64,000 bases of DNA, taken from Asterias amurensis (Eukaryota; Echinodermata; Asteroidea; Forcipulatida; Asteriidae). Position 1 is the stretch's first letter. Every line of letters begins with the position of its first letter. Below, piece after piece: positions 1-64,000 of the stretch. The translations under genes and the position numbers were made by a program. The notes beneath the pieces are model-generated. The model had not been told where the DNA came from and made no database searches. It saw only the letters and a program-made list of their open reading frames with translations. The DNA lies in NCBI RefSeq assembly GCF_032118995.1, contig NC_092661.1:14243506-14307505 (forward strand), in the 5' to 3' direction.

Positions 1-55
1 CTGAGCCGGAGCCTAAGCCGAGGTTTGAGAAAAGCCCCAGACCTAAGATTTTTAA

Positions 56-117
56 CAAGAGACGTCAAGGAATCTTTGGTCAGGAACAAGAGACGTCAAG
101 GAATCTTTGGTCAGCGA
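56..117. repeat. Short tandem duplication, period 31 bp
   Basis: GACGTCAAGGAATCTTTGGT occurs at 61 and again at 92, with matching flanks. Two copies only. Confidence 0.85.
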
Positions 118-230
118 ACCAGACTAAGTGAAACTATGACTTATTTAATTTCAATAGAGGGCGCTCTTCAAATTCAGGTTTCAAGTCAGAATAAGACGGC
201 GCGTCCCAGTTGACGTAGGCGGACACTTTA

Positions 231-328
231 GGCCGTGTACGTCCGAACGGGCGACTTCGGCTACAGCTACTGATAGACGCGCTGATCTAGACGTAGCTGT
301 AGCCGAAGTCGTCCTTTCGGACACGGCC
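231..328. repeat. Foldback (palindromic) element
   Basis: The left arm starts GGCCGTGTACGTCCGAA and contains CGACTTCGGCTACAGCTAC. The right arm is its inverse and ends GGACACGGCC. The arms are about 40 bp with a ~20 bp loop. It resembles a short MITE or solo foldback end; no coding capacity. Confidence 0.8.
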
Positions 329-857
329 TTATTCTCAAAGGTTTGGCGTTCATTGGTACACACCAATAAGTATCCGAAGGAAATATTGACCATGTCCCGT
401 GTTATTGCTAAACTTCACCTAGTCCCAACTAAAACGTTTGGGTCTCATCGATTTCCGTGAACACAATACAGCGTATAGTCAACAGGCACGCCGACTGCAA
501 GAACAGACCCCACTACCCTTCACATCCTCATAATATTTAAACCTCGATGGAATTTCGTCAAATTTTTAGAATCTATTAATGATGAATGTAGCTTAATAAA
601 TAATATTTTTTTCATATTTTCAATTGTTATTTGTTAAGTAAGTTTTATAGAGTTGATTTATGTCATCCAGTTTGGTACAATTATAGAATCCAGGGCCACT
701 CCACTGTACGTCAACGCATCCAAGGCTGCATGCGTGGATGCCCAGTCAGCCACAACGGACTGGCCTACCCACTTCGCATCCGCGCATCCGCGCACCCAGT
801 CATCCAGACTCCCATCTTCTTCTCACTACTTCCCACCGTTCCTCTATATTCCCTATT
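329..857. other. Spacer with no recognised gene
   Basis: AT-rich non-coding sequence. Small reading frames at 631-1052 overlap and show no domain. Confidence 0.5.
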
Positions 858-1052
858 ATGCAAATGTTCCCTATTCAAGGATTATTTTTTAAAAGAAAAG
901 AAAGCCCGAATCCCATTTACTTAATGGTTATTGCCGCTATGCAAATGTTCCACATTCAAGGATTTCTTTTTAGAGGGAAAGAAAGCCCGAATTCAATTTA
1001 CTTAATATATATTGCCGCTATGCAAATGTTCCCCATTGAAGGATTATTCTAA
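858..1052. repeat. 81-bp tandem repeat, 2.4 copies
   Basis: ATGCAAATGTTCC recurs at 858, 939 and 1020 with similar downstream sequence (AAAGCCCGAAT). The period of 81 is a multiple of three, so one frame stays open across it, but the peptide has no known fold. Each unit carries the octamer ATGCAAAT. Confidence 0.85.
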
Positions 1053-1231
1053 ACCCCTGCAAGATATGTTAACAAAAATTTTACCACACAGGCGAAGTAG
1101 GATTCTACTCTACTCATTGACCTCTGTGCTTTCTGCTCTACTCCATTTAGTACTGTACAAAACCAATGATTGCTGAAACCAACGTGTTTGCAGAATAGCA
1201 TGAGTTTTTATGAGTTTTTATGACGAGTGTC

Positions 1232-1950
1232 AGAGAATGCTACTCAATGCTCAAGCATAGGGACAGAATCTACACAGTGCTAAAGCATAGGGGAAGAATC
1301 CTACACAGTGCTAAAGCATAGGGACAGAATCCTACTCAATGCTAAAGCACAGGGCCAGAATCCTACTCAATGCTAAAGCATAGGGACAGAATCCTACACA
1401 GTGCTAAAGCATAAGGACAGAATCCTACACAGTGCTAAAGCATAGGGCCAGAATCCTACTCAATGCTAAAGCATAGGGCCAGAATCCTACTCAATGCTAA
1501 AGCATAGGGCCAGAATCCTACTCAATGCTAAAGCATAGGGCCAGAATCCCACTCAATGCTAAAGCATAGGGCCAGAATCCTACACAGTGCTAAAGCATAG
1601 GGACAGAATCATACACAGTGCTAAAGCATAGGGCCAGAATCCTACTCAATGCTAAAGCATAGGGCCAGAATCCTACTTAATGCTAAAGCATAGGGCCAGA
1701 ATCCTACACAGTGCTAAAGCATAGGGCCAGAATCCTACTCAATGCTAAAGCATAGGGCCAGAATCCTACTCAATGCTAAAGCACAGGGACAGAATCCTAC
1801 ACAGTGCTAAAGCATAGGGACAGAATCCTACACAGTGCTAAAGCATAGGGCCAGAATCCTACTCAATGCTAAAGCATGGGCCAGAATCCTACTCAATGCT
1901 AAAGCATAGGGCCAGAATCCTACTCAATGCTAAAGCATAGGGCCAGAATA
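1232..1950. repeat. 31-bp minisatellite, ~23 copies
   Basis: The unit is about CTACTCAATGCTAAAGCATA plus GGGCCAGAATC. Two unit types are interleaved: ACTCAATG (usually after GGGCC) and ACACAGTG (usually after GGGAC). Copies are highly alike, so the array is young or homogenised. There is one single-base deletion, in the copy near 1876. Confidence 0.95.
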
Positions 1951-3094
1951 AACCATTAAAGAGGAAGAACCTTAATCAATGCAATGCAAATTAAAGTTGA
2001 CAAAATTAATTCAATTTAATATAAAACAGGTTTATTGAAAAAATCCATCGCAATTACAAAACTGAGTTCCACATATTAATGTCAAATAATCACATAAAAA
2101 ACAAATTTTAAGGTTGCGTTTAACCATAGAGCTATACATATTGAATAATAATAATAATAATAATCTACATTAATATAGCGCTAACTTGCTCTGTGTTTTG
2201 AAGCCACCCTGGGAACAAACATGTTTGATGTGTTGCATGACTATGACACGAATTTAATTCACATTGACGCTTTTTTTTTTTAATTCGCCGTGTGTGCTTT
2301 CCTACGCAACTGCCCATTACATCTGTCTGCGCTACGAAAACTTAAAATAGTATACATGCCTTTTAAACATGACGCAAATGACGCTCGCAGTTTGGACGCT
2401 CATCAGCAGATTGTGCGTTTACATTTGCTGCACCTTTTGGTTCGATGACACATAGAAAATAACAAATGCACTATCATGCAAATAGCCGTACACTTGCCGG
2501 ACTAAATATCAAGCTTTTTGTATTCGTTTGTACATGAACATTTGATGCGCCCACACGGCTTCAAAACTTTATTGCGTGTATAATGGGGTGTTAGCACTCT
2601 AGTCACATCAATATATATAGCTCTATGCATTTAACAGAAATCTGTCATAATAATAGAAAGTGCTTCCAACTTTGAAATTGTTTTGAATTTAAACCTTTTT
2701 CTTGTGAGGAAATTGTCTGACCAAGGTCCTATTGTGGGTGAGCATTCATTGCTCACTCAAAGTTATGTATCCCAAAAACCGTTTTTGTGTGAAAATGTAT
2801 TGAACATTTTAAACAACAGTTTGTGAGAAGTAATTTGTTTGCCAAGCAAGTGTGTTTAACAACATTTTGTTGCAATTCCATGGAAGCTAAAGATTGACAG
2901 CCACTGTTGAACAATGGCAAAAGACCATTACTTGCTACAAACTTAAATCTCCTGCCATGTTTAATTCACATGTTCACTGCAGGGTTACAGGACACATCTC
3001 TTGAATGTCACATAATGCAGGTTTCTTTCACTAATTACTTTCTACTAGAGAGGCATAAAAAGATTTTGAGATGTTAATAACACAATGACACTAT
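1951..3094. other. AT-rich spacer
   Basis: No gene seen. Contains an (AAT)n microsatellite at ~2144-2163 and a T-run at ~2271. Confidence 0.6.
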
Positions 3095-3605
3095 GAAAAG
3101 CATTGTATGGAATAGAGATTTAAAAAGCATTCATAAATACCCCAGACAGTTTCTCTACTCCTATTGGTGGAGAGCGCGTCACGTGGGGGTGTTTAAATGG
3201 TTGATAATGACCAGTGCTTGTAACTGGCTGGCCTCTGCACAAGATTATCACGCAAAATGGAATTCATACAAGCTATTAGAAACAACCCTTAATCTACTTC
3301 TAAGTGCGCGCACGTAATCTATTTCTAAGCTTGCGCGTGTACACACAACCCACGCACAACAGACTCTCCACAAAGGTTTTGAAAAAAATATTTCAAAACT
3401 CAAATTTTAAACGGTCAAAGTGTCTGTACATGTAATTGTATTTTTGTAATGTTTAAAACAAAAGGGCATTTATGATTCCGAATAAAAAAGTAGTGACTCA
3501 TTCTTAAATGTCCGTTTAAACCTTGCAGGGTCATTGCCATGCGCTCAAGACCCTCGCCCAAGCCGATCACACGTAACAACCTGTCGCTACCCTTTTATTC
3601 CCTTA
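3095..3605. repeat. Candidate DNA-transposon copy (family shared with 7749-8398)
   Basis: Shares with 7749-8398 a left block (ATTGG, then a GTCACG(T/C)GGGGG core and TGTT) and a right block (GGTCATTGCCATGCGCTCAAG, a GACC motif, then TTATTCCCTTATT). The boundaries are approximate. Confidence 0.4.
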
Positions 3606-3941
3606 TTAAAGACACTGAACACTATTGGTAATTTACTTGGTAACAGGTAACGGTGAGCTGTTGATAGTATAAAACATTGTGAGAAATGGCTCCCTCTGAA
3701 ATAACGTATTTTTTTGTGAGAAGAACAAAAATTTCTCACTCAAATATTTGATTGACTTCAAGCTCGAATTTTGCATCTGAAAGCACATAACTTGAGCAAC
3801 AAGGGTGTTTTTTCCTCCATTATACTCTCGCAACTTCAACGACCGATTGAGTTCAAATTTTCACAGGTTTGTTTTTGTGTGCATTATGTTGACATACACC
3901 AAGTGAGAAGACTGGTTACCAAAGGTGTCCAGTGCCTTTAA
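3606..3941 (+). repeat. TTAA-ended MITE, family A (diverged copy)
   Basis: Starts TTAAAGACACTGAACACTA and ends CCAGTGCCTTTAA, the family A termini. Contains the family's interior phrases TGATAGTATAAAACATTGTG and TTTTCACAGGTTTGT. More diverged than most copies here. It abuts the end of the preceding element. Confidence 0.85.
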
Positions 3942-4881
3942 GTGTTCAGTGCATGAGAACTTTTACTGACAACTGGTCTGATACTCTTGTGTACCACCAG
4001 GGGGACTGTAGCCTTCATTGCTTCATAGATCCGCATTCAAAATGACTGGAAGGTTAGACCAAGGTTAGACCAGCCTGCAAAAATCCCCTTCCAGGCGCTT
4101 CGAATCACGGCTCTACCAAACTAGTTTCTAAGCCACGAAGGCCTTGACAAAAGGCTAGTGGGGCGGAGGATTAGTTGCATTATTTCATGGTAGTCCAGTA
4201 CTGCTTGAAGGTTGATTTCTACATTTATACCTGCAGTTGGATATAATAAAGGAAAAATATGGTCGAATGAATGAATGAATGAGTGGATAGATAGACGGAT
4301 GAGTGCATGTAACTCAGAAATAAAATATCAATATTTTTGTTATTTATTAATCTAACTATTTATTTGCTTATCTAATTTCTGGTTTATTGATTATTTGTTT
4401 ATTAATTGATCGGTTGTTTCATTCATATTTAATCATCCTTTTATTGATGTAAAGGTATGTATGTTGGAAAAGGAGTTAGTTTGATTAACTTTTCGTTGCT
4501 TGCATTGTTATTTTATCGATTTGTCTGTTTATTTATTGACCTATTTTTTGTTTATCCATCCATATTTTGATTTATTTGTTGCTATACTACTTGTTACATG
4601 TACCTTTCCAACTATTTATTCATTTACTTATTGTTACTTTTTGTTTACATTTTTTAATTAACAATTTGGTTATTTATTTATTTATTTGCTTGTCTAATTT
4701 CTGGTGTTTGTTTTTGGTTTTGTTGTTTCAAGTTGTGCTTTGTGTATACAGATTATTTATATTTACTTTTAATTGTTTTTATTTTCCAAAGAGAGTATAT
4801 AATATAGTGAGTTTGCCTCCCTATGTGAGTGGATTAACAGGAGTTCGCGCTACAGAGTGTTTAATTATACTTTTGTTGATC
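3942..4881. other. T-rich spacer
   Basis: No gene seen. Holds a short (GAAT)n run near 4262-4283 and a long TTTATTTATTG-rich tract at 4320-4700. That tract creates a spurious hydrophobic frame (4567-5058). Confidence 0.6.
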
Positions 4882-5596
4882 CTGCCCCCGATTTCACCAC
4901 GCGCTGCGACGCGTCGCAAGTTCAAGTTGCGACCGGTTACACATCGTAAGTTGTTTCATCAAGTTGCCAGTTGTTTCATCAAAGTTACGATGCATTGGAT
5001 ACATCATAAGTTCTTTGACAATGAGGAAGAACACGTTGTAAGTTATGACGACCCATAGGGTCGTCGTAAGAATGCTATGTTTCATTTGTTTACGTAAAAA
5101 ATGCATGAAAGGACATAACAATAACCACACGTAACTTCTGTGAACCAATCGGGAAGACACTAGACAACAAATGGAAATTTACCTTCCCCCCCCCCCAAAA
5201 AAAAAGGACAGGTTAAAGAAAACAAACACACGCATAACAAAGTACAAACAAACTTAAACAACTCAACCAATTAATAATTATAAACCAACCAAAACAACCC
5301 AAACCTAAACACTAGGTTGAGTGTCTGCCATCTTGAAATTGAATGAACTATAATACACGACTGTTTCATGACCAAGCTGTACATGTACATAACATAAAAC
5401 AGCCGCAGAACTTTAGCAGTTCATCCTTGTCTAAAAGGTTGAAAATAGTTTGTATTGCGACTCGTCGCACTTACGACGTGTTTGGTGAAATGGATTATGG
5501 AACTCGTCGCAGCCTCGACGTGTCTTAGGTCTGCGACGCTTCGCAAACCCTGCGATGCGCCGCTACTTGCGATGAGTTTCGTGAAATCGGGGGCTG
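4882..5596. mobile_element. Non-autonomous DNA transposon with terminal inverted repeats
   Basis: GCCCCCGATTTCAC at 4884 is inverted as GTGAAATCGGGGGC at 5581. Both ends continue into GCGACG/GTCGC-rich sub-terminal sequence unlike the AT-rich interior. About 715 bp with no transposase frame. Confidence 0.65.
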
Positions 5597-7288
5597 GCCA
5601 TCACATTAGGGTTGTTTTGTAATTTCCTGTGCCGTACTGTCAGACTGTTTGTCTTGCTTTGTTTGAAACTTTGTATTTACTTTTAGTTTTTGTTTTTATA
5701 TTATTTATTTTACATACTGTCTGTTTGTATATTGTTATTGTTTAATGGCCAAACAAAGAATAAGAATAACACTAAGGGATGACCTAGCCCAATAAATCGG
5801 TCCAAAAATCCACTGTATTGGGCCATGTTTGTGGCATATCGATATTATCATAAATGGGGCTAGGATTTAGAAGTAGGATGAACCATGGAGCAATAAATAG
5901 TTTATTGCTCCATGGATGAACATGTTATTTGATAATAATGTTTAATGGAAGTCTTAATTAAGTATCTGATATAATCCTAAAATAATTGACGTTGATCACT
6001 TAACAGTTTGAGAGTGACCAGTTAAGACCACCGTGCACAAAATCAACTTCTTACCGAGAAAAGATGTCCATCAATGTTTCGGATCGGCATCATAAATCAC
6101 CAAATCCGCGTCAAAACTAGCTGTGGACGACGACGCTTGACGGACGGACGAGAGCATGCAGTGTGTACATACATGTAATGTACATTATGTATAGTATGGT
6201 GTATGCTGGTACTCAGTTATTTTTGCATTGGCTTAACACAGCGACGTGAAGAGTACCAGTTATGTAGTGAGTAGAGTAGAGTAGAATCCTACTCGTACAT
6301 GTACCGTAGGAAATCTGTTCACATATCTTGCACCAATTGATTGTTTTTAGATTATCTTTTCGTGTACAAGATTTTTTTATTTCCATCTTCTCTGGTCCCT
6401 GAAGAGTGACAGACCAAAAAATCATGCAATTCATCAATATCTATCAGAAAAATAAAAAATGGGCTTTAACATTACAAAACGGAAAACAACAAAGGCCAAT
6501 GATCCTGGAAGGAAGAAGTGAGGTGCTGCACCAAGTTTCCAAGTTAAAAATGTGTCGCTTCTGCCAAACGCCGACAACTGAAGTTCCCTAATATTATTAC
6601 CAATTATTAAGTTTTCTATTAAAGCCGCACTCACAAACATAATTATTTTGTTTTACAACACTCATACTTACTCTAAAAACGATACCACACCCCCTCCTCC
6701 AAGCCCCACCCACAGCCTCCAATATTTTGGTGTTACAGCGCCACCAACGGCGGACCTTTCCAATCATGTTTTTGCAATTTTTTCCGACGAAAGAAAGAAG
6801 AGGTACTGTCACTAATTTACATTCTCTGCTTCGTCGATAAAGAGGTTACCGTAATACATGCATACGAATTTCGATGCCGACATGTTGTAAGTATATATGA
6901 TGTAATGCATTTTGCCAGGCTAGAATTAACAAGTTTGTTTATCACAATATCAGAGGGTTTAATTGTAAGGTGGTTGTATAAAACGCAACCGACTGTCCAG
7001 CCAGAATCAGCAGAAACATGAATTGACACTGACTGCAGACTGACCACCATCAGACAGACCACTGCTGACCAGACGTAACTGACAGTCGACACTGCGGAGA
7101 AGTATCGTCATTTGGAGCATTTCGGTGCAATACATGCATCTCGTGGTAAATGTTAAGTCTGCTCTGTACTGAAGAGCATATGAAATGAGAGACTGAGTCT
7201 GACTGAGAGGTAAATAAATCATTTGATTGAATGTATTGATCTAAATTAAAATACTAATTGTTGTTAGAATTAGACATGTTAGAAACAT
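5597..7288. other. Spacer with one perfect hairpin
   Basis: No gene seen. A perfect inverted repeat at 5883-5915 has 15-bp arms (CCATGGAGCAATAAA) and a 3-base loop. Short frames at 6213-7222 overlap one another on both strands and show no domain. Confidence 0.6.
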
Positions 7289-7723
7289 GATTAAAGGGTG
7301 GCTGCAGTGTTTTTTTAAATAATTTAAACGATTAAACATGACTTTTTAAACCTAAGGCTAAAATATTTTTTAATATTTTTTATTAAATGCGCAAGTATTT
7401 TAAAATTGGTATTCAAGAGATTAGGGGAACCCACCCCGCCCCTAAAAGGGGCATAAACGTGACGTCATGTCGGGAACCCGAGCGTGTAGTTAGGGACCAG
7501 ACTCTTTTTGCCGACGATATGTTTGAATCCCCGACGTGACGTCGATGGTAGGGGGCGGTAACAATCCACAAAAGGGGGGGCATGACTTATTCGCTAGTTA
7601 CTCAAGTGAGATATGTCGGGAAAAAAACAAAACACATTTGATTGAGGTTCAATACATATATCAGAAATAAATGACAGCAAAATTAACTGTTTTATTTGAA
7701 TTCACTGCAGCATCCCTTTAATC
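7289..7723. mobile_element. TTAA-ended MITE carrying CRE motifs
   Basis: Left end GATTAAAGGGTGGCTGCAGTG and right end CACTGCAGCATCCCTTTAATC form ~24-bp imperfect inverted repeats around TTAA. The interior has a perfect TGACGTCA at 7460 and TGACGTCG at 7537. Confidence 0.8.
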
Positions 7724-7748
7724 ATGGAGGTAGGATCCTACCTCCATG
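7723..7748. repeat. 26-bp perfect palindrome
   Basis: CATGGAGGTAGGA followed by its exact inverse, with no loop, at the right edge of the MITE. Confidence 0.9.
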
Positions 7749-8398
7749 CTTTAATAAACACCTTGGGCGGTTTCAAGTCTGATTGGTCAAAACCCGGTCA
7801 CGCGGGGGAGTGTTAACAGTCAGTATAAAGACCGGCTTTGGAAAATAGCTAATAAGTGGCCCCTAAATCAGCATACATTGTGTAAACCTTGCGCGTTGCA
7901 CTGTATCGCATGCTTATTTATATCCATGTTAGTACGCGCTGAAAATGTATCAATTTTGAGTGCGCGCATGTAACAGGTGCGCGCTTATTAACTCATTTGT
8001 CCATATATGGTCTTGTTTACAGCGACATGCTACATGGACGCTGAGTTCATGCGCGCGTTTTAATGCACAAGGAACAGCTATCGTCCAATCATTTGCCTCC
8101 TTTGACCCCAGTGAAGGCGCTGAACAGATCATTATTTAATAAAAGAGTCACTGGTCTTAAAGATTAGTTAGTGATTAACGCACGAAAGAGATGGGAACCA
8201 TCAAAAGCTCAAATATGGCCCCTGAACTTGTCTGGAAGTATCGCCGAGAGAAAAGTCACAAAATTTGGACAATTTTAGCCGTTTAATTCGCTAAAAAAAA
8301 GGTATTTTTTTAACGGCTCGGTCCGTTAACAGCGCCAGCCACCAACCCGGTCATTACCACGCAGTGAAGACCGGGTACTCGCACTGTTATTCCCTAAT
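7749..8398. repeat. Candidate DNA-transposon copy (family shared with 3095-3605)
   Basis: See the shared left and right blocks described for 3095-3605; here GTCACGCGGGGGAGTGTT, then later GGTCATTACCACGCAGTGAAG and TTATTCCCTAATTA. Boundaries approximate. Confidence 0.4.
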
Positions 8399-9433
8399 TA
8401 TTGATAGTACTGCATCATCATAATAATCATACATGTATATATCATACTATCGATTATCAAATTATTGACAGTTCAGTCATGTCAGTATTTCCGAAACATT
8501 GTGCAATGCCCATTTATTTTGCAAGCCTTGAAAAAAAAATGTAATCTCCGGCAACTGTTTCTCTAGTCTAGTGGTACTGGCATGGAGCATTACTGTTAAC
8601 ATGAGTCATGAGTCCATGACTAGTGGGCGGAACGGACCTAGTAACAGTATAGTACATGAGTTATGCCAGTGCCTGTGATGGAGACAATGGTTGCAATTTG
8701 ATTGAGAATACAGCCATTAATAATGACATGAATACAAAAAATTATAATAAAAAATGTATACGATCATGAATAATAAATAATAATTTAGTGATACTCTTTT
8801 ATTATGGTGATAATTAAAATTTAATAATTGGCAGCACTCCGCACATCAACGTACATGTAAGGCTTAGATTTATATATTATATGCGACTTTGTGAGAGGTT
8901 TGTATATATGAGGAGAGGTGACTGTTTTCCTCATCCATAAATGGAGAGAAGAAAATAGGATAGTTTTGAAAATAAATAGTACATTAACATTGCTTTAAAA
9001 TCACTTTAAAAAAAAAGACGTGGGGATGCAAAGAAAGGTTGTTAGTAAATACATGTCATGTTCATGTACAAGGGGAGGTCAATTTAAATTGTACTTTGCT
9101 TGCTGTTCACATACAGTGCACACTGAAATATGTAAACATGTTAGGCCTGGGCGACTAGTGAAATGTACTACTCGACTGGTCGTGCCTAAAATAGTCGCGA
9201 CTTTGACACTAGTCACGACTAGTTTTTAATTCCCAAGACGCATTGCGGCATAATGTTTGCTGCAGGCGCTATAGTAAAATTCATGCTGAAAGATGTATGG
9301 GTACTACATATGTACGTGTACTGCAACACGTAGTCCTGCATTCTTTGTTTAAAAATAGCTGTCGCAGAAATTTGTTTTGGCTCAGTGAGCGGAGAATGAT
9401 GACTGTAGGCAGACAAGTAGGCAGACAATTTGT
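8399..9433. other. Spacer with weak inverted and short repeats
   Basis: No gene seen. An imperfect inverted repeat lies at ~8573-8672 (arms around CTGGCAT...ACTGTTA). Recurrent CGACTAGT/ACTAGTCG motifs at ~9150-9230 look like a small repeat. The frames at 9020-9466 are unconvincing. Confidence 0.5.
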
Positions 9434-9793
9434 GGGCGTGTCGTGGCCAAGAGGATAAGAGAACACCTACATGTAACTCCAGTTCTTGTGTTTCTGTTCA
9501 GCAGTGTGGGTTCAAGTCCCGGTCGTGACACCTGTGTCCCTTAGCAAGACACTTGCTTCTCTCCACCCAGGGGTAAATGGGTACCTGCGAGGCCAGAAAT
9601 GGTTCTTGTGATTGATTAGCTTAGTGCCGCTACATTGGCAGCAAAGGCTGCAGGCTGTATACTCCCCAGGGAGCTGAGATGGTTTATGAATGATTTAAGG
9701 CCCAGTGACCATGGGTAATAGTGTTGAAGCAGCATGAGCGTCAAGTGCTGCGTGATGGACCTGAGCACTATATATAAGAAGCCACTAAAATTG
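9434..9793 (+). mobile_element. tRNA-derived SINE
   Basis: The pol III A box TGGCCAAGAGGATAAG lies near 9444 and the B box GGTTCAAGTCC at 9509-9519. They are followed by a conserved tail (CTCTCCACCCAGGGGTAAAT, GGTTCTTGTGATTGATT, CTCCCCAGGGAGCTGAG), ending near TATATAAGAAGCCACTA. The same head and middle are seen at 28205. Confidence 0.85.
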
Positions 9794-9925
9794 GGCCCTT
9801 GTGGCTGGGTCATCACAATATGGATTCAAAGCTCAGATCTGGCACTTGTGTTCTTGAGCAAGACACATTTTAACTATTGTACAACTGCTCCTCAGTACAT
9901 GTAGCAAAATGACCTGACGCGGCCG
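9794..9925 (+). mobile_element. SINE 5' fragment (second copy, adjacent)
   Basis: CCTTGTGGCTGGGTCA, GGATTCAAAGC and GTTCTTGAGCAAGACACA match the head region of the preceding SINE in order, then similarity stops. Diverged. Confidence 0.5.
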
Positions 9926-10428
9926 AGTACATTGTTTAATTATAGAGGGACTCCAAGCCAAGGCTTTCTGCAATTCCCAAATTTTTCCAATGATTCTCAT
10001 GAAAGTGGGAAAAACATTTATAACAAATCTCTAACCCATCTAATCTCGGGTTAAAACAGGGTACATGTTATACAATGTAGACAGTGCAAGTCTTACGAGC
10101 ATTTCCAGGACAATCATGGGCCCAACCATGGATGTTTTTTGTGGATGAGATTTTGTTTCCGTCAATGTAATGTGTTGTGGGGATGTCATAATAGTGATAA
10201 TATGAAAGTAAAACAAAAAAATTGAAATACACCCGACAATAAAACTGCAAAATAAAATGAAGATTTTTTTGTGCTCACCTCTGATCACAAAACCTAATAT
10301 GTAACGCTTGGTTTTGATACGCAGGGAGCAGTGATAATTGCCAGATGATGCAATTGCAACCCGGAAGCCTTTTATTACAGTCTATGTTTGCTCAACTGCG
10401 TCACGCATCAATTTTCTATTTATAAAAG
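9926..10428. other. Spacer, nothing recognised
   Basis: AT-rich non-coding sequence; overlapping minus-strand frames at 10040-10288 are low complexity. Confidence 0.5.
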
Positions 10429-10785
10429 TTTAAAGCCATTGGACCCTTTCGGTACTGAAAAAAATAAAAGTTCACAGATTTACAAATAACTTACAGGGTT
10501 TACAGAAGGTAATGGTGAAAGACTTCTCTTGAAATATTATTCCATGAAATGCTTTAATTTTTGAGAAAACAGTAAAACAGTATCAATTCTCGATATCGAG
10601 AATTACGGATTTATTTTAAACACATGTCCTGACCACGGCGAAACACGCGGATACAAGGGTGGGTTTCCCGTTATTTTCTCCCGACTCCGATGACCGATTG
10701 AGCCTAAATTTTTACAGGTTTGTTATTTGATATAGAAGTTGTGATACACAAAGTGTGGGCCTTGGACAATACTGTTTACCGAAAT
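10429..10785 (+). repeat. MITE-like element related to family A interior
   Basis: Begins TTTAAAGCCATTGGACCCTT and carries the shared phrases GATGACCGATTGAGCC and TTTACAGGTTTGTTATTTGA. A perfect small palindrome, TCTCGATATCGAGA, lies near 10588. The right terminal repeat is not clear (TACTGTTTACCGAAA, then unrelated sequence). Confidence 0.65.
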
Positions 10786-12204
10786 GAGCATCTTTGTCCC
10801 AGAATTAAAAACAAATTCAACAAAATTAACACATCAATTGCTTACAAATCAGATATTTATTACAAAATCTGAAACTAGTTGTGTAAAAAAAAGGTTACGA
10901 CAGTATAGTTGTAGTTTTAGATTTTGTCATTAGATAAAATTTAAAATGCAAGCTGAGTGAGGAGATCATGATAGCCAGTCTAGTAGGTTCCAGAAATGTT
11001 TTATGTAGTGTGCCATATTGACCCCTTGCACGCGTGTCACACGCGGCAACTGATGCCACGCTCACCATGTTGGTGGGCAGTTGGTGGCCTAAAATGCGCA
11101 CTTCGCTGCATAACGCACAGCATACTCTATGCATAGAGTTATATATGAAAACGCACAGTGAAATTGCCCACCAGTATGGCGCATTCAACAAGATTTTTCT
11201 GATGATAACGTCAGGTGAAAGACTCCATTCAATCATTAGGGACAACATGTATTTGAAATTTTATAAAACCTTTTTGTAGAGATGCTATTGTAGATATATT
11301 TGTAATTTTGGCCATCACACACAAAACAATTATAAAATTTAACTTTTTACAGCACAAACCGAAAATTAAGGTATTAATTTACTTCTTAATTTTTACACAG
11401 GTGCACATCTACACTGAATCCCTTTATCAGTGCAGCATACATTGTACATTAAGTGTAGAAAGTGAGTCAACAAGTGGAACGATGCACAGGGTATCAACAC
11501 CATGCTACGGACTTCACTGACATAAAACATGAGCGTCATCAGTAACACAACACCCGATGCCGTCCCAGTGAAAGACTAATTTGTCACGCCGCCGGGCCTC
11601 CTCATGATGTATACACAGACAGAGCATCGGGGCAGACATGGAGGGGTAGGAGATGATTTATTTGGTAATCCATGGAGGAAATGGTTAGCGTAGATCAGCT
11701 GTAGGAGACGCAATCAGCACAAGGCGTGATTTGGAGGCTGTCATGTGTGTTCAAACCAAACATGAATGCTTCTACTTCTAGCTAGGAAGCCATCATTGCT
11801 CACTACATGAGAAATAACAAGTGGTTCGTATTTTTGTACAGTTTGATGACCTATCAAAAAGTGTGCTCTTTATAAAAAGGGCAAAGCTGCAATCGAAATA
11901 CTCACCTGTGACCTTGTGCCAATGTAAAACATTAAGATGTTAATTAGAAAGTTTCCCGTGTGTTGTGCCAATTGATGAGTGCAATTCCTGCCGAGGTTCT
12001 GTATGCCAGTGTGATGTTATGCAGGGCGGTACAGAACTACAGTCTTGCTGCTGTTACTGGAGTTGGGTACGTAACCTGTCTGATGTCCAGATACACTCAG
12101 GATCCCCGAACATGGTTGCCATCACATCTACTTGTTAAGGTCTCGGCAACAAGTTATTTATTAACAACAATGCTTGCATTGTTTTTTCCTGTGGCGATGT
12201 GGCG
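10786..12204. other. 5' flank of the GPCR gene
   Basis: No coding exon recognised. Any 5' UTR lies here. A frame at 11960-12208 has no domain and is probably upstream non-coding. I cannot place a promoter. Confidence 0.5.
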
Positions 12205-13380
12205 ATGACATTCCCAATGGATGCCACGAGTACAGCAAGCAGTAGCGACGACCCTGGTGGCAGCAGCTTGATCGGTTCCACGTGCATCATAATAAATCAA
12301 ACCAGCACGAGCTCCGAGGAGCCTGAAAGCACGGTGTCTCTACCGGTGTCACTACCAATGTCGCTTGGCGCAGTCATCCCGCTGACAATCCTCATGGTCT
12401 GCATGATCTTTATCAGCATTCTGGGAAACAGCATCGTGTGTCTGATTGTGTACCAGAAGCCGGCGATGCGGTCCGCGATCAACCTGCTCCTCGCCAACCT
12501 GGCCTTCGCTGACATCATGGTGGCGCTATTCTGCATGCCCTTCGCCCTGATCACCTTACTCCAAGGGGCGTGGATCCTAGGGCAAGTCATGTGCGAGATT
12601 ACAGCCTTTCTGTATATCTTTTTTGTCATGGAAGCAACTTTCATTCTGGCCACGATTTCGGTTGACAGGTACTTCATCATCGTGCGTCGGAAAGACAAGC
12701 TGAACCCCCACCGAGCCAAGATTGTCATCGGTGTTTCCTGGCTGAGCAGCTTCCTGGTGGCCCTCCCGCCCGTTGTGGGATGGTCCCACCTTGGGTACTC
12801 GCCCGGCCAGGCGCAGTGTCGAGTCCAGACGCCCATCAACCCTGCCGACAAAGCCTACATCGTCTGTCTCTACCTAGCCATTTTCTACATTCCGTGTGCC
12901 GCCATGTCCTTCTCGTATTTATTCATACTAAACACGGTGCGCCGCAACTCCCTACGTGTGCAGAACCACCCGGAGTCTCTAAGCATCAGCCAGGCAAACA
13001 AGCTTGGCCTGACGACTCTGCCTCGCCCGTCTCGCGTCAACATGGACATGAGTTTTAAAACCCGTGCCTTCACCACTATCCTTCTATTATTCATCGTCTT
13101 CATTATGTGTTGGGCGCCCTCCGCCATCGGCATGTACGTCGAACTCTTCTCGGAATCCCACAGGATGAACCCTTTTGCCGAGGCCGTGATCGTGTGGCTG
13201 ACCTATCTCAACTCAGCCTTCAACCCGATCATCTACTGCTGGCGCATCAAAAAATTTCGCGAGGCTTGCCGGGAGTTGGCTCCCAAGACTTTTCGCCTTC
13301 TGCCCAAGCTGCCCGGGCGCACGCGCAGAAGGATTCGCCCCAGTGCAATGTATGAGTGCAATGAACAATCGTCAGTATGA
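12205..13380 (+). CDS. GPR63-like: Class A (rhodopsin-like) GPCR, GPR63/GPR45 (PSP24)-like
   Basis: Single-exon receptor of 391 aa, expected in the plasma membrane. What is seen: an Ser/Thr-rich N-terminus with an N-glycosylation site at Asn31; seven hydrophobic segments; Asn75 in TM1; the LAFAD motif with Asp103 in TM2; Cys130 and Cys205, positioned for the TM3-ECL2 disulfide; DRY at 154-156; CWAP at 302-305 in TM6; NPIIY at 350-354 in TM7. Family evidence: blocks such as QKPAMRSAINLLL, RRKDKLNPHRAK, FKTRAFTTIL, YCWRIKKF and the tail RRIRPSAMYEC closely match vertebrate GPR63/GPR45 as I remember them. The length is also near the family norm. I chose the ATG at 12205 because the frame is open back to a stop at 12136 with no earlier ATG; Met5 is an alternative start. 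The vertebrate relatives are orphan receptors linked to lysophospholipids, so the ligand here is unknown. Whether it corresponds to GPR45 or GPR63 singly, or is pre-duplicate, needs a tree. Confidence 0.95.
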   Translation: MTFPMDATSTASSSDDPGGSSLIGSTCIIINQTSTSSEEPESTVSLPVSLPMSLGAVIPLTILMVCMIFISILGNSIVCLIVYQKPAMRSAINLLLANLAFADIMVALFCMPFALITLLQGAWILGQVMCEITAFLYIFFVMEATFILATISVDRYFIIVRRKDKLNPHRAKIVIGVSWLSSFLVALPPVVGWSHLGYSPGQAQCRVQTPINPADKAYIVCLYLAIFYIPCAAMSFSYLFILNTVRRNSLRVQNHPESLSISQANKLGLTTLPRPSRVNMDMSFKTRAFTTILLLFIVFIMCWAPSAIGMYVELFSESHRMNPFAEAVIVWLTYLNSAFNPIIYCWRIKKFREACRELAPKTFRLLPKLPGRTRRRIRPSAMYECNEQSSV

Positions 13381-13500
13381 CAGCTGTTAAAATATTTATT
13401 ATCTATTTATTAATATCATTATAACGGAAAACGTTCACAGGTCATAATTATTTATTTTTGTCATATTTTAAAATTCTTAATATTTATATTTATGGAATGT
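13381..13500 (+). promoter_or_regulatory. AU-rich 3' flank of the GPCR gene
   Basis: The first ~120 bases after the receptor stop contain five ATTTA cores, some within longer TTATTTATT-like stretches. AUUUA pentamers in 3' UTRs are a known mRNA-decay signal, so this may be the start of an unstable 3' UTR. The sequence is AT-rich generally, so chance is not excluded. I see no AATAAA close by; the nearest clear one is at about 14723. Confidence 0.4.
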
Positions 13501-13620
13501 GTGTAGAATTGATGTCAAGCAGCTTATGTGTAGTTTGGTGTATTAGTTGAATTCGTTGTGGAATCTTGAATCATTTGTTTAATGTATGAATCCCTTGCTC
13601 GTACAGCTTGCATGGCTACA

Positions 13621-13822
13621 CTGTCAGCTCAAGCATGGTCAGCCATTTTGGAAAGCAAATTGCATAAATGAGGCTTGTTTGTGATAACTGCACACGCATC
13701 CTAAAAATGTGCAGCCATTTACTGTCAACTCAAGCATGGTCAGCCATTTTGGAAAGCAAATTGCATAAATGAGGCTTGTTTGTGATAACTGCACACGCAT
13801 CCTAAAAATGTGCAGCCATTTG
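13621..13822. repeat. 101-bp tandem duplication, two near-identical copies
   Basis: A block starting with CTGTCAGCTCAAGCATGGTC is repeated 101 bp later with about one base change. It lies ~240 bp after the GPCR stop and could be in its 3' UTR. The near identity implies a recent duplication. Confidence 0.9.
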
Positions 13823-15413
13823 CATTGTACAACTGTACAATATGTTGTTTGTATATCTTTTTCACGAAGAGGCTTTATAAGCCCCACAGCCAATCTTGTT
13901 TGGAGGAAATCACAATTATTGAAGTTAAACAATTTTTTTAATCATTGTTTCGTAGACCGTTAAACTTTATAACGTTTTAACAACCATGAAAGTGGATCTT
14001 AAATCATGCACATTTGATGTTATTTTCATCAAAGTTTAATTAATTAGTAAAAATTTTAAATTAAAACCAAAAATACAAAGTCCTGCCTTTTTGTGAAAAC
14101 TGCGCATTATTGAGATCTGTGTGCAGCGCATTGGTACAAACCAACGAAATTGCCTGTTTGTGAAAACTCTAAAAATGGAGTACATCTGTACAAACTTGTA
14201 ATTTTTGGCACTGTTCCTGCGCTATGTAAACACAACATGTACTTCAATGTTAAAAATTGCAAATCAAACTTGGCTGTTCATGAAAACTTATTGTCCTAAT
14301 AGTGCCCAATTTTTGTAATTTTAGGAAACTATAACAAAAACTAGGAAATTTTGTAGTTCAATGTCTAAGGTCTGACATTACATGAGCCCAATTTCATAAA
14401 GCCGTTTATAGTAGAAAATACTGCTTACCAAATTTAGTGGCAAAGCAAAAAAATGATTGGGGAATCAGTCACAACAATGTAAACTTAATGGAATATTGGC
14501 TGTCATTCTGTCAACCTGTTTTGCTACGCAGTATTTGTCTGTGCTTAGTAAGATTTTGTGCTAACAGGTTTTTATGAAATTGGGATCTGTACAGATCTTA
14601 AAAAGGACTCACTGCAAGATGCAGTTTTGTGACATGCACTCATCTTCAGAAAACTCTGTAAAAATTTAAATTGGCCTGAAAAGTTAATTTTCAGCTTAAA
14701 CTGGAGGTCAGCCCTTGTACTCAATAAAGTTGATTACTTTTTCCAAGGTCAACATATCATGTCTTATAAAAGTAAGGAACAAAATTATAAGTCTATAAAC
14801 GCACCTCAATACAGTGTAAAATGTCATTTTAAACAAATCTTGAACAAATTTCCCTACTTTACCAAAATATGGAGCCACTGCTGACAGCACTTGCGCGCAT
14901 TTGAGGAACCAATTAGTTGACTCCACAAAATGGCAGACCATACATGTTCCCTGATATTTTTCCAGGTGCATTTTTTTATCTAATAACAGGTATTTTGGTG
15001 CTTTAAAGAAATCTTTAAAAAGGGCAAGGGGTAATTCTTAAAGGAAGAAAGATTTTAGGCAGTGTGCCCCTCTAGTTCGTTTCTTTTTAGTTTCAAGAAT
15101 ATTTACATGTATCTATGAGGCTCAGAGTTGCATACAGTATTATAGAAAACTACATCCGTGTACATTGCCCCATGGTTGAGCATGAAACAAAATATTGTGC
15201 AAACAAACATTATGAAGTTTGTTTAGTTTTTAATCATTGAAAACTAGCCAATTAATTTGTACTTAAATCCAATGTTGTCAAAGCAACCCTTTGAATTTGA
15301 TTTTTTTCTTCAACTCTACATGTTTAATATTGTCTGTGTAATTGCATTTTAAATCAATTTGTTTAGAATGAATAGTGTCATTAAAATATTGTTATCAGTT
15401 TGGTTACATTAGC
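13823..15413. repeat. GPCR 3' flank with dispersed repeat fragments
   Basis: Contains (a) ~14085-14290, a repeat with GTGAAAACTGCGC and GTGTGCAGCGCATTG, also seen near 41700-41890 (inverse) and 54310; and (b) 14386-14587, a diverged palindromic family C copy with CCCAATTTCATAAAGC at the left and TTTATGAAATTGGGA at the right. The rest is plain AT-rich spacer. Confidence 0.55.
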
Positions 15414-15818
15414 TTTAAAGGGGCTGGACACTATTTGTAATTACTCAAATAATTTTCAGCATAAAAGCTATTTGGTAACGAGCAATGGAGAGCTGTTGAT
15501 AGTATAAAACATTGTGAGAAACGGTAGCGTACTACAGTACATGTATGTAGTTTTTAAGAAAGAGGTAATTTCTCACTCGAATGATAAAAGACTTCAGCTG
15601 AAGCCTTTTAGTATGCATCTGAAAGCACACAAAGCAATGAAACAAGGACGTGTTATTCTTTTGTTATTCTCGTGCAACTTCGATGACCAATTGAGCCCAA
15701 ATTTTCACCAGTTTGTTATTTGATGCATACATTTTTTTATGTTACCACAAAGTGACATGATACACCAAGTGAGAATACTGGTCTTTGACAATTACCATGA
15801 AGTGTCTGTACCTTTAAT
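15414..15818 (+). repeat. TTAA-ended MITE, family A
   Basis: Starts TTTAAAGGGGCTGGACACTA and ends with TACCTTTAA. The interior has TGTTGATAGTATAAAACATT and ACACCAAGTGAGAATACTGG. Somewhat diverged; about 400 bp. Confidence 0.85.
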
Positions 15819-16039
15819 ATGTTTCAGGTGCATTCAACTCGGCCGAAGACATGTAAAACAAACTAACTGTAATTCACCCACGCAGCTTCAAGTTTTTTTT
15901 TTCCACTGGGAAAAAATTATATCATCACTTAAAGAAAGAACCAAATGCCAGAATAATTTACAGGTCAAGTCAACTGTGTCTAAGAAAAACCATTGCCAGC
16001 CTTGTTAGTATTGCATAGTACAGTATTATTGGGTTTTTT

Positions 16040-16425
16040 TTTAAAGGCAGTGGACACTATTGGTAATTACTCAAAATAATTATCATCATATAAAACCTTT
16101 CTTGATTACGAGTAATTGGGAGAGGTTGATAGTATAAAATATTGAGAAACAGCTCCCTCTAAAGTGACGTAGAGTTCGAGAAAGAAGTAATTTTCCACGA
16201 ATTTGATTTCGTGACTTCAAGTTTAGAATTTGAGGTTTCGAAATCAAGCATTGGAAAGCACACAACTTCGTGTGACAATGGTGTTTTTTCTTTCATTTTT
16301 ATTTCACAACTTCAACGACTGATTGAGCTCAAATTTTCACAGGTTTGTTGTTTTATGCATGTTGAGATACACCAACTGTGAAGACTAGTCTTTGACAATT
16401 ACCAATAGTGTCCACTGTCTTTAAA
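16040..16425 (+). repeat. TTAA-ended MITE, family A
   Basis: Nearly complete: TTTAAAGGCAGTGGACACTA at the left, TAGTGTCCACTGTCTTTAAA at the right. A central hairpin (TTTCGAGACC-type arms in other copies) is partly eroded here. Confidence 0.9.
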
Positions 16426-16807
16426 GCCAATGGACACTACTGGTAATTGTCAAAGACCAGTCTTCTCACTTGGTGTACCTCAACATATGCATAAAATAAC
16501 AAACCTGTGAAAATTTGAGCTAGATTGGTCATCGGAGTTGCGAGATAACTATGAAAGAAAAAACACCCTTGTCACACGAAGTTGTGTGCGTTTAGATGGT
16601 TGATTTCGAGACCTCAAATTCTAAACTTGAGGTCTCGAAATCAAATGCATGGAAAATTACTTCTTTCTCGAAAACTACTCCACTTCAGAGGGAGCCGTTT
16701 CTCACAATGTTTTATACTACCAACCTCTCCCCATAACTCGCTACCAAGTAAGGTTTTATGCTAATAATTATTTTGAGTAATTACCAATAGTGTCCACTGC
16801 CTTTAAA
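16420..16807 (-). repeat. TTAA-ended MITE, family A, inverted and sharing a TTAA with the previous copy
   Basis: Head-to-head with the copy ending at 16425; the two share one TTTAAA. The reverse-oriented interior contains GACCTCAAATTC and its inverse. This suggests insertion into the TTAA at the edge of an older copy. Confidence 0.9.
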
Positions 16808-17046
16808 GCAAGTATTATAATATATAGTGCAGCTTTACATCCTGGTTGAAGGTAATGTGAAATTGGTTTTTGTGTAATGGTGATTTATAGGCCTTACTAG
16901 GTTGTTGTTTATGTAATGCTGATTTATAGGCTAGATTATCAAAGAAAGGAACGCAATATCATAACTACATCATTATAAGCCATCCGGGTAAATGTTTCAG
17001 CTGAATACAGTGCACAGCTGCCAGTATTGTAGGTCAATGCCCCACC

Positions 17047-17230
17047 TGGGCCCAAGTTCATCGAGCTGCTAAGCACAAAAATTTGCTTACCATGAAATTT
17101 CTTCCTTGAAAATAACAGGATTACCGACCAGATTTCCATTTGTTGCATATTCCTTGTTACAGGTATTCAGCTGTTTGCTTATCCTGAAAACCATGTGGAA
17201 ATTTGTTTGGTAATCCTGTTTGCCCTGGTC
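17047..17230 (+). repeat. Palindromic repeat family C (partial)
   Basis: GCTGCTAAGCACAAAAATTT, then AACAGGATTACC and, on the other arm, GGTAATCCTGTTT. Other copies have full mirrored ends. The right end is truncated here. Confidence 0.8.
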
Positions 17231-17369
17231 TCACCCTCGGTCTCAGATGGAGAGGTCTCCCCCCTTGGTCTCTGACTTTGAGGTCTTAACTACAACACTG
17301 ACGGCTGCCAACTCTCCCGATTCGGCAGAAAGATACAAATTTGTCAATGATGTTGTCTCTGGGGCCCAA

Positions 17370-17697
17370 TTTAAAGGGTCTATGTAACTTTTGTAGGACA
17401 ACAAACACAATGTCCACAGATTTACACTAAACTTACACAGTTTGAAGATAATGATAGTAGAAAGCTTCCCTGAAAATACTACGTGCTGAGGTGCTGTAGT
17501 TTTGGGGAAATGAGTAAAACAATGAAAATTATTTTAACCATTTACAAACGTATTTTCATGACATTGTTTTACTCATTTCTCAAAAACTACAGCACCTTAG
17601 TATGTAAGATTTGAAGCTTTCCACTATCATTATCTTCAAACCCTGTAAGTTTAATGTAAATCTATGGACATTTTGAAAAAGTACCCAAATCCTTTAA
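17370..17697. repeat. TTAA-ended palindromic MITE
   Basis: Left TTTAAAGGGTCTATGTAACTT; right GTACCCAAATCCTTTAA. The arms mirror across ~330 bp (GTAAAACAATG versus CATTGTTTTAC near the centre). The long arms are ~80% alike. Confidence 0.75.
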
Positions 17698-17875
17698 TGG
17701 CTCTAATTGTAGCTTACAGAAGCAGGGAACTCCATTAAGCGTACTTCAACGGCTAGCAGGGAATTTGATAATTTGGGATTCAGGGTCTACATCATAGAGA
17801 ATGTTCTACATGTAGCTTCATAGAGGTCCTTAAGTGTAAACAGTTTAAAGCTTATCATGACAAAATTATGCTTAC

Positions 17876-18258
17876 TACTTTAAAGGGAAGGTACACGTTT
17901 GGTAATTACTCAAAACACATATTAACTTATAAAAACTGACTTGGTAACGAGCATTGGAGAGCTGTTGATAGTATAAAACAACTACTCCGTCTGAAGTAAC
18001 ATAGCTTTTGAGAAAGAGGTTAATTCTCACTAAAATATTAAAAGACTTCTCTAGAAGAAGTCTTTTATTCCTATCTGAAAGCACACAAATTCGTCCAACA
18101 AGTGTTTTTTTTTTTTTTTCTTTCATCACTTTCTCGCAACTTCGTTGACTAATGGAGCCCAAATTCTTACAGGCTTGTTATTTTATGCTTATGATGGGAT
18201 ACACCAAGTAAGAAACACTGGTCTTTGACAATTACCAAACGTGTACAGTGCCTTTAAG
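17876..18258 (+). repeat. TTAA-ended MITE, family B (relative of A)
   Basis: Starts TTTAAAGGGAAGGTACACGT and ends ACGTGTACAGTGCCTTTAA. The central hairpin is AGACTTCTCTAGAAGAAGTC. Shares the interior phrases of family A but differs in both termini and hairpin. Confidence 0.9.
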
Positions 18259-18798
18259 GTTACCTGCCAAAGCATAGTCACAGACATGAACCATTTGTGA
18301 TGAGTAGAACATGTATCCAGCACAGGGCCCCAAAAACACATGTCTGCTTAGCAGAACTGAGCTGGATGCAAGTCACAAATTGTACATAATGACATGGTAG
18401 TTTGGCTAGTCACCTTATTCAGGTAAGCATAATTTTACTACTATGCTTAGGTGCTTTTCATGCTTCTCTATGAAATCGGGCGCTGTGGTTTCCAGTGTTT
18501 CTGCTAAGCAGAAAGATGTTAGGCAATAATTTTAACTTATTAGCAGGTCTTGTCAGTAAATCTACTTACTACATGTACATGTATTTATGGATTGTATGGA
18601 ATTTGTCATTGAAGTTTGTCATTGAAGTTTTTGTTATGTTATAGAGTGTTCACAGTGGTGCTTCTTTGTTGTGCAACAACTTGGTTTTGAATTTTTCTTT
18701 AAAAGCAGGGTGTACTTTTGGTTATTACTCCACAAGTTATATGACCCAAAAGAGCACAGGATGAGCAAACGTTGTTAGAAGTTACCCGAGTGACCCCC
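18259..18798. repeat. Spacer with a diverged family C copy
   Basis: From ~18319 to ~18483, GGGCCCC, CTGCTTAGCAGA and CTCTATGAAATCGGG resemble family C ends. The remainder is unremarkable. Confidence 0.45.
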
Positions 18799-19182
18799 TT
18801 TAAAGACACTGGACACTATTGGTTATTGTCAAAGACCAGTCTTCTCACTTGGTGTATCTCAACATTTTTATGCATAAAATAACAAACCTGTGAAAATTTG
18901 AGCTCAGCAATTGGTTGTCGAAGTTGCGAGATAATAATGAAAGAAAAAAACACCCTTTTCACACGAAGTTGTGTGCTTTCAGATCATTGATTTCGAAACC
19001 TCAAAATCTAATTCTGAGGTCTCGAAATCAAATTCGTTGAAAATTACTTCTTTCTCGGAAACTATGTTACTTCAGAGGGAGCCGTTTTACACTATCAACC
19101 TCTCCCCATTACTCGTTACCAAGTAAGGTTTTATGCTTATAATTATTTTGAGTATTTACCAATAGTGTCCACTGCCTTTAAA
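18799..19182 (-). repeat. TTAA-ended MITE, family A
   Basis: TTTAAAGACACTGGACACTA at the left, AGTGTCCACTGCCTTTAAA at the right, in reverse orientation. Retains the AATTCTGAGGTCTCGAAATC hairpin arm. Confidence 0.9.
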
Positions 19183-19749
19183 TGAACAGGATACCAGTTG
19201 CAGATCGTACTTGTGGAATAGTATTTTGGCTGGTAAGTGGTACCTTATCCTGGTAAGCATTGCTCGATCTTGGGTATGAGTTGACCCATGGTACAAGTTG
19301 ATTGTTGATTCGGCGTTTAATTCTACATGTAGTTTACAGTGTTCATCGCTCATTGCAGCTTAATGCCAATTTCTGCTAAGAAAATAGCAGGCAGTATTTT
19401 CTGCTCGGCAGCTTTATGAAATTGGGAACAGTTTGTTTTACAATAACTCGTTACCTGAATATTGATGTAATTAGATAACAAGTTGTGATGTGTGGTGTTC
19501 CTTGCTCTATGGTGGTGTACTGTACAATGATCAATATTGTAAGTTTGTTTTATGTGTACAAATTAGTACAGCGGTGTTTTACCAAATGTTTTGTGCAATA
19601 ATCCATAAGGTAGTTATAACATATTGTTTTCGTATATCAGTAACCAAGGCCGCCTCCATGTTTTCTGGTACAAATAAAGTCATAAGAACTTTCACACTAT
19701 AACTTTTTGCTGTTTGTCAATTGATTTTGAAAGTGCCTTTCACCCAGAG
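19183..19749. other. Spacer, nothing coding
   Basis: A family C-like end near 19380-19430 (CAGCTTTATGAAATTGGG) is the only recognisable piece. Confidence 0.5.
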
Positions 19750-20143
19750 TTTAAAGGGAAGGTACACGTTTGGTAATTACTCAAAACAATATTATTAATA
19801 TTAACTTAAAAACTGACTCGGTAACAAGCATTGGAGAGCTGTTGATAGTTTAAAACATTGTGGGAAACGACTCCCTCTGAAGTAACGTAGTTTTTGAGAA
19901 AGAGGTAATTTCTCACTAAAATAAAATAATAAAAGACTTCTAGCTAGAAGTCTTTTATTCTTATCTGAAAGCACACAAACTTGCCAACAAGGGTGTTTTT
20001 TCTGTCGTCATTTTCTCGCAACTTCGATGACCAATATTGATCCCAAATGTTCACAGGCTTGTTATTTTATGCTTATGATGGGATACACCGTAAGTGAGAA
20101 CACTGGTCTTTGACAATTACCAAACATGTACCTTCCTTTTAAA
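19750..20143 (+). repeat. TTAA-ended MITE, family B
   Basis: TTTAAAGGGAAGGTACACGT at the left and ATGTACCTTCCTTTTAAA at the right. Central perfect hairpin AAAAGACTTCTAGCTAGAAG (continuing TCTTTT). Confidence 0.9.
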
Positions 20144-20354
20144 TGATATTTGAAATCTTTCTTGATTATATTTGTAAATAATTATATTATTAAATTTCTC
20201 GGGCAGACAAAAATGCACATCGGTAAAAAAAACATGAAAAGATACATCTCAATAAGCAAATCAGTTTCAGAAATGAAGGAAAGAAAACCAGCTGGAGCCT
20301 GTAGGACTGCCTTAAGTAAACAAAGTTCATTTAAATCTAGAAGCTCTCTTGAAC

Positions 20355-20598
20355 AGGGCCCAGTTTCATGAAGCTGCTAAGCACACAAATTTGCTTAGCA
20401 TGAAATTTCTTACTTGATAAAAACAGGATTACCAACAAAATTTCCATTTTGTTGAATATTTCTTGTTACTGGTATTCAGCTGTTGTTTGCTTATCCTGAA
20501 AATCATGTGGAAATTCGGTTGGAAATCATGTTTTTATCAAGGAAGAAATTCATGCTAAGCAAATTTTTGTGCTTAGCAGCTCTATGAAATTGGGCCCT
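20355..20598. repeat. Palindromic repeat family C (complete)
   Basis: Left AGGGCCCAGTTTCATGAAGC, right GCTCTATGAAATTGGGCCCT. Mirrored inner arms GCTAAGCACACAAATTTGC and TTTTTGTGCTTAGC. About 244 bp, able to fold along most of its length. Confidence 0.9.
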
Positions 20599-20887
20599 GG
20601 TTGTAACTTTTTCCCTTTAGCTTAGAGATATGGACTGGGCTTTGAACGCTACAACTTATACATGTAATGTGTTTATTATGAAATAAAAGATGGTGGAGTT
20701 AAACATTTGGTTCGGTTCAAGCAAATGGTGGAACATGTTAATTTTCAAAGTAAAAAGGAAACCTCAAAATTTTGAGGGAATTTGTATATGGATCATTGTA
20801 TTCTACTTTTAAAACATCTTCTACTCTTAAAACACCGTAATTTGTTTGAAAACAAACGCTTTCGCACAATCCAAGGCATCGTGTCCC
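20599..20887. other. Short spacer
   Basis: AT-rich; no gene or repeat recognised. Confidence 0.4.
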
Positions 20888-21269
20888 TTTAAAGGCAGGG
20901 GACACTATTGGTAATTACTCAAAATTAGCATTAAACCGTACCTGGTCACGAGTAATGGGGAGAGGTTGATAGTATAAAACATTGTGAGAAACGGCTCCCT
21001 CTGAAGTGGAGTATTTTTCGAGAAAGAAGTAATTTTCCACGAATTTGATTTCGAGACCTCAGATTTAGAACTTGAGACCTCGAAATCAAGCATCTGAAAG
21101 CACATAACTTCGTGTGACAAGGGTGTTTTTTCTTTTTAATGTATCTCGCAACTTCGATGACCGGTTGCGCTCAAGTTTTCACCGGTTTTTTATTTTATGC
21201 ATCTGTTAAGATACAGCAAGTGCATGAGAAGACTGGTTTCAACTACCAATAGTGTCCAGTGTCTTTAAA
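20888..21269 (+). repeat. TTAA-ended MITE, family A
   Basis: TTTAAAGGCAGGGGACACTA at the left, AGTGTCCAGTGTCTTTAAA at the right; hairpin arms around GAGACCTCAGATTTAGAACT. Confidence 0.9.
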
Positions 21270-21565
21270 CCAAATAACAAAATGCCCCCTCTCTCTCTCT
21301 CTCTTTCTTTCTGTTCAACCTTCGAGAAAGACTCTGCTATGATCAAAACATAAGTCCACTAACTAATTTGTATACTTGGGTCCATTTGGTTGGTAAGCAG
21401 TTTGCAACAACTCATTCATATTTTTATTGTCTATCCATTAGGAAACAAAAGAAATTTTATGAAACAGCAGCTTGATAATCAGCAATTGAGGAGAATAATT
21501 TAGGACCCCCATGGCGTCACCCGCCCGAAGCACACAAATAAAACATAAACAAAATCAGTCAAGTC
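21270..21565. other. Short spacer with (CT)n
   Basis: A (CT)n run at ~21291-21305. No gene seen. Confidence 0.5.
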
Positions 21566-21949
21566 ATTAACGGCACTGTACACATTTGGTAACTGGTCAA
21601 AGACCAGTGTTCTCACTTGGGTGTATCCCATCATAAGTATAAAATAACAAGCCTGTGGAAATTTGGGCTCAATCGGTCATCGAAGTTGCGAGAAAATGAT
21701 GAAAGAAAAAACACCCTTGTCGGACGAATTTGTGTGCTTTCAGATAGAAATGAAATACTTTTAGCTATATAGAAGTCTTTTATTATTTTAGTGAGAAATT
21801 GCCTCTTTCTCAAAAACTATGTTACTTCAGAGGGAGTCGTTTCCCACAATGTTTTATACTATGAGGAGCTCTCCAATGCTCCTTAACAAGTCAGTTTTTA
21901 AGTTAATATTTGTTTTGAGTAACTACCAAACGTGTACCTTCCCTTTAAT
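21566..21949 (-). repeat. TTAA-ended MITE, family B
   Basis: Begins ATTAACGGCACTGTACACA, ends CGTGTACCTTCCCTTTAA; reverse orientation relative to 17876 and 19750. Confidence 0.85.
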
Positions 21950-22733
21950 ATTTAGAAATTTGTTGATGTATTAGAAGTCCTCGACCCTGTGATTAATTTG
22001 TTGTTTTTTAATGCGGGCAGATCTGGCTGGCAGAGCTGGTTGGCATAGCTATAATGACAACTACAATAACGGTCATAAACAGCTATGGTGAAACGTGTTT
22101 TTATTGTATAGTTTTCTGAACTCTTACAAAAGATGGTCAATTAATGTGGCGTCACGTATCTGGGGCAGTGTCGAGTGGGTGCGGGAGGAGGGAGGGGGCG
22201 GGTGGGGGGGGGGGCAGCAGAACTCCCTTATTGTCCATACCGTGATACAACACATCACTATAGATTCATTTGTTTGGTTAAGTTATCTGATATGTCTGAC
22301 GTCAATTCCCATCAGGATAATGTTTGGCGTTTCAGTGACACTGCGAGACGTTAGTATCAAAACATATGACGGTGGCCCTGAGGGGACATGAAACATGATA
22401 CACATTCAAGCCGGAATTTACAGCTTCCTCGTAGGAGAAAATGCCTTGGTGCCCTCAACACTTTAAAAACGAAGCACAGTCAAACCGACTGGGGTAGCGT
22501 GTGTTTTCAACGCTGACCAAGTTGTCATTACTAACCTCAATCGTCATTTGAGAATAAGTGTGTATGCCTGGCTTTTGTCAACGTATTTTGGCGGGACATG
22601 CAAACACGGTTCATCTGCCATTTTGTTTTCTGTGACGATTTAAATGTTGCTGTGCCCCCTAGATACATTATGCTTCGGGATAGTTTCGATTATATAATAT
22701 GACCAGTGCAAACATTTTATGCGAGCTTAGGCA
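21950..22733. other. Spacer with a G-rich tract
   Basis: No gene seen. A purine/G-rich tract at 22181-22215 (four or more G-runs) could form a G-quadruplex. A perfect TGACGTCA lies at 22297. Confidence 0.5.
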
Positions 22734-22983
22734 CAGGGCACAACTTCATAGAGCTGCTAAGCACAAAAATTTGCTTAGCATGAAATTTCTTTCTTGATAA
22801 AAAACAGGATTACCAACAAAATTTCTGTTTGTTGCATAATTGCTTGTGACTAGTAATCAGCTGTTGTTTGCTTATCCTGAAAATCACATGGACATTTGGT
22901 TGGTAATCCTGTAGTTATCAAGAAAGAAATTTCATGCTAAGCAAATTTTCGTGCTTATAGCAGCTCTATGAAATTGGGCCCTG
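22734..22983. repeat. Palindromic repeat family C
   Basis: AGGGCACAACTTCATAGAGC at the left, CTCTATGAAATTGGGCCCTG at the right, with mirrored GCTAAGCACAAAAATTTGC and AAATTTTCGTGCTTA arms. Confidence 0.9.
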
Positions 22984-24101
22984 GGCACGTTTTTGGTACT
23001 TGCAAAGGCCAGTATTTGCACGCAGCCCAAGATAATTATGCTAAAAATAACAAACCTGTGGAAATTTAGGCTTATGTAGGTCATCGAATTGGCAAGAGAG
23101 TAATAGTGGAAAAACACAACTGTTGCATTATTTTAAGTTTATGAATACTAGTCAAGGAACTGAGCTTTTAAGATTTTAACATAAGACAGATAGAGAGGGT
23201 GATGATTCATCTAAGCTATTTATGATTGCTCTTTAGGGTGATTTTATGAAACCTCCTTCTTCAAGTCTCGATCATGACATAAATGCATATGGACCATCTC
23301 CATCACGAATTAATCTGCATCACCGTTGATGTGTTGCAGTTTACAAAGTGAAATTAAAAAGTGTTGAATTATTGGTTGTCGGGTCAATTTGTCTATTAGT
23401 AGTAACAGTTTGTATATTTTCAACTGTCTATGTGAACCTGTGAATATGCCACTGATTACTTTACTAGGAAATAAATTACGTCGGGCCATGGGCGTCAATC
23501 AGGGGAGGGACAGGACTGGTACCCCCTCCAACTTTTGAAGGGTGGGGACACAAAATCAAATGTCCCCGTGTATTTGACCACCTTTATATTGAAGCTTAAG
23601 TATTGTACTGTGTAAAACCAAACCCTTTATCCCGCCATCATCATCAATCCTGGGGGAAACGGATGACACCACTTTTTGAAGGGTGAGGACAATAATCAAA
23701 ATGTCCCTTCTCATAATTGGCCTAAGATTACACCCCAGTAGGGCATCTAGAATGTAGTTGGGGGAGGGGGGCATTATTGAACGTGTAGTTGAATACTAGA
23801 ACAAAGTCTGAATGAATAAAAGACGGTACATCCTCATCCATGTATACTATAAAGTGGATATTTTGCAAAGAAAGTCCAGTATCGATGTGTTTGCTTTCAA
23901 TGCATTTTATTGCCATGGAAATTATAATTTTATCAGTTAAAAATTTAGCAAAAGTTACTTTCACTGTTGTATTATAACTCGAGTAACGATTGATTAAGCA
24001 AAGGCCCATTTACCCTTGGAGGTTAATGCATTTGTTAAGATCGATATGGTCTTCATTACAGCTTTTATAGTATTAGTCCATAATCTGCTTAATAAACACT
24101 G
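22984..24101. other. Spacer with a short imperfect direct repeat
   Basis: No gene seen. Part of a family A-like interior at ~23040-23120 (TAACAAACCTGTGGAAATTT). ACTTTTGAAGGGTGGGGACA near 23530 recurs as ACTTTTTGAAGGGTGAGGAC near 23670, each followed by AATGTCCC. Confidence 0.5.
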
Positions 24102-24487
24102 AAAGGCAGTGGACACTATTGGTAACTACTCAAAATAATTATTAGCATAAAACCTTACTTGGTGACCAGTAATGGGGAGAGGTTGATGGTACAAAACATT
24201 GTGAGAAACGGCTCCCTCTGATGTAACATAGTTTTCGAGAAAGAGGTAATTTTCCACGAATTTGATTTCGAGACCTCAAGTTTAGAACTTGAGGTCTCGA
24301 AATCAACCATCTAAAAGCACACAACTTCGTGTAACAAGTGTTATTTTTCTTTCATTATTATCTCGCAACTCCGACTACCAATCGAGCTCAAATTTTCACA
24401 GGTTTGTTATTTTATGCATATGTTGAGATACACCAAGTGAGAAGACTGGTCTTTGACAATTACCAAATAGTGTCCACTGTCTTTAAG
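24102..24487 (+). repeat. TTAA-ended MITE, family A
   Basis: GAAAGGCAGTGGACACTATT at the left, AGTGTCCACTGTCTTTAAGG at the right; a perfect 21-bp-arm hairpin at the centre (arms of the type TTTCGAGACCTCAAGTT). Confidence 0.9.
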
Positions 24488-24665
24488 GCTGAGTCACACT
24501 GCAGCGATAACGAAAACGATAACGATCGCGACCCCAAGAGAACGCATTCTATTGGTTGAATGAACGTGTGCGTTTTCTGCGTAGAGCAATTCAACCAATA
24601 GAATGCGTTCTCCTAGCGTCGTGATCGTTATCGTTTTAGTTATCGCTGCAGTGTGACTCGGCCTT
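24485..24665. repeat. Foldback MITE, GATAACG-rich arms
   Basis: Left AAGGCTGAGTCACACTGCAG with repeated CGATAACG; right mirrors it and ends CTGCAGTGTGACTCGGCCTT. Inner arms AATAGAATGCGTTCTC and inverse. Overlaps by three bases the end of the preceding MITE. Confidence 0.85.
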
Positions 24666-25248
24666 CACACCAGTAAGTGGTTATAATCGCGCTTCTAGCG
24701 TGTTGGAAATTTTATACTTATGTACACCTACAAAATTTGAATTTGAAATATTAAAATGACAATCTTCGTCACCCGAAGGTCACATTACAGAGTCGTTACA
24801 TAGTTAAAAAAAAAATAGATAAGACATAAAAATAACACAGTGCTAATTTTTACTGCAAGGGTAGCGGCGATGCGCACATCATTGGAGCAGAGGGGGGATC
24901 AAAAAGGTGTTACAAACGCCATTTCAGATTAAGTTTTTTGGACGATCTGCATTCATTATACAAGTTGAATATTTGGGTTTATTCTGTATTTCGCCACGTG
25001 TGATGCTGATTAGAGTGTTACTCACTTTATTGCTATGCTTAAAAGATGTTTAATTGAAATGAAAAACCCCTCACGTCATGGTATGATCCAAATCGTTCAA
25101 TAAACTTAAGGCCAGACTGCATCAATAACGTTGCAGTTTACACGAAGTAACAGGTCTATCAAGATTCCATCTGAGAACAAATCAACTGAGTTTACATTTG
25201 AAACGAAACCAAAAACTTGTCTTGAACGTCGATGCGATCACAACAGCC
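24666..25248. other. 5' flank of the F5/8C gene
   Basis: No other gene seen. Any promoter and 5' UTR of the downstream secreted-protein gene should be here; no convincing TATA box or initiator could be picked. Confidence 0.5.
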
Positions 25249-25848
25249 ATGAAAAGTGTTGTACCTTTCACCGCCGCGATACTCGCATTGGTGTTCTACG
25301 ATGCATCAGCGACTGAGACGAGTTGCACCATCGGATCTATAGTAAAAGGGAGCATTTTCCTACCATACCAGCAACACGCACTGATCGGTCATACGTTTCA
25401 AAATCAATCAGGGACGGGTCGGATCAAGTGTATGATGCTTTGCTGGAGGCAAAGTCGCTGTATGTCATTCAATCACAATGACATCAGTGGCATCTGTCAG
25501 CTCAACGACGCCAGCAAGGAGGAATTCCCAGAGAGTTACAAGCAAGATGATGGTTTTTCATACTTCGGTGACTCATCAAATGAAGCCGAACCACTCCCTG
25601 AAGAAACGACGATGACAACCAAGACAAATCAAGAAAGTACTACCACCCAAACACAAACAGCGACACCGAAGACGACAACCAGAGCATACAAAGAAACAGC
25701 TACCACCCAAACCCAATCAGCAACCACGACGATGACAACCAAAGCAGACCAAGAAACAGCTACAACCCAGACCCAAACACTAACAACGACGATGACAACC
25801 AAGACAGAACAAGGAACACCCCAAGCCCAAGCGGCAACAACTGAACAT
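25249..25848 (+). CDS. Exon 1: signal peptide, apple/PAN-like domain, start of mucin stalk
   Basis: Encodes residues 1-200. The chosen ATG at 25249 gives MKSVVPFTAAILALVFYDASA, a typical signal peptide. An upstream in-frame ATG would put 17 polar residues in front of it. The cysteine region (C26, C61, C65, C71, C83) contains LIGHTF and RCMSFNHN, which resemble apple/PAN modules common in marine deuterostomes. From about residue 117 there are roughly four copies of a ~20-aa Thr/Gln-rich unit (a TMTTK phrase, later TTQTQ), mirrored in the DNA by a 60-bp period at about 25600-25830. This in-frame minisatellite is likely length-variable and O-glycosylated. The donor is CAT|GTAAGT, phase 0. Confidence 0.85.
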
Positions 25849-28800
25849 GTAAGTTCCCCCTTTTCCAATTTAGGCAAAATTTTCACAGGTTGTTGTTATT
25901 TTTTATTAATTGTGAGATACACCAAGTGGGAATATTGGTCTTGACAATTTACCAAAGGGAAAAACTAGTCTTAATTTAGGACTAGTCCTAACTTAGGACT
26001 TGTCCTATGATATATTGTAAACATAAGGCTAGTCCTAACTCATCCTAAATCGAGATGAGACAAGACAAGACAAGACAAGACCAGTCTTAACTCTTTGTGA
26101 AATCCTTCCAGAGTCTTTAAACACTGCAAGATTTGTTTGCGAGTTTAAAGGGACACACCGGCTTCGTTGGGCTATTTTGGTCTACAAAAAAAGACTAAAA
26201 TATGACTCCAAAGGTCTTTTAGGAATGGAGAAGAACAGTCCCTCAAAGAAAACACAAAATTTTGCCGTTTTCGAGCTTTAAAAAGAAGAAGAAAAAAAAG
26301 GTCACGTTAGAACTAAAAAGCAGAAGAACCAAAATGTTTAATTAATGGGGCTTATAGTAATCGATTTATATCCATTTACTTCAATAGATCACCGAAGTAC
26401 CTGTGGAACTTTCAACAACACCAATATTCGACACAACTTCAGCAGAAGCAGGTAGGAAACGGGGCTGGCTGAGTGTGTATTACCGTTTGAAGCGGAAAGC
26501 ATGACTTGGGAATTGTTTTTGTTGTTCAACAAAAATTCAACAAAACATGTTTGCAGATAATTTTTTATCTCCTTCATTCAGGAAGCATGGGGTTTTATTA
26601 ATAGTGCTATCCTTCTTTGTTGTTGAACGTTACAGGTTTTGACCGTGTCTTTCATGCGTAACTAGTTTGTGCTCCTTCAATTTATGTATCGGTTTTCTTT
26701 TGTTCACAGATATGTATGAATAAATTCAGGGGGGGGGTCTCCATCCAACAAGCTTGCTTTAAAGGACCTCCCCCTTAATCAATTAAGGTTAAGGTTATAC
26801 TATGAACTATGAATGTGTGTCTGGATCATAGTATACAAATATTGACTGCTTCGAGTGCTATGGTTAAATCTATGACTCCCGAGGAGCTATCTATTTTCCC
26901 GAGGCGAAGCCGAGGGAAAATAGAACGCTACGGGGATCACCGAGGGAGTCATAGTTTTCGGAGCTATCTATTTTCGGAGCTATCTATTTTCCCGAGGCGA
27001 AGCCGAGGGAAAATAGAACGCTACGGGGATCACCGAGGGAGTCATAGTTTTAACCATTGCACGAGTAAAAGCAGTCAATATTTGTTTTATAACACCCCAA
27101 ACATTTCTTCTAAATATTGTACTATTATTATTAAGTTACAGACCTGAATGCTACAATCCACGGACGACGCGAATACAAATTGCAAACACTTTTACTGTGC
27201 TGCATGTAGTGTCGTGCAATCCGAAATGGTTACAGACTATTAATTTATCATCCTCGTACACTCAACGGACGTCTGGGTACTGCACGCCGTGTGCTAGTCT
27301 TCGGACTAGCGCACGGCAAACCAACGCACTATCACACGGCAGTCATCTAGCAAAACTAAGACATGTCATGTGACGCGCTCTAAACCAATAAGAAGGCAGA
27401 ATACTTGTAAGGGGTGTTATAATACTCATACGTAGCTATCCATTGAAAAAATTAATCAATCTCAAAAACAGTTTGTGGAACTTCCGTGTCGCAGGATATA
27501 TACCATATGATGGAACAATAATTGTTTAATGTTCGATATTTCACCAGTCGATACTGAAGGTCCTACAGTGTACTGCCCCGAAGATCTGTTCGGCTTAACC
27601 AACGACAGCGATACTCCCGCTTCTATTTGGTGGTGGACGTCTGCGAATGACAACGAGGTAAACTACTACCCTGTCACTTGCAGCGACGACGCCGAAGGTA
27701 TGGCTGTCGTTTCGGGTGACCTCTTCAAAGCAGGTACCACCAACGTCACTTGTACGGCGTGGGATGCAGCCGGTAACCCTGGACACTGTACATTCCTAAT
27801 AACTGTGACAGGTTTGTAAGGAAATCAAAACCAATGCTCATTGCTCACTGTTACATAATAAAATCAAGAAGCACTTTTCTTTGTAGTTGGAAAATTCAAA
27901 ATTTTCATTTTACGTGTTCATCATTTCATTTGCATTTAGGTTGTGTTCATTCAGTGTAAAGATGTAGCCCTCCTCATTTGGACGCCATTCATTTATATTT
28001 CTCGCAATTCTGGTCAATGTTGTTCCTGCATCAATAAGCAACCATGCATGCTGTCATCTCCCCATCTTCTTCTCTGTCTACCTCTTTTCCCTTTCCCTGG
28101 CCTCCCCAATCCGTTATTGTTTTTCATATGTTGTAATTTTTTCGTGCAGTGTGTCCAGCCTTCCCCATTATAGCTTATTTTTACGTTTTGGTGCCGACCA
28201 AATGCTTTGACATTGCGACGAATGCTTTGTCGTTGCCGATCGGTTATAAGAGCACCGGATTCAGGCTCAGTGTTTGATCAGCAGACTGTGGTTCGAACCC
28301 CGGTCGTGACGCTAACTTGTGTCCTTGAACAAAACACTTATGCTTCTCTCCACCCAGGGGTATAAATGGTACCTGTGAGGGCAGAGATGGTTCTTGTGAT
28401 TGATTTAGCCGAGGAGCTCATTTGTGTAGGCACGCTGTACAGAGTGGTTCTTTGCTTTTACTATTATCATTGCCTTGTGGTTAATTATCACTTCACCTAG
28501 ATATCCAATTAAGTGACTGCGGTATCTGCCATCGATTTCTTTACAAACTGAAGAAAAAAAACGTAAAAAAATACGTCCAGAACAGCAGCATTAGTAGTCT
28601 TGGCCCAAGGCGTTAGTCCTCGATTTGATAGTGTACTACGCTCAGTTGTAAATCGCTTTCCCTTGACTGGAAAGCTTGACTGGCGAGCTTGAAATCTTGA
28701 CTGTGTTTGGCGATAAACTAGTTTGGCGATAGCTGTTCGCCAGTCAAAGATGGTGCGCTTTAGCGATTTTCAACACATGAGCGTAGTAAACACTCAGAAT

Positions 28801-31293
28801 CTAATATTGAGCACTTGGGCCAAGACAGCAGAAATAGCGACAAACATCGATATATAGGAAGGAGTTTTCTTTTGCTTGTTTTGTGTCGTTACTGTAATTT
28901 GTGTTTTATGACCTTTTGTCTTGAATAATTTGCAAACCAGTTTGCAACATGACTCGCCTCGGTATGGAAAGTGGCGCCATAGCCGACAATCAGATTAATG
29001 CATCCCACGTCTTGAACGACGACTACGCAAACTACGGACCAACACTAGCTAGGTTTAACGGCAATGGCAAGTATATCCATTTTTTATGAATAATCTGTGA
29101 CAAAACTACATCAATTGGTGTATGTTAACACAAGTGGTAGCAACCCGCGTGGTCACATTTTCAAACTTAAAACAACCATAAACAACAAACATTGAGTGAT
29201 GACATAACGGGTAGGCCTTATATACATCTTGTGCGTCAGCCAATTAGTTGCACAAACAAGAAGGCAGTATACAGAGTTAATTGTCAACAACAAAGCAAAT
29301 TATTCCACAGGAATGAGAACTTATAAATCAAGCTGTTTGCCTGTTTTTGATTGGGTGATGGTTTAACGCAAGGTTAATAGTCAAATATTCATACTCAAAA
29401 TGAAATGACATCGTTTTGTGTGATTATTACCTAGTTATCAGGAGCAATAGTACTAGCTATTTCAGTGAAATTTACTTTTTCAAACCCGAGCTATAAACCA
29501 AAACACTTTGCATTACGTAAAGTTGGAAACTGATACAGTGGGTGTTGTCACAATTATTTATACCGAGGAGAAAATCAAAATTAACATCATAGGGTGTTAA
29601 AACAAACATCAATGTAATTGTTTTGGAAGAAATTAGTGTTTAAAGGCAGTGGACACTATTGGTAATTACTCAAAAATAATTATCATCATAAAACCTTTCT
29701 TGATTACGAGTAATGGGGAGAGGTTGATGGTATAAAACATTGTGAGAAACAGCTCCCTCTGAAGTGACGTAGTTTTCGAGAAAGAAGTAATTTTCCACGA
29801 ATTTGATTTCGAGACCTCAAGTTTAGAATTTGAGGTCTCGAAATCAAGCATCAGAAAGCACACAACTTCTTGTGACAAGGGTGTTTTTTCTATCATTATT
29901 ATCTCGCAACTTCGACGACCGATTGAGCTCAAATTTTCACAGGTTTGTTATTTTATGCATATGTTGAGATACACAAACTGTGAAGACTAGTCTTTGATAA
30001 TTACCAAGTGTCCACTGTCTTTAAAAAGTAATGCATTTTTATTATTTTGTTGGTTTCTATAATTATGTGTCAATACCCATGGTTTTAACCTAACACCCCA
30101 TTGTTTTGCAGTGTGGGAACCAAGGTCGATGTGGTCCTGTGTGATCATGCCTCTGTGTCTGTTTGTGATATTTGTGATTTGAAGTCCACTGAGTGTAAAA
30201 TAATGCTTCATCTAGCTATAAGAACAAAAGTTAATGCTCACTGTTTTATTAACAGGTTCTTGGTGTGGAACGCCGTATATTAACGCATGGATTCAGGTGG
30301 ATTTGGGCCGCACGGTGGACATCTACGGCCTGATCATCCAGGGCCGTTACCAATCAGACGAATACGTGAGGACTTTTTATCTAAGCTATGGAGATGATGA
30401 AAACACATTGGTGCATATGTGGGGTGACTGGTATGCAAAGGTAACTAAATGAGATGGTAGTTTTTCATTTTATTTTATGAAATAATGAGTGAAAAAAACA
30501 AAGCGCACATCATGTTGGTGTCTGATGTTCCTGTTTCTACAGTTCTAGGTTGGAATCGAATGTCATGCTCGTACACATTTGGTATTTATATTTATATTTG
30601 TCAATTGGTAGACATGTTGAGATGTGCGACAATCCAAAACAACTCCCCTAACAATACATCAAAAACATTATTAATCCACGACATTTATGTGAGGCTGGTC
30701 ATCAGCGGATCGGACAGAGAAGAACATTCACTATCTCAGACAAAAGGCATATATCTCAATGCGCGGATGGCATCTTGATTGACCGTTATGTAACATACTG
30801 ACATAATAGTTTTATTTTGAGAGACGCACAATCTACCTTTTTACCAACTTATCTTAAAGTAAAGAGCAAATTAAACGGCTGTGCTGCTCAACGATGGATG
30901 ATTGTCTGAATGTGTCTTTATAGAAAACAATCATCTAATAATAATTGTGGATAATGGGAGACTTTGAGGCGCTAGGTGGCAGCAGACTTACCAGGGAAAG
31001 TTCCATTGTTTACGTAGTTCTGGGCATGCGCACATTTCCGAGAACAATGGAATTTACGTGGTAAGTCTGCTGCCACCAAGCGTCCTGAAAGTCTCTCTTT
31101 GACATAACAGTTTTCTGTGTCATTAATGCTTGCCCAGGAATATCGTTCCGAACAGACAACTGATGGTTACGGAGGATTGGTCTCCGTCCAGACCGCATCA
31201 CAGAGAATGATCCAATCAAGACTCATCCGCGTTACTCCCCAGGATTGGACTGGAGCGGTATGCATGCGATTCGAAATCATCAGCTGCAATTGA
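25249..31293 (+). CDS. Six-exon gene: secreted apple/PAN-like, mucin, HYR and F5/8C (discoidin) domain protein
   Basis: Proposed CDS: 25249-25848, 26388-26451, 27548-27811, 28941-29066, 30256-30440, 31138-31293, totalling 1395 nt (464 aa plus stop). Every junction keeps frame (phases 0,1,1,1,0). All introns are GT-AG except intron 4, which is GC-AG. Domain order: signal peptide ~1-22; five-cysteine apple/PAN-like region ~26-107; Thr/Gln-rich stalk ~117-221; HYR ~223-309; F5/8 type C ~311-463, ending EIISCN. N-glycosylation sequons occur in most domains. By family knowledge, PAN, HYR and discoidin modules bind proteins, glycans or membranes, so a secreted adhesion, matrix or humoral-recognition role is inferred, not shown. 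No transmembrane segment is visible besides the signal peptide. The full-length assembly is my model and could miss alternative exons. An AATAAA lies 126 bp past the stop. Confidence 0.85.
25873..25956 (+). repeat. Family A MITE 3' fragment in intron 1
   Basis: AAAATTTTCACAGGTTGTTG, GAGATACACCAAGTGGGAAT and TTACCAAA match the family's right end. The left part is missing. It begins 25 bp after the exon 1 donor. Confidence 0.75.
25962..26330. repeat. Short-repeat tract in intron 1
   Basis: At 25962-26105, ACTAGTC and GGACTAGTCCTAACTTAGGA recur with inverses, plus an (ACAAG)n run at 26058-26080. At 26147-26330, TTTAAAGGGACACACCGGC begins another repeat-like segment, half of a possible MITE. Confidence 0.55.
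26388..26451 (+). CDS. Exon 2: short stalk exon
   Basis: 64 nt between an AATAG acceptor and a GCAG|GTAGG donor. Reads ITEVPVELSTTPIFDTTSAEA, continuing the Ser/Thr/Pro-rich stalk (residues 201-221) and ending in phase 1. It fits precisely between exon 1 (phase 0) and exon 3 (phase 1), which is the main support for so short an exon. Confidence 0.75.
26834..27099. mobile_element. Foldback element in intron 2
   Basis: CAAATATTGACTGCTTCGAG at the left is mirrored by the right end GCAGTCAATATTTG. The inside carries CCCGAGGCGAAGCCGAGGG palindromes and a duplicated block (GAGCTATCTATTTTCCCGAG at 26884 and again near 26979). The right end runs on into TTATAACACCCC. Confidence 0.75.
27083..27421. 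mobile_element. Inverted-repeat-bounded segment next to the foldback
   Basis: TTATAACACCCC at ~27084 is inverted as GGGGTGTTATAA at ~27410, a 12-bp perfect match. It may be the main body of the same element as 26834-27099. An inner hairpin sits at 27290-27320 (GCGCTAGTCC-type arms, seen as GTGCTAGTCTTCGGACTAGC). Confidence 0.55.
27548..27811 (+). CDS. Exon 3: HYR domain
   Basis: 264 nt, a symmetric phase 1-1 exon encoding residues ~222-310. Seen: GPTVYCPEDLF at the start, PVTCSDD, the hallmark GTTNVTCTAWDAAGNPGHC, and FLITV at the end, with four cysteines. This is the HYR (hyalin repeat) fold, an immunoglobulin-like adhesion module known from echinoderm hyalin and from sushi-domain proteins. 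One domain per 1-1 exon is the classic arrangement for exon-shuffled extracellular modules. Confidence 0.9.
28205..28490 (+). mobile_element. tRNA-derived SINE in intron 3
   Basis: A box region CCGATCGGTTATAAGAGC, B box GGTTCGAACCC at 28290-28300, then CTCTCCACCCAGGGGTATAA and GGTTCTTGTGATTGATTTAG, as at 9434. Same strand as the host gene. Confidence 0.85.
28597..28826. mobile_element. Foldback MITE in intron 3
   Basis: GTCTTGGCCCAAG at 28597 and CTTGGGCCAAGAC at 28814 are perfect 13-bp inverted ends. Inner arms include TACTACGCTCA and TGAGCGTAGTA. It ends 114 bp before exon 4. Confidence 0.85.
28941..29066 (+). CDS. Exon 4: N-terminal part of F5/8C (discoidin) domain
   Basis: 126 nt, residues 310-352. 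Reads CNMTRLGMESGAIADNQINA and continues to YGPTLARFNGN. This is the discoidin opening (Cys, then LGMESG.I.D.QI.AS). The donor must be AATG|GCAAGT, a GC donor. The GT four bases further on (GGCAA|GTATAT) would put exon 5 out of frame and into a stop. Confidence 0.85.
29639..30026 (+). repeat. TTAA-ended MITE, family A, in intron 4
   Basis: TTTAAAGGCAGTGGACACTA at the left, AAGTGTCCACTGTCTTTAAA at the right, good central hairpin. It sits in the intron that uses a GC donor. Confidence 0.9.
30256..30440 (+). CDS. Exon 5: central F5/8C domain
   Basis: 185 nt, residues 352-413. Seen: GSWCGTPYINAWIQVDLGRT followed by VDIYGLIIQGR and YVRTFYLSYG. These are the strongly conserved W.QVDLG and YV..F.L.YS strands of discoidin domains. 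The acceptor is TTAACAG and the donor AAG|GTAACT, phase 0. Confidence 0.9.
30957..31097. mobile_element. Foldback MITE in intron 5
   Basis: Arms GAGACTTTGAGGCGCTAGGT and the inverse reading ACCAAGCGTCCTGAAAGTCTC, with inner GGCAGCAGACTTACCA and its inverse. It ends about 41 bp before the exon 6 splice acceptor. Confidence 0.85.
31138..31293 (+). CDS. Exon 6: C-terminal F5/8C domain and stop
   Basis: 156 nt, 51 codons plus TGA. The end reads LIRVTPQDWTGAVCMRFEII then SCN, matching the closing strand of F5/8C domains (aR..P..W...i.mR.E..GC). The first half (EYRSEQTTDGYGG) is less typical of the family, so the exact 5' boundary is slightly less certain than the 3' end. Confidence 0.85.
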   Translation, partial: EYRSEQTTDGYGGLVSVQTASQRMIQSRLIRVTPQDWTGAVCMRFEIISCN

Positions 31294-31418
31294 AAACAGC
31301 ATTGGCAAGACTTATAATATACTTACAACATTCTTTAAACAAACCGTTATTACTTAAACAAATCTCGAAACGGGCAAAAAATTATAAATTAGCGTGTGTA
31401 TTCAAAGGGCACATGTGC

Positions 31419-31424
31419 AATAAA
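31419..31424 (+). terminator. Polyadenylation signal AATAAA
   Basis: A canonical AATAAA hexamer 126 bp downstream of the F5/8C gene stop. The implied 3' UTR is about 150 nt and ends before the MITE fragment at 31608. Confidence 0.5.
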
Positions 31425-31607
31425 GGATTGCTGATTATTAAAGAGATTAGTGTAAATCTGGCTTAGGAAGATTTAGAATAATTTCACATGTTTTATCCAT
31501 TCGATGATAACGCTATCCAAAACTATATTTTGTGTAAAGTGCAAGCAAGTCTCACATTTGCAATGTAGTAGCCTGCCGGTATCGGTGTCAGAGGAACTGT
31601 GTACACA

Positions 31608-31867
31608 TTTTTTGAAAGAAAAAACACCCTTGTCACATGCAGTTGTGTGCGTTTAGATGGTTGATTTCGAGACCTCAAGTTCTAAACTTGAGGTCTCGAA
31701 ATCAAATTCGTGGAAAGTTAGTTCTTTCTCGGAAACTATTGCACTTCAGAGGGTGCCGTTTCTCACAATGTTTTATACTACCAACCTCTCCCCATTACTC
31801 GTTACCAAGTAAGGTTTCGTGAAAATAATTATTTTGAGTAATTACCAATAGTGTCCACTGCCTTTAA
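31608..31867 (-). repeat. Family A MITE, truncated
   Basis: Only the part from GAAAGAAAAAACACCCTTGT to AGTGTCCACTGCCTTTAAA is present, reverse orientation, with an intact hairpin. The far end is missing. It lies after the gene's likely poly(A) site. Confidence 0.85.
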
Positions 31868-32569
31868 AACCACAATACAGGGAGTGTGCACGAAGCTTGC
31901 TGAAACTTAGAATCAATAACTTTACAATGACATCAATGTCAGTCAACTGCCCTCAAGCGCCACGAGCGCCTTCTTTAGGCGGGTACCGGCGCTATATAAG
32001 GTGTCTATATTACCTTAACTTGATTATCATTTTGAGTAAATATTGTTTGAGTCTATCTGTAAAAATAAATACTTGTAGGACAGATGATTCAGTTTTAGGG
32101 TAAATCCTATTGACGGGAGTGTACAACCGTTTTTATCCTTAGTCTGTCAAGTAATGTCCGTACCAAAACTAAGTTGTTTGTTAAAAGTAAATATCGCTCC
32201 TAGCTCAAACAATGTTATAAGAGTTTTGCAACAAATCTAAACCTCTTTATGCAAAAAACCAAATCTGCCATTAACAGGCCGTGAAGCATTGACTACATCT
32301 CCGAAGAATAAATGTATTCCTGACTAGAGCCTTACCAAAAAACGTGGGTTAATTGCAGAGCTCGAAACATTTTTTTTCCGATGATGTCCCTTACATATGT
32401 AGCTTCAGTTGTAGTGTTGATACTGAATGTGTTTATGTATAATGTAGTGTGTTGTAATGTGATTAGTAAATTTGATGTATTCTGCTAAAAAAGGTTCCTG
32501 AAATGTCAATATCGTACCTTGGCTCGTTTTTTTGTGTTATATCTTTTAAACATGTTTAGTCCAAATACA
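31868..32569. other. Spacer, nothing recognised
   Basis: AT-rich, no gene or clear repeat. Confidence 0.5.
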
Positions 32570-33175
32570 TCGAGTTGCGCCAAAAACGTTGCGGAAAGGT
32601 TTAATTTGATTTTATCTTTAAAAATGTGTTGAAACATTTCAAGACTTACCCCTGTGTTTTTAAATAAAAGGAATGGTACAAAATATTTATATATGTAAAA
32701 AAATATATATATATATATACAAGACTCAAATCATCCTTGTGATATAATAAAAAAAATTGTCCAAAAATAACGAAATTGCAAGGCTTACACTTTCTGATTT
32801 TACCCTAAAATGTAAAAATAAAATCGCTGCAAGGCATAAGCCCCTCCCTTGTGATTTTATCAAAGAATTTTCATAAATTGGAAGGAGTACCCCTGTGATT
32901 ATATATATATATATATATATAAAAAACAGTCACAAGTTAACAAAATTGTAACGCTTAACCATTCTGGTTTTACAAAGTTGCCAGTCTAGTCTTATCCCCA
33001 CGTGGTTTTGTATTTTAAATAATGTTTGAAATTTACTTAATTGAAAAAGCTTTCCTGTGTATTTTAATTTCTGATTTTACGCCCAAAATGTCAAACAAGT
33101 TACAAAACTGCAAGGCTCGCCCCGTGTGATTTTATCAAAAACGGTTAAAAATTGCAAGGCCTACTTACTAAAAAG
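32570..33175. repeat. Degenerate tandem repeat with TA microsatellites
   Basis: A motif like GCAAGGCTTACCCCTGTGAT then TTTATC recurs near 32635, 32777, 32830, 32880, 32950, 33110 and 33155 with loose spacing of ~50-150 bp. (TA)n runs lie at ~32701-32720 and ~32899-32921. Old, eroded array. Confidence 0.55.
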
Positions 33176-33344
33176 GGAAGCAAAATAATATTTATTCGGA
33201 AACGCTGCTCTATCTTCTTTAAAAACATCTAGACAACTACACTTCTCTCAAACAAGTCATAAGTTTAAAATTTCCAGGTTTGGAGAAACTTTGAACTCCT
33301 AGACTATTACACAAAATGACCCGTGTGGTTCTGCAGTTTGGTTG

Positions 33345-33448
33345 AGCATGCAAATCAGAGAAATTGCGTCACGCAACACGTGATCGCGCCTGCGCCTTGG
33401 ACCTGGGTGTTTTTTACAAGATGGCGTCGTCGTGCATGAATTAAAAAG
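33345..33448 (+). promoter_or_regulatory. Promoter-like block with putative non-coding first exon
   Basis: A dense run of motifs within ~100 bp of otherwise AT-rich DNA: ATGCAAAT (33348), the palindrome TTGCGTCACGCAA (33364), the E-box CACGTG (33377), an NRF1-like GCGCCTGCGCC (33386), and a YY1-like CAAGATGGCG (33417). A donor AAAAAG|GTAAGA follows at 33448. The ATG in the YY1-like site opens only a seven-codon frame, so the first exon would be 5' UTR or non-coding. Which transcript it drives is unknown. Confidence 0.45.
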
Positions 33449-35097
33449 GTAAGAAAAGAATTTGCAAATACAAATTTATTGATAATTTAGTAGTCAATAC
33501 CTCGAGGGGGGATATTAAACTTAATCATTTGCAATTCAAGCTGTTCCCAGTCCATATTTTGGCGGTAAGTTGGCTATGAAAACCGAAAATTTACCATTTG
33601 AAAAAACCACCCGCTCGAGCATGGCCTAAATATTTTGACAAAAGCGCGCAATGATTGTAATTGTCGATAAAACTGAAAAGGCGGCTGAGTCGGCTGTGGT
33701 GAACACAATATTTGAAAACTTTCCGAATCCTGCGAACACTTTTTCACTCATTTTTTACACGGAGGAATATCTCTTAGATGAATTAATCAATCATAATGCT
33801 TAGTAAACTATAATTTCGTAACAAAATGACAAAGTGGTGGCAGGATATGGACATGTTCCCAAAATTAATGACCCCTCGTTGAAGTTGTACCCACAATCCA
33901 CCACTGCCAATAAAAGGTAATTACTTTTGTGAGGAGGACGCTGGCTATTTTAGTATTAGTTTTGCTGAACTTCTATTTGGACAATAGAGTGGAATGACAG
34001 TGTGGATTGGAGATGGGTGCTGGAATTGTTTGTTGCAACTGGGATTGGTGATTGGGGACATGGGGGAGGGGCTAGGAATCAAAATTTAATAAACTCTACA
34101 CTGCGGGTGCGCAAAAATAGTGTAGCTTGTTTATGGCGTTGCGAGATATTGACATTTCCTAATCTGGCTCCACTCAAAAGTTTTTTTTACAATATTGTTG
34201 CTTCGCCCTCTTCTTTAATAAGCCTTTTGAAAATTGGGCAAATTATCCCTCATTTTCTCACACATCAAAAAGATTCAGAGCATGGTCGTGACTAAGGAGG
34301 ACACTTTTGAACTTTTGTGATAATTATATCGGGTCACCTGTTTTAATTAATACCGCCCTCTCTTGACTTCTAATTGAAAAAATACTGCCATTTATTGAAA
34401 TAAGGTTCAAAAAGATCATGGTCCCCATCTGAATCCCTGAAGAAATAAGGTCTTTATCAACATTTTTGGGGCAAATTTTTTACTAATTTCCCTAAACCTA
34501 TGCTCAGGCCTCGGAATAACCAGCGGCACTGATGGCCATTACTGGTGGTGCCCTGTGCCATTGTCGTGATGCCCTCGAAAATAACGACAATTCACAGCCA
34601 TATAGTGCCGTGCCCTTTTTATCCAAATGGCGTCGGTGGCCCTTTTGTAAAATTGTTGGATGCCACTAAATGTCCGCTTGTATGTTTACACTTTTACGGT
34701 CGGGATAATTATCGAAAAAATTCACTAGAAAGCTGCGCAAAACACAGACCTACCACTCCTATATCTGCGATCACAATTTATACAACAATGGAATAGAACA
34801 ATGCAATAGAATGAAAACAAACGTCCTCTATTGGCAAAATATCACAGTGCACCACGCGATAACACCTTGACCTGAGAATGCACAAGTCTGTGCATGCTTG
34901 GAAAATGGGTTTTCCCCCGAATTGCAATAACCACCATCGCTGGTGTGCACGCTTACACCGTACAACAGCATAGTCTTCGCTGGTACGCCATAAAAGCTGC
35001 CGACAGCTTGGGCTGCAAAGGACAGTTTTTCGGAAATGTTAGCTTGTTTATGAAAAAGCACATTTGCAGATCTGCTAAGCAGATACCATTTTTTTTT
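33449..35097. other. Spacer, no gene recognised
   Basis: The frames at 34002, 34545, 34828 and 34894 overlap or lack domains. If the upstream promoter-like block is real, this could be intron. Confidence 0.45.
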
Positions 35098-35283
35098 CAA
35101 GCAGATTTCCAAATACCGATTTCCAATTTCTGCTTAGCAGATTTCCAATTCCCGCTATGCAGATTTACAATTTCTGCTTTGCAGATTTACGATTTCTGCC
35201 TAGCAGGTTTCCAATTTATGCTTAGAAGATTTCCAAAATCTGCTTAGCAGATTCGGATTTCCGCTTAACAGGTTTCAAACTAA
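35098..35283. repeat. 22-bp tandem repeat, ~8 copies
   Basis: The unit is about TGCTTAGCAGATTTCCAATT plus TC, with many substitutions. TGCTTAGCAG is the same heptad-like core found at the ends of palindromic family C, fragments of which follow at ~35287. Confidence 0.85.
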
Positions 35284-36484
35284 GCAGGGCCAAATTTCAT
35301 AGAGCTGCTTGACGCTAAGCAAGTTTTTCTTCTTAACGTTCTTAACGTAGCAAAAAATAATTACAATTAAGCCGACACCTAAAACTTGACTAGGTGGAAA
35401 CTGTGACCGCCGCTTGTATTTCAATTACTCGCTATGAGTCCATGTGTTTTTCTCTGATCATTTTACTAATCCGCTCAAGTAAAGGGTGTTTTGTCAAGTA
35501 AAAGGTTATTGTAGAGATTTGAGCAAACGCTCATGCCTGATCTTTTACTTATCAAACTTTGCTAATGCTGGACCGTTAACCTGGCCCTGTGTCTTGTAAA
35601 ATTACATAAATGCTACAGGACAATAGTAAAAGGTCGCTTTTATTTACATGTCAATAAGAAAATCCTTCAAGCAATTGTTTTTACTTACTAGTTCAACCAA
35701 TCACTAGCAAGTAAATGCTTACTTTTATTTATAAGGATTTAAGTAAGAGGCAAGTAAAAGCAACTTCTAGTTTCTATTTTTATGGCTCAATATCTCTTCT
35801 GGTAGCGCAGCGTCAACCAGTTATTGGGACTTTGAAGGTTCTGTTCATTGGCTAAAAATGTAGTCAAAGACATAAAAAAAAAAAAATGTTATGTTGGCTT
35901 TACAGGCCCCCCAAAATAGTGTTAGGTCGGCACCCCGCTAGGATATAAAAATCCTTTACACAAATATTTCGAAATGTGGTTGTGGTTGTTATACGCCTCT
36001 CTCAATATTTATGCATGGCGTCATAATTCTAATCCAAAATGAAGCTATTTCGCACGTCCGCCACTACTTGCGGTGGCTGTACCCACCACGTTTTGGGTTA
36101 GACGACGTACCTTATGCATCTAGAAACTATAAGGCTGCCCCGTGATCCTTATAGGGGTCTAATATGTTGGGCCTCCCTAACGTTACACGTTTTTCAAATC
36201 AGCGTTGATAGGTGAAACTGACCGTTAGCCAGCAATAAGTCTGAGAAGAACTGAAATAAACTCGAACAGAACACAACGGAATCAGGAACAGAAAATGACT
36301 TGGAAATACAGGCACCCAGGTATATGTATACAAAATAGGGGCTGCCACACCTTAAACGAAACTTCTTAGATGCCTGCAGGCGATTGGCCGTGGCCACTGA
36401 ACTTTGACTTTATGCAAACAAGGATAAACTGATAAACGTAGGAGAAACGTATAAATTACAAACAACAATATAAACACATCACCG
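35284..36484. other. Spacer, nothing coding
   Basis: Starts with a family C end (GGGCCAAATTTCATAGAGC). A run of 14 or so A at ~35874-35887. No gene recognised. Confidence 0.5.
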
Positions 36485-36800
36485 GTGGGAGATGACAATT
36501 ATTATTATTTATTTGGCAGTTCACATAAAATACAAAATTACAAATAATTGGTACAAAAATGTTACAACTCTTAAAAACATTAAATATATAAATATATACA
36601 TCTGGAATGGAAAAACAGTAAAAAGGGGGATACATCAAGATATAAAAAAGGGGCAGGCAGCAAAAGAGTAAACAAAGTACTACACGACTGAGGACAACAA
36701 AAGACATCAACACTATCCAGGTTTGCCAGGACTGACAAAAGTGCCTGCACTGTCACCAAGAGGTGTGTCAGTCCAACCTGGAAGGACAAGAGACAAAAGG
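36485..36800 (-). mobile_element. Possible LINE-type 3' end (antisense)
   Basis: Read on the minus strand, TGAACTGCCAAATAAATAAT and an AAT-repeat tail look like the 3' terminus of a LINE or a polyadenylated transcript. No reverse-transcriptase frame is visible. A cellular 3' UTR is an equal possibility. Confidence 0.25.
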
Positions 36801-37290
36801 ATAAATAATTACACATACCAAACGGGTTAACAAACAAACAAACAAACAAAAAAAACGAAAGGAAAAACAAGTCAAACAGGCAATCAAACACCCAAAGCAC
36901 AAAGTTACAAATAAACATGCAAACACCCCAAACTACAAAGACAAAATGAAGCATGGACGCAATACAACAAGAAAAAACTGACAAGATAAAAACATTTACT
37001 TACAATCCATAAGGGATAACAGAACACTTTATACCTGATCTTGCTCAGATGTCAACTTTGTCCTCTTAAAAAAATCAAAGGCATAATACTCGGCTGGGAT
37101 TCAAACCCTTGATAATTCTTAATGGGTGCTTTGTTTTCACCTCCCTGTATTTCTTCTTTACATGTATGTGCGACAGCCACCCCCTATACACACAATGCTC
37201 CCAGAGTACCAGGAATGTCAGATATTATTTCCTGTTCATTCCAAGTATACAACCCGATTATCTAGAATATTGTTTCTCTTGTCATTTCAG

Positions 37291-37653
37291 ATGGAATCAC
37301 TGTGTGATGGAGAGGCAACAAAGATCACATGGAGATGTGGATGCTATTGGACTTGGATACCACAGGGCAAATCTGCATCTTCTAAAATACTGCTCAACAC
37401 TTCTTGTTACATTTGCAGTTGGGACTAAGTTGAGCAGGGGTGTTGGTGCGCATATGCTTACGCAAACCATGGAACATATGGGTGCATGTCCCAGCTAAAG
37501 GACAAAGCAATAATGGTTAGGTATCTTGTTGAAGGACACGAGTGGATCGAAACGGGGACCAGAACCTGTGCTGATACAGAGCCTGAGCCAACAACTGAGG
37601 ACTCATCGAGATGACTGGAATGAAGATTGCAAGGATGTGAACGCTGTCAACAG
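37291..37653 (+). ncRNA. Putative non-coding exon A
   Basis: Bounded by a strong acceptor (TTTCTCTTGTCATTTCAG) and donor (CAG|GTGAGT). More GC-rich than its surroundings. No frame spans it, and the small frames have no domain. Grouped with the segments at 38668, 39617 and 40044 because all have good splice sites on the same strand. Function unknown. Confidence 0.35.
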
Positions 37654-38436
37654 GTGAGTTTTCCTAAAATACCTTTGATACCTCAATGGACCAATCCATG
37701 ATGCCCCACCTACCAGAGCAATGGCTATTTCAGCATTGCCCTAGTATAAGCACCTTGCTTTGCCCAAGAGGCACCAATTCAATAGACTGCTGTAAATTGA
37801 CCTCAAGAGGGTAGTAGGAGCTTTTGCAGGATTCTAGACATCAGAGCACATTGACTAGCAGCTAAAACGTGTATTGAGGCTAGTGTTTTTTCCAAAAAAC
37901 ATGTACAGCAATGTTTTTTTTTTTCTAAAATCCATCCTTTGGTTACTGTCCCAATCCAAAAAATTCGAAAATTGTAAAAATCTTGGAAAAATTCAAATTA
38001 GTTAAAAGCTGTGCTTATTCTTGACGTTAACACACATAAGTTTGAACAAGCTGCTACAAATCGTGTGAAACTCTGACAGCAACCTGGCGACACCCTGCAA
38101 CATCTCTGTAAAATCCATGTGACATACATTGTGCACCCTCTATTTTTGCGCTTCGTAGCGAAGCACTAACTACTAGACTTTAAAATTAAAGTTCAGTTTG
38201 TTAATGCAGTCAATTCAGTTTATTGGCGTAAATACTCAATTTTATTGGTCACACAAAATTTTATGTACAAGAATAGTCAAGAACAGGGTGCTATTTCAGG
38301 GGATATCACAGACTTGAACAAGACTTGGTTGCAATGATGGAACTTGCCCAGATTATTACTCCCTAGACAGTTATGGTCCTGATCTCAAATGCAACAAATG
38401 TACACTTTTTTAAATACATTAGCCTTAGAGTACAAT

Positions 38437-38600
38437 TCAATTCAATTCAATAACACGTTTATTCCATAATCTTGTTGAAAAAAAAAAACAATGGTGAGAA
38501 TTAAATAGTACATAGAAATTTAACAAATCTAAAGTGCATTAAATTATACAAAAAACAATATCATCTAAAAACAAAAACCTTTTCATTTTTGGTTTGTTTC
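38437..38600 (-). mobile_element. Possible retroelement 3' tail (antisense)
   Basis: On the minus strand GGAATAAACGTGTTATTGAA is followed by a (TTGAA)n run, typical of non-LTR element ends. The body is not recognisable. Confidence 0.3.
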
Positions 38601-38667
38601 TTGTATCGAAGTACTGTTCATACACATTTTTATTGATAAGTACCTGTTTTGATTGTTTTGATTGCAG

Positions 38668-38831
38668 TGAGCCTAATGGGACCTCTTCACTACCTTTTGA
38701 TGTCACAGTAGCCTGGATATTCAGCCTAGGGTAATAATTGTCCAGAAAACCCGGAGAGTGATCTCGTTCAGCATCAGACTGTACGCCCTGTACAGTGTCA
38801 TTAAAGACCTCTTCAGCCTAAATCTCAATAG
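38668..38831 (+). ncRNA. Putative non-coding exon B
   Basis: Acceptor TTTTGATTGCAG, donor AATAG|GTGAGT, 164 nt. Stops in all three frames, so not coding; compatible with a lncRNA or UTR. Confidence 0.35.
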
Positions 38832-39616
38832 GTGAGTTTTGATTGTTTAGTTTTCTCCATAGCGATAACCATCGGGGATCTAGAAGTGCAAGTTTGATAA
38901 GGGAATTTCATTTGAGGGTACTACATTTATTGGTATCAAACAGGATTTTCAAGTGAAAGATGTCCATTTAATCCTATGGTTGTACTTGTAAGTTCAGATC
39001 ACCATAACACAAATCAATGTTAATGGTGTTCAGTAGAATAAGGTATTGCTAATGAAACCCAACCAAGTTATTGCATTCTAGGAAACCAATTAACCTTTGA
39101 TTGGTCACTGACGACCTTGAAACTTTGTTAAGCATTTTAGGGGAATGGTTTGAAGATTCCAAGCGTTGCAATCCACACGAACCAAAAATGCTACCAATCA
39201 TTATCTTTTCGTAGTAGTTGACATACTTTTTGTATTCCATGTTTGGTGTTTTGCTCATATAGTTGAATCTAGACCAATTTGAATGGTGTGCAAGGGGCGA
39301 GCGGGTTCAACCAAATTATTCATGTTTAGATATGGGGCCATCAGTGCTGAAGTGCAATCTGGGGGAATTTATACTGGGCAGCACAGTTTATTTTGGTCAG
39401 AGTGCTGGGCAAACTGTGTTAGTTCTGGGCAGGCCTGCCCAAGACTGCCTGACACCGCCCGGCACCGCCCACCGTGGCTACGTTATTGGTGATAAAACCC
39501 AAATCAGCCTACAACTATGAAATTCACTGATCTTTCAATGACTTGTAAGTCCATCTCTGAAAGAGAGGATCAAAATGTGTTCTATTTTATGTCAAATAAC
39601 TTGATTATTATTACAG

Positions 39617-39636
39617 CCATCTTTCTACCGTAATGG
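39617..39636 (+). ncRNA. Putative micro-exon C (20 nt)
   Basis: TTATTATTACAG acceptor and ATGG|GTGAGT donor. So short that chance pairing of splice motifs is quite possible. Confidence 0.15.
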
Positions 39637-40043
39637 GTGAGTTTATTTACAAGTAAGAGTATACATTGTCCAGTGTTATAGTGAACAAATTATTATCAGT
39701 CGAAATATTGTACGTGCAGTTCTAGCAGTTTAATACCTTGGTGACTCCACATTCCATTATCGTTCGGTTGATAGGCATCGGCCGAATAATGTGTCTACTG
39801 ATTTGAAGGAGGGTCTAAATAAGTCTTGAGTCTGCTGCTTAGTTACACTAAGTCATAGCACTTCTTACAAAAGAATATAATAAAGCTGGAGCTCAGTATA
39901 CATGATAATTCAATGGGAATGTCTTAGTAAGTTGATCCAAGTTGAGGCAGACCATTTAAAGGTATGCAAATAAAACATGATAAAGGCATCTCTAAAAATT
40001 CAACTATCTAAACATTATTGCCTTTTGCTGCGTATGTTTCCAG

Positions 40044-40065
40044 TACTGAGCCCACTGAGAATACA
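40044..40065 (+). ncRNA. Putative micro-exon D (22 nt)
   Basis: TGTTTCCAG acceptor and ATACA|GTGAGT donor. Same caution as for the 20-nt segment. Confidence 0.15.
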
Positions 40066-41484
40066 GTGAGTTTGGTATGGCTTTTGTTCACATGGAAATT
40101 GAGGATGGATTTAACATTCTGTGCTCACCTTGTACCAAGTTCTCAATAGAGAAATTCAGTCTGTTTTTGTCAGCAACAGTTGACTTTTAAAAGCCATGTG
40201 ATTTTATGCATAGAAGCGATAAATAAACACAAAATGCAGGATTGGTTTAAAATCTGGGGAGGGAAATTCTAGAGGTTGGATCTTCCTATTTTTTATTAAT
40301 TTTTCCCTTTTTTGTTTGGGGGGGGGGGGTTCACAAGACCACAGAGCTTGTGGTTCAAAATGTGCACCAGAATTCTTGCACCAGAATTTGTTGTACAAGG
40401 CCATATTCAAAATAAGAGTATGCTTCGCTTAACTGTTTTTACTTGAACAAACTCCAAGACCTTTCTTTAGGCCTATGGGAAAGGAAGTTTACTCCATTAT
40501 ATCATAACTAATACAAAAGAACTTTCTTCAAGACATTACTTAGTGAGATATTTTGTTATCAATATTCAACTAAAATACACAAGTTATACTGCTGGACTTA
40601 AATAGTGTTTCAAGCTGCTGGACTTGTCCGGGTCAAACAGTTACTGGCCCCACATTAAAACTACTGGTCTTCTCTTTGGCCTGTAGTCTAGTGTAAAATT
40701 TGAGTCCTTGAATTAGTAAGTTTCATCCAAATCAGTAACAATCGGCTTGAAAAGGTTTTTATTCAGAGAATAGCATTTGTTGCATCTGACAATTAAAAGT
40801 TGCTTATTTTTATTTCAGCATAAGCATTTAAAGACACTTCTCTTTGTGTTTTTTGTTAGAATGTGATCAAACATTAATTTTTACATGTCATCACAATTTG
40901 CACAATTAGGCAACTATTTAAAAAAGTCATGAGTTTGCAGAGCTCTCCACAGGTGGTTTTTCCGGTCATCCAAATTTCTCGTCCTTACAAAAATACAAAA
41001 TTGTAGCACCTGGACAAAATCGTTGAGCGCCTTGGCAATACTGCGAACGCCCGTAAAAAAATATTGAAAAACACTTACATGTGTTATGCAGAACACAAGC
41101 CATTGTTTCAATGCGCCTTAAAATCACATTCTAGAAATAATCAGAGATCATTCTTTGGTAAAAGAAATTGGCCCAGCGGCTGCTACCAAGAAGTCAGCTA
41201 TTTTGTATTGCCAATGTGTCCTTATTTTTTTTCTATGTTGGAAGGCATTTTTAAACCTTGTGTCCAAGACTTAATAATTGAGTCGACCCTGCGCTTTCAT
41301 GAGAGATATTTTTATATTGATGTGGAAATGAACTGCGTGCAGTAAAAGGCAAGACTGCCGAGCGGAGAGCAGGATTAAGAGAAATACCCGGGTGCAAATT
41401 CAAAACTTTCATTCACAGTAGAAACATTCGCGTAATCGTGTACAAAGTGGGATTTTTGTTTGGTGTTGTTCGTGCAGTAAAGGT
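40066..41484. other. Spacer with a poly-G run
   Basis: No gene recognised. A run of 12 G at ~40318-40329. Confidence 0.5.
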
Positions 41485-41578
41485 TTGCGCAATTTTTGTT
41501 TGCACAATCAGTCGATCTTGTAGGACAGGTTTGTGCAATTGGATTATTGGCAGGAATAGTTTGCACAATTTGCTGTAA
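41485..41578. promoter_or_regulatory. Cluster of four C/EBP-like sites
   Basis: TTGCGCAA (41485), TTGCACAA (41500), TTGTGCAA (41531) and TTGCACAA (41571) all fit the C/EBP-type consensus TTRCNNAA on one strand or the other. They could instead be remnants of a short repeat, since flanks (GGTTTG, AGTTTG) are alike. Confidence 0.4.
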
Positions 41579-41699
41579 GTGCAGGAATGATAAATTTGTC
41601 TGTAACCCTCTATTGACATTAAAATTTTCCCAAAGTTTCAAGTGAGAAAATATTTTAGTTTTGTGTTACACTAAGTACCACAAGGAAATTATAACCAAA

Positions 41700-41890
41700 A
41701 TACAGTTTTGCATTTTCATGACCGGCCACATTTTGATTTGCCAGTTTTTACGATAATATACATAGTGAGGTGCACTAAGAGACATTTTTTATAAACTAGA
41801 TCAATTGAAGTTTTCATGACTAGACATTATTAATTTGTACACAATGCGCTGCACACAGACCTCGATCGCACAGTTTTCATGAAGAGACAC
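41700..41890 (-). repeat. Dispersed repeat with GTGCAGCGCATTGTG core
   Basis: The minus strand reads CATGAAAACTGTGCGATC, GTCTGTGTGCAGCGCATTGT and GTACAAATTAA, matching in order the segment at ~14085-14290; a weaker copy lies at ~54310. Confidence 0.6.
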
Positions 41891-42076
41891 TTGTAATACC
41901 TTGTTAATTATCAATTATATAAACTTACTACGATAAAAAATATCAACAGATTTGAATGTTCTTCACTTCATGCTTGGTAAGATGACAAAGTTTAAATGGC
42001 AAACAGTGTCTGGAAACAATGATTGAAAAACTCTTTCGTGCACAATTTATTTATTTTTGGGGTTGAACAAAGAATT

Positions 42077-42148
42077 GACTAGAGTGGGATTCGAACCAAC
42101 GACCTCCGGATTAATGTGCCGGCGCTCTACCAACTGAGCTATCTAGCC
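42077..42148 (-). pseudogene. tRNA-like unit (minus arm)
   Basis: 72 nt with cloverleaf spacing: TAGCTCAGTTGGTAGAGC (D arm, A box) and GGTTCGAATCC (B box). The anticodon position reads ATT, but base 33 is C instead of the near-universal U, one anticodon-stem pair and one T-stem pair are broken. It is probably a tRNA-derived repeat, not a working tRNA. Confidence 0.6.
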
Positions 42149-42168
42149 CTATATTGGCGCCAATATAG

Positions 42169-42240
42169 GGCTAGATAGCTCAGTTGGTAGAGCGCCGGCA
42201 CGTTAATCTGGAGGTCGTTGGTTCGAATCCCACTCTAGTC
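42169..42240 (+). pseudogene. tRNA-like unit (plus arm)
   Basis: Same 72-nt layout: acceptor GGCTAGA with TCTAGTC (one mismatch), D arm, anticodon arm CCGGC-ACGTTAA-TCTGG, variable AGGTC, T arm GTTGG-TTCGAAT-CCCAC. The anticodon position reads GTT (Asn type), again with C33. It differs from the other arm at two bases, both in the anticodon arm. Confidence 0.6.
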
Positions 42241-42529
42241 AATTCTTTGTTCAACCCCAAAAATCATTTACAAATTACCTAGTCAGTTTCCCTTGTGGTA
42301 CATATTGATATACAATTTATTTTAGTGATAAATTGATAGTGGACACATGAAACAGCTTATTTAAAAAAAAAAATTGCAAAAGGCGACTGCCCCAGTCCCA
42401 CAATATTATGCGATCACCATTTTTTACGAAGGGATGTTAAACTTTTTTCGGCCCATGAAAAAGTTAAGTTATGATTTTCTTTGAGCTTGTTTGGCTGCAA
42501 ACTTAAAACTGTAGAGGATGGTTTATGTC

Positions 42530-43048
42530 TTTGCTAGCTCAGGGCTGCATACGTACTCAGCAGGGAGGTATACTCCCCAGTACGCTCCCCAGGGAGCTGA
42601 GAAAGATCCAAAGAATGTCATGAGCCAAACCTTATGTAAATGTAGTGTTAAGTTTGCCTATCTAAAACCAAAATTTATTTGGGACAATCTAGAGACGCCC
42701 CTAATCTATTTGGTTTTGTGCCACTCTGGGGCGCCTGCCTGAAACAGGTGTCGGAGCATCGTATTCAATTTCTGGTGGTTAAATCATTAGAGTGTGGGTG
42801 CGATTCTCAATCATAGCACTCTTGTCCTTACTATAAATGCTTCTCTTCACCCAGGGGTATAGATAGGTATCTGCGAGGGTAAAGGTTGATATTGTGTATT
42901 AAAAAGCCACTAGCCCCATAGGTAAGCTCAGGATTGTATACTACCCAGGGAGCTAGGAAAGACTTAAAGGACGGTTATTGGCCGAATGACCAGGGCACTT
43001 ATGTAAAGCTCATTGAGATGCTATTGTGAAATGCTATTACGTAAGAAC
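42530..43048 (+). mobile_element. tRNA-derived SINE (second subfamily) with a preceding SINE tail fragment
   Basis: 42530-42644 resembles a SINE tail (TATACTCCCCAG, GGGAGCTGAGAAAG). From ~42645 a ~400-bp copy runs GTTAAGTTTGCCTATCT, GAAACAGGTGTCGGAGCAT, a weak B box (~42797), CTTCACCCAGGGGTATAG, GCCACTAGCCCCATAGG, and ends near AAGAACTAGTTATTG. The same sequence occurs inverted at 53553-53966. Confidence 0.85.
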
Positions 43049-43655
43049 TAGTTATTGTTTTTTGCAAAAACCAGTATTACCATGTTTTTTATTTGGTAAG
43101 TACTAGGTCCAAATCTTGACACCACACATTGTCTTCCATCTATCATCATTCTGACCCTCTGTAGTAGTAAACACACCAGTGGCATTTCTCAGATCACTTG
43201 TCCAACTGAGTTCATTTACATGGGATACAAATCACCTGATGCTGTCCCTTCTACTATACCCCAGCTGTACATGTACAGACCCATATTCTCTCTAGATCTT
43301 CTTTCTCATATTGGTCTGGCTGGAACTCAAGACCCATGGCACCCACAACAATTGCCGTGGTACCCTGTGCTTTTGCTGTGGTGCCCTCTGCATGGCTCCA
43401 ATACAAACATATAGTTTTCCAATAGAAGTGCCCCTTACAAGAGGAAGAATGCTCAGAGTTCAAGACTTGAGAGATAGTCTGTCATAATTTTAAAATGATA
43501 CGGCTGTTGATCCATCTGACACAATTGTGATTCATTTGACACCAATGTCAGAAAATTTTGCATCAGTTTTAGAGAAACTATCAACATGATCAAGTTGTCA
43601 GTGATTGACTGTAAGACAAATATTTTAGAACTTCTACATGAAATATGCAAAACTA
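43049..43655. other. Spacer, nothing coding
   Basis: No gene recognised; frames at 43220-43683 have no domain. Confidence 0.5.
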
Positions 43656-45205
43656 GAGGCACTAATCTGCCCTCAACCGTCACCCCACCCTGACTGAATG
43701 GTGAGGCACTAAGTTGCCTTCAAACATCACCACCATTCTTCCTACATGTAGTCCTGGTGAGTGGTGAGGCACTAATTTGCTTTCAACTGTCACCACCACC
43801 AATACTTGTTCATGCTAGATCTCATAGAAAGGTGAGGCACTACTTTGCTCTCAACCATCACCACCACCCTTCCTAGACTTTCTAGATCTCAAAGAATGGT
43901 GAGGCACTACTTTGCCCTCATCGTCACCACCACCCTTCCTAGTCCTTCTAGATCTCATAGAATGGTGAGGCACTACTTTGCCCTCAACCGTCACCACCAC
44001 CCTTCCTAGTCCTTCTAGATCTCATAGAATGGTGAGGCACTACTTTGCCCGTCACCACCACCTTTCCTAGTCCTTCTAGATCTCATAGAATGGTGAGGCA
44101 CTACTTTGCCCTCAACCATCACCACCACCCTCCCTATTCCTTCTAGATCTCATAGAATGGTGAGGCACTACTTTGCCCTCAACCATCACCACCACCCTTT
44201 CTAGTCCTTCTAGATCTCATAGAATGGTGAGGCACTACTTTGCCCTCAACCGTCACCACCACCCTCCACAGTCCTTCTAGATCTCATAGAATGGTGAGGC
44301 ACTACTTTGCCCTCAACCATCACCACCACCCTTCCTAGTCCTTCTAGATCTCATAGAATGGTGAGGCACTACTTTGCCCTCAACCATCACCACCACCCTC
44401 CCTAGTCCTTCTAGATCTCATAGAATGGTGAGGCACTACTTTGCCCTCAACCGTCACCCCCACCCTTCCTAGTCCTTCTAGATCTCATAGAATGGTGAGG
44501 TACTACTTTGCCCTCAACCATCACCACCACCCTTTCTAGTCCTTCTAGATCTCACAGAATGGTGAGGCACTACTTTGCTCTCAACCATCACCACCACTCT
44601 CTGAGTCCTTAAAAATGGTGGGGCAGTACTCTGCCCTCAACCGTCACCACCACCCTTCCTAGTCCTTCTAGATCTCATAGAATGGTGAGGTACTACTTTG
44701 CCCTCAACCATCACCACCACCCTTTCTAGTCCTTCTAGATCTCACAGAATGGTGAGGCACTACTTTGCTCTCAACCATCACCACCACTCTCTGAGTCCTT
44801 AAAAATGGTGAGGCAGTACTCTGCCCTCAACCGTCACCACCACCCTTCCTAGTCCTTTTAGATCTCATAGAATGGTGAGGCACTACTTTGCCCTCAACCG
44901 TCACCACCACCATTACCTATTCATGCTAGGGTTCATAAAATGATGAGGCACTACTTCAACCGTCACTACCACCCTCCCTAGTCCTTCCAGATCTCACTGA
45001 TTGGTAAGGTACATGTACTACTTTGCCTTCAACCGTCACCACCACCAATACTTATTCACGCTAGATCTCATAGAATGGTGAGGCACTAATTTGCCATCAA
45101 CCGTCACCACCACCAATACTTAGTCATGCTAGATCTCATAGAATGGTGAGGCACTAATCTGCCCTCAACCGTCACCCCACCCTGAATGGTGAGGCACTAA
45201 TTTGT
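43656..45205. repeat. 67-bp minisatellite, ~23 units, with a 190-bp higher-order repeat
   Basis: The unit is about GGTGAGGCACTACTTTGCCC, TCAACCGTCACCACCACCCT, TCCTAGTCCTTCTAGATCTC, ATAGAAT. The central units are most alike; edge units are more diverged and shorter. Around 44494-44870 a three-unit block (67+67+56) is repeated at a 190-bp period. No frame persists because 67 is not a multiple of three. Confidence 0.95.
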
Positions 45206-45721
45206 TCAAAGGTAGTTTCTACCATCGAAAATATATTGCTAGTGGCTATGTAAAAACATGTTTTTGAATGCAATGAACATTTTTAAAGGTTTCAGGCTGC
45301 TCTTCTCCTTAAGATTGATATTGAAAAATGTTGGAAAACCACTAGGGCATTATTATGGACTATAAAAAAAATCAGGACAATGTCAAACTCTTGTTTACAT
45401 AGTTCTTTAAAACTTTGAGCAAATTCAATCAACTCTATTTGAACACAATATGCCTCATCTGAAAAGTACATTTTTCCCTAAATAATAACATTTGGTCAAG
45501 CATTTATTCCAACACTGAGAGTAACTTCTGGTATCACAAACTGAACCAATCTTTAGAATTACATTTATATTTATACATGTGTAATTAACATGGATACCTC
45601 AATTTTGAAATTTATGTGTCTAGTCAACAAACTATTCAGTCTAACTGTGTTCCTGTAATGTACTTATATGGAGTTGTAGGACATGGTGGGTAGAGTGCAT
45701 TTCATAAAAGAGTTTTGCATC
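45206..45721. other. Spacer, nothing recognised
   Basis: AT-rich, no gene or repeat seen. Confidence 0.5.
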
Positions 45722-46116
45722 ATTAAAGGCATTGGACACTATGTATTGGTAATTACTCAAAATAATTATTAGCATAAAACCTTTCTTGGTGACGAGTATT
45801 GGGGAGAGGTTGATGGTATAAAATATCGTGAGAAATGGCCCCCTCTGAAGTGCCATAGTTTTCGAGAAAGAAGTAATTTTCCACAAATTTGATTTCGAGA
45901 CATCATATTTAGAACTTGAGGTCTCAAAATCAACCATCTAAACACGCACACAACTTCGTGTGATAAGGGTGTTTTTTTTCTTTCATTATTATCTCGCAAG
46001 TTCGATGACCAATTGAGCTCAATTTTCACAGGTTTGTCATTTTATGCATATGCTGAGATACACCAACTGTAAAGGCTAGTCTTTGACAATTACCATTAGT
46101 GTCCAGTGTCTTTAAA
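45722..46116 (+). repeat. TTAA-ended MITE, family A
   Basis: ATTAAAGGCATTGGACACTA at the left (with a 4-base insertion, TGTA, just inside) and AGTGTCCAGTGTCTTTAAAG at the right. Confidence 0.9.
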
Positions 46117-46605
46117 GTTAAAACCTAGTCGGGGGAAAAAAATAATGGTTCTTTCCAAATATGATTAAAGATTGAAAGAAAGCTTATGGTATTCATTTGT
46201 TGATGTTTTTTTGAAATCGACATAATATGTACAAAACAAAACAATATGTAATCGGTAAATGTCCTGTTTTGACAAAAAGCAACACATATTTCAACGTTTG
46301 CTATATTTCTTTTCTTACAAGTTTTGAAAGCTGGAGGATTGAGAGAAATAGTCTCTTCCATAAGCCAGTGACATACCATGTCTTTAGTATAATTATCCAA
46401 CTGTTTTTATTGCGTACATAGTTTCTTATGGTTTCATTACCATACAAACAAATCAGCAGCCACAAGGCTATAGTAGTTTGTCAGAATCTCTCAGGTTAGT
46501 TTATTTTGCAAAAGCTGCTGGGATTATATCGAATGGTCTTTTGCCAACAAACTAATCTCGCCATAAATTTTCAGTAACCACTCATTGATACTGGCTGCAA
46601 CTTAA
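46117..46605. other. Spacer, nothing recognised
   Basis: AT-rich, no gene or repeat seen. Confidence 0.5.
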
Positions 46606-46995
46606 CTTAAAAGCAGTGGACACTATTGGTATTTACTCAAAATAATTATTAGCATAAAACCTTTCTTGGTGACGAGTAATGGGGAGAGGTTGATGGTATA
46701 AAACATTGTGAGAAACGGCTCCCTCTGAAGTGACATAGTTTTCGAGAAAGAAGTAATTTTCCACAAATTTGATTTCAAGACCTCAAATTTAGAACTTGAG
46801 GTCTCGAAATCGACCATCTAAATGCATACAACTTCGTGTGACAAGGGTGTTTTTTTCTTTCATTATTATCTCGCAAGTTCGATGACCGATTGAGCTCAAA
46901 TCTTCACAGGTTTGTTATTTTATGCATATGTTGAGATACACCAACTGTGAAGGCTAGTCTATGACAATATTACCAATAGTGTCCACTGCCTTTAA
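46606..46995 (+). repeat. TTAA-ended MITE, family A
   Basis: CTTAAAAGCAGTGGACACTA at the left, AGTGTCCACTGCCTTTAACT at the right. Shares the AACTGTGAAGGCTAGTC variant with the copy at 47679. Confidence 0.9.
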
Positions 46996-47033
46996 CTAGC
47001 AAGCCAAATAATTCCTGGGTAGTTACCATACTC

Positions 47034-47061
47034 GGAGGGGGGCGGGGGGGGGGGGGGGTGT
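47034..47061. repeat. Poly-G tract
   Basis: GGAGGGGGGCG followed by a run of 14 G. Likely length-variable and G-quadruplex-prone. Confidence 0.85.
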
Positions 47062-47155
47062 TAATCAAAGCATTGTTTTTATTCTCTGGGGTGGGGGATG
47101 CAAGGCCATTGATACTTGATGATTATGCCCTTATTCAGGAAACAGTGTAAAATGG

Positions 47156-47653
47156 TTTAAACAGCCAACAGAGGATGATCTCAAATATATAGATATTACA
47201 GTTTTCTAATAGCATCAGTCCATAGGAAACATAAAAAAATATAATGAGTCTCTTACCTCACGGTAAAACATGGTAAAAATGGGTTTCTCCAGAACGCTTC
47301 AAACAAAATTTCTGAAAAATGCGACAAAGGAATCGTGACGTCAGTGGCGGCTATTTTTATGTGGAAAATAGCGCCCTCAGGTTGCCAAAGCTGGAGAACT
47401 GTGTTCAAACCCAATTAGGGGAAAATTGTCACTGGTGTCAAGGGGTCATTATAATAGATAAGCCGTTCTTGACTCTCGACTGAAAAGGCCGCGCAGCCGG
47501 GTGCATTTTTGACTCGAGTTATTTATTACTAAATGCAAATTTTGAGAGTAAAAATGGTTATTAACCGGGATCAACGATGTCTATTTGGCCATAAAAAGGC
47601 ACTAAAAAGGTAACAGTTGAAATATTGAGATCATCCTTTATTGGCTGTTTAAA
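47156..47653. mobile_element. TTAA-ended MITE with ~32-bp inverted ends and a CRE
   Basis: Left TTTAAACAGCCAACAGAGGA then TGATCTCAA; right TTGAGATCATCC then TTTATTGGCTGTTTAAA. About 498 bp, no transposase. A perfect TGACGTCA lies at 47336. Confidence 0.85.
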
Positions 47654-47678
47654 GTAAAACAACTAGTCCTGGTGTCAC

Positions 47679-48063
47679 TTAAAGGCAGTGGACACTATGG
47701 GTAATTACTCAAAATAATTATTGGCATAAAACCTTTCTTGGTGACGAGTAATGGGGAGAGGTTGATGGTATAAAACGTTTTGAGAAACGGCTCCCTCTGA
47801 AGTGCCATAGTTTTCGTGAAAGAAGTAATTTTCAAAAATTTGATTTCGAGACCTCAAGTTTAGAACTTGAGGTCTCGAAATCAACCATCTAAACACACAC
47901 AAATACGTGTGACAAGGGTTATTTTTCTTTCATTATATCTCGCAACTTTGATGACCGATTGAGCTCAAATTTTCACAGGTTTGTTATTTTATGCATATGT
48001 TGAGATACACCAACTGTGAAGGCTAGTCTTTGACATTTACCAATAGTGTCCACTGCCTTTAAA
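47679..48063 (+). repeat. TTAA-ended MITE, family A
   Basis: CTTAAAGGCAGTGGACACTA at the left, AGTGTCCACTGCCTTTAAAT at the right; a long perfect central hairpin (GAGACCTCAAGTTTAGAACT and onward). Only 26 bp after the preceding MITE. Confidence 0.9.
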
Positions 48064-48640
48064 TTGAATGTAATACAATGAAACTCCATCTGAGAAAGAA
48101 CACTAAGTCAGTAAACTTCGACTTAAATAAATAGATCCATAATTTGTGAATTTCAACACATAAACAAATCAAGGACCTTAAAGCTAAAATGAAACAGTGT
48201 TCTGCAGAAACCCTGTTGTGAAAATAATGAACATTTGAAATGTTTGACTCAAACAACAGTATTGCGTCATTTTTGGGGGGTGCTAAGCTTGCAGACATAC
48301 ATTGATTGTATTTCCAAACAAGATATTCCATTTGGTTGTATTTGTTATGACATAGTTTGATTTGTTTGTGTGATGGCATTGTACTTATAGTATCTAAAAG
48401 GAAATGTACACTTTGGGAAATTTCTGTTTTCTTAACAAGTTAAGAAACAGTATATAGAAATGTCTTGGTTTCTTCTTTCAATGCTGCTGTTTGACTTTTC
48501 AAAATAAATCCCTTGTTTTCAATTATAAATCAAATAATATACCAATCTGCAATTATAATATCTATTGGTGAATGCATCTACACAGCGCACCCCTGTACAG
48601 CTAGTTCAGTGTGTAGTTGTCTTGCAGTATTATCCAGTCA
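48064..48640. other. Spacer, nothing recognised
   Basis: No gene seen; AT-rich. Confidence 0.5.
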
Positions 48641-49045
48641 ATGCAGTCAAGTGAGTTACTCTAAAAGTTGGGGTTAGGAATAACATCAATGTTTAGGATA
48701 AACAATAAATTGTCTTGCAGTTAATTGGTTACTTGGAAATTGTGCTGGATAACTTGAAAAAAGGTGGGATTGTTTTTTAAGAAGTCAAACCATGGCAAGT
48801 ATTATTTGTTCATTGCAGTCAAGTGAGTTATTCTAAAAGTTGGGGTTAAGAATAACTTCAATGTTTAGGATCAACAGATCTTGTCAAACACAAACTGATA
48901 GTTTACCCAAAGTGGAAGTTTCATAATAGTCAAGTGAGTTACTCTAAAAGTTGGGGTTAGGAATAACTTCAATGTTTAGGATAAACAGATCTTGGCATAC
49001 ACAAACTGATAGTTTACCCAAAGTGTAAGTTTCCTGTTAGAGATT
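48641..49045. repeat. Three spaced direct repeats
   Basis: GTCAAGTGAGTTACTCTAAA then AGTTGGGGTTAGGAATAAC starts at 48646, 48818 and 48929 (spacings 172 and 111). The last two also share a longer tail, CACAAACTGATAGTTTACCC. Confidence 0.9.
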
Positions 49046-49334
49046 TTTCTTTCATGGCATGTCTAGTACAGTGTAAGCGAAATGTTATCAAGTATCCATT
49101 ATAAGACAACAGCATCTTCAGAAACTTTAACCCATGAGGTAGTTTGTACAATTAACATACTTTTGATGTGACGGAAAAGGCGATGGTTTTTATCAACACA
49201 TGGAGTTGTAAGGATAAACACAACATAGCAATGGTTATCAGATGGTGATCGTGAAGGAGATATAAGAAGAGTTATAATTAGCTCAAGTGTACTTTATGAA
49301 ATTAGTGTACATGATGCAGAATATGTAAGGAGTG

Positions 49335-49803
49335 GTCAATGGCTGGATTTGTTAGCTTGCGGCGAGGGTCGTCGGAAAAATGAGTCCAACTCTGACTCTG
49401 AATAGTCAAAATAAACAAAGGAGGTACATGTAGTGTACATTAATGGAGAAGTAGAAGGAGCAGGCAGTAACTGGATTTGTTACCTTGCGGCGAGGGTCGT
49501 CGGAAAAATGAATCCAACCCTGACTCTGAATAGTCAAAATAAACAAAGGAGGTACATGTAGTGTACATTAATGGAGAAGTAGAAGGAGCAGGCAGTAACT
49601 GGATTTGTTACCTTGCGGCGAGGGTCGTTGGAGAAATGAGTCCAACTCTGACTCTGAATAGTCAAAATAAACAAAGGAGGTACATGTAGTGTACATTAAT
49701 GGAGAAGTAGAAGGAGCAGGCAGTAACTGGATTTGTTACCTTGCGGCGAGGGTCGTCGGAAAAATGAGTCCAACCCTGACTCTGAATAGTCAAAATAATA
49801 GAA
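49335..49803. repeat. 128-bp tandem repeat, ~3.7 copies
   Basis: CTGGATTTGTTACCTTGCGG (first copy TTAGCTTGCGG) starts at 49343, 49471, 49599 and 49727. The middle copies are nearly identical (GGAGGTACATGTAGTGTACA inside). Units carry the CpG-rich phrase GCGGCGAGGGTCGTCGG. Confidence 0.95.
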
Positions 49804-50140
49804 GGAGGTTATTTAAGAGTATAAACAAGTCACTATAGACTCATTGATGTAAACAGTCCACCTTGTAAGGAAGATGTACTAAACGTACTATGTGTGGCAG
49901 TAACTGGGTTAGGATTCTTGCTGCGAAGGTTGTAAGAATGATTAATCCGACTTCTGGCTGCAAGCAGTCTATGAAAAATGTAGAAATAAGGAAACGTCGG
50001 TAACTGTGATTAGATTCTGCTGACTGGAAAAGATCTACATGAAAAGGAGATAGATTTATAGTGTGGAAACTAACTGGACTTGGATTCTTTGGCGGTGGCC
50101 ATATGAATAACTGGTCCGACCTGCTTCACTCTATGACTAA
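49804..50140. repeat. Decayed units flanking the 128-bp array
   Basis: GTAACTGGGTTAGGATTCTT with GCTGCGAAGG near 49900, GTAACTGTGATTAGATTCTG near 49998, and TAACTGGACTTGGATTCTTT with GGCGGTGG near 50069 follow the same order as the array unit but are much diverged. Confidence 0.6.
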
Positions 50141-51881
50141 AACCTGTATACGCAGCATTTATCCAGCCTTTGCCTTACTATTTGATGACCATTGCCTAAA
50201 ATGTTTGTTCAACAAATTGTTTCTAGCCAGACTCACTCTACAAAAGTTTCAAACAGACTTGATTATAGAAATTAAATTTCATGGAAGAAGGGGAGGGGAA
50301 CATGAAGGTGCAATGCTCACATAACACCTCTTTTCTCAGATAAATTTATCAGGAATGCATGGGGTGGGGTAGAAGATTGCAAAAACAATGTATAATTTGA
50401 ATGCATTTAGGGATAATATTTACCCATTTAGGTGTCTAAACTAACTGTTTCCACTGTACTGTACATGCCAAGCAAAGTTATCAAATTCAGTGTTTTTTTT
50501 TTTTTTTAATTATACAACATTTTTATAATATCCCAACAATTTGGGAATTAATTTTGAGCCCAGCAGCTGATGTGTGGTTAAGGTCCTTTTAAATTATATA
50601 AGAGACATGACATCAAATTGAAAACATTATTTTACAATCTCAAAAAGATAGTTCAAATTTAGTTTCTTAAGTCGAATCTAGAAGTTAACCCACAGATTCT
50701 TAAACATGTTTTTAGTGCTATCCTGGTCACATGTAACTTTAGGAACTTTGTAAGGGTAGCGGGTAGCTGGAGCTACTTCAGGATTGACGCTCCTGCCCAC
50801 GCAATGTTACAGGTCCACTTTCCCTCAGTGGTTCCACCTGGTTGGGCCCTCCCCAGGGTTACGGGTATATTGAGAAACTCATGACTAAGCAGTAAAGACG
50901 CCATTGCTGTACTTATTGAAAGGCGGATAAACATTTACAAAACCAAGTATAACAGACGGCTTGGAGAATATGGATAAGCATTTAACCGCTATCTGCTACA
51001 AATACTCAGAGAGGACATGGAACAACTTTAAATCAGAAAACTGACACTACCGCCATAATAGTCAGATTCTGACAAGAACCTCATCAGTTTTTACAAAGTA
51101 AGGAAGTGTTCCAACACAGGAAAGACTTGCCAATGATGCTTCAATATCTACAAGAAGCCCTGATGCAGGGAAAGATATTATAAATCAATGGAGGATATAT
51201 GCATCCATTGCTAACGGCCGATTGATGACGTATTTATCAGTCCTGTACTGCACCCAATCCAAGAACTGTTACCAAAAGAAACTTGTATCATGAGGAGACT
51301 TTATCCTGGAGTGCATTTACATTTTACAATAACAACGGAACCGTGACCAACAACCAATTGATTGACACTCAGTTGTATCAACAGAACTGCTATGCAATAT
51401 TGTGGATCGCTCCAATAACTATGGAACTGTTACTTACAACCAAAGGCGACTAAAAGGTATCAGAACGAAGTTTACACTCCGCTCTAGCCACAGAACTGTA
51501 GTGTTATCAAATACAACAGGAGACCGGTAAACTAACATCATCAAAAGTCTCTTTGAAACATGAGGAGGCTTCTAAAAAACTGCATATGGGACTCGGAATC
51601 ACAACAAACTTTACCAACAAAACTGTTATCAACAACCATGGCCCTTCAGATCATGATACTGGATAATTTCATGGAGTGGAATTATTGTGAACAAAATGGA
51701 ACAGGACTGGAATGTAAATGGAGGATTGTCCCTCCACTGTCCCACTTCACACCAGAGACTGCATTCCATCTACTCGGAAAATAATGTTGTAAAAATTATT
51801 ACATGCGTGTGACCAGGTGGCGGCTAAGATTTTGGTTTTAAATCCCCTATTGAACTGTTTGATTTTTTAAATATTTCTTTC
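50141..51881. other. Unresolved stretch, part exon-like
   Basis: From ~50860 to ~51780 the composition is less AT-rich than neighbours and a good acceptor-like CCCTCCCCAG occurs at ~50855, but no frame is sustained. AACTGTTA/CAACAACC phrases recur loosely every ~75-85 bp (51262, 51339, 51421, 51618), suggesting an old tandem array. Confidence 0.35.
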
Positions 51882-52103
51882 TTTTAAAGGGGAAGTCTGT
51901 AAAAACTTTGTTTAAAATTTTACAAATTAATAATAATGCTAATAATGGAGTGATGTTAATCGACATTATCCATAAGGTGCTCAGAGCAAAAGAGAACTTT
52001 TTTAAGGCAAGTATTGTTAATGCTCCGGGTTTCCAAGTGACATTTTTTGATAGAAAACAATTTATTGTCAATACACCCTGTTTAATTTGTACTTCCCCTT
52101 AAA
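51882..52103. mobile_element. TTAA-ended MITE, short (~220 bp)
   Basis: Left TTTTAAAGGGGAAGT; right ACTTCCCCTTAAAG, inverted ends around TTAA. AT-rich interior. Confidence 0.75.
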
Positions 52104-53552
52104 GGAAAAGAGAAATAACTAGACATTTAATTGGACCCTTATATTGGATTTACAGGTAGACTGAATAATTATGGTGACAGACGAAGCGCATTTTTTTTTG
52201 GGGGGGGGGGGCGGTGCGGTTAATTAAAATGTTATCTGTCATAAGTGATTCCTTTGAATTGGTTCGGTTTGTCCATAGTTTACTCATTCAGAAACATTTT
52301 GTTTAAAAGGAAATCTAAATTAAAGGAAAATAAGAGCAATCGTTTTGAATATTTATTCCATGAGGTACATCAATGCATTTAGGATAGTCTTAAATATAAT
52401 TTCCTTGAGAAAAGAACTAAAAATTACTACTTGAACACCCAGCAGGGTTGATACTTATTATTATTATTTGTTATTATTATTTATAATTAAAGAAATACCA
52501 AAGATCAAGATCATAACAAACATTGCACATTCACACACTGTTTTCAAATCCTAATTTCTGTTAATTTCCTATGGTGGTACATTCCTTGCCTTCCATCTTT
52601 ATGGATTACAATCTGTAACCCACTTTCAATTCTTCAAAAATGACATGGATTTGATTTCCTGTCCTGATGTTCTTCTTATATACCAAATTAAAAGGTTTCT
52701 TTTTTCTTCTGAACTCACTGACCTTTTTAAATATCCTGGTTTCCCAAACTAAAACGATTCCTTTTTCTTCTGAACTCACCGACATATTGATCTTAATTTC
52801 CTATCCTTTTTTAAATGCCCTGGTTGTTATTTAATTACTTCTTCTTCACCCTGGGGAGACCTCTCAGTGAAACACTGTTTTTCAGAGATTCCCAGTAACT
52901 ACAAACAAATATCAATTTTATTTAAGGTGGTCACTGACCTTGATCAAATTTCATTTCCAATCCTTTTTATTTCTGAACTGTCCAACTGTCTTGTTCTGGT
53001 TTAATTAACATGGTTTACTTTCCTCTTCTGAACTCACTGATCTATTAATTATATTCCAACGCCACTGACCTTTGATCGTGTTCTCACCGTCTTCGGAGCC
53101 ACTCTGTGTCAAAACATGTGATTGAGATTCATGCTTAGCATAAAACTGCAAATCTGCAATAATTATGTTACGAAGTGCAGTTAACCCTATAGAGCCATGG
53201 CTCCCACCACCAACCCCCCCCCCCCCCCCCCTAAAAAAAAAAGCATGGCAGACATCTTTGGAAGGCGTCTCATTTTGCGTCTCATTGGAAGGCTTTTTAA
53301 TTATATGCCAATTAAGTCTGTTTTAAGTCTTGCAAGGTAACTCCATTGCTACGTGAAAAGACTTTGTAGCAGTTTGATGATAGATAGATTACATAGATTG
53401 CATGTAGGCGAAAATCTTTGTTTATACATCATGTGTGGATACTGTTTCTGTTCACTGTTTAATTATAAGTGGATGATACATTGTATTTCTCAATTCACTG
53501 AGCTTTGATTTGTATTTCTCAAGTCACTGCGCTTTGATCATAATTATAAATA
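52104..53552. repeat. Spacer with degenerate repeats and G/C runs
   Basis: A poly-G run at 52199-52211 and a poly-C run at ~53214-53231. TTCTTCTGAACTCACTGA recurs near 52705, 52765 and 53022, with TCACTGAGCTTTGAT relatives near 53490 and 53520. An AT-rich (TTA)n tract lies near 52458-52480. Confidence 0.5.
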
Positions 53553-53966
53553 TTAGTAACTAGTTCTTATATATAGCATTTCACAATAGCGTCTCAATGA
53601 GCTGTACATAAGTGCCCTGGTCTTTCGGCCAATAACATTCCTTTAAGTCTCTCCTAACTCTCTGGGTAGTATACAATCCTGAGCTTCCCTATGGGGCTAG
53701 TGGCTTTTTCATACACAATACTAATCTCTACCCTCGCAGGTATCCATTTTTACCCCTGGGTGAAGAGAAGCAATTAAAGTAAGGCCAAAAGTGCCATGCT
53801 CGGGATTTGAACCCACAATCTGATGACTTAACCACCAGAACTTGAACTCCATGCTCTGACACCTGTTTCAGACAGGCTCGCCAGAGTCGCCCCAAACCAA
53901 AGAGATTAGGAGCATCTCTAGGGCGTCCCAAGTTTATTTTGGTTTCAGACAGGCGAACTTAACATC
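53553..53966 (-). mobile_element. tRNA-derived SINE (second subfamily), inverse of 42645-43048
   Basis: The minus strand reads GTTAAGTTCGCCTGTCTG, GAAACAGGTGTCAGAGCAT, TGGTGGTTAAGTCATCA (A-box region), GGTTCAAATCC (B box), CTTCACCCAGGGGTAAAA, ending AAGAACTAGTTACTAAT. The better preserved of the two copies. Confidence 0.9.
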
Positions 53967-55060
53967 AGAGTTGATCTTTCGACTTCTAGTGTGTCCAGTA
54001 GCTCCTAGCTGTTTGAGATGTCAAACTTTTCATAGACTTAATTCAGAATTTAGTTGGATGCACCTGTCTGAACTGGGCCATGACACCTAATGAAGTTGTC
54101 ACCAATCTCACAAAGGGCTAAGCCCCCCTGCAGCCAAATCGTACATGTTAGGAGATTAAACCGCATTTGAAGTTAAACTAATTTGAAATTACTGGTTTGT
54201 AGACTATTCACTTTTTAATCTTTTAAAATGTTTACATATCAGTGAAGGAAGTCCTAAATTAATTTGGTCCATAACAGTTTAATTGATGAGTGATTATTAA
54301 ATTACAAAATTTGTCCCTTCGTGAAAACTGTACAAAATGTGGTCTGTGGCAGCGGCGTGTTGTGCGTAAAGTTTTTTGGCAAAAGCGGGAGCATACGTTA
54401 GTGAAAATGCAAATCTGGGTTGTGACAGTTTTTCACCCTGTCATAAAACATTGTAGGTAAAGTTTTTTGGCACCTTGTGACAATGCAAAACTGGAGCATT
54501 TATGTTCGCGCTGTGGCAGCCGTTACTTCAATGTGGGCGCACGATAAAAAAGTTGTTCTCTCTTCATGAAAGCGCAATTTCAAGTTCTTGATGTTTTTGT
54601 TTTTCAGTTTTTGTTAATGGTCCCTATTTTTATAAAATTTAGATACCGGCATCTAAATCAAACCCACCCAAAAAGGTCAAACATTTATATTTTTTTTCTT
54701 CTTTGATTTTTCATGTTTTTGGCCCTTCATGAACTTGCTGACGATGTGTTGATTCTATTTGTCAAGTCACTGAGCTTTTGATCATGTCTGGATACTTTTG
54801 CTGAAGTTTCGATAGGATACAAAACATGCAGATATGAAGATTGCTTTTACATGCAGTTTATTTATTTGCAACTTCAGTTTATGCTTTTACATGCATTTTA
54901 TTTATTGGCAACCTCAATATAAAATCTGAACAATAAAATCAAGGGCTCAAATTTAAGACAGTGTTTTTAAGAAATATGGCCAGTAAAATAACGACCATTA
55001 AGTCTGTTTTAAGTCTTGCAAGGTAACTCCAATGCTACGTGAAAAGACTTTGTAATTATA
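53967..55060. repeat. Spacer with two dispersed repeat pieces
   Basis: 54310-54600 resembles the GTGAAAACTG/GCAGCG repeat of 14085 and 41700. 54997-55060 (ATTAAGTCTGTTTTAAGTCT onward) is a near-identical copy of 53311-53370, 1686 bp away. Confidence 0.6.
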
Positions 55061-56261
55061 ATTAAACAGTCCTGCAGTCTTGTGTTTTTTTTTATTTGAA
55101 TAGTTACACCTCATTAGTTTTTTATTACAAATATATATTGAATGCAAATCAGAAAAATGACATACATCTCCTAGTGCTTGTTCCAAAGGCATGTTCAATG
55201 TGGGAAACTGTATAGATAGTGTTCTTCTCATTTTGATTCTAGGGTCTTGAATCTCGGGTTTAGTAAAGTTTTGAGCTACAAGCTTTGTAGTCTTGTGGAT
55301 TTTTCCCCCGAAGTTTGAGCCCTGAAATCTTGTGGAAATTACCAAAATTAATCTTTCGAAAACTCATTAGTCAGGACATTTTGAGCAAACTTGTTTAGAC
55401 AATGCCATCCATCCTCTATACCAACCCACTTACTTAGCTCCATCAGATTGAGTGTTCAAGAAAATCAAACGAACTGCCTCAACTTGGTCAAAGATTAAAT
55501 AATCTGGACAATGTATGCTTGTTAAGATGTTAGAATTTTAGGCTTACATATAAAATTATCTGATATGTTATAGATTACAGGGAATGTTATGTTTGTTAGG
55601 GCATGGCCATTTTGATTTAACCAAGACCACTTCCATTGGAATAATCTTGGAAGTCTGTAGGAAATTTCTGACAGGGCACCAAAGCCAAGTCCAGGGGTCA
55701 TGGCCTCTGTGAATCTCTTATAATTTAGTCCCCGATTATTGATTCTTCGAATCGCCCAAGGCAGGGTACAGGAAATTTGCAACTCATTCGGATTTAAATC
55801 AATCAGGATTTAAGTCTATCAGCATCATCAGATGGCTGGAATATTGTCTTGAAAATTGGATTCAAATCAATCAAACCATTATATCAAATCATCTGAATGG
55901 TGAAAGAAGATTTTGAAAACCATTATAAATGTTGAAAGACCTCACATTTTCATGTAAACAAAAAGTTAAATCATTTGTGTCACAACTGACCATTTCCTTT
56001 AACAAGAACAGAAACTAGTGCTTGTGATGATTGTGTAACCACGAATGTTTTGAATGAGTGTTGCATGACACTTGTATACTCTGCTCTCCAGGCAGCTACC
56101 TTTTCCAATAAAAGAACATTGTTTCAAAAGAGCAAAATGACAATTATAAAAAGAACCGCCGCGACTTCATCCTGTACCCTGCCTTTCAAAACTTTGACCA
56201 ACATGAAAGTCTAATTCATTTTACTTATTTTGTTTTCCATTGAGCTTGTGGTGTAGAGGAG
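55061..56261. other. Spacer, nothing recognised
   Basis: Frames on the minus strand at 54998-55782 show no domain. Confidence 0.5.
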
Positions 56262-56705
56262 ATGGATGTGGATGGAACAAATCTTGATGTGCCAACTCAC
56301 TTGCCTGGATCTTCAGTGAGGTCTGCAACACAGCCTCCTCTAGTCTACACTAAAACATCCCAGCAACGGGAACTTGTTGCAGAATGGTAGTAAAGAAATA
56401 GCAAATCCATGTCAATCATGTCAATGGGAGGAGACTTTGTGCCCTCTTTGCACAACTTGAAATACTGTCATATTAAGCTGGGTGCAATGGAATTTCCTTG
56501 TACAAAACAATTAGAGGTTCTTGATTCAATCACAGAGTCACACTTATTGACAGCAACGCTTGAACCAAAGTTTACCAACAAGGAATGTTATTGTCTACAT
56601 TCTCAATGTCTCTCGTGTACTCTCATTGACATGGATTTGCTTAACGTTAGTTTTGATTCACCGGAAACACCCTCAAAGAATAAGAGAATTTATGTCAGAT
56701 TCTAA
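56262..56705 (+). pseudogene. Interrupted reading frame of unknown identity
   Basis: Two coding-like stretches lie in the same frame: one begins MDVDGTNLDVPTHLPGSS, the other includes MSMGGDFVPSLHNLKYC and ends PETPSKNKRIYVRF. They are separated by in-frame stops, so they are not one open frame. Composition and amino-acid use look coding-like (few low-complexity runs, four nearby cysteines CYCLHSQCLSC). I do not recognise a family. It could be a decayed gene, a retrocopy, two exons read through an intron, or chance. Confidence 0.3.
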
Positions 56706-57133
56706 ATGCCAGGCACATGGCAGGAAAGGCCTTTGGGTACAGTAGAATGGTTTGCCTAAGCTCATATACACTGTTGTACAAATTATTGGAAGAACCCTCT
56801 GAGAACCACAAAACCTTCATCCAAGAGAAAAATAAGTTTCTTTGAGACGTTTAGTAAGTGCATGGAGCCATACAAAATGATAGCTTCCATGCTTAGTGTT
56901 TGATGATTATCATGTACAGCAAAATTGCACAGTGACAACAAATGCATTAAGCTTGTAATTTCTGTTCTGGCCAAGCAGAAGTTATAAGCCTATTAACAAA
57001 ATGTTTTTCCTTAGTGGTAGGGTAGTACATGGCAGTGTATAGCAGACGGTGGGCATCTGAACATTTTTTAGTTGACAGTTAATTGTGAACTTGGTGACAA
57101 TAAAAGGCTTCATAAGTTTCTCCATGTGCCTGG
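56706..57133. other. Spacer, nothing recognised
   Basis: No gene or repeat seen. Confidence 0.4.
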
Positions 57134-57533
57134 ATATAAAGCCAAAGCGCAGCATTCACAGTTCTTTATTTCTCGCAAGTAAAACATTTTCAGTTCATGA
57201 CAAATCCATTTGGAAACTCTTTTGAAGAAACAGAGCAAGGTGAAGATCTGCATGTTTGAATTTCACGGGTAGGAGTAACCCTTAAACAAATACAGAATGA
57301 ATGATGGATCAAAGTACATATCCATGTTGTCTGTTTTTCAAACAAAAAGTTTTGAAACTTTTCGTTGGATACAATCAATATACTGTTTCAATGCAGTTTC
57401 AAAACACTTTCTCAGGAATGCAGACATGAATTTAGAATATCTGACCCTGTCAGTTGTCAAACTTGATATTGGTTAAATAGAGTACAAAGGGCTCTCGATT
57501 TCAAAGTAAGGATGCTGTGCTTTGGCTTTATAT
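57134..57533. repeat. Widely spaced inverted repeat
   Basis: ATATAAAGCCAAAGCGCAGC at 57134 and its inverse at 57512 (GCTGTGCTTTGGCTTTATAT), 22-bp arms with one mismatch, 356 bp apart. May mark the ends of an old MITE. Confidence 0.75.
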
Positions 57534-58321
57534 GAAAAAACAAATTATTAAAAAATGTTTAGGGATTTTTAAGATTGATGCTTTATCAAAATATGAAAAA
57601 TAGTTCGCATGATTGAATATTGAATATTATGTAAGCAATATTGTTATTGTTTGATACGGAAAAATGTACACTGGCACCTCATATGTAGGCTGATTACCTA
57701 TAATTTAATGTATTTTGATGACAATGTAAAGATGCAGTCTGGTATAACAACAACTCGATGAGTTTTCAGACGCCCTAAGATCACAATAAATCCCAAGCTC
57801 ACTGCAGTTGGGAATGAATTCCTTGCATTGTGCATTCATACTGCCAGCAGAGCATGAACCGCAAGAGCATGACAGCTCAACGGAACTAGCGTTGAATAAT
57901 TGTTCTTAAACCACAAGCACAGTTGGTGCGTCAATTGGATGCGGAGCACCATATAAGTGTGAAGCTCAAGTCCGAAGCACTACAACAATGTTCACTGATA
58001 AAGCACTACAGCATTAGAAAGTGTATGACCCAAGGTCATAGTGCATCACAGGACTGAGCCACTCTCTGAGCCCCGAACAAGCCTCAATCAGGACTTATGC
58101 TTAGCTAATTGCTTACAAGCAGCCATGCTATCAAACTCTCTTCTCTAAAGAGTTTTATGCATTCTTTAAAAGATGCAAGATCCCTCTGATTGGTGAATAG
58201 AAAGATGACAGCGGATAATGCAGATTGCTGCAATTTTACTGTTATACCTCCATTGACTGCAATACTTGTCATTCCTGTCGTTGAGCTAAGTCAATGATGA
58301 CACGAGCGATATCCTAAATAG
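57534..58321. other. Spacer, nothing recognised
   Basis: No gene or clear repeat seen. Confidence 0.4.
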
Positions 58322-58700
58322 TTGAGTTTTATAAACTGAAGATACACACACACTTCCAATACTTCAGCTTACACAAAACACTTTGACAAAAAAGTTACAC
58401 AAAACAAATTGTTACTAAACAGTGCGTATGAAAACTATTTACGCAAAACAGAATGAAAGATCAGTCTGGTACCTGGACTTAAAAACATGCAGAGTATCTC
58501 ACTCAATAATTAGCATTTCTAAACTGAAGATATACACGCTTCCACTATTTCAGCATTGGTGATTGTTACTCAAAACACTTTGAAAAAAGTTGCATAAAAC
58601 AAATTGTTACTGAACAGTGCGTATGAAAACTATTTACGCAAAACAGAATGAAAGATCAGTCTGGTAACTAGACTTGAAAAAAGTATTTCACTAAACAATT
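58322..58700. repeat. ~190-bp tandem duplication
   Basis: TAAACTGAAGATA at 58332 recurs at 58520, and AGTGCGTATGAAAACTATTT at 58421 recurs at 58616. A ~50-bp core from CAGTGCG to CAGTCTGGTA is identical while the flanks have drifted and gained indels. Confidence 0.9.
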
Positions 58701-59929
58701 AACTTACTTGTTAATGCTCATTGTGGAACCAATGGTGGTGTGTGTGCCTTTAGTTATTAGGAATATGATGTGCCAGTGTACATAGTGTTGATGATTTATT
58801 AAAAAACAATCTATTGTTGTGTGTTTATTTTGTTGTCTGTTATGTGTTGGGAAGCATCTGCTTTCTATTTCAATCTTGTTGCAGCACTGGACCTTTATCA
58901 CGCAAACGCCATCTTGTTTTTAATATCGCTTTTTTTTTCACTTCAGCTGAAAGCAAACCAAGGCTTGACAATAGAGTTTATCCATTTAAATTCTTGTAAC
59001 TGTTATGTGATAGCATTGACATATTGCTTGTGCTGTTACAGCGATATTGCTATCAAAACTTACATCTGTGGCCAACATTTCTAATCACAGATGTGATTGG
59101 CAGAGCAGCATTGCCAATGGCATGTAGACTGCTCTTGCTGTTGATAAAGTCAACCTTTCAGAGACCAAGTTGTTGGTTCAAATATGAGCGTTGTAATCTG
59201 TTTGTACACAGATGATGAAGTATTGCCACATCAGATCACCTGAGCATTGAACAGAAAGTTCAATATCATATCAACAAAAATATGTTTAAGGGCAAAGCAA
59301 CATCAATAAAGTTGAGTAAGTTTTTAAGCAGATAATAAAACGATGCCAAACCAAGTCACTTGAGCAATGAACATCAGATCATTAATGAATCAACTTCAAC
59401 TAGACAGTTGTTTTAATTACGTGGCAACGGACACAGCATACTGTCTGAAATGTTGAATCAAACGGTTCCGTCCAAACCACACATGCTCAAAAGAGAGATT
59501 TTAACCACTTGGTTAATATAGCAAGTATCCTTACTTATCACCAATGTCACCTGTTTGTACATAGATGATAAACCTGCTCATTAATCAAAATCACATGAGC
59601 AAGGAACAAATGCAAAGTTTTAAAGTGCCACTTATTAGTATGCATCAAAAAACTCTTTTTTTTTTAAACAAAAACAAGTTGCTTTGCCCAACAAGATGGC
59701 GTGATAAAGGTCTTAAACACTTCTAATATATATGTGGACGGTGAGTGCTAGGGAAAGGTACAATGTAAGAAACATTTCTCTGCTAAAACTACAAAGAGTT
59801 GTTGGACAACATCTTTTTGTAACACATGAAAAACCAGCATGTGTTTTTTCTCGCAAAAGGGCGAAATTTCATGGAGACTTATGTTCTGAAAAAGATGTCT
59901 CTCAACTTCAACTTAAACTTGCATTTAAA
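58701..59929. other. Spacer with faint direct repeats
   Basis: CTGTTTGTACACAGATGATG near 59198 and CTGTTTGTACATAGATGATA near 59550 are each followed by TCAC(C/A)TGAGCA. No gene seen. Confidence 0.45.
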
Positions 59930-60440
59930 AACAAGAACAAATTGTCTAACAGTACAGTTTCAACCAAATTCGGTATGCTAAATGAGCATCAAAAGAAACA
60001 CTTGCAATTTTTTTATCTCTAAAAGAGTCAAACTTGGAGCATTGAATGCATTTAAAACTTGCGATTCATCTCTAAAAGATGTCAAACAATTTCAACCAAA
60101 TATGTAATGCTAAATGAGCATTTCAATGCAAGAAAAACTTGCGTTTTTTTATCTCTAAAAGAGTCAACCAGTTGCTACCAAAATTCAAGGTGCATTGAAT
60201 ACAAGAAAAACTTGCATTTTCATCTCAAAAAGATGTTTAACAATTTCAACCAAATTTGTAATGCTGTTTGACCATTTCAACGCAAGAAAAACTTGCGTTT
60301 TTCATCTCAAAAAGAGTCTAAAAATTTCAACCAAATTTGTTATGCTGTTTGAGCATTTCAACGCAAGAAAAACTTGCGTCTAAAACTTCTACAAATATTC
60401 ACACTGAGCATTATTACATAAGAAAAACTTATGTTTTTAA
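59930..60440. repeat. Degenerate ~75-82-bp tandem repeat with hairpins
   Basis: The unit contains AATTTCAACCAAATTTGTAA, TGCTGTTTGAGCATTTCAA, ACGCAAGAAAAACTTGCGT and CATCTCAAAAAGA. The inner hairpin starts near 60126, 60199, 60280, 60361 and 60416. The last unit reads ACATAAGAAAAACTTATGT: both sides of the stem have changed while pairing is kept. Confidence 0.85.
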
Positions 60441-60746
60441 TCAGTAAAAGAAACTGTTACAATTTCTATGCAATTTGTTTGACAACTTATACTCCTTGAA
60501 AAATAGTACCTTGCCTTTAAGTCCACATATAAAATAGTGCTGCAACTTGTATTGAAATAGAAAGCAGATGCATTATGGGGGGCCTAGTGACTTCATATAT
60601 GGGGAGGGTAAAGACATAGAGGGCAGTACCACTTAGAGGGCAACAGAGTCTGAAATAAAGACTAAGTATACACCAGAGTTCATGTCTCTTGTTAATTTAT
60701 TCACACCAGTTCATATGTTCATGAATATTCATAGAAAAATTTAAAT

Positions 60747-60768
60747 TTGACCTTTGACCTTTGACCTT
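60747..60768 (-). promoter_or_regulatory. Triple DR1-type nuclear-receptor half-sites
   Basis: TGACCT occurs at 60748, 60755 and 60762. On the minus strand this is AGGTCA three times with one-base spacers, i.e. two overlapping DR1 sites of the kind bound by HNF4, COUP-TF and RXR heterodimers. No adjacent promoter identified. Confidence 0.45.
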
Positions 60769-63700
60769 TATTAAAAAAATGAACAGCACCCCAGTGCATG
60801 CAAGCCCCCCCTGGTTTTCACACAAGTGTTCCCCGCCCACAGGTGTCAACAGACTATGTCAGAGAGTGCCCTCTTTCAACACCATTCAGTGATAGACTTA
60901 GCTCAGTGTTCAATTGTCCCCAATATATATTAGTCTGTGTGGCCAAAGCCCCATCTGTTGACCATAACAAGGGAAGGATCTAATGAATTATAATAATTAA
61001 TTAACTTAACACTGAGTCAGATGTATCTATCTACGACTCCTGACATTACATATGGAAATAATACCCTCAATGTCTATTCCGAACTTACATTTGCATAATT
61101 TGCATCCTGGTTTTTGATCCTATCAAATAAAATATCAAACAAATGTACAGATTTTTGCAAGTTTTCTTTAATAATTTGCCAAGTTTGGAATAAAAGGTCA
61201 CTTTAGTTTCAACCGCACTGATCATGTTTGCCAACGCCACATAGAAACCCTATCTCTGCCATTTTTAAGTGTATTGCTTAGCGTGCTTAAAAACAAATAG
61301 CCATTTATTTTGTTAAGACACGACGTGTAGACTGTCGTACCAAGCATTGTAAATTTAGACAAGACGTATCTAGTCAGTCGTACCAAATGTAAAGTTGAGA
61401 GTTTAAATGATTTCCTCCTGGAGGAAATACACTAAGTTGTCGAGTAATAATGCATTTAGCCTTGGTTCAAGTTCATCAGCACAAACAGTGAATTTATTTT
61501 CAAGTGTGTACAAAATTATGAGGTGACTCTGTTTTAAAGTACATTTGCGCATGAAGCGTTTTTAAGAACGATCTTTTTTATGTTGGAAGACGATATTATT
61601 GAGCGCATTGGCACCACTCTATCAAACTATTAATTTCAAAAAGTTAAAGGTAGCTTGTTAATTCTTTTTCAATGCTTTTAAGAACACTAAATTAAGCGAC
61701 GAGTAGTTTCTGATGTTTTCAAATATTGGAAGAGAAGTTTCGAATTGATTTGGTTGCCATTTCTACCTAAAGTTAAACTTTTTCTCAAGAACAAAAATTT
61801 GAACAGCAGCAATTCCTGCATCCTATATTTGAGGCTTTTGTTTTGAATACAAGTTCCGAAGTCCAAGTGATTTTCACCTACTTATTTGATGTAATTTATG
61901 GTGCATATTTAAATCTATTTCACTGATTTCAAGCAGGTATTTCTTATTTTGTTCACCATTAAGACTTAAGTGGCGTTTGGTTTATTTTTAACTTGTAACT
62001 TCACTAAAACTTTCCTTTTCCCAGTTTCCAGGGTGCCAAACTCTCCTGCTACTCAAAACAATGCAAGGTTCTCATGAATTTATGAGTCCAAAGTACTTCA
62101 CTAAACAAGTCAAGTTCATAAACTGACATGTTCCACAAATAATAATTTTTGGTTAAGAGTGATCTTTCATCAAGGGTTCATTTGGGTAGGTTCGGAAACG
62201 AGTTAAAAACGTATATTAGCCAAGTTCCAGCTGCAAAGATGTATGTTAATGACGATATTTCATCATGTAAATTTTTTTAAGCACTAACTTGTACTCCTGT
62301 ATTTTTCAAATACTTGTGTTTTAGACTTGTGTATATAAGACTTAATTTTCTGTCTTTCCCTTTTCTTTTGTGCATCTTGATAGCCTGATAATGTAATAAA
62401 CTCATTCTTTATCAAACAAATGTGTTTAATCGGGTTTAAGTTTTTTCTTTGGTTTCCTTGCACTGTTTTGAGTAGCATAATTTCTCTTTAACATGGTCCC
62501 AGGGTGTCTGTTTGTTAGCACCATACTCAGTTTGTGGCTCAATTTTTGACAATGTGGTGGAAATTTACAACGACGGATCCATGGGAGGTCCCTATTTTTT
62601 CAAAGTTGGACCTCCCTTCTTTTTATTCCCCTATGTTTTGCCGGAAAGCCCTGTCATTTCCATTTCTTATTTTCCTATGTTACAATAGCCTTCTGTACTT
62701 TGGTACATTGTCTATCTTTTTTTTTTTTTCTTTTTTCTTTTTTTTGGGGGGGCATGATATTATTTTGTCACACAATCTTACAGTTGATCCCTTACAAGTC
62801 TTTAAGATTATTCAGAAGGGCCCCTACCCGAAGCAGTTTGAGTACTATTTTCCCAAACATGGTTTATGCTTTCCTTATGATTGATTAGACTACAGTGTAA
62901 CCAATTATTTCATTGGTCACGTGTAGAATTTGAAATTACTGTTTGGGTCATCTCAACGGGTTTACAGCGTCGTGATGACTACCAAACCTAAACTATCTTT
63001 GAAATTTAAGACACTTGCTACCAAACAGGCGTCTCGCTGAAATGTGCATCAAAAATTTTCTGACAAATTATAATGACTACAAAAGATAGTCCCTTTTAGT
63101 TTCATTTGGTGAATATGTCTTTGAAGTCTTGTGATTTCCTTAAGAGTTCACTTTTACTACACTGAAGTTGTCTATCTTTGAATTTTGGTCTCACCAGTCT
63201 AAATGCAAAGTGCATTTAAGACACAATCCTATGTGTGACAAACCCCCCAAGTCCCCTCGATCCCCCCCCCCCCTTCATGACAGGACCTCCGGCCAATTTC
63301 ACCCCCTATTTTTTAGATTATGGACCCGCCCCTTCTAAATCAGCCCCTCAGTATCAAGGGAAACTATGGTGCCTTTGGTGACACAGGGTTTGCCAGTCCT
63401 GCATCTTTTATGTCCATGGTAAAATTAATTGAAGTTTTTACAATTCATGCACTGCATACTTTATATTACATCCTCATGTATGATACCATGCACCTTTTAA
63501 AGCTCACATGTAAACCTATGATAAGCAGGCCCTGGGAAATATTCAAAGACTTCCGCCTCTACCAGTCAATTTGCTCTAAATCATAACCTAACTCTTTTAT
63601 AGTTATTGTATTCTCAAGTCTGATGTAAAATGGCCCTTGAATTGTTCAATGACTACAGCTTTACATTATGTTCCTTTTCTGCATTACAATCTACTGTGCT

Positions 63701-64000
63701 TCCTGATCAATCAAATAATTATGTTATTCCTCTACACTAAAAAGTGAGTTTCATATCGACCAATCAACATCAACTGATTCTGATTGCTATTTCATCTTTC
63801 CTTGAAGTTAAAGAAATGAAGAGGTCATCCAATTAGCATTCAAGGTTACATCTAAGACATAAGACCTACATGTGTATCTGCTGAGTGGGTAGACTTGAAA
63901 CTAAACTACTGATGGCTAAGATGTTTATTGTACTTCACTTAATCATCGATGACAGCAGTTGTATTTAACTATTTAGTACAACTATTCCTGACTGTATTTC
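60769..64000. other. Spacer to the window end
   Basis: No gene recognised. Poly-C (~63262-63275) and a T/G-rich run (~62717-62751). The frame at 62534-62884 crosses that run and looks spurious; the frame at 63320-63586 has no domain. Confidence 0.5.

What the first reader, a model, noticed from the sequence alone, without database searches (positions are those of the whole stretch)
42053..42264. Near-perfect palindrome made of two head-to-head tRNA-like genes
Two 106-bp arms with only two mismatches meet without a spacer. Each arm holds a whole 72-nt tRNA-like unit. Both mismatches fall in the anticodon arm, so the D, T and acceptor regions are identical between arms. Divergent pol III promoters would give two identical non-coding RNAs or, by read-through, a long hairpin RNA. 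Both units have C33 where true tRNAs have U33, which argues against decoding and for a tRNA-derived mobile or structural role.
Basis: partly seen in the sequence, partly recalled or inferred. Interest (0 to 1): 0.75.

Follow-up and report, generated by a model that had tools for sequence, protein, structure and literature searches.

The report
Palindromic tRNA retroposon, Penelope-type insertion
The palindrome is one copy of a sea-star "jumping" sequence with a tRNA-type promoter, and its mirror-image shape is most likely the footprint of the unusual two-sided way in which Penelope-type retroelements copy RNA into a broken chromosome.

Summary
In detail: 42053-42264 is a near-perfect palindrome of two outward-facing tRNA-like units. 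It lies inside a 259-bp insertion (42053-42311): inverted arm, direct arm, and a 47-bp tail on one side only, flanked by an 11-bp target duplication. The family is dispersed through a 491.5-Mb genome that fits the sea star Asterias amurensis (2254 matches to a T-arm 25-mer, control 0). Insertions start from two fixed RNA positions about 48 nt apart: one gives the inverted end, the other the direct end, and the two copies meet at variable points. Of 116 dissected clusters 56 show both ends, always one of each; none show two alike. Full palindromes are a minority (3 of 57 on chromosome 1). This is the published signature of Penelope-like elements (PLEs); three PLE pairs read at both ends in the same genome obey it. 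Best reading: a non-autonomous, SINE-like parasite with a tRNA-type promoter, mobilised by PLE machinery. Not shown: the cognate PLE (no matching tail among 22 loci fetched, mostly one PLE family) and any RNA. The arms' two mismatches are CpG-hotspot changes.

The parts
42042..42052 (.). left copy of the 11-bp target-site duplication ACAATTTATTT
42053..42158 (-). inverted arm (tRNA-like unit plus its 3' flank); outer end is start site 1, position T106 (CCCCAAAAAT)
42076..42148 (-). tRNA-like unit, anticodon ATT, C33
42087..42097 (-). B-box-like sequence GGTTCGAATCC of the inverted arm (consensus recalled, read by eye)
   Evidence: sequence
42130..42141 (-). A-box-like sequence TAGCTCAGTTGG of the inverted arm (consensus recalled, read by eye)
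   Evidence: sequence
42152..42165 (.). joint of the two copies (TATTGG-CG-CCAATA), 2-nt microhomology
42159..42264 (+). direct arm (tRNA-like unit plus 3' flank)
42169..42241 (+). tRNA-like unit, anticodon GTT, C33
42176..42187 (+). A-box-like sequence TAGCTCAGTTGG of the direct arm
   Evidence: sequence
42220..42230 (+). B-box-like sequence GGTTCGAATCC of the direct arm
   Evidence: sequence
42265..42311 (+). 47-bp tail (family positions A1-A48) present only on the direct arm; outer end is start site 2 (TTGATAT)
42312..42322 (.). right copy of the 11-bp target-site duplication

Best explanation
This is one copy of a non-autonomous retroposon family with a tRNA-derived promoter that inserts the way Penelope-like elements (PLEs) do. 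Inferred cycle: an RNA containing the tRNA-like unit and the 48-nt tail (transcribed by pol III, or read through from a tandem neighbour) is bound by a PLE reverse transcriptase-endonuclease. A staggered break is made in AT-rich DNA. Both broken ends prime DNA synthesis inside the RNA rather than at its 3' end. One end starts at T106, just past the tRNA; the other starts about 48 nt further 3', at A48. Each copy runs towards the RNA 5' end, and the two are joined head to head at short microhomology. Depending on how far each ran, the product is a full palindrome (as here), a lopsided inverted pair, or a single piece. Shown by sequence: family, ends, one-of-each rule, target duplications, shared private variants between arms. 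Inferred: the enzyme, the RNA, pol III transcription, the order of steps.
For: Dispersed family: 2254 matches to a T-arm 25-mer with <=2 mismatches (reversed control 0) and 1393 to a tail 31-mer with <=3 (control 0). Fixed ends: outer end of the inverted piece at T104-T106 in 60 of 64; direct end at A47-A48 in 22 of 60 (range A34-A62). One-of-each rule: of 116 clusters 56 are T106+tail, 0 T106+T106, 0 tail+tail, 54 have one recognised end, 6 none. Target duplications >=9 bp in 29 of 43 two-ended elements versus 6 of 855 mismatched controls; these 29 are 84% A+T. Arms of one element share private variants: in 31 pairs 20 differences from the consensus are shared (127 are not) versus a control mean of 2.8, max 12 in 200 draws. 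Microhomology at 46 joints averages 1.70 nt versus 0.68 for random joins. PLEs are present in the same genome, with RVT_1 plus GIY-YIG by Pfam in 2 of 3 ORFs scanned and RVT_1 only in the third. In the three P1 PLE head-to-head pairs read at both ends, one end lacks and the other carries a 36-bp tail, with target duplications of 10-12 bp read by eye; a mini P1 palindrome in L021 shows the same, read by eye. Published: the tail lies between two internal RT start sites, and both target strands are cleaved and extended (PMC11167929, parts 1-2 of 4 read); inverted pLTRs, a 31-bp tail optionally on one of them, TSDs and palindromic junctions in rotifer Penelope (PMC3846280, passages).
Against: No PLE with the same tail sequence was found; but only 22 loci (L118-L139) fetched at or near PLE matches were read, of 648 candidates, most of them one family (P1), and tails were delimited for P1 only. 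No hammerhead was found (Rfam on 5 loci), although PLEs often carry one. The RNA must include sequence upstream of the tRNA (about 200 nt and more in some copies), so a plain pol III start at the tRNA does not explain every copy. The tail is 48 nt, against 31 (rotifer) and 36 (P1). No RNA evidence exists here. The RNA region containing the two start sites shows no unusual fold (z = +1.74). Tie counting in my alignment may inflate microhomology, and the 46 joints include the duplicate locus L083. Four of the 20 shared variants come from the duplicated pair L082/L083.
Confidence: 0.82

Rival explanations
1. An ordinary tRNA-SINE mobilised by a LINE, with twin priming giving the inversions.
For: tRNA-like unit with A- and B-box-like sequence, target duplications of up to 16 bp, direct-only copies with a ragged 5' end (14 of 57). 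A LINE partner was not searched for.
Against: The second start is at one fixed site (60 of 64 at T104-T106), inverted pieces occur in 43 of 57 census elements, and the two pieces can overlap over the whole tRNA. The same end rule holds for PLE copies in this genome. What twin priming by LINEs looks like is recalled, not tested here.
Confidence: 0.1
2. A MITE or fold-back DNA transposon whose terminal inverted repeats happen to be tRNA-like.
For: Inverted arms and dispersed copies.
Against: Asymmetric tail on one side only, variable inner joint, target duplications of 7-16 bp rather than one fixed length, and 34 of 57 census copies with one recognised piece only.
Confidence: 0.03
3. An inverted duplication of a real tRNA gene kept for a function, or a structural long-hairpin RNA locus.
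For: Very stable hairpin if transcribed through (-209.5 kcal/mol for 258 nt); arms nearly identical.
Against: More than two thousand matches to the arm 25-mer, many copies with their own target duplications; C33 and anticodon-stem mismatches argue against decoding; the mismatches are CpG changes as in the rest of the family.
Confidence: 0.03
4. An assembly artefact at a contig join.
For: None found.
Against: No N in the window; 21 other places in the genome align over at least 205 of the 212 query bases; target duplications flank this and other copies; the matching published assembly used HiFi reads from ~15-kb fragments.
Confidence: 0.01

Closest known systems
Penelope-like elements, Penelope/Poseidon type (PMC11167929, PMC3846280)
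   Same: Head-to-head inverted pieces, short tail on one inverted end, target duplications, palindromic junctions, AT-rich targets, tandem copies; two internal RT start sites flanking the tail.
   Different: Far too short for an RT-endonuclease ORF, no hammerhead found, tRNA-type promoter, tail 48 nt rather than 31-36, unit only about 312 bp.
tRNA-derived SINEs (LINE-mobilised)
   Same: Non-autonomous, tRNA-derived A and B boxes, many short copies, target duplications.
   Different: Two fixed starts and inverted pieces instead of a single 3' end; no poly(A) or simple-repeat 3' end in the ends printed; body sequence upstream of the tRNA.
Helenus and Ajax, TRIM LTR elements with tRNA or 5S sequence in their LTRs (PMC10886601; abstract start in listing and two passages seen)
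   Same: A small-RNA-gene promoter captured by a different class of retroelement.
   Different: They are LTR retrotransposons; here the arms are inverted with a one-sided tail. The word Penelope does not occur in that paper's main text.
Retrozymes (PMC7229834, abstract start and passages)
   Same: Small non-autonomous retroelements of animals.
   Different: Retrozymes depend on hammerhead ribozymes; none was found here (5 loci).

Membership tests
Penelope-like elements | ORF with telomerase-like RT and GIY-YIG endonuclease | tested here: not met
   The element is 259 bp, far too short for such an ORF; PLE ORFs with RVT_1 and GIY-YIG exist elsewhere in the genome.
Penelope-like elements | Head-to-head inverted pieces with a short tail on one of the two ends | tested here: met
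   56 of 116 clusters show both ends; all 56 have one T106 end and one tail end. P1 PLEs: 3 of 3 pairs read at both ends.
Penelope-like elements | Target duplications at AT-rich sites | tested here: met
   29 of 43 with >=9 bp, 84% A+T; control 6 of 855.
Penelope-like elements | Tandem or partial-tandem copies (pLTR) | tested here: met
   Unit T-A-T in L009, L011, L013; 3.7-copy 318-bp array in L129. A minority of the copies read.
Penelope-like elements | Hammerhead ribozyme (common, not universal) | tested here: not met
   cmscan of L001, L005, L009, L011, L014 at E<=1 lists no hammerhead.
Penelope-like elements | Sequence shared with an autonomous PLE's 3' end or tail | tested here: inconclusive
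   Reference compared with L118-L139: clear matches in L129, L132, L137, L138 only. Those in L129 and L132 look like neighbouring copies of the tRNA family; L137/L138 are unresolved. Most loci are one PLE family.
SINE | Internal pol III promoter from a small-RNA gene | tested here: met
   ARAGORN and Rfam tRNA calls (2, 15); A/B-box-like sequence by eye; no TTTT in the sense reference. Transcription itself not tested.
SINE | Single 3' end shared with a partner LINE, or poly(A) | tested here: inconclusive
   Two start sites, no poly(A) in the ends printed; a LINE partner was not searched for.
MITE | Symmetrical terminal inverted repeats and fixed-length TSD | tested here: not met
   One-sided tail, variable joints, TSD 7-16 bp.
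Helenus-type TRIM | Two direct LTRs as termini | tested here: not met
   Termini are unlike each other (CCCCAAAAAT inverted, TTGATAT direct) and the arms are inverted.
Functional tRNA-Asn gene | U33 and intact anticodon stem | tested here: not met
   C33 in both arms; one mismatched pair of the anticodon stem by eye; arm differences at nt 34 and 41.

The most novel reading that the evidence does not exclude
Penelope-like elements have SINE-like parasites of their own: short tRNA-promoter RNAs that supply nothing but a promoter and two internal start sites. Because every two-ended insertion seen uses one start site on each side, a single RNA in the integration complex may prime the two broken DNA ends at two different, assigned positions. 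The family would be a natural in vivo map of PLE integration.
Probability: 0.6. Interest if true: 0.72.

Novelty: new variant of a known kind. Interest (0 to 1): 0.58.

Why it matters
Small-RNA-gene promoters are known to have been captured by LINE parasites (SINEs) and by LTR elements (Cassandra, Helenus, Ajax). My paper searches (capped listings with abstract starts, open-licence library only) turned up no case for the third class, the Penelope-like elements. How PLEs integrate is still largely open. A dispersed family with more than two thousand arm matches records, in each intact copy, both ends, the joint and the target of the event. That a tail sits on one of two inverted ends was known for PLEs; the strict one-of-each count (56 of 56 two-ended clusters) adds to the in vitro report, which saw no strand difference in start site. 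Such units can also inflate tRNA counts: the published annotation lists 14,926 tRNAs.

Tried and rejected
MITE reading: my first hypothesis (note), dropped when the tail proved one-sided and the target duplications variable. Hammerhead or retrozyme reading: no hammerhead in Rfam, 5 loci. Conserved RNA fold around the start sites: none beyond chance. Autonomous partner carrying the same tail: 20 exact-tail copies on C1 lacking a listed exact 25-mer were fetched; all 20 proved to be this family, two of them (L092, L096) tail only by BLAST, and none was seen joined to other shared sequence in the ~700 bp fetched; these stretches were not scanned for ORFs. The loci L118-L139 gave no PLE sharing the tail. 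Matches in L129 and L132 look like neighbouring copies of the tRNA family; L137 and L138 remain unresolved. A genome-wide palindrome count was asked for and never answered.

Weak points of the counts: loci L001-L044 were mostly chosen by a palindrome query and L085-L104 by the tail, so only L045-L084, L105-L117, L005, L006, L022 and L023 (chromosome 1) are a census, and that of exact 25-mers only (65 listed; 63 used, the 2 in L083 dropped as a duplicate of L082). The census fit forces the two anchor ends; unforced BLAST ends are. L061 is scored inverted-only because of window size, but two-ended. Rows dropped: L083 (kept), L002-L004 as repeats of other loci, L024 as mitochondrial. Of the nine P1 loci L119-L127 only three pairs were read at both ends; L119, L123 and L124 were read at one end only.

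Full report
What is there. The window lies on contig 14 of a 491.5-Mb, 23-contig genome. Contig 23 is 16,427 bp; the 10 kb of it that I read (L024) holds mitochondrial genes with ND1 and ND2 inverted relative to COX1 (genes named by eye), the sea-star order as I recall it. The palindrome is real: 106-bp arms, 2 mismatches, centre at 42158/42159, two divergent outward tRNA-like units.

The palindrome is part of a larger, asymmetric insertion. Right of the second arm comes a 47-bp tail (42265-42311) that the left side lacks, and the whole 259 bp is flanked by ACAATTTATTT on both sides. The two arm mismatches are changes at CpG sites relative to the family: arm position 44 G>A on the left, 51 C>T on the right. 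Over 162 arms CpG positions differ from the consensus in 125 of 1726 letters (7.2%), other positions in 268 of 13,010 (2.1%).

The family. A 212-bp search scored 40 of 1910 candidates; besides the window's own copy, 21 places aligned over at least 205 of the 212 query bases. A 25-mer from the arm occurs 2254 times with <=2 mismatches (control 0); a 31-mer from the tail 1393 times with <=3 (control 0). The reference RNA is [A, 206 nt][T, the 106-nt tRNA arm][A', the first ~48 nt of A again]; tandem T-A-T copies with a ~312-bp period occur (L009, L011, L013), and L129 holds an array of 3.7 identical 318-bp units.

The rule of ends. Cut into pieces, 110 of 116 clusters have an inverted piece ending near T106 and/or a direct piece ending in the tail. 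The outer end of inverted pieces is at T104-T106 in 60 of 64; direct ends are at A47-A48 in 22 of 60, the rest spread over A34-A62. Of the 116 clusters 56 have one of each, 0 have two T106 ends, 0 have two tails, 27 tail only, 27 T106 only, 6 neither. The inner joint is variable, from inside the tail to beyond the preceding tRNA unit, with 0-6 nt of microhomology (46 joints, mean 1.70; random joins 0.68). In the chromosome-1 census (57 elements, 63 exact 25-mers) 23 have both pieces, 20 only the inverted, 14 only the direct; 3 carry two whole tRNA arms. So the palindrome in the window is one outcome among many.

Insertion by reverse transcription. Target duplications of >=9 bp (mode 13) are seen in 29 of 43 two-ended elements, against 6 of 855 in mismatched controls; they are 84% A+T. 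In 9 of the 43 no duplication of 7 bp or more was found. The two arms of one element share private variants: 20 shared differences in 31 pairs (127 unshared) against a control mean of 2.8 (max 12 of 200 draws), 4 of the 20 from the duplicated L082/L083. The simplest reading is that both arms were copied from the same source RNA.

Why Penelope. A Penelope-like enzyme cleaves and extends both target strands and starts reverse transcription at two adjacent sites inside its RNA; the stretch between them is the genomic 'tail' (PMC11167929, parts 1 and 2 of 4 read). Rotifer Penelope copies have inverted pLTRs, a 31-bp tail optionally on one of them, short TSDs and palindromes at the inverted junction (PMC3846280, passages). 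Of three ORFs scanned, two have RVT_1 plus GIY-YIG and one RVT_1 only by Pfam; that one is of the P1 family, where the motif KVYVGETGR can be read by eye in L122 and L127. The P1 copies compared are mostly 98-99.8% identical. In the three P1 head-to-head pairs read at both ends, one end stops at CTTCTATAT and the other carries 36 further bases; a small P1 palindrome in L021 does the same, next to a tRNA-type element (read by eye). The architecture is the one seen in the tRNA family, with unrelated sequence.

How it probably works. Shown: two fixed starts, one of each in the two-ended clusters, TSDs, joint microhomology, shared variants. Inferred: the RNA is made from the tRNA-type promoter or by read-through of tandem units (the sense reference has no TTTT); a PLE protein binds it; each broken end primes at its own site; the two cDNAs are joined. 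Internal starting frees the RNA from needing a particular 3' end, which suits a pol III transcript that runs into flanking DNA. The in vitro study reported no strand difference in start site, so the strict one-of-each pattern here is an addition, and suggests one RNA serving both ends.

What is missing. No PLE with the same tail was found among the 22 loci fetched at PLE matches (L118-L139), but most are the P1 family, in two (L134, L135) neither the P1 3' end nor the tRNA family was matched, and tails were delimited for P1 only. Four of the 22 (L129, L132, L137, L138) contain a piece of the tRNA family; whether this is more than chance was not tested. There is no hammerhead in five loci and no expression evidence. 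These keep the enzyme assignment at an inference from architecture. By membership it is not a PLE (no ORF, no hammerhead) and not a standard SINE (two fixed starts, inverted pieces); it works like a PLE insertion with a SINE-type promoter.

Literature. Searches (capped listings; open-licence papers only) gave no report of a tRNA-promoter element with PLE-type ends. The nearest parallels are Helenus and Ajax, LTR elements with small-RNA sequence in the LTRs (PMC10886601; listing and two passages).

Noticed in passing
G000 C8, C16, C14, C13, C6, C7 (e.g. C8:17217326-17266617); C14:14185215-14230228 and 14581891-14701932 lie on both sides of the window: PLE-type RT matches recur at about 6.7-kb spacing in arrays on six chromosomes; L133 shows the repeat also contains large inverted parts.
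   Followed up: partly
L129 4001-5174: 3.7 identical 318-bp tandem units of the tRNA family inside a (TA)n tract directly beside a PLE 3' end; possibly a source of multi-unit transcripts.
   Followed up: partly
L137 5-652 and L138 98-747: Two loci share 654 aligned bases at 94.8%, from a P1 PLE 3' end to the start of a tRNA-family piece; duplicated locus or composite element, not resolved.
   Followed up: partly
L004, L007, L009, L010, L011, L014, L020, L021, L022, L034, L037, L040: Pieces similar to the P1 PLE 3' end (E<=1e-3) occur in these fetched tRNA-family loci; chance level not tested.
   Followed up: no
L021 480-760: Mini P1 PLE palindrome with one-sided tail and 13-bp target duplication ACTAAAGAACAGT, read by eye, next to a tRNA-family element.
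   Followed up: partly
window 16040-16807; also 17406-17675, 22731-22986, 24485-24665: Other self-inverted repeats; the ~390-bp repeat at 16040 recurs at several places in the window and matches sequence just beyond a P1 PLE end in L122.
   Followed up: no
window 1234-1949 and 43656-45183: Tandem arrays with periods of about 62 and 67 bp (offsets in the self-comparison).
   Followed up: no
window 12139-13377 (+): Stop-to-stop frame of 413 aa matching rhodopsin-type GPCR (PF00001, 5.1e-56).
   Followed up: no
window 25129-25941 (+): 271-aa frame with a PAN domain (PF00024, 1.7e-07).
   Followed up: no
genome annotation, PMC10625585: 14,926 predicted tRNAs are reported, and no word beginning with SINE occurs in that paper's main text; tRNA-like retroposons such as this one may inflate the tRNA count.
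   Followed up: no
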